64,000 bases of DNA from Microbacterium luteum (GTDB lineage: Bacteria; Actinomycetota; Actinomycetes; Actinomycetales; Microbacteriaceae): assembly GCF_015277875.1 (NCBI RefSeq), contig NZ_CP063814.1:930001-994000 (forward strand), given 5' to 3'. Under the pieces are notes generated by a model that worked only from the letters and a program-made list of their open reading frames with translations, was not told the origin of the DNA and did no database searches. The translations under genes were made by a program, and so were the position numbers. Below are positions 1-64,000 of this stretch, piece after piece. Numbering within the stretch: the stretch's first letter is position 1; the number at the start of each line of letters is the position of its first letter.

Positions 1-1
1 G

Positions 2-373
2 CTTCCGGCAGACGCCGAGTACAGCCAGGTGGGCGACCCGCGCTACGCCGACATCGACGGCGACGTGCCCGAGACCGAGTCGCTCAAGCTCGTCATCGAT
101 CGCATGCTGCCGTACTGGCACAGCGACATCGTGCCCGACCTCCAGGCGGGCAAGACCGTGCTGGTGACCGCCCACGGCAACTCCCTGCGCGGCCTCGTCA
201 AGCACCTCGAGGGCATCAGCGACGACGACATCGCCGCGCTGAACATCCCGACCGGAATCCCGCTCGTCTACCGTCTCGACGAGTCCCTGACCCCGCTGGG
301 CCCCGGCGAGTACCTCGATCCGGAGGCCGCCGCCGCCGGCGCCGCCGCGGTCGCCTCGCAGGGCAAGGGCTGA
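2..373 (+). CDS. gpmA: 2,3-bisphosphoglycerate-dependent phosphoglycerate mutase, C-terminal part
   Basis: The window opens inside this gene, so only about the last 123 residues are present. The enzyme interconverts 3- and 2-phosphoglycerate in cytoplasmic glycolysis. Diagnostic segments are [15 protein letters not shown] and [14 protein letters not shown]; the latter carries the second catalytic histidine of the histidine phosphatase superfamily. The tail is alanine-rich and ends in SQGKG. It lies beside the phoU/senX3/regX3 cluster, as in other actinobacteria where gpm precedes senX3-regX3. Family assignment is secure; the start lies outside the window. Confidence 0.93.
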
Positions 374-382
374 CCTCCCGAC

Positions 383-432
383 GCACGAACGAAGGGCGGG
401 CCCGCATCGCGGAGCCCGCCCTTCGTTCGTGC
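383..432. terminator. bidirectional hairpin terminator between gpmA and phoU
   Basis: A perfect 19-bp inverted repeat (383-401 with 414-432) encloses a 12-nt loop and sits between the convergent stops of gpmA (+) and phoU (-). It has no long U tract, which is usual for high-GC actinobacterial terminators. Confidence 0.85.
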
Positions 433-440
433 GTGTCAGG

Positions 441-1124
441 TCAGTCGGATGCGACGATCGTGGTGTCGATCTCCTGGTCGTGGCTGGCCCAGTCGCCGGT
501 GGCGAGGTAGAGGACCTTCTTCGCCACGGAGACGGCGTGGTCGCCGAAGCGCTCGTGGAAGCGGCTCGCGAGCGTCGCGTCGACGGTCGCGGAGGCCTCG
601 TGGTCCCATGACTCCGACAGCACCTTCTCGAAGACGCTCACGTGCAGCTCGTCGATCTTGTCGTCGATCTCGCGGATCTGCTCCGCCAGGCGGAGGTCCT
701 CGGTGCGCAGCAGGTCGGTGAGGGTTCGTGCTGCAGCCACGTCGAGCTCGCCCATCTTGGTGAAGGTGGACTTCAGGCCGTGGGGCACGACGCGCTCCGG
801 GAAGCGCATGCGCACGAGCTGTGCGACGTGCTCGGCGATGTCGCCCATGCGCTCGAGCGAGGCGCTCATGCGCAGGGCGCTGACGACGATGCGCAGGTCG
901 CGTGCGACCGGCTGCTGACGAGCGAGGATCTCGATGGCCAGCTCGTCGAGCGCCACCGCCTTCTCATCGATGATGATGTCGGCCTCGATGACCTCCTCGG
1001 CGAGGGAGACATCGCTCTTCTCGAACGCGGTGGAGGCCTTCTCCATCGCGATCGTGACGAGTTCGGAGATCTCGACGAGACGTGACTGCACGTCTTCGAG
1101 GGTCTGGTGGAAGACTTCGCGCAT
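441..1124 (-). CDS. phoU: phosphate signalling regulator PhoU
   Basis: A 227-residue protein with two PhoU helical-bundle repeats. It starts MREVFHQTLEDVQSRLVEI and contains the repeated metal-contact patterns (DIAEHV at about 115 and RFHERFGDHAVSVA near 190). PhoU links the Pst transporter to the phosphate-sensing kinase and keeps it inactive when phosphate is plentiful. I chose the ATG at 1124 because GAAAGG lies about 8 nt upstream; the open frame continues further but that part is not PhoU-like. It is divergent from senX3-regX3 across a PHO-box-containing region, which fits its role. Confidence 0.92.
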   Translation of the reverse strand: MREVFHQTLEDVQSRLVEISELVTIAMEKASTAFEKSDVSLAEEVIEADIIIDEKAVALDELAIEILARQQPVARDLRIVVSALRMSASLERMGDIAEHVAQLVRMRFPERVVPHGLKSTFTKMGELDVAAARTLTDLLRTEDLRLAEQIREIDDKIDELHVSVFEKVLSESWDHEASATVDATLASRFHERFGDHAVSVAKKVLYLATGDWASHDQEIDTTIVASD

Positions 1125-1181
1125 TGCGGCACCTTTCCTTCGGTCGTGCGGGGTGCGGCCCCGGCGATTCTCGTCAGGGAA

Positions 1182-1210
1182 GGTTAACGAACGGTTCCCC
1201 CGGGGTGAAT
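1182..1210. promoter_or_regulatory. PHO box (RegX3/PhoP-type direct repeats)
   Basis: Three 7-nt units recur at an exact 11-bp period, read on the minus strand as ATTCACC (1204-1210), GGGAACC (1193-1199) and GTTAACC (1182-1188). This matches the actinobacterial PHO box, which is built of 11-bp direct repeats around GTTCACC. It lies between divergent phoU and senX3, so autoregulation is likely. Confidence 0.7.
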
Positions 1211-1270
1211 AGTACTGATCCCGCGCGGAGGGCATCGGGACTTGCGCGAAGCGGCCGTTCGCGATCCGTT

Positions 1271-1276
1271 TACGCT
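1271..1276 (+). promoter_or_regulatory. -10 element of a probable leaderless senX3 promoter
   Basis: TACGCT ends 6 nt before the ATG at 1283. There is no Shine-Dalgarno sequence in between, so transcription and translation probably start together. Confidence 0.5.
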
Positions 1277-1282
1277 GGTCCA

Positions 1283-2488
1283 ATGACCACGACGGCTGCC
1301 GCGCTGCTCGCGCTCCTGGTCGGCTCCCTCATCGGCGCGGGCATCGCCGTCGTCATCTTCCTCTCCCTCCGGGCGCGTGACCGGGCCCACGCCCACTCCT
1401 CTCGTGCGGTTCCCGACGGGATCCGCGAAGTGCTGCACGGCATGGAGGATCCCGCCGCGATCGTCGATGCCTCGTCGACCGTGCTCGCCGCATCGTCTGC
1501 CGCGGCGCCGTACGGCATCGTCGAGGCCGCGGCGCTCGGCAGCGACGACCTGCGCCGCGTGGCGAGGAGAGCGCGGGACGCCACGAGCGTGACCGCCGAG
1601 ACGCTCCGGCTGATGCGCGGCGCCCCGCCGGCCGAATCGCGCCTCGTGACCGTGCGAGCCACGCGGGTGTCACCGCGCCTCACCCTGATCGTGCTGCGCG
1701 ACATCACCGAGCGCGAGCGGGTGGAGCAGATGCGCCGCGACTTCGTGGCGAACACCAGCCACGAGCTGAAGACGCCGGTGGGGGCGGTGACTCTGCTCGC
1801 CGAAGCCATCGAGTCGGCGGCTGACGACCCGGAGCAGGTGAAGGTGTTCGCATCGAGGCTGACCGCGGAGGCTCAGCGTCTGGCATCGCTCACCTCGCGC
1901 ATCATGAATCTGTCCCGCCTCCAGGCCAGCGATGAGCTCAGTGAGCCGCGCGATGTCGCCGTCGACGAAGTGCTCACCTCCGCGATCGAGTCCAGCATGA
2001 TCCAGGCGGCGGCATCCGGGGTGGAGATCGTGCGGGGCGGCGATCGAGAGCTGTTCGTGCGGGGCGACGCCCAGGTGCTCTCCGAAGCCCTCGGCAACCT
2101 GATCGTCAACGCCGTCGCCTACTCGCCGCACGGCAGCAAGGTCGGGGTCGGCGTCAAACGTGTCGACGACGTCGTGGAGATCGCCGTCACCGATCGCGGC
2201 ATCGGCATCCCGGAGGCCGACCAGCAGCGCATCTTCGAGCGCTTCTACCGCGCCGACCAGGCGCGCTCGCGCCGCACGGGCGGAACCGGTCTCGGGCTGT
2301 CGATCGTCAAGCACGCGGTCCAGCGGCACGGCGGAGAGGTGCGGCTGTGGTCGCGCCCCGGGCGGGGTTCGACCTTCACCATCCGCCTGCCGCTGGTCGA
2401 CGCGCCGCTCGACGCCGCGATGGGCAAGCGCAAGAAGAAAAAGAAGAAGGACAAGATGAAGGCTCCCCTGAACGGAGAAACCCGATGA
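1283..2488 (+). CDS. senX3: SenX3-type phosphate sensor histidine kinase
   Basis: A 401-residue membrane kinase of the phosphate two-component system. One N-terminal membrane segment (about residues 6-28) is followed by a PAS-like region that contains RVSPRLTLIVLRDITERE. The HisKA H-box is RRDFVANTSHELKTPVG, with the phospho-acceptor His in SHELKTP. The HATPase boxes are NLIVNAVAYS, DRGIGIP and GGTGLGLSIVKH. The length is close to that of mycobacterial SenX3. The C-terminus is a lysine-run tail (KRKKKKKKDK). The stop overlaps the start of regX3 (ATGA), so the two are translationally coupled. The start is ATG 1283, set by the -10 element six bases upstream. Confidence 0.92.
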   Translation: MTTTAAALLALLVGSLIGAGIAVVIFLSLRARDRAHAHSSRAVPDGIREVLHGMEDPAAIVDASSTVLAASSAAAPYGIVEAAALGSDDLRRVARRARDATSVTAETLRLMRGAPPAESRLVTVRATRVSPRLTLIVLRDITERERVEQMRRDFVANTSHELKTPVGAVTLLAEAIESAADDPEQVKVFASRLTAEAQRLASLTSRIMNLSRLQASDELSEPRDVAVDEVLTSAIESSMIQAAASGVEIVRGGDRELFVRGDAQVLSEALGNLIVNAVAYSPHGSKVGVGVKRVDDVVEIAVTDRGIGIPEADQQRIFERFYRADQARSRRTGGTGLGLSIVKHAVQRHGGEVRLWSRPGRGSTFTIRLPLVDAPLDAAMGKRKKKKKKDKMKAPLNGETR

Positions 2489-3168
2489 CCCGCGTTCTCA
2501 TCGTCGAAGACGAGCCCGACCTCGCCGACCCGCTCGCCTACCTGCTGCGGCGCGAGGGATACGAGGTCGAGACCGCCGAGGACGGCGCGCTCGCGCTGAC
2601 GGCGTTCCGTGAGCGGGGCGCGGACATCATCCTCCTGGACCTCATGCTGCCGGGCATGCCCGGCACCGAGGTGTGCCGGCAGGTGCGCACCGCCTCGCAG
2701 GTGCCGATCATCATGCTCACCGCCAAGGACTCCGAAGTCGACATCGTGGTGGGCCTCGAGCTCGGGGCCGACGACTACGTCACGAAGCCGTACTCGACCC
2801 GGGAGCTGCTGGCCCGCATGCGCGCGGTGCTCCGCCGCAACGCGCAGGCCGAGGCCGACCTCGAAGATCACATCCTCGAGGGCGGCCGTGTGACGCTCGA
2901 CATCGATCGCCACACCGTGTCGGTCGACGGCAGCGAGATCAGCATGCCCCTGAAGGAGTTCGAGCTGCTGGAGGTGCTCATGCGCAACGCGGGTCGCGTG
3001 CTCACCCGCGGTCAGCTGATCGATCGCGTCTGGGGCACGGACTACTTCGGCGACACCAAGACTCTCGACGTGCATATCAAGCGCATCCGCTCGCGCATCG
3101 AGCAGAGCCCGAGCGACCCCACGATGCTCGTGACCGTGCGCGGTCTGGGCTACCGCTTCGAGGCCTGA
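2485..3168 (+). CDS. regX3: RegX3-type response regulator
   Basis: A 227-residue OmpR/PhoB-family regulator. The receiver domain (about 1-118) has the acidic pair in IVEDEPD, the phospho-acceptor Asp in LLDLMLPG, the Thr of MLTAKD and the Lys of YVTKPYS. The winged-helix DNA-binding domain (about 130-225) ends VRGLGYRFEA. It is phosphorylated by SenX3 and controls phosphate-starvation genes through PHO boxes, one of which lies at 1182-1210. GGAGA precedes the ATG, which overlaps the senX3 stop. Confidence 0.95.
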   Translation: MTRVLIVEDEPDLADPLAYLLRREGYEVETAEDGALALTAFRERGADIILLDLMLPGMPGTEVCRQVRTASQVPIIMLTAKDSEVDIVVGLELGADDYVTKPYSTRELLARMRAVLRRNAQAEADLEDHILEGGRVTLDIDRHTVSVDGSEISMPLKEFELLEVLMRNAGRVLTRGQLIDRVWGTDYFGDTKTLDVHIKRIRSRIEQSPSDPTMLVTVRGLGYRFEA

Positions 3169-3181
3169 GCCCGACGACGAC

Positions 3182-3221
3182 GAAGGCCCCGGGGGAGATC
3201 GAGATCTGCTCCGGGGCCTTC
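3182..3221. terminator. terminator after regX3
   Basis: An 11-bp stem (3182-3192 with 3211-3221, GAAGGCCCCGG and its complement) follows the regX3 stop. It lies between convergent genes and can serve both strands. Confidence 0.8.
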
Positions 3222-3242
3222 ACCGCTTCGCGGCGCGGGCCG

Positions 3243-3737
3243 TCAGGGGACGAGCGGCGCGAGGTAGTCCTGTTCGCCGTCGAGCACCGGCACGGGCACG
3301 ACGGTCGTCTCGCCGTCGCCCGACTGGAACGACATCGGGATGTCGGTGCCCGGCATCGCTCCGCCGAGGTCTTCGATCAGCAGCGGCTCGGTCTCATCGG
3401 ACCCGAGGCTGATGACCGTGTTCGCGGGGACGCGGATCGTCGCGGTGCCCACCGACCCGGCGTCGCCGATGTCGATGCGGAGCGTCTCGGCGCTGTCGGT
3501 GCCGTTGACGACCGCGGCGACGAGGTTGCCCTGCTCGCCGTCGTCGGTGACCACGAGCACGTTGCGCACCTGCAGGGGACCGGAGGTGTCGGGGACCATC
3601 ATCCCGTCACCCGGCGAGTACTGGATGGTCGTCGCCTGCGTGGAGATCATGCTGCAGCCGGTCGCCCCCAGGACGACGGCCGCGCCGAGCGCCAGAGACG
3701 CCAGTCGCCGCGCAGCGGTGCGGTTGTTCGAGATCAC
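3243..3737 (-). CDS. secreted lipoprotein, possible LpqE-like
   Basis: A 164-residue exported lipoprotein. The N-terminus is VISNNRTAARRLASLALG, followed by a hydrophobic stretch and the lipobox ATGC (mature Cys at about residue 29). The rest is a beta-rich domain without a recognised catalytic motif. I chose GTG 3737 because GGGAGG lies 5 nt upstream; an ATG 27 nt further up lacks a ribosome site. Its position between regX3 and carD on the opposite strand resembles small lipoproteins near carD in other actinobacteria (LpqE in mycobacteria), but identity is not proven. Confidence 0.75.
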   Translation of the reverse strand: MISNNRTAARRLASLALGAAVVLGATGCSMISTQATTIQYSPGDGMMVPDTSGPLQVRNVLVVTDDGEQGNLVAAVVNGTDSAETLRIDIGDAGSVGTATIRVPANTVISLGSDETEPLLIEDLGGAMPGTDIPMSFQSGDGETTVVPVPVLDGEQDYLAPLVP

Positions 3738-3892
3738 GGATCCTCCCGGGACGGATGACGGCATCGTCTCCGATTCTAGGGTGTCGCCGGCGCGGGTGCC
3801 GACCGGGGCCGTGACGGGTCACCGCACGCGGTGGAGAACCTTAGCGTATGTCGCCTGTGGTATTCTGGAGGTTGCCGAAGGGACATAACTCC

Positions 3893-4375
3893 ATGCTTTT
3901 TGAGGTTGGCGAAACCGTCGTTTACCCCCACCACGGAGCGGCGACCATCATCGAGGTCAAAGACCGTGTGATCAAGGGCGAGACGAAGAAATACCTGAAG
4001 CTCAACGTCACCCAGGGCGATCTGGTCATCGAGGTTCCGGCGGAGAACGTCGACCTCGTCGGCGTCCGCGACGTGATCGGCAAGGAAGGCCTCGACAAGG
4101 TCTTCGAGGTGCTGCGTGCCCCCTTCACCGAGGAGCCCACCAACTGGTCTCGCCGCTACAAGGCGAACCTCGAGAAGCTCGCTTCCGGTGATGTCATCAA
4201 GGTGAGCGAGGTCGTCCGCGACCTGTGGCGCCGCGATCAGGACCGCGGGCTCTCCGCCGGCGAGAAGCGCATGCTCGCGAAGGCCAAGCAGATCCTGATC
4301 TCGGAGCTCGCCCTGGCCGAGAAGACCGACGAGGACAAGGCGAGCGTCATGCTCGACGAGGTGCTCGCGAGCTGA
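3893..4375 (+). CDS. carD: CarD-family transcriptional regulator
   Basis: A 160-residue RNA polymerase-binding factor. The N-terminal Tudor-like RNAP-interaction domain begins [19 protein letters not shown]. The C-terminal helical DNA-binding domain contains [17 protein letters not shown] and a basic [12 protein letters not shown] segment. CarD binds the RNAP beta subunit and stabilises open complexes, notably at rRNA promoters. The length matches mycobacterial CarD. Start ATG 3893 follows GAAGGGA; an upstream in-frame ATG at 3848 would add residues not seen in the family. It is followed immediately by ispDF, the usual actinobacterial order. Confidence 0.95.
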
Positions 4376-4389
4376 TCTCCCCGGATGCC

Positions 4390-5595
4390 GTGAGCATCAC
4401 ACCCGTTCCCCGCGTCGCCGTCGTCGTCGTCGCGGCCGGCGCCGGCACCCGACTGGGCGCCGGCGGACCGAAGGCGCTCGTCGGCATCGACGAGCATTCG
4501 CTGCTGCGGCACTGCCTCGCCGGTGTCTTCCGCGCCGCTGCGGCGCAGGTGGTCGTCGTCGCCCCCGCCGGGCGGGAGGGCGACGCGCTGACCGAGGCGA
4601 TCGAGGCGGCAGGCGAGCGGCGCGACCTCGTCACCGTCGTGACGGGAGGGGGCTCGCGCCAAGAATCGGTGCGCGCGGGTCTGGCCGCCCTGTGGGGTGA
4701 TGTTCGGTACGTGCTCGTGCACGACGCGGCGCGCGCGCTCACCCCGCCCGATGTCTTCGCCCGTGTGATCGCCGGGCTCGAAGCCGGCGCCGACGGCGTC
4801 ATCCCGGTGCTCCCGGTGATCGACACGATCAAACGCGTCGAAGATCGTGCCGTCGTTGCAGCGGTGGACCGTTCCGAGCTGTCCGCGGCGCAGACGCCGC
4901 AGGGTTTCCGCCGAGATGCGCTGGATGCCGCCTACCGCGCCGTCACGCGCGAGCACACCGACGATGCCGCACTCATGGCGGAGGCGGGGCACGACGTGTC
5001 GGTCGTGGCCGGCGACCCGCTCGCGTTCAAGATCACCACGCCGGCCGACCTCGAGCGCGCCCGTCATCTCGTCGCGGCGGATCCGCTCCCGGTTCGCCGC
5101 GCGTCGCTCACCCCAACCGGTGGGGCGCCTCGTGTGGGCGTGGGCACGGACGTTCACGCCTTCGCGACGAGCGGCGAGCTCCGTCTCGCGGTCTTGTCGT
5201 GGCCGGGGGAACCGGCCCTGGCGGGTCACTCCGACGGGGATGCGGTGGCACACGCCATCGTCGACGCCCTGTTGTCGGCGGCGGGTCTGGGAGACATCGG
5301 AACCCACTTCGGCACGGGCCGCCCGGAGTACGACGGCGCGCACGGCGAGGTCTTCCTCACGCGCACAGTGGGCCTTCTCGGGGAGGCGGGCTGGCGCGTC
5401 GGAAACGTCGCGGTGCAGATCCAGGCGAACCGCCCGCGCTTCTCGCCGCGGCGGCTCGAGGCCGAGAGGGCGCTCTCGGCGGCTCTCGGCGGCGCGCCGG
5501 TGTCGGTGTCGGCCACGACGACCGACGGCCTCGGGTTCACGGGTCGCGGCGAGGGGGTGGCGGTCACCGCCGTCGCGCTGGTGCTGCCCGCCTGA
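4390..5595 (+). CDS. ispDF: bifunctional IspD/IspF isoprenoid enzyme
   Basis: A 401-residue fusion for the MEP (non-mevalonate) isoprenoid pathway. The N-terminal IspD half (about 1-230) transfers CMP from CTP to 2-C-methylerythritol 4-phosphate; it shows [17 protein letters not shown] and the HDAAR motif. The C-terminal IspF half (about 245-401) makes the cyclic 2,4-diphosphate; it shows GTDVHAFA and [13 protein letters not shown] (metal-binding Asp/His) and LGDIGTHF. Many actinobacteria keep the two genes separate, so the fusion is notable but known. The GTG at 4390, 14 nt after the carD stop, is the only suitable start; a ribosome site is weak, so coupling to carD is likely. Confidence 0.93.
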
Positions 5596-5602
5596 ACGGA
5601 AC

Positions 5603-5623
5603 CGCCGTCAGCCTTCGACGGCG
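5603..5623. terminator. weak hairpin between ispDF and the EamA transporter
   Basis: A 7-bp stem (5603-5609 with 5617-5623) lies at the convergent gene ends and overlaps the transporter stop codon. It is short, so termination here is only a possibility. Confidence 0.3.
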
Positions 5624-6528
5624 AACGGCTCGGGATCGCGCGGAGTGCGCGCTCCCCAGGCAAGCAGGGCCAGTCCCGCCCCGAGAACCGCGAGGCCGAG
5701 GAGAGCGACGGTCGGCAGGCGTTCGCCGAGCACGACGACGCCCAAGAGGGTCGCCGTCAGCGGCTCACCCAGGGTGAGCGTCGCGGCCGTCGCGGCGGTG
5801 AGGCCGCTCAGTCCCCAGGTGAACACGGTGTAGGCGACGGCGATCGTCGCCACCCCCAGCCACGCCGTCATGGCGATGCCCGCGGGGTCGGCCAGCCACG
5901 TGAGGTCGACGAACGGGAGCGCCCCGAGGGCCAGCACGCCGGAACCGGCGCCCATCGCCCCGACGACGAGGAACGGATCCCACCCGGCGTCGAGCAGGCG
6001 GCGCTGAGAGACGGCGATCACGGCGAAGCTGGCGCCGGCGCCGAGCGACCCCGCGAGGCCGGCCGGGTCCGTGCCGGCCTCGCCGCCGCCGGCGAACCCG
6101 AGCATCACGACGCCGGCGGTGGCGAGAGCGGTCGCGCCGATCCACGTCGCGGTCGGGCGGCGACGGGTGAGCATCCATTCGGCGACACCGGCGAGGACCG
6201 GCGCCGACCCCAGGGCGACCACCGTTCCCACCGCCACGCCGTTGCGTGCGGTGCCGAGGAAGAACAGCGGCTGGTAGACGGCCAGTGCGACGGCGGTCAG
6301 GGCCATCAGGGTGAGCGCCCACGGTGTCGCCCGAGGTCGCGGTATCGGCGACCGCCGCGCTCGACGGGCGGCGAGGGGGAAGGTGATCGCGGCGATGGCG
6401 ATGCCGCCCACGATCAGCCGCATCGCGCCGACCGACAGCGGCGTGGTCCCGTCGGGGCCGAGCACCTGCGCGGTGCCGGTGGTGCCGAACAGCATCGCGG
6501 CGACCAGGACGGCGAGAACGTGCAGCAC
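5608..6528 (-). CDS. EamA/DMT-family transporter
   Basis: A 306-residue integral membrane protein with about ten hydrophobic segments in two similar halves, as in the drug/metabolite (EamA) family. The first half starts near VLAVLVAAMLFGTTGTAQVL. A conserved-type NGVAVGTVVALGSAPVLAG segment lies in the middle, and the second repeat holds LTLGEPLTATLLGVVVLGE. The substrate cannot be read from the sequence. The start is one of two adjacent GTG codons (6531 or 6528). I prefer 6528 because TAGAAC ends exactly six bases upstream, the leaderless spacing seen elsewhere here. It is divergent from cysS. Confidence 0.85.
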   Translation of the reverse strand: MLHVLAVLVAAMLFGTTGTAQVLGPDGTTPLSVGAMRLIVGGIAIAAITFPLAARRARRSPIPRPRATPWALTLMALTAVALAVYQPLFFLGTARNGVAVGTVVALGSAPVLAGVAEWMLTRRRPTATWIGATALATAGVVMLGFAGGGEAGTDPAGLAGSLGAGASFAVIAVSQRRLLDAGWDPFLVVGAMGAGSGVLALGALPFVDLTWLADPAGIAMTAWLGVATIAVAYTVFTWGLSGLTAATAATLTLGEPLTATLLGVVVLGERLPTVALLGLAVLGAGLALLAWGARTPRDPEPFAVEG

Positions 6529-6590
6529 CACACCGTTCTACCCCACCTCGGTGCGGCACCTCCCGGAGCGGCCGCTCGGCGCGCCGCGGG

Positions 6591-6596
6591 TAGGCT
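6591..6596 (+). promoter_or_regulatory. -10 element of a probable leaderless cysS promoter
   Basis: TAGGCT lies 6 nt before the GTG at 6603, with no room for a Shine-Dalgarno site. Confidence 0.45.
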
Positions 6597-6602
6597 GGGC
6601 GG

Positions 6603-8012
6603 GTGACTCTCCGGCTCTACGACACCAAGGCGCAGCTCCTGCGTGACTTCGTGCCGATCGATCCCGCGAACGTCACCGTGTACGTCTGCGGCCCCACCGT
6701 GCAGTCGGGGCCCCACCTGGGGCATCTGCGCGGCGCGCTGAGCTTCGACATCCTGCGCCGCTGGCTCGCCCACCGATACGACCGCGTGACCTTCGTGCGC
6801 AACGTCACCGACATCGACGACAAGGTGCTCGAGAAGGCCGTCGACGGCGAGCCGTGGTGGGCGCTCGCCTACCGCATGGAGCAGGAGTTCAGTCGCGCCT
6901 ACGCGGCGATCGGCATCCTCCCGCCCACCTACGAGCCGCGGGCGACGGGCTCCATCCCGCAGATGATCTCGCTGATCTCGCGGCTGATCGATCGCGGTCA
7001 CGCCTACGCCGCCGCGGGCGACGTCTACTTCGACGTGCGCTCCTGGGCCGCCTACGGAGACCTGACGCGTCAGAAGGTCGACGCGATGGAGACCGCGGCC
7101 GACGCCGATCCGCGCGGCAAGCGCGATCCCCACGACTTCGCCCTGTGGAAGGGCGCCAAGCCGGGGGAGCCGTCCAGCGCGTCGTGGGACTCGCCGTGGG
7201 GCGCGGGGCGCCCGGGATGGCACATCGAGTGCTCCGCGATGTCCCGCCGCTATCTCGGCGGCGACTTCGACATCCACGGCGGCGGCCTCGATCTGCGCTT
7301 CCCGCACCACGAGAACGAACTCGCCCAGTCCACCGCCGCCGGCGACGGCTTCGCCCGGTACTGGGTGCACAACGGCCTCGTCACCGTCGGCGACCAGAAG
7401 ATGTCGAAGTCGATCGGCAACGTCCTGCTCGCCGACGAGGTGCTCGCCGATCGTGATCCGCTCGTCGTGCGCTACGCGCTCGCCGGCGCCCACTACCGGT
7501 CGAGCCTGGACATCTCCGCGTCGAGCTTCGCCGAGGCCGAGGCCGCACTCGATCGCATCCGAGGCTTCCTCGATCGCGCCGTGCGCACGCTGCGCGACGA
7601 CACGGTCGATCTGCGCGTGACGGCCGAGATCCCCGACCGGTTCGCGGCGGCGATGGACGACGACCTCGGTGTGCCGCAGGCGCTCGCCGTGCTGCACGAG
7701 ACCGTCCGGGCGGGCAACGCGGCACTGGAGGCGGGGGATCGGGATGCGGCGCTGCGCGCCTTCGCCGACGTCGCCGCGATGACCGGCGTGCTCGGCATCG
7801 ACCCGTTCGATCCGATGTGGCGCAGCGACACCGGCGACGCGCACGCGACGGCGCTCGATGCGCTCGTGCAGACGATGATCACGCAGCGGGCCGATGCGCG
7901 CGCGACGAAGGACTGGGCCACGGCCGATCGGATCCGCGACGCCGTCGCCGCCGCCGGCATCACCCTGGAAGACACCCCCGATGGAACACACTGGAGCTTG
8001 AGCGATGGCTAA
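6603..8012 (+). CDS. cysS: cysteinyl-tRNA synthetase
   Basis: A 469-residue class I aminoacyl-tRNA synthetase that charges tRNA-Cys in the cytoplasm. Visible landmarks are the zinc-site cysteine and HIGH-equivalent in [39 protein letters not shown], the zinc-site histidines in [12 protein letters not shown], and the KMSKS loop KMSKSIGN. The length is typical. It is paralogous to the mycothiol ligase MshC, but the length and the intact anticodon-binding tail favour CysS. It starts with GTG and overlaps rlmB by 8 nt, indicating translational coupling. Confidence 0.96.
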
Positions 8013-9003
8013 GCCAGGACGACCCGGCGCGAGCCGGGGCAAGAAGAAGGGCCCCACGAAGGGGTCCGGCGGACAGAAGCGGCGGTCGCTCGAGGGCAAG
8101 GGCCCCACGCCCAAGGCGGAGGACCGCGCCTGGCACCCCGCCGGCAAGCGCAAGGCCGCCCAGGAACGCTACGTCGCCGCGGGTGGTAAGGGGCGTGCGG
8201 GGGCGAAGCCCCAGGGCTCGAACCCGAACCGCTCCGGCCGCGGGTCCTCCGACGACACCGAGACCGTCACCGGGCGCAACTCCGTGCTCGAGGCGCTGCG
8301 TGCGCGCATCCCGGCCACGGCGCTCTACGTGGCGCAGCGGGTGGAGATGGACGATCGCGTCAAGGAGATGCTGTCGATCGCCACGAACCGCGAGATCGCG
8401 ATCCTCGAGGTCACCCGGCCGGAGCTCGACCGCATGGCCGGATTCGACGGCGTGCATCAGGGTGTCGCCCTCAAGGTGCCGCCGTACGAGTACGCGCACC
8501 CGCAGGACCTGCTCGAGCAGGTGCTCGACACCGGCGCGACCCCGCTCCTGGTCGCCCTCGACGGGGTGACCGACCCGCGCAACCTCGGGGCCATCATCCG
8601 CTCGACCGCCGCGTTCGGCGGTCAGGGGATCATCCTGCCCCAGCGACGCTCGGCCAGTGTCAACTCCGCCGCGTGGAAGACCAGCGCCGGCGCGGCCGCT
8701 CGCATCCCGGTCGCCGTCGCGCCGAACCTCACCTCCACGCTCAAGGAGTACAAGAAGCAGGGGGTCTTCGTGCTCGGGCTCGACGGCGGCGGCGACGTGT
8801 CGCTGCCGAAGCTCGAACTGGCCGACCGGCCGGTCGTGATCGTCGTCGGCTCCGAGGGCAAGGGGCTCTCCCGCCTGGTGACCGAGACGTGCGACCAGAT
8901 CGTGTCCATCCCGATCTCCGCGGCGACGGAGTCCCTCAACGCCGGCATCGCGGCATCCGTCGCCCTCTATCAGGTCGCCACCGCCCGCGCCGCCCAGGGC
9001 TGA
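8005..9003 (+). CDS. rlmB: 23S rRNA (guanosine-2'-O-)-methyltransferase RlmB-type
   Basis: A 332-residue SpoU/TrmH-family enzyme expected to methylate G2251 (E. coli numbering) in the 23S peptidyl-transferase P loop. A strongly basic N-terminal extension (about residues 1-85) precedes a substrate-binding domain (about 88-165) and the knotted SPOUT domain. SPOUT motifs are [26 protein letters not shown] and [19 protein letters not shown]. It overlaps the cysS end, the same order as in mycobacteria. Confidence 0.92.
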
Positions 9004-9029
9004 GCGCGGCGCCGATCGAAAGGAAGCGC

Positions 9030-9668
9030 ATGTCCCGCATCGCCGTCATCGGAGGGACCGGGTACGCCGGTCGTCACATCGTCGCCGAGGCGGCCCAGCG
9101 CGGGCACACGGTACTGGTCGTCGCGCGCAAGGCGGTCTCCGATCGCGTCGAGCACGCGATGTACCTCGAGGGCAGCATCCTCGATGTGCCGACGCTCGTG
9201 ACCGAGATGCAGGGGGTCGAGGTCGTGATCGTCGCCGTCGCCGCCCGCGGTGACATGGCGGGGATGCTGCGACCGGCGGTCGCAGAGCTCGTCGCAGAGC
9301 TTCCGCCGGAGGTGAGACTCGGCGTGATCGGGGGCGCCGGCGGCAGCCGCGTGAGCCCGGACGGACCGCGCCTGGTGCACACCCCGGAGTTCGCCGAGGA
9401 GTACAAGCCCGAAGCGCTCGAGGCCCTCGCCATCCTGGAAGACCTCGAGGCGGGCGCGGAACGCGACTGGTTCTACGTGCATCCCGCCGGCGGGTTCGGG
9501 CCGTGGAACCCGGGTGAGCGCACGGGATCGTACCGAGACGGCGGTCCCGTGCTCGTGGTCGATCCCGATGGCGAGTCGATGATCTCCGGCGCCGACCTGG
9601 CCGTGGCGGTCGTGGATGAGATCGAGCAGCCGCGCCACGCGCGCGAGGCGTTCTCGGTCGGCTACTGA
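9030..9668 (+). CDS. NAD(P)H-binding epimerase/reductase-like protein
   Basis: A 212-residue atypical short-chain dehydrogenase. The Rossmann nucleotide-binding motif is at the N-terminus (IAVIGGTGYAGRHIVAEA), followed by the conserved GGAGGSRVSPDG loop. The classical YxxxK catalytic pair is absent, as in the YwnB/NAD(P)-binding group, so substrate and reaction are unknown. Start ATG 9030 follows AAGGAAG and sits 27 nt after rlmB, probably in the same operon. Confidence 0.85.
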   Translation: MSRIAVIGGTGYAGRHIVAEAAQRGHTVLVVARKAVSDRVEHAMYLEGSILDVPTLVTEMQGVEVVIVAVAARGDMAGMLRPAVAELVAELPPEVRLGVIGGAGGSRVSPDGPRLVHTPEFAEEYKPEALEALAILEDLEAGAERDWFYVHPAGGFGPWNPGERTGSYRDGGPVLVVDPDGESMISGADLAVAVVDEIEQPRHAREAFSVGY

Positions 9669-9674
9669 CTACTC

Positions 9675-10982
9675 TCAGACGAGGTCGCGCCAGTCCACCG
9701 CGCCGCTGTCGTCGTCGACGGTCGGCAGATCGGCGGTGATCACGGGGAGCGACGTGGTCTCGGTAGGCGGCCCCATGACGGTCGCTTCGTCACGACGGTG
9801 CCGCAGCACGTCGTCGACGTAGCTCCCCAGCGCTTCGGCGAGCGGCACCGAGCCGCCGCGCGACTGCGAGAGGTACCAGCGGTGCTCGAGGACCTGGTGG
9901 TACACCTCGGCCGGCTCGAGCTTCGCGCGCAGGTCGTACGGGATTGCCATCACGACCGGCTCGAAGACGCGCGTCAGCCACTCGTGCGCGACGACCTCCT
10001 CATCGCCTCCGAGGCGTGAGATGCGGGCGCGGAACTCGTCGAGGTCGTTGAGCAGGCGCCGGGCCTGGTTCTCCTCGACGTCGAGACCGGTCAGGCGCAG
10101 CAGCCGACGCTGGTGGTGACCGGCATCCACGACCTTGGGCTGAATGGACACCCGCGTGCCGTCGTCGGTGGTGGTGATCGACATCTCGCCGATGTCGAAG
10201 CCGAGGGCGTTCAAGCGCTGCACGCGCTCGGTGATGCGCCACGATTCGTCGGCGCCGAACGATTCCCGGTCGGTGAGGGCCGCCCACAGCGAGTGGTAGG
10301 ACTCCACGATGCCGTCGGCGACGGCGAGTGCGTCGACCCCGCCCTCCAGGCGCCCGCCCGCTTCGAGGTCCATGATCTCGCCGGCGATGTTCGTGCGTGC
10401 GACGTCGAGATCGTGCTCGCGCTGACCGCGGGTGAGGCCGGCCTCGTGGAGCTCGCCCGTCTCGGCATCGACGAGGTAGGCGGCGAAGGCGCCGGCGTCG
10501 CGGCGGAAGAGGGTGTTCGACAGCGACACGTCGCCCCAGAAGAATCCGACGTTGTGCAGTCGCACCAGAAGGGCGGCGAGCGCATCCACGAGGCGTGTCG
10601 CGGTGTCCGGACGCAGGACCTGCGTGAAGAGGGCGCGGTAGGGGAGGGAGAACTTCAGGTGCGCGGTGACGAGGGCGGCGGGAAGCGGCGCGCCGTCGGC
10701 GTCGGTGCGGCCCGCGATGACCGCGATGCGTTCCACGCAGGGCGCATCCAGTCGGTGGAGGTTTCCGAGCATGTCGTACTCACGACGCGCCATCTCCTCG
10801 GTCGTCTCCTTGATCGCCACGACACGGCCGGAGAGGCTCGCGAAGCGCACCAGGTGCCGTGAGATGCCCTTGGGGAGGAAGACGATCGTGCTCGTGGGCC
10901 ATTCGGCGAGCGGCGTAGACCAGGGCAGAGCCAAGAGTGCCGGGTCGACGGAGCTGGCGGTGATGGAGAGTGATTCGCGCAT
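9675..10982 (-). CDS. DUF4032 protein with kinase-like fold
   Basis: A 435-residue actinobacterial protein. The first 230 residues resemble a lipopolysaccharide-kinase-type fold: a lysine in VAIKETTEEMARREYDML, then LHNVGFFWGDVSLSNTLF, which looks like the HGD..xxN catalytic loop with the D and N kept. The DUF4032 part follows and contains the YLVDAETGEL segment and a long helical C-terminus. Substrate and partner are unknown. Start ATG 10982 has a good GGAAGG site 4 nt upstream. It lies just after the terminator of the upstream ABC ATPase gene, so it likely depends on read-through or its own promoter. Confidence 0.85.
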   Translation of the reverse strand: MRESLSITASSVDPALLALPWSTPLAEWPTSTIVFLPKGISRHLVRFASLSGRVVAIKETTEEMARREYDMLGNLHRLDAPCVERIAVIAGRTDADGAPLPAALVTAHLKFSLPYRALFTQVLRPDTATRLVDALAALLVRLHNVGFFWGDVSLSNTLFRRDAGAFAAYLVDAETGELHEAGLTRGQREHDLDVARTNIAGEIMDLEAGGRLEGGVDALAVADGIVESYHSLWAALTDRESFGADESWRITERVQRLNALGFDIGEMSITTTDDGTRVSIQPKVVDAGHHQRRLLRLTGLDVEENQARRLLNDLDEFRARISRLGGDEEVVAHEWLTRVFEPVVMAIPYDLRAKLEPAEVYHQVLEHRWYLSQSRGGSVPLAEALGSYVDDVLRHRRDEATVMGPPTETTSLPVITADLPTVDDDSGAVDWRDLV

Positions 10983-10998
10983 GATCCTTCCGAAAACA

Positions 10999-11037
10999 GT
11001 ACAGCGCGGGTGGATCCGAGACCCACCCGCGCTGTAC
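10999..11037 (-). terminator. terminator after the ABC ATPase gene
   Basis: A perfect 15-bp stem (10999-11013 with 11023-11037) has a 9-nt loop and lies just past the minus-strand stop at 11050. There is no clear U run. Confidence 0.8.
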
Positions 11038-11049
11038 GTGCGTCGGTGA

Positions 11050-12153
11050 CTACTCCGAGAGCACGGGAGCGTCGTTGAGGCGCTCGCCCGTCTCGACGTC
11101 GAAGGCGTGCACGTGTCCGGCCGTCGCGGCCAGGGTCACGGTCTCACCCGAGTGGGGGTGGTTGCGACCGTCGACGCGGGCGACGATGTCGGTGCGCTTG
11201 CCGTTGATGTCGGTGTGGCCGTAGAGGTAGCCGTCTGCGCCCAGCTCCTCGACGAGGTCGACGGTGACCGGCAGGCCCTTGCCGTCGGCCGGGCCGACGA
11301 CGATGTCCTCCGGGCGGACGCCGATGGTGACCTCGCTGCCGTGCGCGCGGCCGACCGTGTCGCGGTCCAGCGGCACGACCTCGGAGCCGAACTGCACGCC
11401 ACCCTCGGCGAGCGGAGCGGGGAAGAGGTTCATGGCCGGCGAGCCGATGAATCCGGCGACGAACACGTTGTTCGGCCGCTCGTACAGGTCGCGCGGGGTG
11501 CCGACCTGCTGCAGGATGCCGTCCTTGAGCACCGCGATGCGGTCACCCATGGTGAGGGCCTCGGTCTGGTCGTGCGTGACGTAGACGGTCGTGACGCCCA
11601 GGCGACGCTGCAGCGACGCGATCTGGGTGCGGGTCTGCACACGCAGCTTCGCATCGAGGTTCGACAGCGGCTCGTCCATGAGGAACACCTGCGGCTGACG
11701 CACGATCGCGCGGCCCATGGCCACACGCTGACGCTGACCACCCGACAGGGCCTTGGGCTTGCGCGTCAGGTACTCCTCGAGGTCGAGCAGCTTGGCGGCT
11801 TCCAGCACGCGCTGGGCGCGCTCCTCCTTGCCGACGCCGGCGATCTTGAGCGCGAAGCCCATGTTCTCGGCGACGGTCATGTGCGGGTAGAGCGCGTAGT
11901 TCTGGAACACCATCGCGATGTCGCGATCCTTCGGCGGCACGTCGGTCACGTCGCGCTCGCCGATGCGGATGGCACCCGAGTTGACCTCTTCGAGGCCGGC
12001 GAGCATGCGCAGCGAGGTGGACTTTCCGCAGCCGGAGGGGCCGACGAGAACGAGGAACTCGCCATCGGCGACCTCGAGGTTGAGCTTGTCGACGGCGGGG
12101 CGCTGGCCTCCGGGGTACAAGCGGGTTGCGTTGTCGAACGTGACGGACGCCAT
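11050..12153 (-). CDS. msiK: MsiK/UgpC-type sugar ABC transporter ATPase
   Basis: A 367-residue ATPase that powers carbohydrate ABC importers. Walker A GPSGCGKST, Q-loop MVFQNYALYPHM, signature LSGGQRQRVAMGRAI, Walker B FLMDEPLSNLDAKL and the H-loop of VTHDQTEAL are all present. After residue 240 comes an OB-fold regulatory domain of the MalK type (IGVRPEDIVVG). No permease or binding-protein genes are nearby, which fits MsiK, an orphan ATPase shared by several actinobacterial sugar importers. Start ATG 12153 follows AAGGAG. Confidence 0.9.
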   Translation of the reverse strand: MASVTFDNATRLYPGGQRPAVDKLNLEVADGEFLVLVGPSGCGKSTSLRMLAGLEEVNSGAIRIGERDVTDVPPKDRDIAMVFQNYALYPHMTVAENMGFALKIAGVGKEERAQRVLEAAKLLDLEEYLTRKPKALSGGQRQRVAMGRAIVRQPQVFLMDEPLSNLDAKLRVQTRTQIASLQRRLGVTTVYVTHDQTEALTMGDRIAVLKDGILQQVGTPRDLYERPNNVFVAGFIGSPAMNLFPAPLAEGGVQFGSEVVPLDRDTVGRAHGSEVTIGVRPEDIVVGPADGKGLPVTVDLVEELGADGYLYGHTDINGKRTDIVARVDGRNHPHSGETVTLAATAGHVHAFDVETGERLNDAPVLSE

Positions 12154-12374
12154 GGTCTTTCTCCTTCACCGGCAGGTACGTGCCGGACGATCCGTAGTGA
12201 ATGGAAGCGGGGGCTCTCCCGCACGCCCACCATCGGGCGTGTCTCCAGTATGCCACGCGGCAAAGAACCGGAGGTGTCTGGGCATTTCCCAGGGTCGGTG
12301 ACTAGCATCGTCCACGCCGCGCTCCCCGAGCGGCGCGCCGGAGCATTACGGCCGACGTTCTCCTACGAGGTTCC

Positions 12375-13367
12375 ATGTCACACGACGAATCGACTCCCGA
12401 CACCAGTCCCGAAACGACCCCTGGCGACCGCCGAGACGCCGTGCGCGCGAAGGCGAAGCAGGTGCAGCAGCGACAGTCGCGCACCCGTCTGATCCAGCGG
12501 GTCTCGCTCGCGACGGTCATCGTGGCGGTGGTGGCCGCCGTCGCCGTCGTGATCACCTGGACGGTCTCCAGCAACGCCTCGCGCCCGATGGCGCAGCCGG
12601 CGAACGTCACCGAGGACGGCTTCGAGGTCACCGATGTGACCGGTGTCGGCTCGGTCGGCGCGGAGCCGACCACGACGGAGATGGACGACAGCGCAGCGGG
12701 CGAGGAAGAGGCCGACGACGAGAGCGACTCGTCCGGGAACGCCGCGATGTCCGCCCAGGCGGAGCCGGTCGAGACGCCCGAACCCGGCGTCGTCGACATC
12801 CGCATCTACGTCGACTACCTCTCCAGCGGCGCGCAGGACTTCCAGGTCGCCAACGTACAGCAGCTGCAGAAGTGGGTCAGTGAAGACGCCGCGACCCTCA
12901 GCTACTACCCGGTCGCGATGCTCACCGCGAAGTCGAACGGCACCAAGTACTCCATCCGTGCCGCGAGCGCCGCCGCGTGCATGGCGCACTACTCGCCCGA
13001 CGACTTCTTCAAGTTCAACGACACCCTGCTGCGCCAGCAGCCCGAGCTCGACACCGACGGCTATACCGACATCGAGCTCGCCGACCTCGCTCAGGCTTCC
13101 GGCGCGGACGACCCGCAGACGGTGCGCGACTGCATCGTCGAGGAGAAGTTCGCCGCGTGGGCCAAGACCGCCACCGACCGCGCACTCGACGGCATCCCCG
13201 ACACCGACGACATCTCGCTCACCGGCACCCCCATGGTGCTCGTGAACGGAACGCCGTACGTGGGAGCGCTCGACAACGCCAAGGAGTTCGCGCAGTTCGT
13301 GCTGACCGTCTCCAGCGACGCCTACTACGAGGCCACCCCGGCTCCCACCCCGAGCCCCACATCGTGA
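12375..13367 (+). CDS. membrane-anchored DsbA-fold protein lacking CXXC
   Basis: A 330-residue protein with a cytoplasmic basic N-terminus (about 1-38), one membrane helix (SLATVIVAVVAAVAVVITW), an acidic linker rich in E, D and S (about 95-135), and an extracytoplasmic thioredoxin/DsbA-like domain. The redox site expected after the first strand is replaced by YVDYLSSGAQDFQV, so there is no CXXC. The cis-proline loop is kept as TGTPMVLVNGTPYVG. A non-redox, chaperone or scaffold role is likely (inference). The start is the ATG at 12375. It is divergent from msiK. Confidence 0.8.
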   Translation: MSHDESTPDTSPETTPGDRRDAVRAKAKQVQQRQSRTRLIQRVSLATVIVAVVAAVAVVITWTVSSNASRPMAQPANVTEDGFEVTDVTGVGSVGAEPTTTEMDDSAAGEEEADDESDSSGNAAMSAQAEPVETPEPGVVDIRIYVDYLSSGAQDFQVANVQQLQKWVSEDAATLSYYPVAMLTAKSNGTKYSIRAASAAACMAHYSPDDFFKFNDTLLRQQPELDTDGYTDIELADLAQASGADDPQTVRDCIVEEKFAAWAKTATDRALDGIPDTDDISLTGTPMVLVNGTPYVGALDNAKEFAQFVLTVSSDAYYEATPAPTPSPTS

Positions 13368-13399
13368 GCCGCGCGTCGGCTGGGTAGACTGGACCCCTT

Positions 13400-13475
13400 G
13401 CCGACTTGGCGCAATTGGTAGCGCACCCGACTTGTAATCGGGCGGTTACGGGTTCGAGTCCCGTAGTCGGCTCCA
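13400..13475 (+). tRNA. tRNA-Thr (anticodon TGT)
   Basis: A full cloverleaf: acceptor GCCGACT pairs with AGTCGGC, the anticodon stem is CCCGA/TCGGG around the loop CTTGTAA, and the T arm is ACGGGTTCGAGTCCCGT. The 3' CCA is encoded (13473-13475). A TAGACT -10 element lies at 13385-13390. Confidence 0.95.
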
Positions 13476-13688
13476 TCGGTGCCCTTGGTGTCGACCCCGA
13501 CGTTGTCATCGGGCGGTTACGGGTTCGAGTCCCGTCCTCGGCTCCATCGGTGCCCTTGGTGTCGACCCCGACGTTGTCATCGGGCGGTTACGGGTTCGAG
13601 TCCCGTCCTCGGCTCCATTGGTGCCCTTGGTGTCGACTCCGACGTTGTCATCGGGCGGTTACGGGTTCGAGTCCCGTCCTCGGCTCCA
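13476..13688 (+). repeat. three 71-bp tandem tRNA-like repeats
   Basis: Units at 13476-13546, 13547-13617 and 13618-13688 follow tRNA-Thr directly. Each keeps the variable region, the complete T arm (CGGGTTCGAGTCCCG), an acceptor 3' strand changed to CCTCGGC, and an encoded CCA. The anticodon loop is lengthened to 8 nt (CGTTGTCA), and the 5' acceptor strand is lost, so no acceptor stem can form. Units 1 and 2 match apart from the edge; unit 3 has two substitutions. They look like pseudo-tRNAs or repeated attachment-site remnants. Confidence 0.85.
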
Positions 13689-13712
13689 TCTCGGGGCGGG
13701 CAGGATGGGGGG

Positions 13713-14642
13713 ATGGCCGCCCATCGAACGCTCGCAATGGCGGGTGCCGTGGCGATCGGTGTTCTGACCGCGGTGCAGGCTCGCGTCAACGGCTCTCTCG
13801 GAGCGGCGCTGACGGACGGCTTCGTCGCCGCGGCGGTGTCCTTCGGCTCCGGCCTCCTGATCCTCGTCGCTCTCAGCGCCGCCCTGCCCGCCGGGCGCCG
13901 GGGCGTCGTGACGCTGGCGCACGGACTGCGCCTGCGCACGCTGCCGGTGTGGATGCTCGTCGGCGGTCTCGCCGGGGCGTTCAGCGTCGCCACCCAGAGC
14001 CTGACCGTGGCCGTGATCGGCGTCTCGCTGTTCACCGTGGGAATGGTCGCGGGGCAGGCGGTGAGCGCACTCGTGCTCGACCGGATCGGCTACGGACCGG
14101 CGGGTGTCGTCGCCGTGACCGTGTCCCGCGTCGTGGGGGCGGCCATCGCCGTCGCCGCGGTGCTGCTGTCGGTGGCGGGTTCGCCGGTGAACAGCGTGCC
14201 GTGGTGGATGCTGCTGCTGCCGTTCCTCGTGGGAGCCGGCATCGCGTGGCAGCAGGCGACGAACGGGCGCCTGCGGCAGCGCGTCGGCTCTGCGCTCACG
14301 GCCACGGCGGTGAACTTCGCCGGCGGCACCATCGTCTTGCTCGTCGCGGCAGCCGTGCACGTCGCCATCGTCGGAGCGCCCGCGGCCTTCCCCGCGGAGC
14401 CGTGGCTCTACATCGGCGGCGCGTGCGGCGTCGCATACATCTTCATCGGCGCCGCCGTGGTGCCCTACACCGGGGTGCTGCTCATGGGGCTCGGCGCCGT
14501 CGTCGGTCAGCTCCTGACGTCGGTCCTGCTCGATGCGCTGTGGCCGACGACGGCGAGTCCCGGAGTGCTCATCGGACTGACGGTGTCGGCGGTCGCTCTG
14601 CTCGGTGCGGCGATCGCCGTGTTCCCGCGCCGTCGGCGCTGA
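13713..14642 (+). CDS. DMT-family transporter (DUF606/YdcZ type)
   Basis: A 309-residue membrane protein made of two homologous halves of about five hydrophobic helices, the YdcZ/DUF606 pattern. Half one has VAIGVLTAVQARVNGSLG; half two repeats this as GAGIAWQQATNGRLRQRVG. Both carry the small-residue and Asn signature of the family. The cargo is unknown. Start ATG 13713 is preceded by a G-rich GGGGGG run. It begins 24 nt after the tRNA-like repeats, which therefore form part of its upstream region. Confidence 0.85.
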   Translation: MAAHRTLAMAGAVAIGVLTAVQARVNGSLGAALTDGFVAAAVSFGSGLLILVALSAALPAGRRGVVTLAHGLRLRTLPVWMLVGGLAGAFSVATQSLTVAVIGVSLFTVGMVAGQAVSALVLDRIGYGPAGVVAVTVSRVVGAAIAVAAVLLSVAGSPVNSVPWWMLLLPFLVGAGIAWQQATNGRLRQRVGSALTATAVNFAGGTIVLLVAAAVHVAIVGAPAAFPAEPWLYIGGACGVAYIFIGAAVVPYTGVLLMGLGAVVGQLLTSVLLDALWPTTASPGVLIGLTVSAVALLGAAIAVFPRRRR

Positions 14643-14645
14643 GGG

Positions 14646-15197
14646 TCAGCGCGAGCGCTTCTTGCCGGGCATCGACGAGACGAAGGTCGTCGGGTCGATC
14701 TCCTTGCCGCGCAGCGGCCTCGACCGCGTCGGCTTGCCGCCGACGTAGAGCCACCCGAGGAGCTCCTCGTTCTTCGCCAGTCCGTGGGCCTTCGCGACCG
14801 CCTTGCTCCGCGTCGCGCCGCCGGTGCGCCAGAAAACGCCCCAGCCGGCGTCGTCGAGGGCGAGGCTCAGCATGTGGGCGACACCCGAGGCGACGGCCTC
14901 CTGCTCCCAGTGCGGCACCTTGCTCTTGCGGAAGCGCACGACGACGGCGAGCACGAGCGGCGCGCGCAGGGGCTTGGTCGAAACGCCCTTGCGTCCCTCT
15001 GCCTTGTTGAGGGCGCGGCCGAGACGTTCGCGTCCGGACCCGCGGATCTCGATGATCCGCCACGGCTTCAGCGACGAGTGGTCGGCCACGCGTCCGGCAG
15101 CGGCCACGAGATCGAGCAGTTCGTCGTGGCTGGGAGCCGCGTCGGTGACCTTCGACAGCGAGCGCCGCCGGCGCATCGCCTCGGCGACTGTGGTCAC
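14646..15197 (-). CDS. nitroreductase-family protein
   Basis: A 183-residue FMN-dependent nitroreductase-like protein. The N-terminal AMRRRRSLSKVTDAAPSHDE matches the family's RRS.R motif that binds FMN phosphate, and SLKPWRIIEI matches the second flavin-binding strand. HMLSLALDDAGWGVFWRTG and LLGWLYVGG are the later conserved blocks. The substrate is unknown. The GTG start at 15197 overlaps the msrB stop (GTGA), so it is translated as the second gene of a redox pair. Confidence 0.85.
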   Translation of the reverse strand: MTTVAEAMRRRRSLSKVTDAAPSHDELLDLVAAAGRVADHSSLKPWRIIEIRGSGRERLGRALNKAEGRKGVSTKPLRAPLVLAVVVRFRKSKVPHWEQEAVASGVAHMLSLALDDAGWGVFWRTGGATRSKAVAKAHGLAKNEELLGWLYVGGKPTRSRPLRGKEIDPTTFVSSMPGKKRSR

Positions 15198-15601
15198 GCG
15201 TCGTTCTCGGGCGTGAAGTTCATCGAGAGGGAGTTCATGCAGTAACGGTCGCCGGTGGGGGTGCCGAAGCCGTCGGGGAACACGTGACCGAGGTGCGAGC
15301 CGCAGGACGCACAGCGCACCTCGGTGCGCTCCATGCCGTGGCTGTTGTCCTCGAGCAGCTGCACCGCGTCGGGGCGGATCGACTCGTAGAAGCTCGGCCA
15401 GCCGCAGTGGGAGTCGAACTTGGTGCCGCTCTTGAACAGCTCGGCGCCGCACGCGGCACACGTGTAGAGCCCGGCGCGCTCCTCGTCGAGGAGTTCACCG
15501 GTCCAGGGACGCTCGGTGCCGGCCTCGCGCAGCACCTGGTACTGCTCGGGGGTGAGCTCTTCGCGCCACTGCGCGTCGGTCTTGTCGACGGAATAGTCCA
15601 T
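15194..15601 (-). CDS. msrB: peptide-methionine (R)-S-oxide reductase
   Basis: A 135-residue enzyme that reduces the R form of methionine sulfoxide in proteins. Zinc-binding cysteine pairs are CAAC (about 44-47) and CASC (about 93-96). The catalytic cysteine lies in RYCMNSLSMNF near the C-terminus. I chose ATG 15601 (MDYSVDKTDAQW) because AAGGAG is 8 nt upstream; an ATG 21 nt earlier lacks a comparable site. It is coupled to the nitroreductase gene. Confidence 0.95.
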   Translation of the reverse strand: MDYSVDKTDAQWREELTPEQYQVLREAGTERPWTGELLDEERAGLYTCAACGAELFKSGTKFDSHCGWPSFYESIRPDAVQLLEDNSHGMERTEVRCASCGSHLGHVFPDGFGTPTGDRYCMNSLSMNFTPENDA

Positions 15602-15678
15602 GGAGATCTCCTTCCCCTCCATTCAACCGCAGCGCGCCGCATCGGGCGCCGAGTGTGACGATGATGACGCCGACAGCG

Positions 15679-15684
15679 GACAAT
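15679..15684 (+). promoter_or_regulatory. -10 element of a probable leaderless DUF2332 promoter
   Basis: GACAAT ends 6 nt before the ATG at 15691, the same geometry as the senX3 and cysS promoters. Confidence 0.35.
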
Positions 15685-15690
15685 GGGCGC

Positions 15691-16668
15691 ATGGATGCCG
15701 TGGCCGACGTCGCCGATCGCTATCGGCGGTTCGCGGTGGCTGAGGCTCCGTCACGATCCTCTCTCTATGCGGAGTGGGCGGCGGGTGTCGCCGACGACGT
15801 CGACGTGTGCCACGTGCTCGCGCGCATCCCGGCCTCTCGCCGGCAGCCACCGCTCGTGTTCGCCGTCACACGGATGCTGGGCGCGCCCGAGCAGGCCTTC
15901 TCGCGTTGGCGCGACTGGCTCCTGGAGCACGCCGACGCCGTCGTCGCCGAGACGTCGCGACGCTCCCTGCAGACCAACGAGCCCCTGCGGTGCGCCGCCC
16001 TGCTGCCGGCGCTCGCGACGATCCCCGGACCGATCGGCTTCCTCGAGGTGGGTGCGAGCGCCGGTCTCTGTCTGCAGCCCGACCGCTACTCGTACCGCTA
16101 CCGCCGGCCGGATCACCCTGACGTGCGACTCGACCCGCCTTCCGGCATGTCGCCGGTCGTCCTCGACGCGAACATCACGGGCGACGCTCCGCTGCGCCTG
16201 CCTGAGATCCGGTGGCGGATGGGCGCCGACCTCACACCGATGTCGGCGGGCGATCCCGATGACCGCGCCTTCCTCATGGCCCTGGTGTGGCCGGGGGAGC
16301 GGGGTCGAGCGCAGCGGATCGAGGCCGCGCTCGATCTCGCCCGTCGCGAGCCGATCGAGGTGGCATCCGGCGACGCGAGCGATCCCGATCTCGTCCCTCG
16401 GCTTCTCTCGGGGATGCCCGACGGGCTCACCCCGGTCGTGTCGACTCTGGGGCTCCTGCCCCACCTGCCCCGGGCGGCGCGTGAGCGGCTCATCGGCGCC
16501 ATCGCCGACACCGGGGCCATCTGGGTGTCGCTGGACCCGCCGCAGGCGCACGACTGGTGGACCGCGCCCGTCGACCCGGGTGCGGGCCGGTTCGTGCTGC
16601 ACCGCGACGGCGCGCCGCTGGCCTACGCGGATCCGCTCGCCGCATCCCTGGAGTGGCTTACGGGATGA
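15691..16668 (+). CDS. DUF2332 family protein
   Basis: A 325-residue actinobacterial protein. Recognisable blocks are RYRRFAVAEAPSRSSLYAEWAAGVADD at the N-terminus (first 20 or so residues after the start), LQTNEPLRCAALLPALA, and GFLEVGASAGLCLQPDRYSY, a glycine-rich Rossmann/methyltransferase-like motif I. The C-terminal half ends with a beta-strand pair around FVLHRDGAPLAYADP. The motif suggests SAM or nucleotide binding, but no function is established. I prefer ATG 15691 over upstream ATGs because of the -10 spacing. Confidence 0.8.
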   Translation: MDAVADVADRYRRFAVAEAPSRSSLYAEWAAGVADDVDVCHVLARIPASRRQPPLVFAVTRMLGAPEQAFSRWRDWLLEHADAVVAETSRRSLQTNEPLRCAALLPALATIPGPIGFLEVGASAGLCLQPDRYSYRYRRPDHPDVRLDPPSGMSPVVLDANITGDAPLRLPEIRWRMGADLTPMSAGDPDDRAFLMALVWPGERGRAQRIEAALDLARREPIEVASGDASDPDLVPRLLSGMPDGLTPVVSTLGLLPHLPRAARERLIGAIADTGAIWVSLDPPQAHDWWTAPVDPGAGRFVLHRDGAPLAYADPLAASLEWLTG

Positions 16669-16696
16669 CGGTGCCGGCACGGTTACCGTGGACGAC

Positions 16697-16942
16697 GTGT
16701 CCCTCTCCGACCGCGACCGTGCGCTCCTCGATTTCGAGGCGCAGTGGCATCGCCACGTCGGAGCCAAGGAGGAGGCGATCCGCGCGGAACTCGGGCTCGC
16801 CCCGGCTCGCTACTATCAGCTGCTCGACCGGCTGATCGACACGGTCGAGGCGCAGCGTCATGACCCGATGCTGGTGAAGCGCCTGCGGCGGCGCCGCGAC
16901 GTGTCCGAATCCGGGCGCGCGACCCGGTCGATGCCGGGCTGA
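16697..16942 (+). CDS. DUF3263 small protein
   Basis: About 81 residues: VSLSDRDRALLDFEAQW, GAKEEAIRAELGLAPARYYQ, then DPMLVKRLRRRRD and a basic tail. This is the actinobacterial DUF3263 family, a predicted helix-turn-helix-like helical protein often next to a LytR_C gene, as here. The start could be GTG 16697 or GTG 16688; no ribosome site decides it. Confidence 0.8.
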   Translation: MSLSDRDRALLDFEAQWHRHVGAKEEAIRAELGLAPARYYQLLDRLIDTVEAQRHDPMLVKRLRRRRDVSESGRATRSMPG

Positions 16943-16985
16943 GCGGCCCTCGGGGCGGATTCCCGGGTTCACCGACGGGTGCCGG

Positions 16986-16991
16986 TAGCAT
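16986..16991 (+). promoter_or_regulatory. -10 element of a probable leaderless LytR_C promoter
   Basis: TAGCAT ends 6 nt before the GTG at 16998. Confidence 0.45.
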
Positions 16992-16997
16992 CGTGGG

Positions 16998-17597
16998 GTG
17001 CCGAAATCGACCTACCCGCGGGATCGCTTCGACGACCTCCCCGCGGACAGCGGGCGCGTCGGCGCCCACCGGGCCGAGAACCCGCACATGCGCGGGTGGG
17101 TCGTCTTCCTGTGGGCCGCGGTCGCCACTCTCGTGCTCATCGTCGCGGGCATCTTCGCGACGCTGGTCCTCAGCGGACGCGTCTCCCTCGCTCCCGACGC
17201 CGCTCCCGAGCCGACGCCCACGGCGACCATCGAGCCGGTGATCGACACCGCGTACGACGTGCTCGTGCTCAACGCCACGCCCGAGGCGGGTCTCGCCACG
17301 CAGGTCAAGGACGTGCTCGTCGAGGCCGGGTGGTCCGCGGATCAGGTCAACGCGAGCGAAGCGGGAACCTCCGACTTCGCCGAGACGACCGTGTACTACG
17401 CCTTCCCGGGCGACGAAGCCGCCGCGGCGGGCGTCGCCGAGCTGCTCGGTGGGGCACGCATCGAGCAGAGCGACTTCTACCAGCCGACCGACGACGCCGC
17501 CACCGAAGACGTCGACGAGAGCGAATCGGCTCAGCTGACCGTGGTCATCGGCCTCGACCACACCGACAGCGCGTCGGAGGAGACGCCCGCTCCCTGA
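16998..17597 (+). CDS. LytR C-terminal domain membrane protein
   Basis: A 199-residue protein with one membrane helix at about 31-56 (MRGWVVFLWAAVATLVLIVA), a Pro/Thr linker, and an extracytoplasmic LytR_C domain (about 83-190). That domain opens with YDVLVLNATPEAGLATQVKD and continues LVEAGWSADQVN. Such domains accompany LytR-CpsA-Psr cell-wall ligases but occur alone in many actinobacteria. The catalytic LCP domain is absent. The start is GTG 16998, set by the -10 element. Confidence 0.85.
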   Translation: MPKSTYPRDRFDDLPADSGRVGAHRAENPHMRGWVVFLWAAVATLVLIVAGIFATLVLSGRVSLAPDAAPEPTPTATIEPVIDTAYDVLVLNATPEAGLATQVKDVLVEAGWSADQVNASEAGTSDFAETTVYYAFPGDEAAAAGVAELLGGARIEQSDFYQPTDDAATEDVDESESAQLTVVIGLDHTDSASEETPAP

Positions 17598-17738
17598 CGC
17601 GAACCCCCTCGGGACCAGCGGTTGTTTCACGCCGGTAAATACTTCTATGCGCCCCTGTCAACAGTTGCTGTGATGGCGGTTCGGTGAATTCGCGTCTGCC
17701 TACGATGAGCCTGTCCCACCGCACTACAGGAGATTCGC

Positions 17739-17942
17739 ATGGCTCAGGGCACCGTCAAGTGGTTCAACGCCGAGAAGGGTTTCGGCTTCATCACCGTGAC
17801 CGACGGGCAGGACGTCTTCGTCCACTACTCCAACATCGAGATGAGCGGTTTCCGCGTGCTCGAAGAAGGACAGGCGGTCGAGTTCACCGTCGGGTCGGGC
17901 CAGAAGGGCCCGCAGGCGGAGTCCGTTCGCGTCGTCGCCTGA
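17739..17942 (+). CDS. cold-shock protein CspA family
   Basis: A 67-residue single-stranded nucleic-acid-binding protein, a single five-strand OB fold. RNP1 is KGFGFITV and RNP2 is VFVHYS, starting [15 protein letters not shown]. It acts as an RNA chaperone in the cytoplasm. AGGAG lies 7 nt upstream of the ATG, and a 140-nt leader with no other gene precedes it, long enough for the structured leaders common in csp genes. Confidence 0.95.
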
Positions 17943-17974
17943 CGCGCCGTCACGTCGCGCGCCGAGCGCGTGAG

Positions 17975-18006
17975 GAAGGGCGGGATGCTGCGGCATCCCG
18001 CCCTTC
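17975..18006 (+). terminator. terminator after the cold-shock gene
   Basis: A perfect 14-bp stem (17975-17988 with 17993-18006) has a TGCG tetraloop and separates the csp and groEL transcription units. Confidence 0.85.
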
Positions 18007-18026
18007 GTCGTGAACACGGACGGTGG

Positions 18027-18053
18027 CTTGCACTCCCCGGGGGCGAGTGCCAG
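18027..18053 (+). promoter_or_regulatory. second, degenerate CIRCE-like operator
   Basis: CTTGCACTC and GAGTGCCAG flank an exact 9-nt spacer, matching 7 of 9 bases in each arm of the CIRCE consensus. It covers the -35 box and touches the -10 box of the groEL promoter. Confidence 0.55.
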
Positions 18054-18056
18054 AAT
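18028..18056 (+). promoter_or_regulatory. groEL promoter (-35 and -10)
   Basis: TTGCAC (18028-18033) and CAGAAT (18051-18056) are separated by 17 nt, placing the transcript start at the edge of the downstream CIRCE element. Confidence 0.65.
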
Positions 18057-18059
18057 GTA

Positions 18060-19743
<1,684 letters not shown>

Positions 19744-19776
19744 TCCCACCGGTCGAGGTCGCGAAGATCCGACAGC

Positions 19777-19810
19777 ACGAAGCGCCCCTCCTCGCGGAGG
19801 GGCGCTTCGT
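19777..19810. terminator. terminator after groEL
   Basis: A perfect 15-bp stem (19777-19791 with 19796-19810) has a TCGC tetraloop and lies between the convergent groEL and WXG100 genes. Confidence 0.85.
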
Positions 19811-19813
19811 CGT

Positions 19814-20101
19814 CTACCGGAACAGGCCCGCGGTCGTCTGTTCGGCGTCGGCGTACTGACGGCCGGCCTGCTCGAGCGCGGCGCTGATTGTCGCGAGCGA
19901 TTCCTCCACCTGCCGCTGCGTGCCGCGCCACTGCTCGACGACGCCCTGGAAGGCCATCGCCGCCGGTCCGGTCCACGAGGACTGCAGCTGGGTGAGCTGC
20001 GCGAGCATCGCGTGCACCTCGCCCTGAAGTCGGTCGACCGTGCCGCGGACGGCGGTCGTGGTGCTGAGGACGGCGTCGCTGTCGACGGAGAACACTGCCA
20101 T
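19814..20101 (-). CDS. WXG100-family ESAT-6-like protein
   Basis: A 95-residue helix-turn-helix hairpin protein with the WXG motif in QSSWTGPAAMAFQG at about residues 41-54. This is the ESAT-6/CFP-10 fold; members are often type VII secretion substrates. No EssC/EccC ATPase or other secretion gene is nearby, so it may be exported by machinery elsewhere or act as a cytoplasmic relative. The start is ATG 20101 after AAAGGGA. It lies downstream of the two-component system on the same strand but 115 nt away, with a TAGCGT -10-like element in the gap. Confidence 0.85.
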   Translation of the reverse strand: MAVFSVDSDAVLSTTTAVRGTVDRLQGEVHAMLAQLTQLQSSWTGPAAMAFQGVVEQWRGTQRQVEESLATISAALEQAGRQYADAEQTTAGLFR

Positions 20102-20216
20102 GGGAGCATCCCTTTCTCTTCGGGATCCCCACGCTAGGTCGGGGTGAACCGACGGCGTTGGCGTCTGTCGCTCCCGGTGGAGCGGGCCCATCCGTCGTCG
20201 GGTGGGGAGGAGAGGT

Positions 20217-21869
20217 TCAGAGGGCGTCGCGCTCGAGACGCGGGAGCGGCTGGGTCTCGATGAGCAGGTGCTCCTCGGGCTCGCGCTGCTCGGCCAGGGG
20301 GAACGACACGCGGAACGTCGCGCCGCCGCCGGGGGTGTCGAGCACGCCGACGTCGCCGTGCAGGGCATCCACGATCGATGCGACGATCGACAGGCCGAGG
20401 CCCGTGCCGCCGGTCTCCCGGGTGCGCGATGTGTCGGCTCGCCAGAACCGCTGGAAGATCTTGTCCTTGAGCTGATCGGGCACACCCTCGCCGTGGTCGA
20501 TCACCTCGATCCACCCCGTGGCCGCGACCGGGTCGACGCCCACCCGCAACTCGATGGGGGAGTCGTCACCGGTGAAGCGCCGGGCGTTGCCCAGCAGGTT
20601 GGCGACCACCTGCCGGATGCGGTTCTCGTCGCCGCTGACGACCGGCTGCGGGCGTCGCACGGCGATCGGCAGCGTGTCGGCGTCGGGATCCGCGGCCGTC
20701 TGCGCGCTCTGCCGGGAGCGGCGGCGAAGAAGCGACGCCCCGGCGCGGGCGATCGCGGTGGTGGTCGGAGCGCTGCGCTTCTTGGCGTCGGCGGTGTCGG
20801 GGCTGTCCGCGAAACGTTCCCCTCCCGGGAGCACGGCGTCGAGCGCCTCGATGACCGTGACGGTGCGCCGGGGCGAGGTCGCGCGCACGTCGAGGGCGGC
20901 ATCCCGGGCGATGGGACGCAGATCGACCGGAGCGATGTCGACGTCGCGCCGCTCGTCGAGGCGGGCCAGGGCCAGCAGGTCCTCGACGAGGACGCCCATG
21001 CGGATGGCCTCCTTCTCGATGCGGTCCATCGCCTGAGCGGTGTCGTCACCGGTGGGGATCGCCCCCATCCGGTAGAGCTCGGCGTATCCGCGCACGGTGA
21101 CCAGGGGGGTTCGCAGCTCGTGACTGGCGTCGCCGATGAAGCGGCGCATCTGGCGCACCGTGGCTTCGCGCTGCGAGATGGCCGCGTCGATGCGGCCGAG
21201 CATCGTGTTGATGGCGATCTTGAGTCGGCCGACCTCGGTGCGCGGCTCGATGTCGGTCATGCGCTGGCTGAAATCTCCGGCCGCGATCGACATGGCGGTG
21301 TCTTCGACCTGGCCGAGGCTGCGGAAGGTCAGGGTGACCAGCCACCTCGTGCCGAGGGCGCCGGCGCCGAGGATGACCACGGAGATGACGGCGTAGATAC
21401 CGAGGAAGGTCGCCACGACCTGGTTGGTCGACGCGGTCGAGACGACGACCATCTGGGTGAAGAGATCGCCGACGCCGTCGGGCTGGAAGACGTCGACCGC
21501 CGCGAGGAAGCGTTCGTCGCCCTCGATGTCGGGAAGGGCGAACGGCTGCAGACCCCGCGCGGCGGTGGCCTGCAGGGTGAACTCGTCGGGGAAGTCCGGT
21601 TCGAGGCCCCCCGAACCGCCCGCGATCGCCTCGAGGGCGCCGTCGGGTCCGTAGACGGCCACGAAGTACGGTGTCGGCGGCACGTCGTCTTCATCGCGCG
21701 GCGTGAACGAGACCTGCCCGCCTTCGACGACGACATCGATCAGGCCGCTCACCGCGTCGGTCGAGGCGTAGCCGCGCACGCTCGCGTCGATGTTGTTGTA
21801 GAGCGTGCTGCGCAGGAACGTCATCGTGCCGAATCCGGCCGCGAACAGCCCGACCGCGAGCAGGGTCAC
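20217..21869 (-). CDS. OmpR-partner sensor histidine kinase
   Basis: A membrane kinase of at least 550 residues: first membrane helix at the N-terminus, an extracytoplasmic sensor region (about 28-150), a second helix (FLGIYAVISVVILGAGAL), HAMP, HisKA with the H-box FIGDASHELRTPLVTV, and HATPase boxes NLLGNARRF, DHGEGVP and GGTGLGLSIV. A low-complexity insertion follows the H domain (about 345-400). The coordinates use the GTG at 21869. A better start could be a CTG at 21944, which follows GGGAGGGGG and restores a basic cytoplasmic N-terminus. It is cotranscribed with the regulator upstream; the signal is unknown. Confidence 0.9.
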   Translation of the reverse strand: MTLLAVGLFAAGFGTMTFLRSTLYNNIDASVRGYASTDAVSGLIDVVVEGGQVSFTPRDEDDVPPTPYFVAVYGPDGALEAIAGGSGGLEPDFPDEFTLQATAARGLQPFALPDIEGDERFLAAVDVFQPDGVGDLFTQMVVVSTASTNQVVATFLGIYAVISVVILGAGALGTRWLVTLTFRSLGQVEDTAMSIAAGDFSQRMTDIEPRTEVGRLKIAINTMLGRIDAAISQREATVRQMRRFIGDASHELRTPLVTVRGYAELYRMGAIPTGDDTAQAMDRIEKEAIRMGVLVEDLLALARLDERRDVDIAPVDLRPIARDAALDVRATSPRRTVTVIEALDAVLPGGERFADSPDTADAKKRSAPTTTAIARAGASLLRRRSRQSAQTAADPDADTLPIAVRRPQPVVSGDENRIRQVVANLLGNARRFTGDDSPIELRVGVDPVAATGWIEVIDHGEGVPDQLKDKIFQRFWRADTSRTRETGGTGLGLSIVASIVDALHGDVGVLDTPGGGATFRVSFPLAEQREPEEHLLIETQPLPRLERDAL

Positions 21870-21989
21870 CGTGACGCCGGTGACCTTCGCGCGCAGGCTG
21901 ATGCCGCGCCACCACCGGGTGACGGCGTCCGTTTCAGAACCCAGGGTGTCCGCCCCCTCCCGCGACCGTGTGCCGCGTCGTGTGCCGGA

Positions 21990-22682
<693 letters not shown>

Positions 22683-22688
22683 AGGGTC

Positions 22689-22694
22689 ATTATG
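22689..22694 (-). promoter_or_regulatory. -10 element of a probable leaderless regulator promoter
   Basis: CATAAT on the minus strand lies exactly 6 nt before the ATG at 22682. Confidence 0.45.
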
Positions 22695-22745
22695 GTCGGG
22701 GTTTTCAGGAACCTGCTGGATATCGGCCGGTTCGCCCCGCATCCA

Positions 22746-24389
22746 TCACGCGGCGTCGAGCCGATCGGCGTCCATGATCGTGTAGGCGTAGCCCTGTTCG
22801 GCGAGGAATCGCTGGCGGTTCTGCGCGAAGTCCTGGTCGACGGTGTCGCGGGCGATGAGGGTGTAGAAGCTGGCGGTGTGGCCCGAGGTCTTCGGGCGCA
22901 GGAGCCTGCCCAGACGCTGCGCCTCCTCCTGCCGCGACCCGAAGGAGCCCGACACCTGGATAGCCACCGACGCCTCCGGGAGGTCGATGGAGAAGTTGGC
23001 GACCTTGGACACGACCAGCACGGAGATCTCGCCCTCGCGGAACGCCTGGTACAGCTCTTCGCGCTCGTCGACCGGGGTCTGCCCGGTGATCTTCGGTGCG
23101 TGGAGGGCGTCTGCGAGGGTGTCGATCTGTTCGAGGTACTGACCGATGATGAGGATGCGCTCGCCGTCGTGACGGGCGACCAGATCGCGCACGACACCGA
23201 TCTTCGCCGGCGCGGTCGCGGCCATCCGGTAGCGGTCGTCGTCGGCGGCCGCCGCGTATTCGAGGCGTTCCGTGGCCGGGAGGTCGACGCGCACCTCGTA
23301 GCAGGCGGCGGGGGAGATGAAGCCCTGCGACTCGATCTCCTTCCACGGCGCGTCGAACCGCTTCGGTCCGATGAGGCTGAACACGTCGCCCTCGCGCCCG
23401 TCCTCGCGCACCAGGGTGGCGGTGAGGCCCAGGCGCCGCCGCGCCTGCAGGTCGGCGGTGAGCTTGAAGACGGGCGCCGGCAGCAGGTGGACCTCGTCGT
23501 AGACGACCAGTCCCCAGTCCAGCGCGTCCAGGAGTGCGAGGTGCGCGTACTGGCCCTTCCGCTTCGCGGTGAGGATCTGGTACGTCGCGATGGTGACCGG
23601 CTTCACCTCTTTGGACTGGCCGGAGTACTCGCCGATCTCCTCCGGCGTGAGGGAGGTGCGCTTGAGCAGCTCGTCGCGCCACTGGCGTGCGCTGACGGTG
23701 TTGGTCACGAGGATGAGCGTGGTGGTCTTGGTCGCGGCCATCGCGCCGGCGCCGACGAGGGTCTTGCCCGCGCCGCAGGGGAGGACCACGACGCCGGAGC
23801 CGCCGTCGTGGAAGATGTCGACGGCCTGGCGCTGATACGGGCGGAGGGTCCAGCCGTCTTCGGCCAGGTCGATCTCGTGCGGCGTGCCGGGGGTGTAGCC
23901 GGCGAGGTCTTCGGCCGGCCAACCGATCTTCAGCAGCTCCTGCTTGATGTGGCCTCGCGCCCACGCGTCGATGAGGTGGCTGTCCGGCGACGGGCGCCCG
24001 ACCAGCAGCGGCTGGATGCGCTTGTTCTTGGTGACCTCGGCGAGCACCGCAGCATCGCCGGAGCGCAGCACGAGCGAGCCGTCGTCGGTGCGCTCGATCG
24101 TGAGGCGGCCGTAGCGGGCGACGGTCTCCCGGATGTCGGTCGACACCGAAGGCGGCACCGGAAAGCGCGACCAGCGGTCGAGGGTCGCGAGCATGTCGTC
24201 GGAGTCGTGGCCCGCCGCGCGGGCGTTCCACAGGCCCAGCCGAGTGATCCGGTAGGTGTGGATGTGCTCGGGCGCGCGCTCGAGCTCGGCGAAGATCGCG
24301 AGCTCGTGACGCGCGGTCTCCGCGTCGGGATGCGCGACTTCGAGGAGCACCGTGCGGTCGCTCTGAACGATGAGGGGGCCGTCAGCCAT
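22746..24389 (-). CDS. XPB-type DNA repair helicase
   Basis: A 547-residue bacterial homologue of the eukaryotic TFIIH helicase XPB, a 3'-to-5' SF2 DNA translocase. After an N-terminal domain come Walker A LPCGAGKTLVG, the DEVH box VVYDEVHLLPA, the RED motif GLTATLVREDGREGD characteristic of XPB, and helicase motifs V-VI in QVSGSFGSRQEEAQRLGRLLRP. Actinobacterial members are implicated in repair, but their pathway is not settled. TAGAAT lies about 8 nt before the ATG. Its partner gene lies 33 nt upstream. Confidence 0.93.
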   Translation of the reverse strand: MADGPLIVQSDRTVLLEVAHPDAETARHELAIFAELERAPEHIHTYRITRLGLWNARAAGHDSDDMLATLDRWSRFPVPPSVSTDIRETVARYGRLTIERTDDGSLVLRSGDAAVLAEVTKNKRIQPLLVGRPSPDSHLIDAWARGHIKQELLKIGWPAEDLAGYTPGTPHEIDLAEDGWTLRPYQRQAVDIFHDGGSGVVVLPCGAGKTLVGAGAMAATKTTTLILVTNTVSARQWRDELLKRTSLTPEEIGEYSGQSKEVKPVTIATYQILTAKRKGQYAHLALLDALDWGLVVYDEVHLLPAPVFKLTADLQARRRLGLTATLVREDGREGDVFSLIGPKRFDAPWKEIESQGFISPAACYEVRVDLPATERLEYAAAADDDRYRMAATAPAKIGVVRDLVARHDGERILIIGQYLEQIDTLADALHAPKITGQTPVDEREELYQAFREGEISVLVVSKVANFSIDLPEASVAIQVSGSFGSRQEEAQRLGRLLRPKTSGHTASFYTLIARDTVDQDFAQNRQRFLAEQGYAYTIMDADRLDAA

Positions 24390-24422
24390 AGCGTTCGATT
24401 CTACCGGGCTGCGAAGGGGGCG

Positions 24423-26141
24423 TCACTCCGCGGGCGCGACGGCGACGATGCTCCGCAGCGGCAGGGTGCGCTCGACGTCGGCGGCGCGGTCGAGTCCCCG
24501 CAGCCTTCCACCGCCGAGTCCCGAGGCCTCGAGGGTCAGCTCGCGGTCGCTGCCGTCGGGCATCCGCACCGTCACCCGAACCGCCGCGCGGGCTCGCACG
24601 GCCTGTTCGAGTTCCCGCTCGAGCCACGCCTCGTCGCTGTCGGTGCTGTGCCCGGAGCGCAGGCGCGCGATCAGCTCGTCGTACCGGGCGGGCGCGGGCG
24701 CCGACGCGGCCGTCGTGCGTCGACTCCGCCTCGGTGACGTCGGCCGGCCGTCGTCGCCGATCACCGTGACCGGATAGCGCGCGTCGGCGAGGGCCCACGA
24801 GACGGCGTCGCGGCCGACGCGCGTGAGCAGCACCCCGTCGTCGAGAACGAGGCCCAGGGGCCGCAGCGCCTGATCGACCGACAGCGCCTCACGACGGTCG
24901 GGGTCGTCGGTCTCGACCACGGTGAGGTCCCGCTGCACGTCGGAGCGCACCCGCACCGCGCCGTGACGTTCCGCCGTGCTGTCGACCAGGTACTCGAGGG
25001 GCTGTGGGATGCCGGTGAGAGACAGCTCGCCGAGGAAGGCGCGGATGCTCGCCGCGGTCTCGCCGTCGGCGAGGCCCGCGTCGAGGGATTCGCCCGTGAA
25101 CCGGTAGGTCGAAGCCTGCGCGCGGGACTCGCGCGCGGCGATGCGGCGCAGGCGGAGCTCGAGGTCGGGCTGGAGCGGGCCCGGCGCGATCACGGACAGA
25201 TCGGCCTGCAGGTACACCTTGTCGATCTCGGCCGGGAGGTGGGGGAGCAGCGCCGACGCGCTGACGCTGCCCGTCTCGCGCAGCGATCGCGTCCAGGAGG
25301 GCTCGGCGCCGTCGTCGGCGAACAGTCCCCACCGCACCACGATGCGCGCCCACTGCCGTGCAAGCGCCGGCCAGTCGTCATCGAGCGGATAGCCGTCCGG
25401 CCAGAGCGACACCGGCTGGAGGCCGTTCGCCTCGTCGCGGACCCCGGCCGGCAGTGCCGCGTGCACGCCGGTCATGGCGTGCTCCCACCTCGCTGCGGTG
25501 GGGAGTCGCAGCCACCGGTCGCCCCCGTCCGAGACGGTGGCCTCGCGATCCCTCGCGTCGACGAGACCCGCCGCGCGCGCGACGGCGACCAGATCGTCGA
25601 GCTCTTCCGCGTCGGCGACGATCCCCGCCTCGAGCAGGCGCCGTCGATCGCTCGCGCTCACCGTGCCCGTGGCGGTCAGCGTCAGGGAGGTGTGGTCGGC
25701 CCCGAGCAGCAGATCCGCCAGCGCGCCGGTGGCGGTGAAGGCCCGTTCCGCCGCGGCCGCCTCCTGGGCGGTGCTCGCGGGGCCGGGCGCGTCGTCGGCA
25801 CGAGCATCGAAAGCGGTCGGATGCGCGCGGTGCAGGCGCCGCACGCGCTCGGCGACGGCCTGTGGCGTCGCGCCGTCGACGAGGAGCTGCAGGGTCTCCG
25901 GCACGGCGTCGGTCGCCGCCCGGCCGCCGTCGACGGCGGCCGCCAGCGACGCGAGCGCGCGGCGCGGGAGGCGCGTCAGCGCCCGGTCGATCGAGGCCGG
26001 CTCGAGGAGGCCTTCGGCGGCGTCGAAGAAATCGCGCCAGCCCACCGCGGCGGAGACGGAGCGCGCCGCGAACGTCTCGGCGAGTCGCGCGTCATCGAGG
26101 CCTGCGAGCTGCAGGGCGAGAGCGCGCTCGTCGGAGACCAC
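24423..26141 (-). CDS. helicase-associated domain protein, XPB partner
   Basis: A 572-residue protein of the actinobacterial helicase-associated family found directly upstream of XPB genes. It contains no Walker motifs. The N-terminal half is helical (GWRDFFDAAEGLLEPASIDRA), with winged-helix-like repeats. The C-terminal third contains LPHLPAEIDKVYLQADLSVI, typical of the helicase C-terminal-like (XPB/Ssl2-like) domain. It probably regulates or recruits the XPB helicase (inference from synteny). The GTG start at 26141 abuts the stop of the preceding membrane protein. Confidence 0.8.
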   Translation of the reverse strand: MVSDERALALQLAGLDDARLAETFAARSVSAAVGWRDFFDAAEGLLEPASIDRALTRLPRRALASLAAAVDGGRAATDAVPETLQLLVDGATPQAVAERVRRLHRAHPTAFDARADDAPGPASTAQEAAAAERAFTATGALADLLLGADHTSLTLTATGTVSASDRRRLLEAGIVADAEELDDLVAVARAAGLVDARDREATVSDGGDRWLRLPTAARWEHAMTGVHAALPAGVRDEANGLQPVSLWPDGYPLDDDWPALARQWARIVVRWGLFADDGAEPSWTRSLRETGSVSASALLPHLPAEIDKVYLQADLSVIAPGPLQPDLELRLRRIAARESRAQASTYRFTGESLDAGLADGETAASIRAFLGELSLTGIPQPLEYLVDSTAERHGAVRVRSDVQRDLTVVETDDPDRREALSVDQALRPLGLVLDDGVLLTRVGRDAVSWALADARYPVTVIGDDGRPTSPRRSRRTTAASAPAPARYDELIARLRSGHSTDSDEAWLERELEQAVRARAAVRVTVRMPDGSDRELTLEASGLGGGRLRGLDRAADVERTLPLRSIVAVAPAE

Positions 26142-26408
26142 TCAGGACCCGCGGTTGGCCCGTGCCCTCCGCACGAGCGTCATGATGAGCACCGTCAACA
26201 GCATCACGAAGGCGATCGGAGGTGCGAAGTAGACGGTGAAGCCCACCGCCGGCCAGACGCCCGTGGCCATGTCGGCGCCCGCTCCCGATCCGATCATGAT
26301 CGCGAAGAAGCACACGATCGACAGCGCGAGCAGACCCAGGGACATGAACGCCAGAATGCGGTCGATGCGGCGGATCGGGACGTCGCCGCCGGGGCTTCGC
26401 GTGCTCAT
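26142..26408 (-). CDS. small two-helix membrane protein, unknown
   Basis: An 88-residue protein with two hydrophobic segments (ILAFMSLGLLALSIVCFFAI, and AVGFTVYFAPPIAFVMLL running into LTVLIMTL) between short charged ends. I recognise no family. It is the first gene of the row leading into the XPB partner and helicase, with the next gene starting on the adjacent base, so it is translated with them. Confidence 0.65.
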   Translation of the reverse strand: MSTRSPGGDVPIRRIDRILAFMSLGLLALSIVCFFAIMIGSGAGADMATGVWPAVGFTVYFAPPIAFVMLLTVLIMTLVRRARANRGS

Positions 26409-26575
26409 CCGTCTCAGCCTAGCGGAGCGCCTCGCGAAGACGCCGTCGCCGGTGCCGGTGTCGGGCTCGCATCGCGGGTGACGCGCTGGTGCGTGCCGTA
26501 GTCTGGATGCGGGGTCGGATCGACCCCGGATTCCATCCGGCCCGCACGTGCGGGCCCGTTTCCAGCGAGGTTTCG

Positions 26576-26959
26576 ATGCCCACCGGCAAGGTCAGGTTCT
26601 ACGACGAGGACAAGGGATTCGGCTTCATCACCGCCGATGACGGTCAGGACGTCTTCCTCCACGCCAGCGCGCTGCCCGCGCAGGCGGCGGCCCCCAAGCC
26701 CGGCACCCGCCTCGAGTTCGGCGTCGCCGACGGCAAGCGCGGTCTGCAGGCACTGTCGGTGCGGGTTCTCGAGGCCCCGGTGAGCCTCGCCAAGCGCTCG
26801 CGCAAGCCCGCCGACGACATGGCCGTCATCATCGAAGACCTCGTCGGCCTGCTCGACGGCGTCGGGGGCGACCTGCGCCGCGGTCGCTACCCCAGCTCTT
26901 CGCACTCGAAGAAGATCGCCGCGGTTCTGCGCAAGGTAGCGGATGACCTCGACGCCTGA
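26576..26959 (+). CDS. cold-shock domain protein with C-terminal extension
   Basis: A 127-residue protein. The N-terminal cold-shock OB fold has RNP1 KGFGFITA and RNP2 VFLHASAL. It is followed by a helical C-terminal extension of about 55 residues (DDMAVIIEDLVGLLDGVGGD and SHSKKIAAVLRKVADDLDA), absent from classical CspA. This two-part form is common in actinobacteria, next to the DUF3027 gene, as here. GCGAGG precedes the ATG. An 18-nt perfect palindrome (26539-26556) lies in the leader. It overlaps the next gene by 17 nt. Confidence 0.9.
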   Translation: MPTGKVRFYDEDKGFGFITADDGQDVFLHASALPAQAAAPKPGTRLEFGVADGKRGLQALSVRVLEAPVSLAKRSRKPADDMAVIIEDLVGLLDGVGGDLRRGRYPSSSHSKKIAAVLRKVADDLDA

Positions 26960-27656
26960 GACCCCCGGCACTGACGAAGAGTCCGCTATCGACGAAGAGC
27001 CCGGAACCGACGAGTCCGCCGGCGTCTCGGCGCTGCCGGATCCCGCGCTCCTCGAAGCACGCGATCTCGCGCTGCTCGCGCTCCGCGAGATCACACCCGA
27101 AGCGACGATCGGCGACCCCGCGGGTCACCGTGTCGAGGCCGACGGGGTCGTCTCGCTCCTGTTCGCGAACCGCCTCGCGGGCTATCCCGGCTGGTTCTGG
27201 ACGGTGAGTCTGGCGCGCGTCGCCGACGCCGAGCCGACCGTGCTCGAGGTCGAGCTCCTGCCCGGCGACGACGCCCTGGTGGCTCCGGACTGGGTGCCGT
27301 GGGCGGAGCGTCTGGCCGACTACCAGGCCGCGCAGGCTGCGGCGGCGCAGGAGGGGGCCGACGACGACGCCTCCGACTTCGACGACGATGATGAAGACGA
27401 CGACGAGGCGGATGACGACGCGTCGATCCTGCACGCCGGCGACGTGGACGGCGTCGACATCGACGAGCTCGCACCGGATGCCGACTCCGACGAAGACGAC
27501 GCCGATGAGGACGACGCCGATGGGGACGACTCGGACGAGGACGGCTCGGACGAGGACGACGCCGACGAAGACGACTCCGAAGAGGACGACGACTCTGACG
27601 ACTCCGAGGAGGACGTCACCGACTCCGACGAAGACGACTCCGACGACGAGAACTGA
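26943..27656 (+). CDS. DUF3027 protein with very acidic tail
   Basis: A 237-residue protein. The DUF3027 core (about 35-140) includes ARDLALLALREITPEATIGD, FANRLAGYPGWFWTVSLAR and LLPGDDALVAPDWVPWAERL. The last 90 residues are almost wholly Asp, Glu and Ser in repeated units such as DEDDADEDD and SDEDGSDEDD. Function is unknown; the tight overlap with a cold-shock protein suggests a link to RNA or transcription (inference). The acidic tail may mimic nucleic acid or mediate interactions. Confidence 0.85.
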   Translation: MTSTPETPGTDEESAIDEEPGTDESAGVSALPDPALLEARDLALLALREITPEATIGDPAGHRVEADGVVSLLFANRLAGYPGWFWTVSLARVADAEPTVLEVELLPGDDALVAPDWVPWAERLADYQAAQAAAAQEGADDDASDFDDDDEDDDEADDDASILHAGDVDGVDIDELAPDADSDEDDADEDDADGDDSDEDGSDEDDADEDDSEEDDDSDDSEEDVTDSDEDDSDDEN

Positions 27657-27683
27657 CGTTCGCGTCGCCGGAGTCCGCTGCGG

Positions 27684-28811
<1,128 letters not shown>

Positions 28812-28848
28812 CGGTTCCCGTCCGCGGCCGCAGAACGCCTCCGTCGCG

Positions 28849-29208
28849 CTATCGGCCGCCGCCGGCATCCCCCTGCAGCAGGCCGGTGTGCTCGCCACGA
28901 CGCTGACGCTCCATCGGGTCGTCTTCGGCGCCGCCGGCCTCCGCGCGACGGGCGGCGCCGCCATCCATCACCTGTTCCAAGGGCAGCGGGACGGCTTCGC
29001 TGCGCAGTCGCTCCTTGGCCTCGTGCTCGACGAGCACGGGGATGAAATCGCGCACGCGCCCGCCGTCGAGCCGATGCAGTTCCTCGTCGACGATCTGCTC
29101 GACCCGAGCCCGATCGACGGTGGGGAAGCGTTCGGCCAGCCGGTCGGTCGCGTGTTCGATGGCGACGCGCTCGTCGCGGGCGGGGGAAGCCGCCGTCTCT
29201 TCGCTCAT
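28849..29208 (-). CDS. three-helix-bundle dimerisation-type small protein
   Basis: A 119-residue hydrophilic protein. The middle segment (VAIEHATDRLAERFPTVDRA, RVEQIVDEELHRLDGG, RVRDFIPVLVEHEAKERLR) is the actinobacterial three-helix-bundle dimerisation pattern, also seen near DUF3562-type proteins. The C-terminus is Glu/Arg/Gly-rich and disordered. No enzymatic motif is visible. It lies between serC and the DtxR-family regulator on the minus strand, 40 nt upstream of the serC promoter region. Confidence 0.6.
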   Translation of the reverse strand: MSEETAASPARDERVAIEHATDRLAERFPTVDRARVEQIVDEELHRLDGGRVRDFIPVLVEHEAKERLRSEAVPLPLEQVMDGGAARRAEAGGAEDDPMERQRRGEHTGLLQGDAGGGR

Positions 29209-29328
29209 GCACGAAGTGTGCGCCCGCGTCGGGGCCGCCGCAAGGGCTTGCCCGGTCCGTCCGCATCCGCCGTCGTCGGGTGCGGATAGGCTGTCTCTGC
29301 CCGTACGACAGCTGTGAGGAACCGCGAC

Positions 29329-30030
29329 ATGGCCGATCTCATCGACACGACCGAGATGTATCTGCGCACGATCCTCGAGTTGGAGGAGGAGAACATCGTG
29401 CCGCTGCGCGCGCGCATCTCCGAGCGGCTGGGGCACTCCGGTCCGACGGTGTCGCAGACGGTGGGGCGCATGGAGCGCGACGGCCTGGTCGTCGTCTCGG
29501 ACGACCGCCGCCTCGAGCTCACCGACTCCGGTCGCCAGAAGGCCGTCGATGTGATGCGCAAGCACCGTCTCGCCGAGCGGCTGCTCTCCGACGTGATCGG
29601 CCTCGACTGGGCCTACGTGCATGAAGAGGCCTGCCGGTGGGAGCACGTGATGAGCGAGCAGGTCGAACGCCGTCTGGTGGAGCTGCTCGGCCACCCCACG
29701 GAGTCGCCGTACGGCAATCCGATCCCGGGGCTCGATCTTCTCGGCGACATTCCCGGCGCGACCTTCGAGCAGGGCGTGGTCGGACTGGTGCGGCGCCTCA
29801 ACGCCGCCGACGGTCCGGTCAGCGGCACGGTGCGCCGCCTCGCCGAGCCGGTGCAGGTCGACCCGGAGCTGCTCGAGCAGCTCAAGCAGGCCGGGGTCGT
29901 GCCCGGTGCTGCGGGAGACTTCCGCTTCAGCGAGGGCTACGTGCTCGTGCAGATGGCCGGAACAGACGACGCGCTCGAGCTTCCCGTCGAGGTCGCCTCG
30001 CACATCTTCCTCGTCGACGACGGCGCCTGA
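29329..30030 (+). CDS. DtxR/MntR-family metal-dependent repressor
   Basis: A 233-residue regulator. The winged helix (about 1-70) contains DTTEMYLRTILELEEE and the recognition helix GPTVSQTVGRMERDGLV. The metal-binding and dimerisation domain carries EEACRWEHVMSEQVERRL, with the Cys, Glu and His expected of IdeR/DtxR (Cys102, Glu105 and His106 type). An FeoA/SH3-like C-terminal domain follows. It should repress iron or manganese genes when metal is bound. I prefer ATG 29329 after GAGGA over GTG 29314. A TAGGCT -10-like box is at 29287. Confidence 0.92.
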   Translation: MADLIDTTEMYLRTILELEEENIVPLRARISERLGHSGPTVSQTVGRMERDGLVVVSDDRRLELTDSGRQKAVDVMRKHRLAERLLSDVIGLDWAYVHEEACRWEHVMSEQVERRLVELLGHPTESPYGNPIPGLDLLGDIPGATFEQGVVGLVRRLNAADGPVSGTVRRLAEPVQVDPELLEQLKQAGVVPGAAGDFRFSEGYVLVQMAGTDDALELPVEVASHIFLVDDGA

Positions 30031-30249
30031 GCCGCGGGCGAACGCTTCCCGACCTACGCGCGGCGAGCGTGACTTATTCGTTATCTTCGGGTAGCCTGAA
30101 CCGGTCTTGCACCCGAGAAAGCCCGGGTTCCAGGATGCTGGGAAGGTCGCCTCACTGGCTCGTCGCCTTCGCAGCGAACCGCACACTGTGCCCCCGACAC
30201 CAGTGCCGACGAGTCAGCGCCCCCGGCGTCGAGGCGCCGGAGGATTGAC

Positions 30250-31179
30250 TTGGCTGAAGAGAACCACCCGCACGAAGAGCCCGACGTTCCCGTGGCGAGC
30301 CGCCGCGAGCGAGCACGACAGATGGCTTCCCGTGCGAAGAAGAGCGTGACCCGCCGCACCACCGTGGCGAAGAGCTCCGCTCCGGCAGCGAAGGCATCGC
30401 CGCGATCGTCGGCCCGCCGCCCGCTGCGCAGTCTCGTGATCTTCAGCATGGTCGGCGGTCTCGTCGCCACCGTCGGTCTCCCCGCCTACGGGGCCATCAC
30501 CCTTCCGTCGGACGAGCCGCAGACCCTTCAGCAGGTCGCCGCCGAAGACGCGCAGTCGCTCGTCATCGCCTCCGATGCCGACGCATCCGAGGAGCCGGTC
30601 GATCTCGGCCGCGAGAGCTACTCGGCGACGACGGCCGAGGAGATCGAAGAGAAGAAGGCCGAGGAGGCGGCGGCTGAGGCTGCTGCCGAGCGCGCGCGTC
30701 TTGCGGCTGCTGCCGCCAGTTCCGCCGAGACATCTCAGACGTCGTACTCGGTCGATCTGTCGATGGTGGCGCCGGGAACGGGAGCGGTGCGCTATCCGCT
30801 CGCCGGCGGCTACACCGTCGGCGACGGCTTCCTCGCCCGTGGCGGGTCGCACATGGGCGTCGACATGCTCATCGGCGGCGGAACGCCGATCTACGCGGCC
30901 GCCGGCGGCGTGGTCCGCATGTCGCAGGAGAGCCTCGGCGGCTACGGCGTCGCGGTCGTCATCGACCACGTCATCAACGGGCAGTCGGTCACCACGACCT
31001 ACGGTCACATGACCTACGGCAGCCGTCAGGTCGTCGCCGGTCAGACGGTCTCCGCGGGGCAGATCATCGGCCTCGTCGGATCGACCGGGCGCTCGACGGC
31101 GAACCACCTGCACTTCGAGGTCGCCATCGGCGGGTCGAACGTCGACCCCATGGCGTGGCTCGCGCAGAACGCCGGCTGA
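30250..31179 (+). CDS. secreted M23 peptidoglycan endopeptidase
   Basis: A 309-residue cell-wall hydrolase. It has a basic, Ser/Ala-rich cytoplasmic N-terminus (1-60), a membrane or signal helix (VIFSMVGGLVATVGLPAYGA), a coiled-coil-like Ala/Glu segment (about 128-155), and a C-terminal LytM domain. Zinc ligands are HMGVDM (H and D of the HxxxD motif) and HLHFEV; the active-site His lies in TYGHM. It probably cleaves peptide cross-links during growth. The start is TTG 30250, with GGAGG 7 nt upstream; no ATG or GTG suits. The 200-nt upstream leader could be structured. Confidence 0.9.
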   Translation: MAEENHPHEEPDVPVASRRERARQMASRAKKSVTRRTTVAKSSAPAAKASPRSSARRPLRSLVIFSMVGGLVATVGLPAYGAITLPSDEPQTLQQVAAEDAQSLVIASDADASEEPVDLGRESYSATTAEEIEEKKAEEAAAEAAAERARLAAAAASSAETSQTSYSVDLSMVAPGTGAVRYPLAGGYTVGDGFLARGGSHMGVDMLIGGGTPIYAAAGGVVRMSQESLGGYGVAVVIDHVINGQSVTTTYGHMTYGSRQVVAGQTVSAGQIIGLVGSTGRSTANHLHFEVAIGGSNVDPMAWLAQNAG

Positions 31180-31294
31180 CGCCGTCCGGCGTGTTCCTCG
31201 ACACGCCACGTCTCGTTCACCCGCGGATGCGACCCGACCTGTTGCTGCGTGCATTAGCCTGAGACCCGACGCTGAGAGAAGCGGAGGGAAGCTG

Positions 31295-31408
31295 ATGGAG
31301 AGTGCGCCCCGCATCCGAACCATGGATGCGCTCGGACTGCTCGTCCTTCGGCATTCTGTGAGCGGAAGCCGCGGTCCTGCCGTGGTCTTCAAGGCGCTGT
31401 CCGTGTGA
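31295..31408 (+). CDS. possible 37-residue small protein or leader peptide
   Basis: ATG 31295 opens a 37-codon frame (MESAPRIRTMDALGLLVLRH...) preceded by the strong ribosome site GGAGGGAAG. Its stop codon lies within the stem-loop of an intrinsic terminator. This is either a short secreted or membrane-edge peptide gene with its own terminator, or an attenuator leader. I recognise no homologue and no codon-run signature of an amino-acid leader. Confidence 0.4.
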   Translation: MESAPRIRTMDALGLLVLRHSVSGSRGPAVVFKALSV

Positions 31409-31421
31409 CAGCGCCTTTTTT
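31391..31421 (+). terminator. strong U-tailed intrinsic terminator
   Basis: An 11-bp stem (31391-31401 with 31407-31417) has a 5-nt loop and runs into six T residues. It is the only classical U-tailed terminator noticed in the window. Confidence 0.9.
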
Positions 31422-31495
31422 CATGCCCGAAACCTCTCGATTCGTCGCACTTCGAGGAGCCGCGAAGCCGTCCCGGCCGTTCGAGAGGAATCACT

Positions 31496-31993
31496 ATGCG
31501 CACCCTGGTGCTGAATGCCGGTTATGAGCCGCTGGCCGTCGTGTCGTTCAAGCGGGCACTCGTGCTCGTCATGAACGACAAGGCGACGGTCGTCGAGCAC
31601 ATCGATGGGCAACCCGTGTGGGGCACGGATGCCTCCTACGATCGACCGGCGGTGATCCTGCTGACGCGATACGTGCGCGTTCCCGGCGGGCGCCGCGTGC
31701 CGGTCACCCGACGGGGTGTGCTCCGCCGTGATGCGCACCGCTGCGGATACTGCGGCGCATCCGCCTCGACGATCGACCACGTGCTGCCGAGGTCGCGCGG
31801 GGGAGCGGATTCGTGGGAGAACCTCGTGGCGTGCTGCCTGCGCTGCAACAACGTCAAGGGTGATCGCACGCCGCAGGAGATGAGGTGGGAGCTGCGGTTC
31901 ACGCCGGGCCCGCCGCGCGGCGCGCAGTGGACGGTGCGGGGAACAGATCGCACCGACCCGCGGTGGGAGCCGTATCTCGCGCTCGCCGCCTGA
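31496..31993 (+). CDS. HNH endonuclease
   Basis: A 165-residue HNH nuclease-family protein of the type common in actinobacterial core genomes. The N-terminus is MRTLVLNAGYEPLAVVSFKR. Zinc-binding CGYCG and CLRC flank the HNH core TIDHVLPRSRGGADSWENLV, which is followed by NNVKGDRTP. The DH pair supplies the catalytic His. Biological role is unknown; DNA repair is possible, given the neighbouring SOS genes. GAGAGGA precedes the ATG. Confidence 0.9.
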   Translation: MRTLVLNAGYEPLAVVSFKRALVLVMNDKATVVEHIDGQPVWGTDASYDRPAVILLTRYVRVPGGRRVPVTRRGVLRRDAHRCGYCGASASTIDHVLPRSRGGADSWENLVACCLRCNNVKGDRTPQEMRWELRFTPGPPRGAQWTVRGTDRTDPRWEPYLALAA

Positions 31994-32071
31994 TTCTCCC
32001 GGATTCTCGAACAAAACTTCCGCTTCGGCCCCATCCGTGTCGGTGGTGGGCCCTATCGTCACGTCATCGCA

Positions 32072-32100
32072 TTGATTGACTAGAACATGTGTTCTAGCCT
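32072..32100 (+). promoter_or_regulatory. promoter of the imuA'-imuB-dnaE2 operon
   Basis: TTGATT (32072-32077) and TAGCCT (32095-32100) are spaced by 17 nt. The -10 ends six bases before the GTG at 32107. The LexA operator sits inside the promoter. Confidence 0.6.
32080..32097 (+). promoter_or_regulatory. LexA operator (SOS box)
   Basis: CTAGAACATGTGTTCTAG has 8-bp inverted arms around a central TG and includes GAAC-N4-GTTC, the actinobacterial SOS box. It overlaps the -10 of the mutasome promoter, so LexA would occlude polymerase. Confidence 0.9.
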
Positions 32101-32106
32101 GTGGAG

Positions 32107-32826
32107 GTGGCAGGGGTGGCGAGCATGCAGCAGACGGTCCGCGGTGACCGCAGCGGTGACGTGCGAGCGCTGCGGGCGCAGCTCGAGAAGGTGCAGGGCC
32201 GCCGGCTGGAAGGAACGACGCTTCCCGTGCATCCCGCCCTCGCCGACATCCTCCCCGGAGGAGGACTGCGATCGGGGTCGGTCTACGCCGTCGATCCGTC
32301 GCCGTCGTTGCTCTTCGCGCTCCTCGGCGCTCCCTCCCAAGCGGGGTCGTGGTGCGCGGCGGTGGGCATGCCCGATCTCGGGGTCGAGGCCGCCGAACGA
32401 CTCGGCGTCTCGCTGTCGCGGCTGGTCCTCATCCCCGATCCTGGGCCGCGCTGGCTGGCCGTGGCGGCCACCGTGTCGGAGGTGATGCCGATCGTCGCCG
32501 TGCGACCGGCCTCGCGCGTCGGCGATGCCGACGCCGCGCGCTTCGCCGCACGGCTGCGAGACCGCGACGGCGTGCTTCTGGTGCAGGGGCGCTGGCCGCA
32601 GGCGGAGGCGACGATCCGGGTGGCGGAGCCGGAGTGGACGGGGTTGGGGGCAGGACACGGGTATCTGTCGGACCGGGGCGTGACCGTCGAGGTCTCGAGC
32701 CGTCGACTGCCCACGCCGCGACGGGGGCGGCTGTCCCTTCCCGCGGCGGACGGGAGCGTCGTCCGCGTGCGGGAGGAGGAGGGCATCCGGCAGACGGGGC
32801 GGATGCGCCTCGAGGCGGTGGGGTGA
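32107..32826 (+). CDS. imuA': ImuA'-type mutasome accessory protein
   Basis: A 239-residue RecA-like or ImuA' protein acting with ImuB and DnaE2 in damage-induced mutagenesis. The N-terminal coiled segment DVRALRAQLEKVQGRR is followed by the degenerate RecA core, which lacks a Walker A lysine; this agrees with actinobacterial ImuA'. The start is uncertain: GTG 32107 fits leaderless spacing from TAGCCT, while GTG 32116 has GGAGG upstream. Its stop overlaps the imuB start (TGATG), so the two are coupled. LexA control is read from the operator upstream. Confidence 0.85.
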   Translation: MAGVASMQQTVRGDRSGDVRALRAQLEKVQGRRLEGTTLPVHPALADILPGGGLRSGSVYAVDPSPSLLFALLGAPSQAGSWCAAVGMPDLGVEAAERLGVSLSRLVLIPDPGPRWLAVAATVSEVMPIVAVRPASRVGDADAARFAARLRDRDGVLLVQGRWPQAEATIRVAEPEWTGLGAGHGYLSDRGVTVEVSSRRLPTPRRGRLSLPAADGSVVRVREEEGIRQTGRMRLEAVG

Positions 32827-34409
32827 TGTCCGCGGCGACGGTGCAGACCCGCAGCCTCGTGCTGTGGGTGCCCGACTGGCCGGTGGTGGCGCTGTCGCGT
32901 GAACGGGCGGCGCCGGTGGAGCATCCGCTGGCAGTCGTGGAGAACAACACCGTGGTCGCCTGTTCGGCGGCCGCGCGCGTCGAACGCGTGCGGCGCGGTC
33001 AGCGTCGACGCGACGCCCAGGCCCGATGTCCCGATCTCGAGATCGTCGCCGCCGACCCGGCGCGGGACCATCGGGTGTTCGCGTCGGTGGTCTCCGCCGT
33101 GGAGGAGCGGGCTCCGGGGGTGCAGATCATGCGCCCGGGGCTCTGCGCGCTCCGGGCGCGGGGGCCGGCGCGGTACTACGGGGGCGAGCGGGATGCCGCC
33201 GAGGTGCTGCGCGAGGCGGTGCGCGCGCTGGGCGTGACCGACGTGCGGGCGGGGATCGCCGACGGACCGTTCACCGCGGAGCAGGCCGCTCGCTCGGGCA
33301 CGACGCCGCGCGACACGGTGCGGGTAGTCGTCGACGGTGGGGCGGGGGCGTACCTCTCCGGCCTGTCGGTGGCCGTGCTCGACGACGCGTTCGTCACCGG
33401 GGCCGGGGCGGCACCGGGTGAGATCGCCGGCCTCCTGGCGCGGCTCGGGGTGCACACGCTCGGACAGTTCGCAGGCATGGACGTCGATCGGGTGCGCGAG
33501 CGGTTCGGGGAGCGGGGTGTGCGGCTGCACTCCCTCGCCGCGGGGGAGGATTCCCGGGGCGTCGAGCCCCGTGTGCCGCCGCCGGAGCTGCACCGGGAGG
33601 TGGCGTTCGAGCCGCCGCTGGAGATCGCCGATCAGGTGGCGTTCGGCATGCGCGTTGCCGCGGAGGAGTTCCTCGCCGGGCTCGGCGCGGTCGATCTGGT
33701 GTGCACCGAGCTGCGCGTGGAGCTCACCGGCGATCGGGGGGAGCGCAGCGAGCGGGTGTGGCTGCATCCGGGATCGTTCGACGCCGCTTCGGTGGTCGAC
33801 CGGGTGCGCTGGCAGCTGAGCGAGGACACCGCCGAGGGGATGCTGGCCAGCGGCGTGTCCGTGGTGCGCATCTCTCCCGAGGCGGTCGACGCGGCGGCCC
33901 ACCACGCCCCCACGGTGTTCGGTTCGGGGGCGGAGGAGCGCGTGCATCACGCGCTGTCGCGGGTGCAGGCGATGCTCGGGCATCGCGGTGTGGTGACACC
34001 GGCGGTGGGGGGAGGCCGGTGGCTGTCGGAGCGTCAGGTGATGGTGCCGTGGGGAGACCGCGCGGTGCTCGAGCACGACCGAGGGCAGCCGTGGCCGGGG
34101 AGTCTGCCCGATCCGCTTCCGGGAACGGTGTTCGCCGATCCTCCCGCGGTGAGCGTGGTCTCGCCGCGCGGCGAGAGCGTGTCCGTTGATGACCGCGGCC
34201 GCCTCAGCGATCCCCCCGCCGAGATGACCGAGGGAGGGTCGCGCCGGGGCATCCGCTCGTGGGCGGGACCGTGGCCGGTCTTCGAGCGCACGTGGGATGC
34301 CGCGAGGGCGCGTCGGGCGCACCGATTCCAGATGATCGACGCCGCCGGTGTCGCCTGGCTGCTGGTGTGCCAGTCCGGCGTGTGGCGGGCCGAGGCGAGG
34401 TACGACTGA
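32826..34409 (+). CDS. imuB: ImuB inactive Y-family polymerase adaptor
   Basis: A 527-residue Y-family polymerase homologue. The N-terminus SLVLWVPDWPVVALSRERAA occupies the place of the first catalytic acidic motif but lacks the Asp, and the second (SxDE) motif is also missing. It is therefore a catalytically dead clamp-binding hub that recruits DnaE2. HhH-type ARLGVHTLGQFAGMDVDRVR and little-finger segments follow. It is coupled on both sides to imuA' and dnaE2 by TGATG overlaps. SOS-induced. Confidence 0.92.
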   Translation: MSAATVQTRSLVLWVPDWPVVALSRERAAPVEHPLAVVENNTVVACSAAARVERVRRGQRRRDAQARCPDLEIVAADPARDHRVFASVVSAVEERAPGVQIMRPGLCALRARGPARYYGGERDAAEVLREAVRALGVTDVRAGIADGPFTAEQAARSGTTPRDTVRVVVDGGAGAYLSGLSVAVLDDAFVTGAGAAPGEIAGLLARLGVHTLGQFAGMDVDRVRERFGERGVRLHSLAAGEDSRGVEPRVPPPELHREVAFEPPLEIADQVAFGMRVAAEEFLAGLGAVDLVCTELRVELTGDRGERSERVWLHPGSFDAASVVDRVRWQLSEDTAEGMLASGVSVVRISPEAVDAAAHHAPTVFGSGAEERVHHALSRVQAMLGHRGVVTPAVGGGRWLSERQVMVPWGDRAVLEHDRGQPWPGSLPDPLPGTVFADPPAVSVVSPRGESVSVDDRGRLSDPPAEMTEGGSRRGIRSWAGPWPVFERTWDAARARRAHRFQMIDAAGVAWLLVCQSGVWRAEARYD

Positions 34410-37400
34410 TGGGCTGGCGGAACCCGCCGGTGCCGTGGTCGGAGATGGAGGGGCTGCTCAGCGACCGGCGACGGCCGGGGAACCGGCCCGCCGGGGCCGA
34501 CGGCGGCGACAGTCCGGCCTGGTCGACCAAGCGCGCTCCCTACGTGCCGCCGGTGATCGAGCGTCCGGCGGGGGCGGTGCCCTACGCCGAGCTGCACGCT
34601 CACTCGTCGTTCTCGTTTCTCGACGGCGCCTCGTCGCCCGAGGAGCTCGCCGAGGAGGCGGAGCGGCAGGGGCTCCATGCCCTTGCGATCACCGACCACG
34701 ACGGCTTCTACGGCATCGTCCGCTTCGCCGAGGCCGCCGAGGGTCTCCGGCTGAAGACGGTGTTCGGGGCGGAGCTGTCTCTCGAACTGCCCGCGCCGCA
34801 GAACGGCGAACCCGATCCCGTCGGCGCCCACCTGCTCGTGCTCGCCCGCGGCGAGGAGGGCTATCACCGGCTCGCCGGCGCCCTCACCCACGCCCAGCTC
34901 GCCGGGCGCGAGAAGGGCCGGCCGGTCTACGACCTCGACGACCTGGCCGCGCGCTCCCGCGACGCGTCGGGGACCGGGCACTGGGTGATCATGACCGGAT
35001 GCCGCAAGGGCACCGTGCGCCGCGCGCTCGCCGCCTCCGGCGCCGCCGGTGCCGCGACAGAGCTCGACCGGCTCATCGAGCGGTTCGGCGCCGACGCGGT
35101 GTGCGTCGAGCTGATCGATCACGGCTCTCCGCTGGATTCGCGACACAACGATGTGCTGTTCGCCCTCGCGCGGGAGCGGGGCCTGGATGTGGTGGCCACC
35201 AACAACGTGCACTACGCCGTTCCCGAGCGCGCACACCTGGCCGCCGCGGTCGCCGCGGTGCGGGCGCATCGGGGGCTCGATGAGATCGACGGGTGGCTGC
35301 CCGCCCACGACGGCGCGCACGTGCGCTCGGGGGCCGAGATGGCGGAGCGGTTCGCGCGGTATCCCGGGGTGATCGAGCGCACGGTGACGCTCGCCGACGA
35401 ACTGGCCTTCCCGCTGCGTCGGGCCCGGCCCTCGCTGCCGCGTCAGGAGGTTCCCGACGGTCACACGCCGATGAGCTGGCTGCGTCACCTGGTGTGGGAG
35501 GCGGTGCCACGGAAGTATCCGGATCTCACCGACGACGACGCCGCGCGCATCGACAAGGAGCTCGGGGTGATCGAGGTGAAGGACTTCCCCGGCTACTTCC
35601 TCATCGTGCACGGCATCGTGCAGGAGGCGCGTCGGCGGGGCATCCTGTGTCAGGGGCGCGGGTCGGCCGCCAACAGTGCGGTCTGCTATCTGCTCGACAT
35701 CACCGCGGTGGACTCGATCGCCTACAAGCTGCCGTTCGAGCGGTTCCTGTCGTCGCTGCGCGATGAGGAGCCCGACATCGACGTCGATTTCGACTCGGAT
35801 CGCCGCGAGGAGATCATCCAGTGGGTCTATGAGCGTTACGGGCGGGAGCGTGCCGCGCAGGTGTCGAACGTCATCCAGTACCGGCCGAAGAATGCCGTGC
35901 GCGATATGGCGAAGGCGCTGGGGCATTCGCCGGGGCAGCAGGATGCGTGGTCGAAGCAGGTGGAGCGCTGGGGGGCCTCGCTCGACAGCGCGCCCGACCA
36001 CGACATCCCGGACCGTGTCATCGCGTACGCGTCCGAGCTGCTGAAGGCCCCGCGACACCTCGGCATCCACTCCGGCGGCATGGTGCTCACTGACCGGCCC
36101 GTCGGTGAGGTGGTGCCCATCGAGCACGCGCGCATGGCGGGGCGCACCGTCATCCAGTGGGACAAAGACGATGCCGCATGGATGGGGCTGGTGAAGTTCG
36201 ACCTGCTGGGCCTGGGGATGCTCGCCGCGATCCAGTACTGCTTCGACATGATCCGTGCGGCCACGGGGGAGGAGTGGGAGCTGTCGACCATCCCCAAGGA
36301 GGAGCGGGCGGTGTACGACATGCTGTGTCGTGCCGATTCGATCGGGGTCTTCCAGGTCGAATCCCGTGCCCAGATGGGGCTGCTGCCGCGGTTGCAGCCG
36401 CGCCGGTTCTACGACCTCGTGGTGCAGATCGCCCTCATTCGGCCCGGCCCCATTCAGGGGGGCGCGGTGCATCCGTTCGTGCGGCGCAAGCTCGGTCACG
36501 AACCGGTCGTCTACGCGCATCCGAAGCTCGAGTCGGTGCTGGAACGCACGATGGGCGTGCCGGTGTTCCAGGAGCAGCTGATGCAGATGGCGATGGCGGT
36601 GGGGGAGTGCACCGGTGAAGACGCCGATCTGCTGCGGCGGGCGATGGGCTCCAAACGCGGGGTGGAGCGCATCGAGTCGCTGCGCGAGAAGCTGTACGAG
36701 GGCATGGCCAGCAATGGCCTGGTCGGAGAGGCCGCCGACGCGATCTACGCGAAGATCCAGGCGTTCGCGAACTTCGGCTTCGCCGAGTCGCACTCGCTGT
36801 CGTTCGGCCTGCTCGTCTATGCCAGCTCGTGGATCAAGCTGCACTACCCGGCGGCGTTCCTCGCGGGGCTGCTGCGCGCCCAGCCGATGGGGTTCTATTC
36901 GCCGGCGACGCTCACCGCCGACGCCCGCCGCCACGGCGTCGAGGTGCGGCGCCCCGATCTGCACGCCTCCGGGGTCGAGGCGGTTCTCGAACCGGTGTCG
37001 GGGGATGCGGTGGCGGCGCCCACCGGGCGTGCCGCATGCGCGGAGCGCGTCCAGGATCCCGTCGGCGACTTCGACCCCCAGGGGGTGGATGAGTCGGCAG
37101 CTCATCGCCGCGACGCCGGCTACGCCGTGCGGCTGGGGCTGGCGGCGATCAAGGGCATCGGTGCGGCACCGGCCGGCCGCATCGTCGCCGAGCGGGGGAG
37201 CGGTGGGCCGTTCCGTGACATGCGGGATCTCGTGCGGCGCACCGGGCTCACCGCCGCGCAGCTTGAGGCGCTCGCCACGGCCGGGGCCTTCGAGTGTCTC
37301 GGGCTCAGCCGGCGCGAGGCGATCTGGATGGCGGGAGACGCCGCGCAGGATCGCGCCGAATACCTTCCGGACTCGCTGGTCGCGGTGCAACCGCCGCTGT

Positions 37401-37825
37401 TCACCGACCCCTCCGGCTACGACGTGCTCGCCGCCGACCTGTGGGCGACGGGCGTCTCGACCGACGACCATCCGATGACGCACTTCCGGTCTCGGCTCGA
37501 CGCGCGCGGCGTGCTGACTTCGGCGGGGCTGCGCACCCACGAGACCGGTCGCCGCGTCGAGGTCGCCGGGCTCGTCACCCACCGGCAGCGCCCGGCGACG
37601 GCATCCGGGGTGACCTTCATCAACCTCGAAGACGAGCACGGGCTCGTGAACGTGATCTGCTCGGTCGGGGTGTGGAACAGGTATCGGCGGGTGGTGCGCG
37701 ACGCACCGGCGCTCATCGTGCGGGGCATGCTGGAGCGCTCGGTCGAGGGCGTGACGAATCTGCTCGCCGACCGCTTCGATGACCTGCGGGTGGATGTGCC
37801 CCACAACGCGCGGAACTTCCGCTGA
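34409..37825 (+). CDS. dnaE2: error-prone DNA polymerase DnaE2
   Basis: A 1138-residue C-family alpha subunit for translesion synthesis. The PHP domain starts YAELHAHSSFSFLDGASSPE with ITDHDGFYG. The palm catalytic Asp residues lie in DEEPDIDVDFDSDRREEI. GRGSAANSAVCYLLDIT, the HhH pair VRLGLAAIKGIGAAPAG and the OB fold EVAGLVTHRQRPATASGVTF follow. The length agrees with DnaE2, shorter than replicative DnaE1. It is the last gene of the SOS operon. Confidence 0.97.
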   Translation: MGWRNPPVPWSEMEGLLSDRRRPGNRPAGADGGDSPAWSTKRAPYVPPVIERPAGAVPYAELHAHSSFSFLDGASSPEELAEEAERQGLHALAITDHDGFYGIVRFAEAAEGLRLKTVFGAELSLELPAPQNGEPDPVGAHLLVLARGEEGYHRLAGALTHAQLAGREKGRPVYDLDDLAARSRDASGTGHWVIMTGCRKGTVRRALAASGAAGAATELDRLIERFGADAVCVELIDHGSPLDSRHNDVLFALARERGLDVVATNNVHYAVPERAHLAAAVAAVRAHRGLDEIDGWLPAHDGAHVRSGAEMAERFARYPGVIERTVTLADELAFPLRRARPSLPRQEVPDGHTPMSWLRHLVWEAVPRKYPDLTDDDAARIDKELGVIEVKDFPGYFLIVHGIVQEARRRGILCQGRGSAANSAVCYLLDITAVDSIAYKLPFERFLSSLRDEEPDIDVDFDSDRREEIIQWVYERYGRERAAQVSNVIQYRPKNAVRDMAKALGHSPGQQDAWSKQVERWGASLDSAPDHDIPDRVIAYASELLKAPRHLGIHSGGMVLTDRPVGEVVPIEHARMAGRTVIQWDKDDAAWMGLVKFDLLGLGMLAAIQYCFDMIRAATGEEWELSTIPKEERAVYDMLCRADSIGVFQVESRAQMGLLPRLQPRRFYDLVVQIALIRPGPIQGGAVHPFVRRKLGHEPVVYAHPKLESVLERTMGVPVFQEQLMQMAMAVGECTGEDADLLRRAMGSKRGVERIESLREKLYEGMASNGLVGEAADAIYAKIQAFANFGFAESHSLSFGLLVYASSWIKLHYPAAFLAGLLRAQPMGFYSPATLTADARRHGVEVRRPDLHASGVEAVLEPVSGDAVAAPTGRAACAERVQDPVGDFDPQGVDESAAHRRDAGYAVRLGLAAIKGIGAAPAGRIVAERGSGGPFRDMRDLVRRTGLTAAQLEALATAGAFECLGLSRREAIWMAGDAAQDRAEYLPDSLVAVQPPLFTDPSGYDVLAADLWATGVSTDDHPMTHFRSRLDARGVLTSAGLRTHETGRRVEVAGLVTHRQRPATASGVTFINLEDEHGLVNVICSVGVWNRYRRVVRDAPALIVRGMLERSVEGVTNLLADRFDDLRVDVPHNARNFR

Positions 37826-37868
37826 CGCGCCGGACCGCCGAGCCTTGGCCGGTAGACTTCTGCGGCCA

Positions 37869-37940
37869 GCCTCTGTAGCTCAATGGAAGAGCAGTTGCGT
37901 CCTAAGCAAACGGTTGGGGGTTCGAGTCCCTCCAGGGGCA
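37869..37940 (+). tRNA. tRNA-Arg (anticodon CCT)
   Basis: Acceptor GCCTCTG pairs with CAGGGGC, the T arm is GGGGGTTCGAGTCCCTCC, and the anticodon loop GTCCTAA gives CCT for AGG codons. CCA is not encoded. A TAGACT box is at 37853. The gene marks the left boundary of the accessory island. Confidence 0.92.
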
Positions 37941-37981
37941 CCGATTGTTCCACGTCAGACCGGGATGTTGACCGGCGTGGT

Positions 37982-38233
37982 CTAAGTGGTCGAGCGTTGC
38001 TCGATCGCGCGGCGCACTGCCGCCAGTGCGAGTCGGTCGGACGGTAGCCAATCGACCACGTTCAGTTCATCGGGATGCAGCCAACGGATCTCGTCATGGT
38101 CCTCGCCGAGAACAGGCTCTTCCAAGACGATGGCTGCCACGAAGAGTCGTAGGACATGCTTGTCGCTGATCCGCCACGGTGAATCGTCGTCGAGGACCTC
38201 TTCGAGCACGGAGATCCTCGTATGCAGGGCGGA
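37982..38233 (-). pseudogene. NUDIX hydrolase, C-terminal half cut off by IS30
   Basis: 83 codons from SALHTRISVLEEVLDD to the stop, including VLRLFVAAIVLEEPVLGEDH and a DEIRWLHPDEL segment typical of the MutT C-terminus. Joining it to the N-terminal half (39676-39846) across the IS30 element gives an in-frame protein of about 140 residues, a normal MutT length. The fragment has no start or promoter of its own. Confidence 0.85.
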
Positions 38234-39675
38234 TTCAACTGGTCGTCGCAACACCTCGTGATCGCGGAGGTGTCAGATGGTTCGTCGTCAGCAGGCAGCA
38301 GATCGGGCGGAGCGGCCGAAGCTTCGGTCGCCTGGGCATCCGAAGTTCCAGCGGCATGTCGAGGCAGCGTTCTGGGCCGAGATCGCCAAGGGGTTGCTGC
38401 CCATCGAGGCTGCTGCCGTGGTCGGCGTGGCGCAAGCGGTCGGTCAGCGGTGGTTCCGCAACGCTGGCGGCATGCCGCCGTTCGACCTGAAGTTCACGCC
38501 AACCGGACGCTACCTGTCGTTCGCTGAGCGTGAGGAGATCGCGCTCCTGCGTGCTCAGGGAAGCGGGGTGCGCGAGATCGCCCGAACTATAGGCCGTGAC
38601 CCGGGGACGATCTCCCGTGAGCTGCGCCGGAATGCGGCCGTCCGCTACGGAAGTCGCGGGTATCGAGCATCGGTCGCGCAGTGGAAGGCTGACATGGCCG
38701 CGAAGCGTCCGAAGGCGGCGAAGCTGGTCACGAACGCCCGGTTGCATGCCTACGTCCACGAGCGGCTATCCGGGCAGATCACCACACCTGATGGCAAGAT
38801 CATCGTCGGTCCCGAGCCGCCGCGGTTCACGGGGATCAACAAGCCGCACCGCAAGCATCGCGGGTGGTCGACGGCGTGGAGTCCGGAGCAGATCAGCAAC
38901 CGACTCAAGGTCGACTTCCCCGATGATGAGTCCATGCGCATCAGCCACGAAGCGATCTACCAGTCGCTCTACATTCAGGGCCGTGGCGCGCTCAAACGCG
39001 AGCTCGTCTGGTGTCTGCGCACGGGCCGGGCGCTTCGCGCACCGCGGGAACGCTCACGTCGTAAGACGTGGGCGCACGTCACTCCCGGAACCCTGATCAG
39101 CGAACGCCCTCCTGAAGCTGAGGACCGCGCTGTTCCCGGCCATTGGGAAGGCGATCTGCTGATCGGGCTGGAGCGTTCCGCGATCGGCACCGTCGTCGAC
39201 CGCATGACCAGGTTCACGATGCTCGTCCACCTCCCACGCGAGGAGGGATACCGGCACAAGGAGACACCCAAGAATGGTCCCGCCCTGGCTGGCTATGGCG
39301 CGATCACGATGAAGAACGCGCTGGCGAACACGATGTCGACACTCCCCACCCAACTGGCACGGTCGTTGACCTGGGATCGCGGCAAGGAGATGTCCGCTCA
39401 CGCAACGTTCACGGTCGAGACCGGCATCCCGGTGTTCTTCGCCGATCCGCAGTCGCCCTGGCAGCGCGGCACCAACGAGAACACCAACGGCCTGCTACGC
39501 CAGTACTTTCCCAAGGGCACCGACCTGGCCCGGTGGAGCGCGGAAGACATCGAAGCCGTCGCTCACGCCCTCAACACCAGGCCCCGCAAGTCACTCGGAT
39601 GGAAGACCCCCGCCGAAGCCTTCAACGAGCAGCTACTGTTGCTCCAACAAGCCGGTGTTGCAACGACCGGTTGAA
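38234..39675 (+). mobile_element. IS30-family insertion sequence inside the NUDIX gene
   Basis: A 1442-bp element with 22-bp terminal inverted repeats (38234-38255 and 39654-39675) that match at 20 positions. The right repeat contains the transposase stop codon. It lies exactly between two codons of the NUDIX gene. No target-site duplication is visible: flanks are GGA and CCC. Confidence 0.85.
38277..39674 (+). CDS. IS30-family transposase
   Basis: A 465-residue DDE transposase. An N-terminal helical and helix-turn-helix region (RYLSFAEREEIALLRAQGSG, EIARTIGRDPGTISRELRR) is characteristic of IS30. The DDE core shows GHWEGDLLIG (Asp), LTWDRGKEMS (Asp) and NENTNGLLRQYFPKGTDL (Glu). It is intact, so it could still be active. 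It reads opposite to the helicase/NUDIX genes. Confidence 0.95.
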   Translation: MVRRQQAADRAERPKLRSPGHPKFQRHVEAAFWAEIAKGLLPIEAAAVVGVAQAVGQRWFRNAGGMPPFDLKFTPTGRYLSFAEREEIALLRAQGSGVREIARTIGRDPGTISRELRRNAAVRYGSRGYRASVAQWKADMAAKRPKAAKLVTNARLHAYVHERLSGQITTPDGKIIVGPEPPRFTGINKPHRKHRGWSTAWSPEQISNRLKVDFPDDESMRISHEAIYQSLYIQGRGALKRELVWCLRTGRALRAPRERSRRKTWAHVTPGTLISERPPEAEDRAVPGHWEGDLLIGLERSAIGTVVDRMTRFTMLVHLPREEGYRHKETPKNGPALAGYGAITMKNALANTMSTLPTQLARSLTWDRGKEMSAHATFTVETGIPVFFADPQSPWQRGTNENTNGLLRQYFPKGTDLARWSAEDIEAVAHALNTRPRKSLGWKTPAEAFNEQLLLLQQAGVATTG

Positions 39676-39846
39676 CCCGGTCAGTTCCTCCCTGATCTCC
39701 CGCGCGAGCGCGGTGGGAAGATCTTCCCCGTCCTCGACTTTGCCGCCGGGGAACTCCCACTGGCCTGCGAGGTCGGCGGGGCGAGTGCGCCGTGCGGCGA
39801 GTATCAAACCGTCTCGCACAATGACGGCGCCGACGACGATGCTCAT
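39676..39846 (-). pseudogene. NUDIX hydrolase, N-terminal half
   Basis: 57 codons beginning MSIVVGAVIVRDGLILAARR, with WEFPGGKVEDGE and AREIREEL, the NUDIX box (GX5EX7REUXEE) of MutT-like (deoxy)nucleoside triphosphate pyrophosphohydrolases. The ATG overlaps the helicase stop (ATGA), so the enzyme was translated directly after the helicase. The frame now runs into IS30 and ends after 17 extra residues. The box is complete but the fold is truncated, so activity is unlikely. Confidence 0.88.
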
Positions 39847-42800
39847 TGCGCGGCCACCGAGGCTCGCTGGAAAAAGTCCGAAGGCATCGGCCGGTCAAGC
39901 CTCCAGGTGACTGCAATAGGCCGCTCGCCAACGTGCTGCACAAACGTGGCGGTTCCGAGGAAGAGGTAGGGCGCGGTTCCGAACTCATTCACCTTCTCTT
40001 CGCGCACGAAAAGGAGGACGTCGCTCGCTCCCGACAGATATCGCTGCCCGGTGGGTGACGTGACCGTCGTCCCAGACTGACTTTCCCAGTGGAAGAGCTC
40101 GTCGCTGATGGGGTAATCGCGATACATCGTGCTGGGAGAAAACGCGGCTTCAGATTTCTTGAGCGTGATGAAGAAGGCGTCGACGTTCTCGTCCGTGACG
40201 TAGAGCACGCCCTCGCGGAAAGAGTTTGGCTTCCGGCGAAGACTTGCATAGCGCAACGCCGCCAGCACCTCCTCGCGCTGGTATCTAGCGTGCACTCGCA
40301 AGGGTGACCATGCGAGACGGCCGCGCATAGGGGACGGAACGTGCCGAGCGCTGTCGAAGGCGAGCCCGATCGCAGCACTGAGCTCCTCGCGTGCGGCTCT
40401 CTCCTCGCGCAGGGCGCGCAGGCCGGCTTCGACAGATTCAAACCCTCCGCCATCGGGCCAGAGGGAAAAGAACAGCATGTTGGCAAACAGCTGGCTGTGC
40501 GCGGACAGTTCGGTGTACGAGGGCGCATCGTCGGCGAGGAGACGCAGATATTCCTGCGCGCGGTCCGAGTCGTCAACATGCACGAGGGCGCGTACGCGCT
40601 TCAGAAGTTGCTCTTCGTGTTCCGCACCCTTGGACGTTCCTAGTCCGGCATCCCTTCGGAGCTGAGTCCACGAGCGCCCGGTCTGCCCTCGCTTCAGGAT
40701 GTCCGCGAGCTCTACGCCGGCCTCGCGAAGGAAGGCTTCGAGCGTCAGGTCTCCGTATGAACGCAGCTCCGCGGCAAGCTGCTGCCACCGATTGACGACT
40801 TGACCTTTGAGGTTCTCGAGGATCGCTGCTTGCGAGTTTCTGTCGAGGACGATTTGCGACCCGGAGGGCAGGAACGGGAAGCCATGCTCGACCTGGCGGA
40901 CGACCGCTTGTCGGGTCAGTCCCGTGAGGGCGCGCAGCTTCTTGTCCCATCGGAACTGCTTGCTTTGATGGCCCACGAAATCGAGTGCCGTCAGCACGGC
41001 CTTGTCTTGGGTGCGTCTCAAGCCTCGACCCAGTTGCTGCAGAAAGACTGTCGCGCTCTCTGTTGGTCGGAGGAAGAGCACTGTGTCGACGTCAGGGATG
41101 TCGAGCCCTTCATTGAAGAGCTCGGCGGAGAAGAGAATGTTGACTTCTCGGTTGCGCAGCTTTTGTAGCGCAACGTCGCGCGGCGCTCCCGTGCGGCCGT
41201 CGCCACTCACCATCAGCGCAGGGATGTTGGCGGTGTTGAAGACGCGCGCCATGTACTCCGCGTGCGCGACATCGACACAAAAGCCCAGCGCGCGCATGCT
41301 CGACGTATCGATCACCTTGTCGACGAGTTCTTTGATGATGATCCGGGCGCGCGCATCGTTGCCGGTGAACAGTTCAGACAGCTGAGCCGAGTCGTACCCG
41401 CCTCGAACCCACTCCACTCGCGATAGGTCCGTCCCGTCCGCGATGGCGAAGTAGTGAAAGGGCGATAGAAGCTCCTGGCCGAGCGCATCCCACAGCCGCA
41501 ACTCTGCAGCGATGCGTCCGTCGAAATAGCTCAGGACGTTGTCTCCGTCTGCACGCTCGGGAGTTGCCGTGAGGCCGAGCAACTCCTTCGGCTGGAGGTG
41601 ATTTAGCAGTCGGCGGTAGGTCGCGGCGCTCGAGTGGTGGAACTCGTCGATCACGACGATGTCGAAGGCTGTAGGAGGAATGTTCTCGACGCCGTACGAG
41701 GTCAACGACTGCACGCTTGCGAAGACATGCTCCCACCGCTCGGGCCGGCTTCCCGCCACGTAGGTCTCACCGAAATTCGCATCCGCCAAGACCTCGCGAT
41801 AGGTGCGTACGGCCTGCGTGAGGATCTCCTTTCGATGTGCGATGAAGAGCAGCGACCGCTCCGCTCCTCCGAGCCGGCGGTAGTCGAACGCCGCGAGCAC
41901 GGTCTTGCCTGTACCGGTCGCCGCGACGACGAGGTTTCGATGTCGGTCATGTACTTCGCGCTCCGCTTCAATCGCCTCGAGCATCTCCAACTGGTACGGA
42001 TAAGGCCGCACTTCCAGCCCCGAGAGGGAGACCGTCACGCGATTGTGGCGCCCTGCACCAGACGCCTCAGCAAGTGCGTCATCGAGGCGGTCACGATCGC
42101 GATCGGGGTTGTAGATCTCGTAGCTTGCGTCATTCCAGTACGTATCGAACGTCGCCTGGAACTTCTCCAGCAGGGTCGGGGTGCCGACTCGCGAGAGACG
42201 GACATTCCACTCGACCCCGTCCAGGAGTGCGGCGCGTGAGAGGTTCGAGGATCCGACGTAGGAGGTGTCGAATCCGCTGTGTCTGCGGAAGAGCCATGCT
42301 TTTGCGTGCAGTCGAGTCCGCAGTGAGTCGTACTGGACTTTGATCTGCGCGCCGAGCTCTCGTGCGAGCCGGTCGATCGCGGTGCGTTCCGTAGCGCCCA
42401 TGTAGGTGGTCGTGATGATCCGGAACGATGCGCCACGTCGCTGAAGTCGTCGCAGCTCGGTCTCGAGCAGCCTCACCCCATGCCACTTCACGAAAGCGCA
42501 GAGGAGATCGACCTGGTCCGCAGTGTCGATCTCGGCCTTCAGCTCCGAGTTCAGGTTCGGTTCGCCCCGTGAGTTCGTGAGCAGCGCTGCCTCGCTGAGC
42601 GGAGTCGTCGGACGGACTTGCTCGTAGTCGATCTGGCCCGGAGTGGATGGCCGAGTCAATCGATGGAGCTGTTCAACGGGTGAGAGGACGGGGTCCGGTG
42701 AGTCGGGTAGTCCCTGCAGCAGTTTGTTTGCGAGCGCGAGCCGCGCGTCCTCCGTGCCAAGAGAAGACAGGTGCCGGAGTGTCTCTTCATAGACCTGACG

Positions 42801-42941
42801 AGCGAGAACATGGGGCTGATCGGCTTCGTCAACGGCCTCGAGCCTCGGAGTGAGACTCGGCAACGCCGACAGGCGACGCTGAAGCCCGGCAGTTCGGAGT
42901 GACTCGTAGAGACCCGCTGGCAACTCCGATGACCCTGCCAT
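39843..42941 (-). CDS. PLD nuclease - SF2 helicase - DUF3427-type protein
   Basis: A 1032-residue putative defence protein. The N-terminal region has a phospholipase-D-type nuclease site (RLHAKAWLFRR, H212 and K214, with downstream VGSSNLSRAAL). SF2 helicase motifs follow: Walker A ATGTGKT (341-347), DEFH in VIDEFHHS (432-435), GLTATPERADG, and motif VI in QQLGRGLRR. The last 350 residues fit the DUF3427 type found behind such helicases. Start ATG 42941 follows AAAGGAG. It ends coupled to NUDIX. The combination suggests translocation with nucleic-acid cleavage. Confidence 0.85.
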   Translation of the reverse strand: MAGSSELPAGLYESLRTAGLQRRLSALPSLTPRLEAVDEADQPHVLARQVYEETLRHLSSLGTEDARLALANKLLQGLPDSPDPVLSPVEQLHRLTRPSTPGQIDYEQVRPTTPLSEAALLTNSRGEPNLNSELKAEIDTADQVDLLCAFVKWHGVRLLETELRRLQRRGASFRIITTTYMGATERTAIDRLARELGAQIKVQYDSLRTRLHAKAWLFRRHSGFDTSYVGSSNLSRAALLDGVEWNVRLSRVGTPTLLEKFQATFDTYWNDASYEIYNPDRDRDRLDDALAEASGAGRHNRVTVSLSGLEVRPYPYQLEMLEAIEAEREVHDRHRNLVVAATGTGKTVLAAFDYRRLGGAERSLLFIAHRKEILTQAVRTYREVLADANFGETYVAGSRPERWEHVFASVQSLTSYGVENIPPTAFDIVVIDEFHHSSAATYRRLLNHLQPKELLGLTATPERADGDNVLSYFDGRIAAELRLWDALGQELLSPFHYFAIADGTDLSRVEWVRGGYDSAQLSELFTGNDARARIIIKELVDKVIDTSSMRALGFCVDVAHAEYMARVFNTANIPALMVSGDGRTGAPRDVALQKLRNREVNILFSAELFNEGLDIPDVDTVLFLRPTESATVFLQQLGRGLRRTQDKAVLTALDFVGHQSKQFRWDKKLRALTGLTRQAVVRQVEHGFPFLPSGSQIVLDRNSQAAILENLKGQVVNRWQQLAAELRSYGDLTLEAFLREAGVELADILKRGQTGRSWTQLRRDAGLGTSKGAEHEEQLLKRVRALVHVDDSDRAQEYLRLLADDAPSYTELSAHSQLFANMLFFSLWPDGGGFESVEAGLRALREERAAREELSAAIGLAFDSARHVPSPMRGRLAWSPLRVHARYQREEVLAALRYASLRRKPNSFREGVLYVTDENVDAFFITLKKSEAAFSPSTMYRDYPISDELFHWESQSGTTVTSPTGQRYLSGASDVLLFVREEKVNEFGTAPYLFLGTATFVQHVGERPIAVTWRLDRPMPSDFFQRASVAAQ

Positions 42942-43043
42942 GCCACTCCTTTGATGCCAACCAGCTCGTCCGATCCACACGCTAGCGGAGCCGTGCCATG
43001 CAGCGGACGGGCCCGCGCCGAGCGTGCTGATACGGTCGCAATC

Positions 43044-43364
43044 GTGACGAGCGAGCGAGTGCGCCAGGCCCTAGTTGAGTTCGTGCGCGAGCGGGATTGG
43101 GCCCAGTTCCACACCCCCGCGAACCTCGCGAAGAGCATTTCCATCGAAGCGGGTGAATTGCTCGAGTGCTTTCAATGGGGAGACGACGGCGACGACGCGC
43201 GAGTGCGTGAAGAGCTCGCAGACGTGATGACGTATTGCACCCTGCTCGCCATGCGACTTGGCGTCGAGCCTGATGAGATCGTGCTGGAGAAGCTCGCCGT
43301 GACTGCCGAGAAGTACCCCGTCGAACGAGCGAAGGGGCGAAGCGCCAAATATGACGCCCTTTGA
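43044..43364 (+). CDS. MazG-like nucleotide pyrophosphohydrolase
   Basis: A 106-residue all-alpha NTP pyrophosphatase. Metal-binding motifs are ISIEAGELLECFQW (E35xxE38) and REELADVMTYCTLLAMRL (E57xxD60). Such short MazG/MazG-like proteins hydrolyse dNTPs or NTPs and recur in defence islands. The start is GTG 43044, with TACGGT 7 nt upstream and no ribosome site. It is divergent from the helicase across about 100 nt and overlaps the next gene by 14 nt. Confidence 0.88.
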   Translation: MTSERVRQALVEFVRERDWAQFHTPANLAKSISIEAGELLECFQWGDDGDDARVREELADVMTYCTLLAMRLGVEPDEIVLEKLAVTAEKYPVERAKGRSAKYDAL

Positions 43365-45093
43365 TATTGAGCGACTCGACTTCTCACCACACGCGATCGC
43401 GGCCTGGGCCAAGGGAGATGAGCGACGGAGAAACTGGCCCGTCGTCTATGTCCTCGATGGCGGAGTGACGCGTGGCGCGGCATCCGTCTACGTAGGCGAG
43501 ACGGTCAACGCGGCCTCGCGGATGCGCCAGCACCTCGCCAACCCCACGAAAGACGGACTCCGCAGCGTGCGCGTCGTCTTCGATGAGACCTTCAACAAGT
43601 CCGCCTGTCTGGATCTCGAATCGCACCTCATCCGATGGCTTGCCGGCGACGGCCAATTCAGCGTGATGAACGGCAACGAAGGAATTATCGACGCGCGCTA
43701 CTACGAGCGTGAGGTCTATCGCGAGAGCTTTCGAGGCATCTTCGAGCAGCTCCGGGTTGAGGGAATCTTTCAGCGCTCGATTCCTGAGATCGAGAACAGC
43801 GACCTCTTCAAGCTTTCACCTTTCAAGGTGCTCACGCCTGAGCAGGCGATCGCCGTCGAGGACATCGTTGAGGGATTGCTCGGGGATCTCGAGACCGGCG
43901 TTCCATCGTCAAGTGTGATCGAAGGGCACCCGGGCACGGGGAAGACGATCGTCGCGATCTTCCTGATGAAGCTGCTCGCCGACATCCGTGACTTCGACGA
44001 TGGTGACGAGATCGAGCCCGACTCGATGTTCGCCGAGTTCTTCGTGCCGGAGAACCGAGACCTTCTCAAACGCCTTCGAATTGGGTTCGTCGTGCCGCAG
44101 CAGTCGCTCCGCGAGTCGATCAAGCGGGTGTTCAAGAAGACTCCGAAAGTCGCCGTGGACCAGGTCCTCAGCCCTTTCGACGTCGGTGTGTCGGACGAGC
44201 GCTGGGACATCCTCATCGTGGATGAGACGCACCGACTCAACCAGCGAGCAAACCAGTCCTCAGGCGTCAACAACAAGCGCTTCATCACAATCAACGAGAA
44301 GCTCTTCGGCGCGGATGACTCGTCGAAGACGCAACTCGACTGGATCCGCGCGCAGAGCTCCCATCAGATCTACCTGCTCGATGCAGAGCAAACGGTGCGA
44401 CCGGCAGACCTGCCGCGGGAGACTCTTCGGGGGCTCGTCGAGCAAGCTCGCTCCGCGCACCGCCAGTACCCGCTCGCGACGCAAATGCGCGTGCGTGCGG
44501 GCGCGGACTATGTCGAGTTCGTCCGAGCGATGCTCCGCGGCGAGGCGGGGACTAGTGATCGTCCAGACCTCGGCGAGTACGACCTCCGGTTCTTTCATGA
44601 TCTGGCAGCGATGTGGAACGAGATCCTCGATCGCAACATCGAGCACGGGCTTGCGCGTCTCGTCGCTGGCTATGCGTGGGACTGGAAGAGCCGCCGCGAC
44701 CCGAGCGCATTCGATATCGAGATCGACGGGTTGCAGCTGCGTTGGAACAGCCAGGCGAAGGATTGGATCAATAGCGCCAGGTCAATTGACGAAGTCGGAT
44801 CGATCCACACCGTCCAGGGATACGACCTCAATTACGCCGGCGTCATTATCGGCAACGAACTCCGCTATGACCCGGACGCTCGGCGTCTCTTTATCGACCG
44901 CGACTCGTATCGCGACGCGAAGGGCAAGGAGAACAACAAGCAGCGGGAGCTCACGTATTCGGATGACGATTTGCTCGAGTTCATCCGCAACATCTACGGG
45001 GTGTTGCTGACCCGCGGGATCAGGGGGACGTACGTGTACGTATGCGATCCCAACCTGCGGGCGTACGTCGAGGGTGCGATCGCGTCACGTTAG
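43351..45093 (+). CDS. GIY-YIG nuclease fused to DUF2075 helicase
   Basis: A 580-residue fusion. Residues 28-115 are a GIY-YIG-like domain (VVYVLDG, VYVGETVNAASRMRQHL, ESHLI: Tyr, Tyr, Arg57 and Glu90). From 150 on is a DUF2075 (Schlafen-like) P-loop helicase: Walker A GHPGTGKTI (192-199), Walker B ILIVDETHR (287-294), and SIHTVQGYDLNYAGVIIG as a motif V/VI-like block. It overlaps the MazG gene and is translated with it. The nuclease plus ATPase architecture implies DNA or RNA processing; the target is unknown. Confidence 0.87.
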   Translation: MTPFDIERLDFSPHAIAAWAKGDERRRNWPVVYVLDGGVTRGAASVYVGETVNAASRMRQHLANPTKDGLRSVRVVFDETFNKSACLDLESHLIRWLAGDGQFSVMNGNEGIIDARYYEREVYRESFRGIFEQLRVEGIFQRSIPEIENSDLFKLSPFKVLTPEQAIAVEDIVEGLLGDLETGVPSSSVIEGHPGTGKTIVAIFLMKLLADIRDFDDGDEIEPDSMFAEFFVPENRDLLKRLRIGFVVPQQSLRESIKRVFKKTPKVAVDQVLSPFDVGVSDERWDILIVDETHRLNQRANQSSGVNNKRFITINEKLFGADDSSKTQLDWIRAQSSHQIYLLDAEQTVRPADLPRETLRGLVEQARSAHRQYPLATQMRVRAGADYVEFVRAMLRGEAGTSDRPDLGEYDLRFFHDLAAMWNEILDRNIEHGLARLVAGYAWDWKSRRDPSAFDIEIDGLQLRWNSQAKDWINSARSIDEVGSIHTVQGYDLNYAGVIIGNELRYDPDARRLFIDRDSYRDAKGKENNKQRELTYSDDDLLEFIRNIYGVLLTRGIRGTYVYVCDPNLRAYVEGAIASR

Positions 45094-45116
45094 CCCGGCG
45101 GATGCCGCTGCTGCGG

Positions 45117-45920
45117 TCACCCTCCAAAAAGGATCGCGTAGGCGTCGATAGTGAATGTGCCGACGACCGTGATGAAGCCGGCCAGCGTCGCCGTAGCCCA
45201 GGCCAGGCGAACCCGTCGCGCGGCGATGACTTCGCGGCGAAGGTGAGCAAATGCTGGCTCGTCGATTTCTGGTGCAGGCACGGGGGCGCCGGACCAGGTT
45301 TCTCGACGCGAAAGAGTGCTGGCGACCCGGTTGCGATCATCGTCGTTGAGCGTGACGGGACGGCGGTTCAGCCAGCGCACGAGCTCGTTATCACGGAGCA
45401 CTGCCACGTCGGTGGGTTGCTCACGAATCGTGATGCTGCGGGCGCCGACCAGAACGATCACGGCGTGCACGTCGACCGATTCTGCGATCGCCATGCTCAT
45501 CAGTCTCGAGACCCGTTGCGTCTCGTATCGAGAGTTGCGCAGATAGTCGGTCTTTTGACCATTCACCATCAGCCGTCTACTGCCGACCCACACGCGCGCG
45601 TCCTCGTGGAACTTCGTGTTGATCGTGAAGACGCCGGCCGGGCCGACCACGACATGGTCGATGTCGCTGCCACGTTCGCCAATGGGGACGGAGTGCAGCA
45701 CCGTCCACTCTGGGCCAAGCCTCGCCAACAGCGCAGCGACGCGCAGCTCACCAAGAGCTCCGAGATACCAGGGCCGCGAGTCCGCGGACAGCGGCGTCCG
45801 GCCGAACGCTCGCGCGAACCCCGACCGTGCGGGAACATCCGCCTGCGCTTGAAGGCACGCGGCAATGACAGCGGCGGCGGGGACCGTGCCAAACCGGTCA
45901 GTCGAACTCGGCGCGGTCAC
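45117..45920 (-). CDS. NERD nuclease-related membrane protein
   Basis: About 267 residues. The NERD domain (about 55-165) shows the PD-(D/E)XK-like pattern YLGALGELRVAALLARLG, GSDIDHVVVGPAGVFTINTK and VLVGARS, so a nuclease fold is predicted. One membrane helix closes the protein (ATATLAGFITVVGTFTIDAY). The start is either GTG 45920, which overlaps a 49-residue ORF's stop as GTGA, or GTG 46010, whose extra 30 residues overlap that ORF. I favour 45920. Role is unknown, though NERD proteins occur in defence settings. Confidence 0.8.
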   Translation of the reverse strand: MTAPSSTDRFGTVPAAAVIAACLQAQADVPARSGFARAFGRTPLSADSRPWYLGALGELRVAALLARLGPEWTVLHSVPIGERGSDIDHVVVGPAGVFTINTKFHEDARVWVGSRRLMVNGQKTDYLRNSRYETQRVSRLMSMAIAESVDVHAVIVLVGARSITIREQPTDVAVLRDNELVRWLNRRPVTLNDDDRNRVASTLSRRETWSGAPVPAPEIDEPAFAHLRREVIAARRVRLAWATATLAGFITVVGTFTIDAYAILFGG

Positions 45921-46066
45921 CGTCGCCCACGCCAAGTCGGTGAGAGCGGGAGCCAGAGCGAGCCGACGATGAGGAGCGCCACCCAATTGGTCAAGGTAAG
46001 TACTGACCACAGTGTTCCGAGTCCAGTGACGAAGCCGTCGTCCTCTGCTGCCCCGTAGTCGATCAT
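45917..46066 (-). CDS. possible 49-residue membrane protein before NERD
   Basis: The frame from ATG 46066 encodes MIDYGAAEDDGFVTGLGTLW, then a hydrophobic helix (VLTLTNWVALLIVGSLWLPL) and a basic tail. The stop overlaps the NERD GTG (GTGA). Hydrophobicity and coupling favour a real gene; the ribosome site is weak. Confidence 0.4.
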   Translation of the reverse strand: MIDYGAAEDDGFVTGLGTLWSVLTLTNWVALLIVGSLWLPLSPTWRGRR

Positions 46067-46242
46067 GGGGTCAGCCTACGGGTGCGAAGAGACACCGAAT
46101 CATGTGATGCGGCACGCCATCACGCCACATGCCTCAACGGGTACTGCTCGCATAGGAATCCGTAAACGGGCAATGCGCGCAAGGGAGCGGGTCGCCGCCC
46201 AGGACGCACGACGTTCGCTGGGTGCTCTTTAGAATGCGACGC

Positions 46243-46679
46243 ATGAGCATCTCGATGGTGAACGTGGGAATCGCTGTCCGGGATCTCGAGGGGCGATCGC
46301 GTTCTTCACAGATCTCGGTCTGACGCTCATGGGTCGAGACGAGGTGAGCGGGGAGCGGGCGGACGCAGCGGTCGGACTCGATGGCAATCATGTGAAGATC
46401 GCGCTGCTGCAGACACCCGAGGGCGACGGACAGCTTGAACTCTTCGAATACATCCACCCGTCGGCAATCGACACCGAACCTACGCAACCCAACGAGATCG
46501 GGATGCATCGCGTTTCGTTCTCGGTCGATGACATCGAGGCGGCTCTCTCGGCCGCCGCTCGGCACGGCTGCTACCCCTTGCGTGCCGTCGCGACATACCG
46601 GGATCTCTACAAGCTCACGTACCTGCGCGGCCCGAGCGGCATCCTCGTGATGCTCGCAGAAGACCTCAGGAAGAGCTGA
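46243..46679 (+). pseudogene. VOC/glyoxalase-family gene with a frameshift
   Basis: The gene starts MSISMVNVGIAVRDLEG, then loses frame at the G run at 46290-46293; adding one G would restore AIAFFTDLGLTLMGRDEVSG and the rest of the family. The remaining frame has EIGMHRVSFSVDDIEAALSA and LRGPSGILVMLAEDL. The full product would be about 145 residues. A TAGAAT -10 box is at 46230-46235. It could be a pseudogene or a sequencing error. Confidence 0.8.
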
Positions 46680-46769
46680 CTCCGGCATTTCGCGGATCCC
46701 CATACGGTCGCTGCGCGGTGGGGGAACCGCTTCGGGCACACTCCGCTCTGAGCGCAGGGCAAGCAGCGA

Positions 46770-47237
46770 CTACTGCTTCTCCATCTCGACGGTGATCGTG
46801 ACCCCCATTGCGGTCAGCTCGTATGTGAGCTTGCCGTCCTCGTAGGCGAAGTCCTTGGTATCGCTCTGAGAGGCGAGGATCGCGTTCTCCATCGCGGCGA
46901 TGTCGCCAGCGCTCGTCCAGGAGAATGAATCGACGTCCTCCGTCGGCGCCTCGTACGAGCCGATCCAGTAGATCGCTGTCGTCGACTCCGCGTCATTGAC
47001 CCAGTCGACGGAAATCGTGTCGCCGGAGATTGTGGCCTGCTGATAGCTCTCCGGATCGTTTGAGTTGATCTGCTTCCACTCACCGGTCAGGTCAAGCGGC
47101 TCCGCTGGAGGCGCCTCGGCTTCAGCTGGCGCGTCGCTCGAACCGGTTCCGTTCGATCCGGTTCCATTTGACCCGCTCGCACATCCAGTGAGCAAAACGA
47201 TGGCGAGTACCGCTGGTGCCAGGAGACGCGTCCTCAT
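46770..47237 (-). CDS. secreted lipoprotein, unknown
   Basis: A 155-residue lipoprotein: signal peptide MRTRLLAPAVLAIVLLTGC with lipobox LTGC (Cys19), a SNGTG-repeated Ser/Gly linker, a Pro/Ala/Glu stretch, then a beta-rich domain (LDLTGEWKQINSNDPESYQQ, TISVDWVNDAESTTAIYWIG). The latter resembles lipocalin-like or small binding domains seen in actinobacterial lipoproteins. The start is ATG 47237. No operon partner is obvious. Confidence 0.75.
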   Translation of the reverse strand: MRTRLLAPAVLAIVLLTGCASGSNGTGSNGTGSSDAPAEAEAPPAEPLDLTGEWKQINSNDPESYQQATISGDTISVDWVNDAESTTAIYWIGSYEAPTEDVDSFSWTSAGDIAAMENAILASQSDTKDFAYEDGKLTYELTAMGVTITVEMEKQ

Positions 47238-47350
47238 GGGCGCAGTCTACGATCCGACGATCTTGGCGGCCACCAGTCAGGCTCGATCCTCAAACGTGCA
47301 TTGCGCGAATACGGTACGTCGCGGGCACTGAGTCTGGCGCGGACATGGCC

Positions 47351-48214
47351 CTAACTGTCCGGGTGCTCATGCTCCCAAGGTTGATCTGCGTCCGGTAGAA
47401 CCCGAAACAGCGGATGACGCGTTCCCACTTCGCTGGCTAGTTCGTCATCGGCCTTGCCGATCCTGTCGCGCGCGACGAGGCGAGCACCGGCAATCGGGGC
47501 TGACTTTGCCTTGATGAGGACCTCCGTAGCGGTTTCGATTTCCGTAACCCCCATGACGTCATACAGATAGCCGCGTAGGAATGGGTTCGCGAAGTCGCTT
47601 CGAACCGCGCTGATCACTGCTTCCCAGAGTGCTACTCGTCGAAGTTCCAGGGTGCCTGGGTCCTCCGCCACATACATCGGGATGTTGTTCGCAATCACGA
47701 GCCATACCGAGGGGAAGTGCGGAGTCAGCGCTTTGAGCTCCTGGAGGGTAGCGGTGTCGAGGGGATAGGCCTGGTTCTCCGTCAGCCCGTCAATGAGTTT
47801 CAGCACATACGCGTCGTGGTGGCGACCGGTCATGAACCCCAGGTGCTCGACTTTGAGGGTGTTCTCGAAGAGGGATCGGAAGAGCCTTGCCGCCGCGCTC
47901 ATGTCAATGCGGTCTGCGGGGATTAACCGGATTTCACCATCCACCTCTTCGCAGAGTGCTTCGGTGGCCACCGACGCGATGACTTCGTCAGCGTCGTTGA
48001 GTAGTTGGACACCATTCCCTTCCAATAGCTCTCTGATCACTGAGGCGCGCGCGTTGTGGCGAGCCTCCGCGCGCGCCTCAGTTTCCGCTACTGCGAGGAG
48101 CGTGCCGCTTAGCGTCGCCTCGCAAGCCGCGCGAAGATCTTCAACCTGCTCGGCGGACAACATTTTGCCCTGGCCATCGACGATCGAGTACTCGTCGTCA
48201 CGCCACCGCACCAC
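47351..48214 (-). CDS. uncharacterised partner of a PD-(D/E)XK-like nuclease
   Basis: A 287-residue soluble protein that I do not recognise. It is predicted mainly helical, with EQVEDLRAACEATLSGTLLA, ARASVIRELLEGNGVQLL, and a C-terminal basic stretch (IAGARLVARDRIGKADDELA). There is no Walker motif, membrane helix or signal peptide. It follows the nuclease-like gene by 32 nt on the same strand and probably shares its transcript. The GTG 48214 start is approximate; the frame remains open upstream without another good start. Confidence 0.6.
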   Translation of the reverse strand: MVRWRDDEYSIVDGQGKMLSAEQVEDLRAACEATLSGTLLAVAETEARAEARHNARASVIRELLEGNGVQLLNDADEVIASVATEALCEEVDGEIRLIPADRIDMSAAARLFRSLFENTLKVEHLGFMTGRHHDAYVLKLIDGLTENQAYPLDTATLQELKALTPHFPSVWLVIANNIPMYVAEDPGTLELRRVALWEAVISAVRSDFANPFLRGYLYDVMGVTEIETATEVLIKAKSAPIAGARLVARDRIGKADDELASEVGTRHPLFRVLPDADQPWEHEHPDS

Positions 48215-48246
48215 CCACCAGTAGGCCGAACCGTAGTACGCGACTT

Positions 48247-48732
48247 CTAGCCCCGGACCTCGCGATGGAACTGCGCCGTGATTGCGCTGCGCGCAACGTC
48301 TTCGTCTGCCACCTCACCGGACGCGTGTGCCCGCATGAGCAGGTCGCCGCCGTCGATGATTGAGACCGCGGCATCGTGCTGCTTCAGGGCCGCATAGCTT
48401 CCCGCGACGTGTCCGTTGACACCGTTTAGTGCGATGAGAACACCGACGGTTGTGTGACGGCTTGCTCGTTCGATGAGCAGCTTGCCAAGGAGGGCGTGCC
48501 ACTTCGGCATGGTCAGCGGTGAGCCATACGCCTTTGCTTCTCCTACGATTGGTGTCACCTGCGTCTGCGTCAGCAACTCCGATTCCCGCTCCGCGACAAT
48601 GTCGAGCTCGTTTCCGCCCGCCACGACGAAGTTGGTGCGGACACGGACGTGCCCCTGCGCTGACAAGACCGACTTCACCAGCGACTCGAGTTGAGCGCCC
48701 TTATCGTCCGCGGTGACACCAAGTACGAGCAC
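48247..48732 (-). CDS. PD-(D/E)XK (Mrr-like) nuclease
   Basis: A 161-residue protein with the restriction-endonuclease-like arrangement: helix E16 in KGAQLESLVKSVLSAQG, D44 in GGNELDIVAER and E65-x-K67 in PIVGEAKAYGS. The pattern E...D...ExK is that of the Mrr_cat/RE-like clade, normally small nuclease subunits. The remainder is helical with no DNA-binding or helicase domain. GTG 48732 follows GGAGAG. It is the first gene of a two-gene unit with the 287-residue partner, so a compact restriction or abortive-infection module is possible (inference). Confidence 0.7.
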   Translation of the reverse strand: MLVLGVTADDKGAQLESLVKSVLSAQGHVRVRTNFVVAGGNELDIVAERESELLTQTQVTPIVGEAKAYGSPLTMPKWHALLGKLLIERASRHTTVGVLIALNGVNGHVAGSYAALKQHDAAVSIIDGGDLLMRAHASGEVADEDVARSAITAQFHREVRG

Positions 48733-48958
48733 TAACTCTCCTCATCCCTCGCGATCACATCTACGACTCGTCGAGCCGACGTCGCGCGATCAGCCTGGCA
48801 GATACGCATGAAATTCTTCGAGTGCGCCCACCGATCCTTGGGGGCTGAGGGGCGCAGCCGCTACCCACCTCGAGCCAGGGCGCTGTGGCGCTTGGCCCTT
48901 GGCTCCCATTCGATCCCACACGGGCTGCGCGCACCGGGGGTGGGACCGATACGGGCAG
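48733..48958. other. non-coding gap in the defence island
   Basis: 226 bases between the nuclease-like gene and the HEPN gene. No convincing gene, hairpin or RNA is visible; it should contain the promoter of the nuclease pair on the minus strand. Confidence 0.5.
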
Positions 48959-50368
48959 TCATTGGTTCGCGACCATGGTCGGGTGGAGGGCAAAATGCAG
49001 CACGGCAACGTTGAGGTCCCTTGCCGCCCTGAGCCACTCTGGCTCGGCGCGCAGTGACTTCATCGCGTCTGGATACCAAGCCCTGCGTTGCTGCGTGGAA
49101 CTCCCAGCATCGAAGCCTCCGTAGTGCGCGGTCGCGTTCCGTCGCGCCTTCAGCACTTGGATTAGCTCATACAGATCGGAACTGGGGCCACCGAATCCCG
49201 ATTCCGGGATGTTGCGCGCTGCAAGGACCTTGGCTGCCATCGAATACACCCGGGGGCCGGGATCCTGCGGCCCTACCTTTTCGGGCCACGGCGCGCCAGA
49301 CATCAGGGACACCGTCCCGCCGTCGCCCAAGCGTTCGGCCAGTGTCTCTAGTACCGACCAGTGCTTGAAGAACTTGAAGTCCTCATTCCTCTCGGCGAGC
49401 GCCTCGGCGAACAAGCTCGCCCCGAGACGGGCAAGCGGATCGTTGCCCAGCCCGACGAACTCTGAAGCGAGATGATCTGGCGATTCACCTGCGACGGCGC
49501 CTCCGATCAAGTTGCCGCCGTAGTGGGTATCGAGCGGATAGACGCGTGACCGGCTTGAATTGTTCGGCTGACGCTGTTCGAGGATGAGCGCCACCGGGTT
49601 CGCTTTCGCCAGTCGATTGAGTGAGAGCACTAACTGGAGCCTCTCGATCATCTCGGTTGCGAGCTGGTGCGCGTTCTCGAAGTCGGGAGCCCAAATCTGG
49701 GGAATCAGCACCGCGGTGGTTGGATAGCGACTTGCCTTCGAGGATGCCCACTTTCCAATGTCGACTGCGACCGGCAGTTTGAGCGACTCGAGGAAATGAT
49801 TGAGGAGTTCGACGTGCTCTCGATCAACTGGGCGCGCGTCGAGAGGGACCGTGATGAGACCCGGATAGATCGTGTGCTGCGTCGTGAGGACCCCTGCCAG
49901 GAGCGTCACCACACGATGTAGGTGGTTTGACGGATTTGTCGGATCGCCGACTGGCGATCCGAACAGATTCTTGTGTTGAGCACTGAGGTCATCGTGAATC
50001 ATCTGGGTCTCCTCGTCGCTTACCGCGGGGCCGGTCCAGTTGACTAGCGAGGCAGGATTGTTCTCGGGGACGAGCGTGCGTGCGCCATTGCTGACGTGGT
50101 CGACGTAGACGCCCCAGAGCCTCTCGAGATCCACGCCGTGCGGCACCTTCGCGTTACCATTCCCGCAACTGTCGAGTCGGACTTGCAGCGGCTGGAATGA
50201 CAGATGCCCCGCCGGCGAAGTTATCCCGAGATGAACCTCGACGTCGTGCGATGCGAATTCGGTCAAACCCTTTAGGTGGACGTCGAACGCCTCACCCGAG
50301 CTGAGAATCCTCGGCATGATGATGGCGGAGGAGCCTGGGTGCCGGGTCGCTGGCTTTGTACCGCTCAT
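48959..50368 (-). CDS. HEPN-motif protein, downstream partner of SIR2
   Basis: A 469-residue soluble protein. Near the C-terminus KARRNATAHYGGFD contains RNATAH (410-415), an exact RNxxxH HEPN ribonuclease motif, followed by a helical RAARDLNVAVLHFALHPT tail. The upstream 350 residues (for example VHLGITSPAGHLSFQPLQVR and ERLQLVLSLNRLAKANP) match no family I recognise and may form a sensor. Start ATG 50368 follows GAGG by 7 nt. It lies 18 nt after the SIR2 stop, so the two are almost certainly cotranscribed. Confidence 0.7.
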   Translation of the reverse strand: MSGTKPATRHPGSSAIIMPRILSSGEAFDVHLKGLTEFASHDVEVHLGITSPAGHLSFQPLQVRLDSCGNGNAKVPHGVDLERLWGVYVDHVSNGARTLVPENNPASLVNWTGPAVSDEETQMIHDDLSAQHKNLFGSPVGDPTNPSNHLHRVVTLLAGVLTTQHTIYPGLITVPLDARPVDREHVELLNHFLESLKLPVAVDIGKWASSKASRYPTTAVLIPQIWAPDFENAHQLATEMIERLQLVLSLNRLAKANPVALILEQRQPNNSSRSRVYPLDTHYGGNLIGGAVAGESPDHLASEFVGLGNDPLARLGASLFAEALAERNEDFKFFKHWSVLETLAERLGDGGTVSLMSGAPWPEKVGPQDPGPRVYSMAAKVLAARNIPESGFGGPSSDLYELIQVLKARRNATAHYGGFDAGSSTQQRRAWYPDAMKSLRAEPEWLRAARDLNVAVLHFALHPTMVANQ

Positions 50369-50386
50369 GTGGTTCCTCAACGTGTC

Positions 50387-53300
50387 TTAGACATCCGGTT
50401 CGTCCACGACACCCTTCGCGCGCAGGGCGCCGACGAGGGGGTCGACGACCTCATCACCGAGTTCCGATCGAAGCGCATCTACGAGTCGACGAACTCGGTA
50501 GGAGAACGCGCGTCCGCGTGGGGTCGTGTTACTCGCGCGCGCTGCGAAAAACTCGATCAGCTCGGCCCCGTGGGCGGCGAGCACTCCTGCGGGAAAGTCG
50601 GCAGTCATGGGATGCTCACCAAAGCCGGGGGCATGCCCGTCAAAAAGAGCAATGCCGTCGGGGACGGCGGTATCGAGATGCGGGACTGCGTCGGCCCAGC
50701 AAGAGAGCTCTTCTGCCGTTGCGATGCGCGGGACGCCGCTGAGCCGTTCTTGGACGTGGTCGCGCAACCATTGATCCCAAACCGCCGCGCCGTCGACCCG
50801 ATCGGCGCCGAGGAATCGAGTGGTCGCCTGGGCGAAGCGCTCCGCGTACGCACCGTTCTCCGAAAGCACGCTTCGGTCAAGGAGACGCTGACGCTCCTGG
50901 TCAGTGATGCCTGCAAACGACACGACCGACGCGACGACGCCAAAGAACTGCTGCCGGATCATCTCGTCAGTGATGCTCCCGAGTCGATCCCACTCCGTCA
51001 CCATTGCGTCCAGGAGACCCGCGGCGAGCAACCTGTCGTTGTATCGCGGGTGGTGCAGGAACGCGTTCCATACGAGCCTGGCGCTGTCGTCATCGTTGAA
51101 CAGTGGGAGAAGGTGAGCGGAGGAGAAGTCTGCGTCTGCCGCAAAGAGGAAGAACAACTGGCTCGCGAGCGCGGGACGTGTTGCGTCAAGGGCATGGCGT
51201 GGGCCATCGAGCAGTTGAATCACCGACTCTCGCTCCTCCTCGTTGAGCCCCGACCAATCGTCTCGATTCTGCCGCCAGCGCCGATCGATTTCGGTCAGCC
51301 AGTAGAGGGCAAGGCTGCCGGGCCACGAGTTGAGGTACAGGGGTGCCATCGACATCACGTCAGTGCCCTCGTCGTGACTGAACTCGCTACCGTGCGCCAG
51401 CCAGAGTGCCCTCGCCATGACGCGCATGCCCTTCAGCGAGTCATCTTCTTCATCGTCAACACGCATCCGTATCTGCTCAAGCAGAAACCGCCCTATCTGA
51501 TGCGCAGCCTGAGCGTCCGAGACAAGCGTGCTTGCTCTCTCGACGGCAATGGGCGCTGAGGATCCCAGGTCAGCCTTCGTCCATCCGGCGACGATGGCTC
51601 GAAGCATCTCCGCCTTTCGCGGCTGGTCCGTGGCCTGCGCGAGCACTTCGTTCCACAGTCCTTCACCCATCGACGCGTCGTGCTCAACGGCCTGCGCGAG
51701 CAAGGAGAGAACGTCATCCCAGCCCGGCTCGTCGAACGCATGCTCGGAGAAGTCTCTCGAGAGCAGATCTGCGAGCGCCGTCGGGGCATCGGCTCGGATC
51801 GCCGCCGCGAACTCCGACGGCTCCATAGGCAATTGACCACCCCAAGTACCGGATGACATCCACGTGTCGAAGTCGGGGTGCTCTCGTGGAGCGAAATCCT
51901 TATTGGCTTGCTCCAGGGCCGCAAGGGCCGTCGTTGCCTCCATCCACGCCGGCGCGTGAGTCACCAGCCACACAAGCAAGTTGTACTTGCCGTATTCGAT
52001 GTGGCGATCGCGATCAGGAGCCTCCGCCGGAAGGTCCGGCCCTAGAAGCACGGCCTGAAGCACCCGCTGTCGGATCTCGCTGGACGCACCGTCAACACTC
52101 GCCGCGAGGACCGCATAGGTTTCATGTTTCAAGCCGTCCTCATACAGATCGGTTCGGCCCAGCAACCATTCAAGCTTCGTGTTCGCGTCGAGATTCGGAT
52201 CGGTCGCCGTCAGATGCAATGCAATTCGCCGAAAGAGTGGCCGCTCAGTTGCCCACCACCCCGCGGGCAGATCCCACTCCGTTCCGCGCGCTCGAACGCC
52301 GAAGTCGCGTAGCGCGTCGATGATTGCGTCGATGGGTTCGCGGATCTCATCCTGGTGATGCGGTTCGATTGCTGAACGACCGAAGGACAGTGCGTCCCAA
52401 CCGGATTCCCCACGATAGGTGTCGAGTAGGTCATACGCTGCGGTCAATGCCTCCTCAAGAGCAAGACCAAGCGAGCGGTCGCCAGGCTGTGCCGCTTGGA
52501 CCGCGGCCGACAAATGAGGGGTCAGCGAATACTCCTCACCGTTCCACTTGACGTCGGCGTCAGGCACCGCCGTTGGCGCCTCGGGCTCCTCTACGAACCA
52601 TCGTCGCTTCAGGACGAGGAACGGGCGGACGGCGAACCTTAGCGCGGACACACTCTGCGGGTCGGCGCCGGGAGCGAATGGAAGCAGAAGGTCCGAGCGT
52701 GCGGGCGCAGTAAACCCGTGCACCGAAGTCGCAAGAATGGTACGCCATCGATGTCCTGCCGTTGGGTCTGCTCGCGCCAGCTCCTCAACGGCGAAACTCG
52801 CTGTGGTGAACAACGGTTCCGCGAACGTCTGACCGAGGCGTTGCACGGTCTGGAGCGCAGCACCGTGCAGTCCGGGCTCAGCGAGAAACGAACGGCTGAA
52901 CCAGTTCGCGAGGACAGCAGAGGCGTCGCCCACTTCACCGGATTCGAAGAGCTGCTTGAACCCCGCGAAACTCTCTAGCCAGCGAAGCCATTCGAGCTTC
53001 AGCTCGGTTGACACCGATTCGGTCGCCTTCGCAAAGTCGACGGCACCCTCGCGGCGACTCAGCCGTTCGACCAAGTAGTCGCGATCAACTGGAGTGAGAG
53101 CGGTACCCGCGGAAACGATCTCCTGCACACGGGCACCATGTTCGATCTGTCCCATCCGGGCGCGGACATCCCACGCCTCGAGAGCTTGGACCAGCGCACC
53201 ATGGTCATGCCCCGTGACTGGATAGGCAACGGGCCGGACGCCGAGTCGTTTCCATTTGACGTCATGCGCGCTGTCGGCGCTGGTCAGGACGAAACGGGGC

Positions 53301-53941
53301 GTACCAGAGGGCAGGCCAAGAGCGAGATAGCGCATGATCGGGTCGTCATGGCTGTAACCAATAAAGACGACCGTGAACCGTTGGAACATAGGCAACAGAA
53401 ACCGCGTCGCCCACGCAGCGGTCAGGTAAGCGCGGCCGAAATCCTGGTCAGTGAGAACGAGCTCGCGTGGATGTCTAGTCACGGAGCCGTGGAGGTGAAC
53501 AAGCCCTTCGAAGTCATCCCCGAGAGGGAGCGCGGGTCCGATCCACTTATCCGCTATCGCGATACCCTCTCCAGCGGCCGCCGAGGCGAGATGGTCGTCG
53601 AAGTTGGTCGTGACGACCCTAAAGGAACCTGTCGCGGAAGCCAGCCGAATCAGAGCTCTGTGCGTAGAGTTCGGTAGGGATTCGCCCGTCGTGATGATGT
53701 CTCGAGTATGACCGTGAGTGTCGAAGTCATCCGGCATCGATCCGAGGAAGTAGTCAATCGCGATGGCGTCGTCGTAGTGGACGCGAGCGAGGTCGGCGAG
53801 CTTCTGAGCCAGTGCCCCGAACAGCGGAAGATCCGAAGGCGGGGCGACGCTTGCTCCTGCGCCAACGAACAACACCAGGCGCCCCTCGGCCTGTGCGGCG
53901 AGCACCTCATCGGGCAGTTCAACGTCACCGGTAATCCACAT
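50387..53941 (-). CDS. large SIR2-domain defence protein
   Basis: An 1184-residue protein. The SIR2 (sirtuin NADase) domain occupies about residues 1-260, with VLFVGAGASVAPPSDLP (GAGAS, 27-31), TTNFDD (111-116), HLHGS (149-153, catalytic His) and FIGYSHDDPIMRYL. The remaining 900 residues are helical; the C-terminus (about 980-1184) resembles the DUF4020 type known behind SIR2 domains. Related phage-defence sirtuins (DSR, ThsA-like) deplete NAD+ upon infection. No ATPase is present. The ATG at 53941 has a weak ribosome site. Confidence 0.85.
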   Translation of the reverse strand: MWITGDVELPDEVLAAQAEGRLVLFVGAGASVAPPSDLPLFGALAQKLADLARVHYDDAIAIDYFLGSMPDDFDTHGHTRDIITTGESLPNSTHRALIRLASATGSFRVVTTNFDDHLASAAAGEGIAIADKWIGPALPLGDDFEGLVHLHGSVTRHPRELVLTDQDFGRAYLTAAWATRFLLPMFQRFTVVFIGYSHDDPIMRYLALGLPSGTPRFVLTSADSAHDVKWKRLGVRPVAYPVTGHDHGALVQALEAWDVRARMGQIEHGARVQEIVSAGTALTPVDRDYLVERLSRREGAVDFAKATESVSTELKLEWLRWLESFAGFKQLFESGEVGDASAVLANWFSRSFLAEPGLHGAALQTVQRLGQTFAEPLFTTASFAVEELARADPTAGHRWRTILATSVHGFTAPARSDLLLPFAPGADPQSVSALRFAVRPFLVLKRRWFVEEPEAPTAVPDADVKWNGEEYSLTPHLSAAVQAAQPGDRSLGLALEEALTAAYDLLDTYRGESGWDALSFGRSAIEPHHQDEIREPIDAIIDALRDFGVRARGTEWDLPAGWWATERPLFRRIALHLTATDPNLDANTKLEWLLGRTDLYEDGLKHETYAVLAASVDGASSEIRQRVLQAVLLGPDLPAEAPDRDRHIEYGKYNLLVWLVTHAPAWMEATTALAALEQANKDFAPREHPDFDTWMSSGTWGGQLPMEPSEFAAAIRADAPTALADLLSRDFSEHAFDEPGWDDVLSLLAQAVEHDASMGEGLWNEVLAQATDQPRKAEMLRAIVAGWTKADLGSSAPIAVERASTLVSDAQAAHQIGRFLLEQIRMRVDDEEDDSLKGMRVMARALWLAHGSEFSHDEGTDVMSMAPLYLNSWPGSLALYWLTEIDRRWRQNRDDWSGLNEEERESVIQLLDGPRHALDATRPALASQLFFLFAADADFSSAHLLPLFNDDDSARLVWNAFLHHPRYNDRLLAAGLLDAMVTEWDRLGSITDEMIRQQFFGVVASVVSFAGITDQERQRLLDRSVLSENGAYAERFAQATTRFLGADRVDGAAVWDQWLRDHVQERLSGVPRIATAEELSCWADAVPHLDTAVPDGIALFDGHAPGFGEHPMTADFPAGVLAAHGAELIEFFAARASNTTPRGRAFSYRVRRLVDALRSELGDEVVDPLVGALRAKGVVDEPDV

Positions 53942-54106
53942 CAGGCAATCAAGCCCTCACTAGTCGAAAGAGTTCCAACGCGTTCTGGTCGCCGCACGTC
54001 CTGTCTGCCCCCGGACCCAAGAGGCGACTCCAGGAGCTCTGGAGCTTCGACTCGCTACGTGCCACCCCGCACTCTCGGAATACCACGGCAACCCATGACA
54101 CCGACC

Positions 54107-56080
54107 TCATGCTGCTCGCGCTCGACTTGCATCGCCCGCAGCGCCTGAGTGCAGTGCGAAGTCGTCTTGGATCTTCAGCAGGAGCGCGAGCGTCAGCCGG
54201 AGCAATTGCATGTACGCCTCCCGGTGAGCTTTCTCGTCGCGAGCGTTGGGATTCGTGCCGTGAAGGTATCTGTTACGCAGGTCATGTCCGTCGGTGAACT
54301 CGCTCTTGTTGAGGACGAAGTTGAAGTAGCTCGCCTCGGCTGGACTGAGCAGCGTCGAACCGAAATCGAGCCACCCCTGTCCAGCCAGATCTTCAGCGGC
54401 TGCCACTTCTCGCTGGTAGTGCCCGAAGGGGGCCGCCTCATACGTGTTGATGTCCCTCAGGACACGGATCTTCGGCAAGGATCTGAAGCCGACGGTGCCA
54501 TCTTCGACCGATACAAGGCCAACTGAAGCAAGCCAGTCGACGGGCCCCGTTTGATAGTGGTGCAGGCTTTCGTAGTTGACGTGGTTATCCAGGACCAGCT
54601 GCACGAAGCTTGGCGCGCGGAGGTCGCTATTGATGAAGTTGATTCTTGCCTGATCGCTGAAGAGTAGCCGCAGGGCGGTGTCGCAGTCTTCGTTCTCGCC
54701 CTTGAGCAAGTACTTTCGCTTGACGAGACTCGGGATCTTCTCCCAGGGGCGCGGCGCGGATGTCATCTCGAGCAGCTCCCGGTCGATCTCGCCGTCCTCG
54801 CAGTAGAGGGCGAACTGCTTGGCGATGCTCTCCATCTCTGCGCAGAGGTGCCGGCATCGTTCGAGGAAGGTTCCGCTCGCAGTCGAGGGCGCGAAATCAA
54901 AGCCCGCGATCCCGAAAACCTCGGCGATGTAGTCGCGAAAGTACCAGGCGATGACATCCTCGACCTTGGTCCCCTCCTGCAGCAGGAAGTCGTAGTAGGC
55001 CTCGGTGGAGAGGATCGTCAGGCTATCGCGGTGTCGGTACGCTGCCCCTCGCGGGTACGTGTCCGCTCCCGTTACCCGAAGTCCTTCCAACACGCCGATC
55101 TCGCTACGGAACGAGGGCAACGCCAGGAGTCCTCGCTCGTCCATGTATCCGATGATCGTTGTGAAGTTCGCCAGAATCTGGTCCCGCCCCATCGATGACT
55201 TCAGGTACCGACCGCCGAATGTGCGCTGATGAAGCCGCCTGGCACCGGTGCGTTCAACCCGATCCCGCAGCGGCTCCTCTTGATCCGGGTCAATCCCAAC
55301 CGCGTAGCTGACGCCGCTGACCACGTTCGATCTGTCAGCGAAGAGCACTTGGGTGAGCTCGATCAGGCGACGCTGTGCCGCGAGCCTCACCTTCGGCGTG
55401 AGTCCGATGCCAGCGTTGTCGTGCGCATTCGCGATGGCTTCGATGTAGTTGAGATGTGGCGATTCGCTATCGATGTAATCCTTGAGGATCTGCTGCGAAT
55501 CGTCAGCGCTCAGACTCTCCGGCAAGAAGCTCGCGCTTGACCCGCTCCGCAGCAAGCGAGCGTTCACCAGAAGCTCGCCGTACCGGGCATCGGAGAGCAG
55601 CATCGTTCGGAGTCGCCCGTCGTGCCCCTTCACGAACGACTTGTCCGCGAGCATCGCCCATAGCGGTACGCCTGCGCTAACGAGCGCATCGAATAGCCGT
55701 TGCCCGCCCACGTTGCTAACAATCTTGAATCTGTTGATCAAGTGGAGCAGATCGTGTACGTACTCGCGGTCGAAAACCGCCAATCGCTCGGCGACGTTCG
55801 TGTCGTCGATCGTCGCGAAGAAGCCAGCAAGCTGTCCACGGAGAGACGTCGCCCGCAACCCGAGTGTCGCACGTTCCTCCGGGGTGAGAGCACTCGGGAG
55901 GATGTCGTGCCTCTCGAACTCAAGGGCGTTGTGGATCTCGAGAGCCTCGTTGAGGGAAGCGATCCTGCCAGCCTCCGGCTGCGCCCTGAGCAAGGCCACG
56001 GCCTCCTCGGCGATCAAATAGTTCGCGAGATCGCCCGGACCGTAGAACTTGATCCGATCGCGTGGCGCAGGTTCTTCCAT
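54107..56080 (-). CDS. large HEPN-motif protein upstream of SIR2
   Basis: A 657-residue soluble protein. The C-terminal GHDLRNRYLHGTNP holds RNRYLH (602-607), the RNxxxH HEPN RNase motif with the LRN..LHG context seen in ApeA-like HEPN domains. A helical tail (AYMQLLRLTLALLLKIQDDF) follows. The first 580 residues (for example DRIKFYGPGDLANYLIAEE and NVGGQRLFDALVSAGVPLW) match nothing I know. GATAAC lies about 8 nt before the ATG, so it may be leaderless. It is the first gene of the HEPN-SIR2-HEPN row, with 165 nt before SIR2. Confidence 0.7.
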   Translation of the reverse strand: MEEPAPRDRIKFYGPGDLANYLIAEEAVALLRAQPEAGRIASLNEALEIHNALEFERHDILPSALTPEERATLGLRATSLRGQLAGFFATIDDTNVAERLAVFDREYVHDLLHLINRFKIVSNVGGQRLFDALVSAGVPLWAMLADKSFVKGHDGRLRTMLLSDARYGELLVNARLLRSGSSASFLPESLSADDSQQILKDYIDSESPHLNYIEAIANAHDNAGIGLTPKVRLAAQRRLIELTQVLFADRSNVVSGVSYAVGIDPDQEEPLRDRVERTGARRLHQRTFGGRYLKSSMGRDQILANFTTIIGYMDERGLLALPSFRSEIGVLEGLRVTGADTYPRGAAYRHRDSLTILSTEAYYDFLLQEGTKVEDVIAWYFRDYIAEVFGIAGFDFAPSTASGTFLERCRHLCAEMESIAKQFALYCEDGEIDRELLEMTSAPRPWEKIPSLVKRKYLLKGENEDCDTALRLLFSDQARINFINSDLRAPSFVQLVLDNHVNYESLHHYQTGPVDWLASVGLVSVEDGTVGFRSLPKIRVLRDINTYEAAPFGHYQREVAAAEDLAGQGWLDFGSTLLSPAEASYFNFVLNKSEFTDGHDLRNRYLHGTNPNARDEKAHREAYMQLLRLTLALLLKIQDDFALHSGAAGDASRARAA

Positions 56081-56239
56081 GAGCCGAGGTTATCGGCCGG
56101 GTCTCACAGGGGGTCGGCGTGCGGGCAGAGTTGGGCGCGAGATCTGTCGTGTCCGTCTGCCTCAGTGCGAACGCGTCCCGAAACGCCGTCGACGACGCGC
56201 CCGCAACCCGCACCTTCGCCGGCGACAGGAGAGACATCG

Positions 56240-56762
56240 GTGAGAGCATCGGGTGTGGTCGACATCGGATCTGGTTCCCTCACGCAGGTCAGCGAAGCCA
56301 AGTGGCGAGAGCGGCCCGCTGGGTACCGGGCGTGGGAACGGTCGACCGACATCGGCGGCGGAGAGCAATTCTGGGACTGGGCCACGTTTGAGGTACTCCG
56401 GTGGGGCGTCAAGACCCGCAGCGGCTTCACCGTCACCCCTGATCAGCGGGTCTCACCAGGTGATCGTCCCGTCATCAACGCACATCCCTTCGGACTGTCG
56501 ATCCGAGAGCCAGTAGAGGTGGTCGACGTCGTTGACACCGACACTCGAGTCGGTTTCGCCTATCGGACACTCCCGCTGCACCCCGTCTCCGGAGAAGAGG
56601 CGTTCATCATCGAACGCGCTGGTGACAAGGTAACGCTCACTATCCGTTCTCTCACCCGCGAGCGAGACCTGGCGGTGGCGAGTTGTCTACCCGCTCCTGC
56701 TCGCGGCGCAAGTGTTCGCCCGCCGCCGATACCTGCACGCCCTCCTCAGAGCCGCGCAGTAA
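56240..56762 (+). pseudogene. DUF1990 family gene with a frameshift
   Basis: The frame from GTG 56240 (GGAGA ribosome site) carries DUF1990 features: QFWDWATFEVLRWGVKTRSG, VINAHPFGLSIREPVEVVDV, RVGFAYRTLPLHPVSGEEAF. Near 56674 an extra G breaks the frame. In the next frame WRVVYPLLLAAQVFARRRYL gives the expected DUF1990 C-terminus, stopping at 56760. The intact protein would have about 173 residues. It is divergent from the HEPN gene. Confidence 0.75.
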
Positions 56763-56894
56763 GCGGTGGCGCAACGTGCGAAGTTCGGTGGAGGTCGCCG
56801 CCGTGCATCTGAGACGCTCGAGGACGTCCGACTCCGCACATTTCGAGGAACCCTCCCAGGTACGCGATAAGGTCTCAAACCGTGAAAGGCACCG

Positions 56895-57710
56895 ATGAAT
56901 GACGCTGGGTCTCCTGAGAGCGGGGTCTCCTCCTCGGTTACGCGCTTGGTTGCATCGGGCGCAGGCGCGACGGGCGTCGCTGCTGGAGGACTCCTGGGCT
57001 TCCTAGTAGGTGGTCCGCCCGGCGCGGTAGTCGGTGGAGCGACCGGTGCCTTGTTGCAAGACGGCGTGAAGGCTGCGGTCGGCAAGGTCGCTGCCCGGCT
57101 GACGACTCAGTCTGAGCAAGAACGAGTTGGCTCGTGTCTGCTCATTGCGTATGACCTGATCGCTCAGCGTTTGAGTGGCGGCGAGCCCTTACGCGAGCCG
57201 AGCTTCTTCAAGCGCCGCGAACGGAAAGCGCAGCAGGACCTGAGATCCGAGGCAGAGGAGTTACTCGAAGGGACTTTCCTTGCTGCTCGCGACGCGTACG
57301 AAGAGCGCAAGGTCGAGTTGCTGGGGCGTTTCTACGCCAACGCAGCCTTCGCCGACGGGGTTGACGCCAGCCACCTTAATCACATCTTGAGCCTCGCGAA
57401 GCTACTTACTTATCGGCAGCTGGTGATCATTGGGATCTTGGGCACGCTTGACCGCAGTACGGTTCGGAGTAGCGATTTTCGTGAGGCAGGCTCACTGCCT
57501 TCCGCGACTATCGGAGTTCTCTTTGAGACGTACCAGATGGTGGGTCTTGACCTCATCAGTTCGACCGACTCGGGTTACATACTCGGAGTCGCAGATATCA
57601 ATCCGGGCCTGCTGAAGATCCAAGGCAACGGCGCCCACCTGTTCAACTTGCTCCGACCTGATCTCGTTCCAGATGAGGACAAGACCTTCTTCTTCGAAGC
57701 GATGAAGTAG
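56895..57710 (+). CDS. glycine-zipper membrane protein, possible effector
   Basis: A 271-residue protein. Residues 17-62 are a Gly/Ala-rich hydrophobic segment (GAGATGVAAGGLLGFLVG, GPPGAVVGGATGALLQDG) with GxxxG spacing that could insert as paired helices. A charged helical region follows (KRRERKAQQDLRSEAEELL), then a C-terminal domain with VIIGILGTLDRS and a DINPGLLKIQGNGAHLFNL end. I recognise no family. Codon use is visibly more AT-rich than the core genes. It could be a pore-forming toxin or a membrane-tethered immunity protein (inference). Confidence 0.6.
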   Translation: MNDAGSPESGVSSSVTRLVASGAGATGVAAGGLLGFLVGGPPGAVVGGATGALLQDGVKAAVGKVAARLTTQSEQERVGSCLLIAYDLIAQRLSGGEPLREPSFFKRRERKAQQDLRSEAEELLEGTFLAARDAYEERKVELLGRFYANAAFADGVDASHLNHILSLAKLLTYRQLVIIGILGTLDRSTVRSSDFREAGSLPSATIGVLFETYQMVGLDLISSTDSGYILGVADINPGLLKIQGNGAHLFNLLRPDLVPDEDKTFFFEAMK

Positions 57711-57834
57711 CCCAGCGACTATTCGGAGTTGTTCTCAGCGCGCATGGCTGTGTTGGCCCCTGAACGACTCGCACCTCGACGCTGGGGAATCCGGGTCTGC
57801 CCCGAGTCTTGTTGACAGTCGGGGGTTGGGGTGA

Positions 57835-58716
57835 TCAGGCCGCTTCTGCGTCCTTGTAGATCATCTCAAACTCGACGGGGGTGAGTTTGCCGAGGCCGCG
57901 TTGGCGGCGCCTGCGGTTGTATTTCGTCTCGATCCAGGTGACCATCGCGAGGCGAAGATCGGCGCGGGTGTCCCAGCGCCTCGTGTCGAGCACGTTCTTT
58001 TGGAGGAGGCTGAAAAAGCTCTCCATGCTCGCGTTGTCACCGGCCCCGTAAGACCGGCCCATGGAGCCGACGAGGCCGTTGTTGCGGAGCAGGTTCTGGG
58101 TGCGTTTCGCGCGGAACTGGCCGCCTCTGTCGGAGTGGCAGATCGTGCCGCCAGGTGAGCGCAGCGCGATCGCGTTGCGCATCGCCGCCCGCGCGAGAGA
58201 TGACTTCATGCGGGTGTCGATGGAGTAGCCGACGATCTTGTTCGACCAGACGTCCTTGATCGCGCAGATGTAGAGCTTGCCTTCTCTGGTCGGGTGTTCC
58301 GAGATGTCCCACAGCCAGACCCTGTTCGGCCCGTCGGCGACGAACTCGTGCCGGATGACACCGTGCTCGTCGACCACGGCGAGCAGGTCGTCGTGCGGCG
58401 CGGGTCCGGTGCTGCCGGGCTTGCTGCGCTTCTTGTGGTGCGATGCGTGGATCCCCGCGATCCGGCAGAGTCGGTGCACCCGGTTCTCGCTCGCGGTGAC
58501 CCCGTGCTCGGACTCGAGCTCGTCGGTGAGGAACCGGTACCCGAGGGTGTCGTCGTCCGCATGGAGGTCGTAGAGCACGTCGATCACGTGCGCATCGTCC
58601 CAGTCCCTGTCGGAGACCGGGGCTTTGAGCCACTGGTAGTACCCCTGCCTGGACAGGCCGAGGACCCGCAACGCCACCGCGACCGGCACCCTCACGGGAG
58701 CGCCGGCCGCAGCCAT
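57835..58716 (-). CDS. IS3-family transposase orfB
   Basis: The catalytic rve-type half of the transposase. DDE acidic residues lie in VWLWDISEHPTREGKLYICA (Asp), ICHSDRGGQFRAKRTQ (Asp) and DNASMESFFSLLQKNVLDTR (Glu), ending KYNRRRRQRGLGKLTPVEFE. It is produced as a fusion with orfA by -1 slippage at GGGAAAA (orfA codons CCG GGA AAA TAG). The listed start is only the first in-frame ATG; the frame extends upstream to the slip site. Confidence 0.92.
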   Translation of the reverse strand: MAAAGAPVRVPVAVALRVLGLSRQGYYQWLKAPVSDRDWDDAHVIDVLYDLHADDDTLGYRFLTDELESEHGVTASENRVHRLCRIAGIHASHHKKRSKPGSTGPAPHDDLLAVVDEHGVIRHEFVADGPNRVWLWDISEHPTREGKLYICAIKDVWSNKIVGYSIDTRMKSSLARAAMRNAIALRSPGGTICHSDRGGQFRAKRTQNLLRNNGLVGSMGRSYGAGDNASMESFFSLLQKNVLDTRRWDTRADLRLAMVTWIETKYNRRRRQRGLGKLTPVEFEMIYKDAEAA

Positions 58717-58736
58717 CTCGTGGACGAGCGGGAAGA

Positions 58737-59024
58737 CTATTTTCCCGGCAGGTTCGCCTGCGACAGATACGCCGCAGCCCGCCGCAGCACCTCGTTCTCC
58801 TGCTCCAACAGCCGGATCCGCTTGTTCGCCTCACGCAGCTGCTTGCGCTCGTCGTCGGTCAGGCCGGCACGCTTGCCGTCCTCGACGTCGGCCTGCTTCA
58901 TCCAGTTGCTCAGCGATCCTTCGGAGATACCGAAGTCCTTCGCGATCTGCGCCAACGGCGCTTGACCCTTCCGGGCCACGGCCACGACATCATCGCGGAA
59001 CTCTCGGGGATAGGGCTTTGCCAC
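58737..59024 (-). CDS. IS3-family orfA
   Basis: A 95-residue helix-turn-helix and leucine-zipper protein: VAKPYPREFRDDVVAVARK, FGISEGSLSNWMKQADVE, then RLLEQENEVLRRAAAYLSQA. GTG 59024 follows GGAAGG. It ends NLPGK at the slippery GGGAAAA. It binds the IS ends and competes with the fused transposase. Confidence 0.9.
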   Translation of the reverse strand: MAKPYPREFRDDVVAVARKGQAPLAQIAKDFGISEGSLSNWMKQADVEDGKRAGLTDDERKQLREANKRIRLLEQENEVLRRAAAYLSQANLPGK

Positions 59025-59337
59025 AAGAACATCCTTCCAGCGAGAACGAATCCTCACAGATCAGATGTCAACCAAACTCGGGGCAGACCCTCCCGTCTCC
59101 GGCCATCTCGAGCCTTGAGTTCGCCCATTTGCGGGTAGTTCACCGTGCGCGCGAAAGCCCGAACTGCATGTAGACGGGGCGGTGGGGGCTCGCTTGTCCG
59201 CTTGCAGGCGTATTGGGCCCCTCAGTGCGTGTCAGCAGGTGCCTCAACCTCGATCCACCGATGGGCGGGGGCGCTGAGCGAGCGTCGTGACGTAGAAATG
59301 CCCCTCTGATCAGGAAGAATAGAGCTTGTCTAAGGCC

Positions 59338-60924
59338 CCTATTCACCCGATCCGAGAGGCATCTCGTAGATGCAATTCAAGCACGCTCCTGCTGGGGTGT
59401 CCGCGGTGTTCGACGATCCGAATCTCGTGTCGGCCGCGGGGCTGGTGCCGATGCTCCGTCTGGCGCGTTCCGCGGGGCTGGACGAGCTCGCGCGTGAGCG
59501 GTTGAGCGTCCCGGCGGACAAGGGCGCCAACGCGGGTGCGAAGGTGATGGCACTGGTCGCGGGCATGCTCGCCGGGGCGGACTCGATCGACGACATGAAC
59601 CTGCTCCGCCATGGCGGAATTGGCCGGTTGTTCGACCGGACGTATGCGCCGTCGACGCTCGGGTCGTTCCTGCGGGAGTTCCGGTTCGGACACGTCCGCC
59701 AGCTCGACGCCGTCGCCTCCCGGGTGTTCGCGAATCTCGCTGTCAACGCGCCGCTGCTCCGAGCAGGCGATGGCGAGCGGGTGATGGTCGATCTTGACGA
59801 CACGATCATCGAGGTCCACGGATACCAGAAGCAGGGCGCCGGTTTCGGATACTCCGGCGTCCGCGGCCTGAACGCCCTCCTCGCCACGGCATCGACCACC
59901 TCGTCGGCGCCGGTAATCCTCGGGCAGCGGCTGCGGCAAGGGAAGACCGGGTCCCCGAAGGGGGCCGCACGGATCGTCGGCGATGCTCTGGCGACCCTGC
60001 GCCGCACCGGTGTCGCCGCAGGGACTCGGCCGCTGCTGCGGGCGGACTCCGCGTTCTACGGACACGCGACCGTCGGCACCGCGATCACAGCCGGCGCCGA
60101 CGTGTCGGTGACCGTCAGGATGGACCCCGCAGTGAAGGCCGCGATCGCGACCATCCCCGATGACGCGTGGACGATGATCGAGTACACCGACTCGATCCGT
60201 GACGAGACCACCGGGCAGCTGATCTCCAAAGCCGAAGTCGCCGAGGTCCCGTTCACTGCGTTCCGATCGAGGAAGAAGGCCGAACAGGTCGCAGGACGGT
60301 TGGTGGTGCGCCGGGTCCCCGACCTGAACCCGCGACAGGTGCAGCAGCCGACGCTGTTCGACGTCTGGCGGCATCACGCGTTCTTCACCACCACAGCGAA
60401 GGACGTGATGGACACGGTGGCCGCGGACAAGACGCACCGCGGTCACGCGATCATCGAGCAAGTCCACGCCGACCTCAAAGCGGGGCCGCTCGCGCACCTG
60501 CCCTCCGGGGTGTTCACCGCGAACAGCGCCTGGCTGGTGCTCGCCGTGATCGCGTTCAACCTCACCCGGACCGCTGGGGTCATCGCCGACCGGGTGGGAC
60601 GGCTCGCGAGAGCAACGACCGCGACGATCCGCCGCACCCTGATCAACGTCCCCGCACGGCTGGCACGCTCCGCGCGCCGGATCACGCTCCACCTGCCCGA
60701 GGCCTGGCCCTGGGAGCACGCGTTCACACAACTCTTCAAGATCACGCACGCACCACCGCCAACGGTAACCACCTGACCATCGCCGCAACGCGGCACGACC
60801 GAGGACCACGTGGACGACCGGGATGCGACGCCCGGAACTCAACCCTGCCCTCGACACGTCACCGCGCACCGATCATGCCGCCCCGGCGCAACTACGGCTC
60901 ATCGGTGGATCGAGGCTCAATAGT
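59338..60924 (+). mobile_element. IS1380-family element (ends approximate)
   Basis: About 1.59 kb around an intact IS1380-type transposase. Ends are inferred from matching CTATT...CGATCC blocks near 59339 and, inverted, near 60923. No target duplication was convincing. The right end truncates the C-terminus of the neighbouring minus-strand gene. Confidence 0.7.
59370..60776 (+). CDS. IS1380-family transposase
   Basis: A 468-residue DDE transposase of the IS1380 group. The catalytic acidic residues sit in VMVDLDDTIIEVHGYQK, RPLLRADSAFYGHATVG and HAIIEQVHADLKAGPLAH. The N-terminal LVPMLRLARSAGLDELAR and the C-terminal FNLTRTAGVIADRVGRLARA with an arginine-rich tail are typical. It is intact and reads away from the truncated neighbour. 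Confidence 0.93.
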   Translation: MQFKHAPAGVSAVFDDPNLVSAAGLVPMLRLARSAGLDELARERLSVPADKGANAGAKVMALVAGMLAGADSIDDMNLLRHGGIGRLFDRTYAPSTLGSFLREFRFGHVRQLDAVASRVFANLAVNAPLLRAGDGERVMVDLDDTIIEVHGYQKQGAGFGYSGVRGLNALLATASTTSSAPVILGQRLRQGKTGSPKGAARIVGDALATLRRTGVAAGTRPLLRADSAFYGHATVGTAITAGADVSVTVRMDPAVKAAIATIPDDAWTMIEYTDSIRDETTGQLISKAEVAEVPFTAFRSRKKAEQVAGRLVVRRVPDLNPRQVQQPTLFDVWRHHAFFTTTAKDVMDTVAADKTHRGHAIIEQVHADLKAGPLAHLPSGVFTANSAWLVLAVIAFNLTRTAGVIADRVGRLARATTATIRRTLINVPARLARSARRITLHLPEAWPWEHAFTQLFKITHAPPPTVTT

Positions 60925-61462
60925 TGCCGTTTGCCGCCTTGACCACCCGCCAATCGCGAACGATCTGCTCTAGCCTGCGGCGCTCGACGTCCGGCCATCC
61001 ATGACGGTCCGCGTACTCGGATGCGTGACGCCACATCTGCAGTGCCTCATACGCGTCCTGCTCGGTGACTCTCCCCGGTGTCGCGTCGGCGACCCTCGGG
61101 AACCCTGGCGTAGCTCCGCGGCGAAGTGGCTCGGGAGTCAATCCGGCCACGCTCCGAATCAGCGCCACCCACTTCGCCTCGTTCGCGGCGAGCTTCTCCT
61201 GGGCAATTCGAAGTTCACGTTCTGTCGCGCGGCGGTACACCTGGCAGAGATCACCCCGATAGTCCGTCCAAAACCCCACGACAACCGCCGGCTGCCCGTT
61301 GTAGTGGTCGAGGACTACTCGGTCGCCGATTGCGGGAGGAGACGGAAGCTCCCACGTGTATGCGTAGCCACGGCCCTTGTCGTCTGGATCCCAACTCGGC
61401 GCCGGGTGATGGAACGGGCGGTATGCGATGCGGACTATTCGTACATCGCGCTTCGCGGTCAC
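60917..61462 (-). CDS. hypothetical protein, C-terminus cut by IS1380
   Basis: About 181 residues: YAYTWELPSPPAIGDRVVLD, then NGQPAVVVGFWTDYRGDLCQ, a short SH3-like beta module, and a helical part TERELRIAQEKLAANEAKWV. I do not recognise the family. The stop (AAC TAT TGA) falls in the IS1380 inverted repeat, so the natural end is lost and this is the remaining N-terminal part. The start is uncertain: GTG 61462 is the likely choice, the frame stays open further upstream. Confidence 0.45.
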   Translation of the reverse strand: MTAKRDVRIVRIAYRPFHHPAPSWDPDDKGRGYAYTWELPSPPAIGDRVVLDHYNGQPAVVVGFWTDYRGDLCQVYRRATERELRIAQEKLAANEAKWVALIRSVAGLTPEPLRRGATPGFPRVADATPGRVTEQDAYEALQMWRHASEYADRHGWPDVERRRLEQIVRDWRVVKAANGNY

Positions 61463-61807
61463 GTCAGCGCTGTTCTCTCGGCGTCGATGATGCACAGCGC
61501 GAGGATATTCGTGGCCGAGGACAGTGATGCTCACGCGCCAGCCCGGAACGCACACCGGTCCTTCTCCGGTACGTCTTCGGGGCCCCTTCGTGACCACGAA
61601 GGGACGCCAGAGCACCGGACACATCAGCTGCTGTGCTTCGCGGCATCGCCGGTGAGACTCCATTCGGTCGAGAGTCATACATCAACGGCCGGATGCTGTC
61701 GGGAGTCTCGGCCCTCCGCGGGCGCTCCGCTGCCCCCAATCGAACCCAGCGAACAACCCACTCGCGCACCGAACTCAGGGATGACCCGGCAACGACGCGA
61801 TGGCCGG
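61463..61807. other. gene-free stretch between two damaged genes
   Basis: 345 bases without a convincing gene. One near-perfect dyad (61584-61592 with 61595-61603, CCCTTCGTG and its complement) is the only symmetry seen. It probably holds the promoters of the flanking divergent genes. Confidence 0.45.
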
Positions 61808-61813
61808 TAGCGT
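61808..61813 (+). promoter_or_regulatory. -10 element of a probable leaderless promoter
   Basis: TAGCGT lies 6 nt before the GTG at 61820. Confidence 0.45.
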
Positions 61814-61819
61814 GCATTC

Positions 61820-62540
61820 GTGGATTCTTTGGCCGAGGACGGCGCGACAAATAGCATTCCCGATCCGCCGGTGCTTCCACGTCGACGTGGCTTGCTGATC
61901 AGCCTCATCACGGGCGGATTTGTTGTGATTGGTGCTGCGACGCTCGCGTTCTTACCGGCGGCGTTGCTCGACTATTGGTTCCCTTCGCTTACGGATCAAG
62001 AGAAGGCTGTCTACCTCGGTCCCTCCGCACAAATTGTCCTCCTCGGGTTGGGCGGCATGATCGCGGTGGTTGGTGTTGCGCTCAGTTTGGCCCGGCACCG
62101 AGAGGAGCTGCGCGCGTCCGTGCGTGCAGAAGCTGCTCTTGAACTAGATCGCGCGAAAGAGAGAAACCGTCAGGAGGAAGTTGACCGCCAGCGAAGAACT
62201 GAGGATCAGAGGTTGCTTCGCGAACGATTCGTGTCTTCGGTCGATCTCTTAAGTGACGCCGAGTCAGCGACGCGACGATCCGCTGGGCTCTACGCAATCG
62301 CCTCGGTCGCGAACGCGTGGATAGACCTCGGTCGTCGCGATGAGGCGCAAGTATGTATCGACGTCCTCTGCGGCTATCTTCGTGCTCCGTTGGGAGCGGG
62401 CCTGCCCGCTACACCGCCGGAGGAGTTGGCCGTACGTCGCACGGGCTACGAGCTCATTCGGAGGCACTTGATCGCCAACGACCTCGGCGTGGTTCCGTGG
62501 CGTGGCTTTCGATTCAACCTCGCTGGCGCATACATCGACT
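61820..62540 (+). pseudogene. membrane pentapeptide-type protein, N-terminal part, split by IS3
   Basis: 240 codons up to the IS3 insertion. Two membrane helices (GLLISLITGGFVVIGAATLA, IVLLGLGGMIAVVGVALSLA) are followed by a long charged helix (ELDRAKERNRQEEVDRQRR). Then comes the segment RRSAGLYAIASVANAWIDLG / QVCIDVLCGYLRAPLGAGLP, typical of membrane proteins that end in pentapeptide repeats. Adding the downstream part (63839 on) restores the frame. As it stands the gene reads 7 residues into the IS and stops. Confidence 0.8.
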
Positions 62541-62573
62541 GGGACTGCTGCACGGATAGGTGACGGTTCCTAG

Positions 62574-63461
62574 TCACGCCGCCAGTGCGACGGTCGTGTT
62601 CATGATGGTCTCGAACTCGATGGGCGTCAAACGGCCCAGGCGTGCCTGACGGCGTCGGCGGTGGTAGGTCCGTTCGATCCAGGTGACGATCGCGATGCGC
62701 AGCTGCTCGCGAGTGGTCCAGGAGCGCCGGTCGAGGACGTTCTTCTGCAGCAGCGCGAAGAAGCTTTCCATGGCCGCGTTGTCCCCGCTCGACCTGACCC
62801 GGCCCATGGATCCGACCAGGTGATGACGGGCCAGCGCACGCAGGAACTTCCGACTGCGAAATTGACTGCCCCTGTCGCTGTGGACCACGCAGCCGGCGAC
62901 GTCGCCGCGCATCGCGACAGCGTTCTCGAGCGCCTGAACTGCCAACCGGGACTTCATCCTCGAGTCGATCGAGTACCCCACGATCTTGCCGGAGCACGCG
63001 TCTTTGATTGCGCAGCAGTAGAGCTTGCCTTCAGCGGTTTTGTGCTCCGTGATGTCGACGAGCCAGAGCTGGTTCGGGGCATCGGCGGCGAAGACGTGCC
63101 GGGTTCGGCCGTCCTCGTCGACGACCGCGCACAGGTCGTCGTGGACCGGCGGTCCCGGCTTCTTGCCGTTACGGCCCCGCTTCTTCCCGAACGCGGACCA
63201 CCAGCCGTTGCTCGACGCGATCCGCCACGCGGTGCGGTCCGACATCGCCTCACCCGCGTCGCGGGCCTCGTCCGCCAGCAGCCTGTGCCCGAACTCCGGG
63301 TCGTCACGGTGCGCGTCGAACAGCGCGTTCGCGCGATACGCCTCCACCACCTCACTCGGGGTGATGGGGTTCGCCAGCCACCGGTAGTAGGGCTGACGGG
63401 AGAGCTTGAGCACCCGGCACGTCACCGTCACAGGGATCCCTGCGGCGGCGAGCTCTGTCAC
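62574..63461 (-). CDS. IS3-family transposase orfB (element 2)
   Basis: A 295-residue rve-type transposase half. DDE residues are in LWLVDITEHKTAEGKLYCCA, CVVHSDRGSQFRSRKFLR and DNAAMESFFALLQKNVLDRR. Its frame overlaps the orfA end by 4 nt, and the -1 slip site GGGAAAA precedes it. Confidence 0.93.
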   Translation of the reverse strand: MTELAAAGIPVTVTCRVLKLSRQPYYRWLANPITPSEVVEAYRANALFDAHRDDPEFGHRLLADEARDAGEAMSDRTAWRIASSNGWWSAFGKKRGRNGKKPGPPVHDDLCAVVDEDGRTRHVFAADAPNQLWLVDITEHKTAEGKLYCCAIKDACSGKIVGYSIDSRMKSRLAVQALENAVAMRGDVAGCVVHSDRGSQFRSRKFLRALARHHLVGSMGRVRSSGDNAAMESFFALLQKNVLDRRSWTTREQLRIAIVTWIERTYHRRRRQARLGRLTPIEFETIMNTTVALAA

Positions 63462-63766
63462 GAGCGGGTAGAACCTTTTCCCGGCAGGTTCGCCTGCGAC
63501 AGATACGCCGCCGCACGACGGAGGACCTCGTTCTCCTGCTCGAGGAGCCGGTTCCGCTTCTTCAGCTCACGGATCTCCGCGGCCTCGGTCCGCGACTGAC
63601 CGGGCTTGGCACCTTCGTCGATGTCGGCGCGACGCATCCACTTCTGCAGCGTCATGGGGTGGACCCCGAAGTCTTTCGCGATCTGCTCGATCGTGACTCC
63701 GGGCTCGCGGTTCCTCGCGACACGCACGACGTCGTCACGGAACTCGGACGGGTAGGGCTTGGGCAC
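63458..63766 (-). CDS. IS3-family orfA (element 2)
   Basis: A 102-residue helix-turn-helix protein (VPKPYPSEFRDDVVRVARNR, IEQIAKDFGVHPMTLQKWMR) with a leucine-zipper-like RLLEQENEVLRRAAAYLSQA. GTG 63766 has GGAAGG 8 nt upstream. It ends NLPGKGSTRS after the slippery GGGAAAA. Confidence 0.9.
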   Translation of the reverse strand: MPKPYPSEFRDDVVRVARNREPGVTIEQIAKDFGVHPMTLQKWMRRADIDEGAKPGQSRTEAAEIRELKKRNRLLEQENEVLRRAAAYLSQANLPGKGSTRS

Positions 63767-63838
63767 AGCAACATCCTTCCAGGCCCACCCTGCGGGCAAG
63801 CCAGATCAGATGTCACCTATCCGTGCAGCAGTCCCACT

Positions 63839-64000
63839 TCCCGGTGAATCTTGCTGGCATCCTCATTGGCGCCAACACTCATCTAGTCTTCGAGCAAGCG
63901 GCGGTCTGTGGTGGTGCCTCAATCACGATGGACAACTCATCGTTTGGCGGCGACAGTCAAGTTAGCTTCGCGAATGCGCGACTCTCGGATCGCGGTCGGC
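63839..64000 (+). pseudogene. C-terminal part of the split pentapeptide-type gene
   Basis: After IS removal and loss of one TSD copy, the reading continues in frame as DFPVNLAGILIGANTHLVFE, then GGASITMDNSSFGGDSQVSF and NARLSDRGR, up to the window edge. The recurring hydrophobic-Asn/Gly-Phe spacing suggests a pentapeptide or beta-helix stalk. The end lies outside the window. Confidence 0.7.

Follow-up and report, generated by a model that had tools for sequence, protein, structure and literature searches.

The closest described counterparts of the genes considered here are the large sirtuin proteins DSR1 and DSR2 and the single-gene prophage system Tha. DSR2 carries an N-terminal SIR2 domain within a large single protein, and one report gives its residues N133 and H171 as needed for NADase activity (PMC11290490), while DSR1, unlike DSR2, is described in a review as stopping phage without cell death (PMC10952713). 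Tha, known from Staphylococcus prophages, is a 301-aa protein with the motif RNSIMH that degrades RNA once minor tail proteins have activated it (PMC11087260). A further body of candidates bears PDC-x names, by which PMC11811056 denotes candidate systems of Payne et al. 2021 that are unpublished.

In the present study, three adjacent genes of Microbacterium luteum, designated A, B and C, were compared with these systems. They lie in the window, a stretch of 64,000 nt taken from contig NZ_CP063814.1, the host genome being a single contig of 3.52 Mb. A sequence-only reading had taken them for one candidate undescribed defence cluster, in which a large SIR2 protein stands between two HEPN proteins, and no description of a HEPN-DSR1-HEPN cluster was found in the literature searched, which covered few subscription papers. 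The comparisons lead to another view, namely that A, B and C are very probably three single-gene defence candidates, each autonomous, that have been stacked in a defence island of mobile appearance, since the relatives that were found for each gene occur at other places and unaccompanied by the other two.

Layout and setting of the locus

A, B and C are three long, intact ORFs, all on the minus strand and transcribed in the order A-B-C. Gene A (54107..56080, minus strand; 657 aa) encodes a PADLOC PDC-S56 candidate defence protein with an RNxxxH motif at its C-terminus, seen in the translation as RNRYLH at residues 602–607 (54260..54277, minus strand). Gene B (50387..53941, minus strand; 1184 aa) encodes a divergent, full-length relative of the DSR1 sirtuins, whose SIR2 region, the best NCBIfam Dsr1 stretch, spans residues 7–289 (53075..53923, minus strand) and contains GAGAS, N113 and H151. 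Gene C (48959..50368, minus strand) encodes 469 aa from an ATG and specifies what is probably a HEPN protein, from a very rare family; its translation carries RNATAH (49124..49141, minus strand) at residues 414–419, in the numbering from an alternative TTG start. That TTG, at 50380, would give a protein of 473 aa, and the ATG at 50368, which has GAGG located six bases ahead of it, is the likelier start. The placement of three long genes on one strand, and the exact RNxxxH motifs of the first and third, had been recognised correctly from the letters of the sequence. The interval 50368..56080 that was then given for all three needs to be corrected, as it covers A and B and reaches no further than the first base of C, whose coordinates descend from 50368 to 48959.

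The gap between A and B is 165 nt and that between B and C is 18 nt, with C counted from the ATG at 50368. Because the latter gap is so short, and no terminator-like site was found within it, co-transcription of B and C is possible. A promoter scan found none, with shuffled sequences giving more. The three genes form part of an island downstream of a tRNA-Arg gene (37869–37942), after which the GC content drops from about 0.70 to about 0.62, and several transposases are present in the island on both sides of the genes, in agreement with its earlier description as IS-rich and lying behind a tRNA. The stacking of single-gene candidates is ordinary for a defence island.

The sirtuin gene and its relatives

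The B protein matched SIR2_2 of Pfam (E 2.6e-18), Dsr1 of PADLOC (best E 2.4e-45) and Dsr1 of NCBIfam (NF041818; E 4.7e-60), and together with its GAGAS, N113 and H151 these matches bear out the sirtuin motifs that had been reported for the middle gene. Since the NCBIfam score of 203.5 bits does not reach the family cut-off of 1400 bits, B is, judged by its sequence, a member of a DSR1-like clade and not the curated NF041818 equivalog itself. Its homology to DSR1 extends over the full length of the protein, beyond the SIR2 domain alone: when five B-type proteins and four plasmid proteins, three of the latter annotated as Dsr1 and the fourth as a SIR2 family protein, were made into two profiles and these were aligned by hhalign, residues 2–1156 of the B profile were matched to 4–1254 of the Dsr1-type profile over 1098 columns (probability 100, E 2.9e-64, 23% identity). 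B and DSR1 have the same layout, a similar length and a conserved SIR2 Asn and His, and both are genes without a fixed partner. They differ in that B is divergent, as is evident from its bit score and from the low identity in the profile match, and in that B here sits between two RNxxxH genes. DSR2 resembles B in its N-terminal SIR2 domain, but in this case only the SIR2 part matches, residues 7–203 of the B profile aligning with 27–222 of the chain in structure 8k98 (E 0.0026), and the match to Dsr1 is far stronger and full-length. The best match of B among solved structures, the SIR2 protein 9v0g (E 2.7e-11), was also confined to the SIR2 part.

N113 and H151 are present in all 73 aligned sequences, a set consisting of the window's B and 72 relatives, eight of the 80 loci described below having been dropped as they were without a single ORF of at least 1000 aa. 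These two residues would correspond to N133 and H171 of DSR2, a correspondence suggested by the offset of about 20 between the matched ranges rather than by a residue alignment. The large C-terminal region of B is presumed to be the sensor of a phage component, which would switch on the N-terminal SIR2 domain, and this domain, once on, would hydrolyse NAD+.

Relatives of B numbered 389 among genome contigs, and the best 80 were examined, a selection from which the organism's own genome or very near contigs may be absent. Among these best 80 of 389, identity to B reached 77%, the closest relative coming from a Microbacterium MAG, and the DSR1-like clade was represented in several bacterial phyla. 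The loci were searched by phmmer (E ≤1, on ORFs of at least 60 aa) and by tblastn (E ≤0.1), and 63 of the 80 have 3 kb or more of flank to either side. The searches returned 85 matches in total, every one of them to B, and relatives of A or C were found near B at none of the 80 loci, including the two loci, L032 and L033, where B is 77% and 69% identical. As a control, which covers A and not C, phmmer recovered relatives of A with identities down to 20% elsewhere. The ORF maps of the loci are mechanical picks that include false ORFs; among neighbours within 6 kb of B the largest family occurred at 8 of the 80 loci and the second largest at 7, and these two families look like conjugative relaxases and integrases. 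Nor were RNxxxH motifs clearly enriched close to B, being carried by 5 of 169 ORFs within 1.5 kb and 12 of 536 farther away (ORFs of 200–1100 aa). Directly upstream of B, a same-strand ORF of at least 150 aa within 60 nt was present at 14 of 75 loci. Downstream, where C lies in the window, such a close same-strand ORF is uncommon (only 9 of 76 other loci), an observation that does not sit easily with plain stacking.

At L032 and L033, the two closest relatives among the best 80 of 389, a type I restriction operon closes with B, which overlaps the end of hsdR by one base. The hsdR of L032 was recognised by the Pfam families HSDR_N and T1RH-like_C, while putative hsdM and hsdS genes were assigned in the operon from the look of their sequences. 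The operon of both loci also encodes a Hypoth_Ymh protein bearing RNPLAH. At 2 of the 80 loci, then, this SIR2 gene again has an RNxxxH protein nearby, but it is a different protein; its sharing of an operon with B is a further observation that runs against plain stacking. The DNA match between L032 and the window extends 35 bases upstream of B, into the end of hsdR at L032, and this upstream match is a weak hint which suggests that the window's B may once have lain behind an L032-like restriction operon.

The two RNxxxH genes

Both proteins ending in RNxxxH had been described as otherwise unrecognised, which still applies to C, for which no family scored above cut-off, and is ruled out for A. 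The latter matches the PADLOC model PDC-S56 with 607.5 bits (E 8.3e-183), residues 1–645 of 657 aligning with positions 1–642 of 649 in the profile, a near full-length match with no difference of note. The name PDC-S56 was not found in the literature searched, and PDC-S56 itself is an existing single-gene candidate family only. Relatives of A were found in four of 394 same-class genomes (its own and three others), in one further genome among 356 of the phylum in a wider search, in one of 14 control genomes (Bacteroides ihuae) and on eight plasmid records from Enterococcus and Pseudoalteromonas, of which one covers at least 80% of A and three a short stretch only. None were found in viral contigs or in phages, and the only matches to solved structures were at E 0.092 and 1.2. 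Seven members were aligned, one being truncated at the end of its contig, and all seven share the L, R, N, Y and H of the motif stretch. DUF4209 of Pfam, a family that carries RNxxxH, was touched by one of these seven members (E 0.029). Single-sequence structure prediction of the C-terminal part of A (residues 380–657) gave a mean pLDDT of 36.8, with every residue below 50.

C is the only poorly known piece of the three genes. PADLOC and PHROGs gave no match to it with E values up to 1 allowed, Pfam and NCBIfam none that passed the family cut-off, and sequence comparison with solved structures gave none. A C-terminal fragment of the protein gave a weak lead, below cut-off, to Pfam MauJ (E 0.003); a MauJ search then gave no match in 197 genomes and none in 14 control genomes, and as the control genomes were also without a match this search is uninformative. 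Relatives of C were absent from plasmids and, its own genome apart, from 57 genomes of the organism's relatives and from 393 class genomes, and none were seen in genome contigs by a single-sequence scan, which reaches close relatives only. The sole relative found was gp45 of Mycobacterium phage prophiGD05-3 (477 aa; tblastn E 9e-9, 23% identity), which occurs alone as cargo of a Mycobacterium abscessus prophage, flanked by a gene for an HNH endonuclease and that for the terminase small subunit. One IMG/VR contig encodes the gp45 protein at 100% identity, and queries of viral contigs with gp45, or with C plus gp45, returned the same contig and no other; C alone as query led nowhere. No relatives of gp45 were found on plasmids, and a two-member profile of C and gp45 found none in 196 class genomes besides its own.

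The significant local match between C and gp45 covers residues 132–349 and stops before RNxxxH. The RNATAH of C and the RNDVAH of gp45 were aligned with each other in four of four MAFFT alignments, and the motif starts at residue 414 in both proteins; in shuffled gp45, a motif fell within 10 residues of that place in 0.13%. For residues 310–473 of C, the single-sequence structure prediction had a mean pLDDT of 37.6, and again every residue was below 50.

Shuffling produces an RNxxxH motif by chance in 5.2% of cases for A and 5.8% for C, and on its own the motif would be weak evidence for HEPN. With the motif this common in shuffles, it is conservation that carries the assignment of both proteins, the motif being kept in seven of seven members for A and in two of two for C, the latter a thin sample. 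A and C have no detectable relationship to each other (hhalign probability 0.1). It could be argued that in A or in C the RNxxxH does not form a HEPN active site and that one of the two is another kind of protein, as would be consistent with the frequency of the motif in shuffles, with the result that none of the Pfam HEPN families matched A or C above cut-off, with predicted models that give no confident fold for either, and with a C–gp45 match that ends short of the motif. This is unlikely, however, given the invariance of the motif across the A members and its identical start, repeated alignment and rare occurrence by shuffling in gp45.

As HEPN-type proteins, A and C would each have a long N-terminal region, presumed to be a sensor, and a C-terminal RNxxxH site, presumed to cut RNA after phage sensing, and they may act much like Tha. 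As described in PMC11087260, Tha is likewise a single gene with an unrecognised N-terminal domain and a C-terminal RNxxxH, and it is prophage-borne, as is gp45, the relative of C. It differs in length (301 aa, against 473 for C and 657 for A), and the likeness is one of description, with no membership claimed.

One system or three

Conserved co-occurrence had been set beforehand as one test of a single cluster, and it was seen at none of the 80 B loci (best 80 of 389), at none of six A loci and not for gp45, which stands alone. In the stretches read, neither B nor C was present at the A loci, one of which is a 9.2-kb contig and another a locus where A is cut by the contig end. Among the 394 same-class genomes, strong matches to B (E below 1e-50) were found in six, own included, and in two of these genomes they were split into two pieces; six more genomes had weaker SIR2-type matches, and C was found in its own genome only. 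A and B occur together nowhere but in the own genome, and no other genome has more than one of the three genes. Because carriers are few (A in three and strong B in five other genomes), this last test has little power alone, and it is the 80 B loci that carry the argument.

These results make it extremely improbable that B serves as a phage sensor working with A and C as HEPN effectors in one three-gene system. That the genes are adjacent and share a strand, 165 and 18 nt apart, would suit such a system, but B and A both occur without the other components at the loci examined, the own genome is the only one of 394 to combine A with B, and PADLOC models DSR1-type and PDC-S56 genes as separate systems. 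As A and B already belong to named families, and as no co-occurrence was found at the 80 B loci, the six A loci or in the 394 genomes, a single undescribed A-B-C cluster is rejected. What survives of the sequence-only reading is that the parts look like defence proteins, a DSR1-type SIR2 protein and two proteins with a conserved RNxxxH.

A smaller unit, confined to this lineage, could have arisen if C had been placed in the transcript of B so that the two act together. The 18-nt gap, the GAGG ahead of the ATG of C and the lack of a terminator-like site between the genes all agree with such an arrangement, which is nonetheless very unlikely: no relative of C lies near any of the best 80 of 389 B loci, gp45 is found alone in its prophage, and stacking also produces short gaps. 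A more elaborate proposal would make C and gp45 the founding pair of a small HEPN family, as yet unnamed and triggered by phage. C would here have become part of the mRNA of a DSR1-type sirtuin, and a single trigger would then set off both NAD+ loss and RNA cleavage; this combination we regard as highly improbable.

With A, B and C taken as three stacked, autonomous candidates, we infer their anti-phage activity, their triggers, the NADase and RNase activities and their independence of one another. For the study of such defences, the supposed three-gene system comes off the list and smaller leads remain. These are a DSR1-like clade, in which the two closest relatives of B (among the best 80 of 389) end a type I restriction operon; additional members of the candidate PADLOC family PDC-S56; and a very rare, probable HEPN family, represented here by C, with one member in a prophage.

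Other genes of the island

The GC-poor, IS-rich island behind tRNA-Arg, which holds genes A, B and C, also carries a gene for a PLD - helicase - DUF3427 protein (39843-42980), matched by the PADLOC model for type IV restriction (mREase_IV) with an E-value of 0, and one for a protein with a NERD nuclease-related domain (45117-46010). Between them, at 42951-45093, a MazG-like gene overlaps the start of a gene whose product combines a region resembling GIY-YIG (E 0.00044, narrowly below the cut-off) with a Schlafen group 3 helicase domain, and the pair looks like a two-gene unit. Downstream of C, the probable HEPN gene, and on the same strand, are two genes separated by 32 nt (47351-48732); the 161-aa product has a weak, below cut-off match to Mrr_cat (E 0.0074), and the family search gave no match for the 287-aa product.

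Neighbourhoods of gene B relatives

In two acidobacterial MAG contigs (L094:13540-17145 and L101:13572-17321), a protein of about 1200-1250 aa follows the relative of the sirtuin gene B by at most 15 nt. Both belong to one family, a member of which lies upstream of the B relative in L059. At another locus (L037:13654-15003), a RelA/SpoT-domain protein adjoins the B relative on the opposite strand; it has RNRVVH close to its C-terminus, and weak matches to HepT-like and DUF4145 families.

Association with type I restriction

The two closest relatives of B, among the best 80 of 389, terminate type I restriction operons (L032:6124-13555 and L033:6115-13561), overlapping hsdR by one base; mechanical ORF picking divided that of L033 into 997 and 181 aa. 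Both operons also include a Hypoth_Ymh protein with RNPLAH. Apparently, a DSR1-type sirtuin has been incorporated into a type I restriction operon at these loci. In the window, the 35 bases upstream of B (53942-53976) weakly match the hsdR 3' end of L032, as if B had formerly stood behind a restriction operon, as its relative does in L032.
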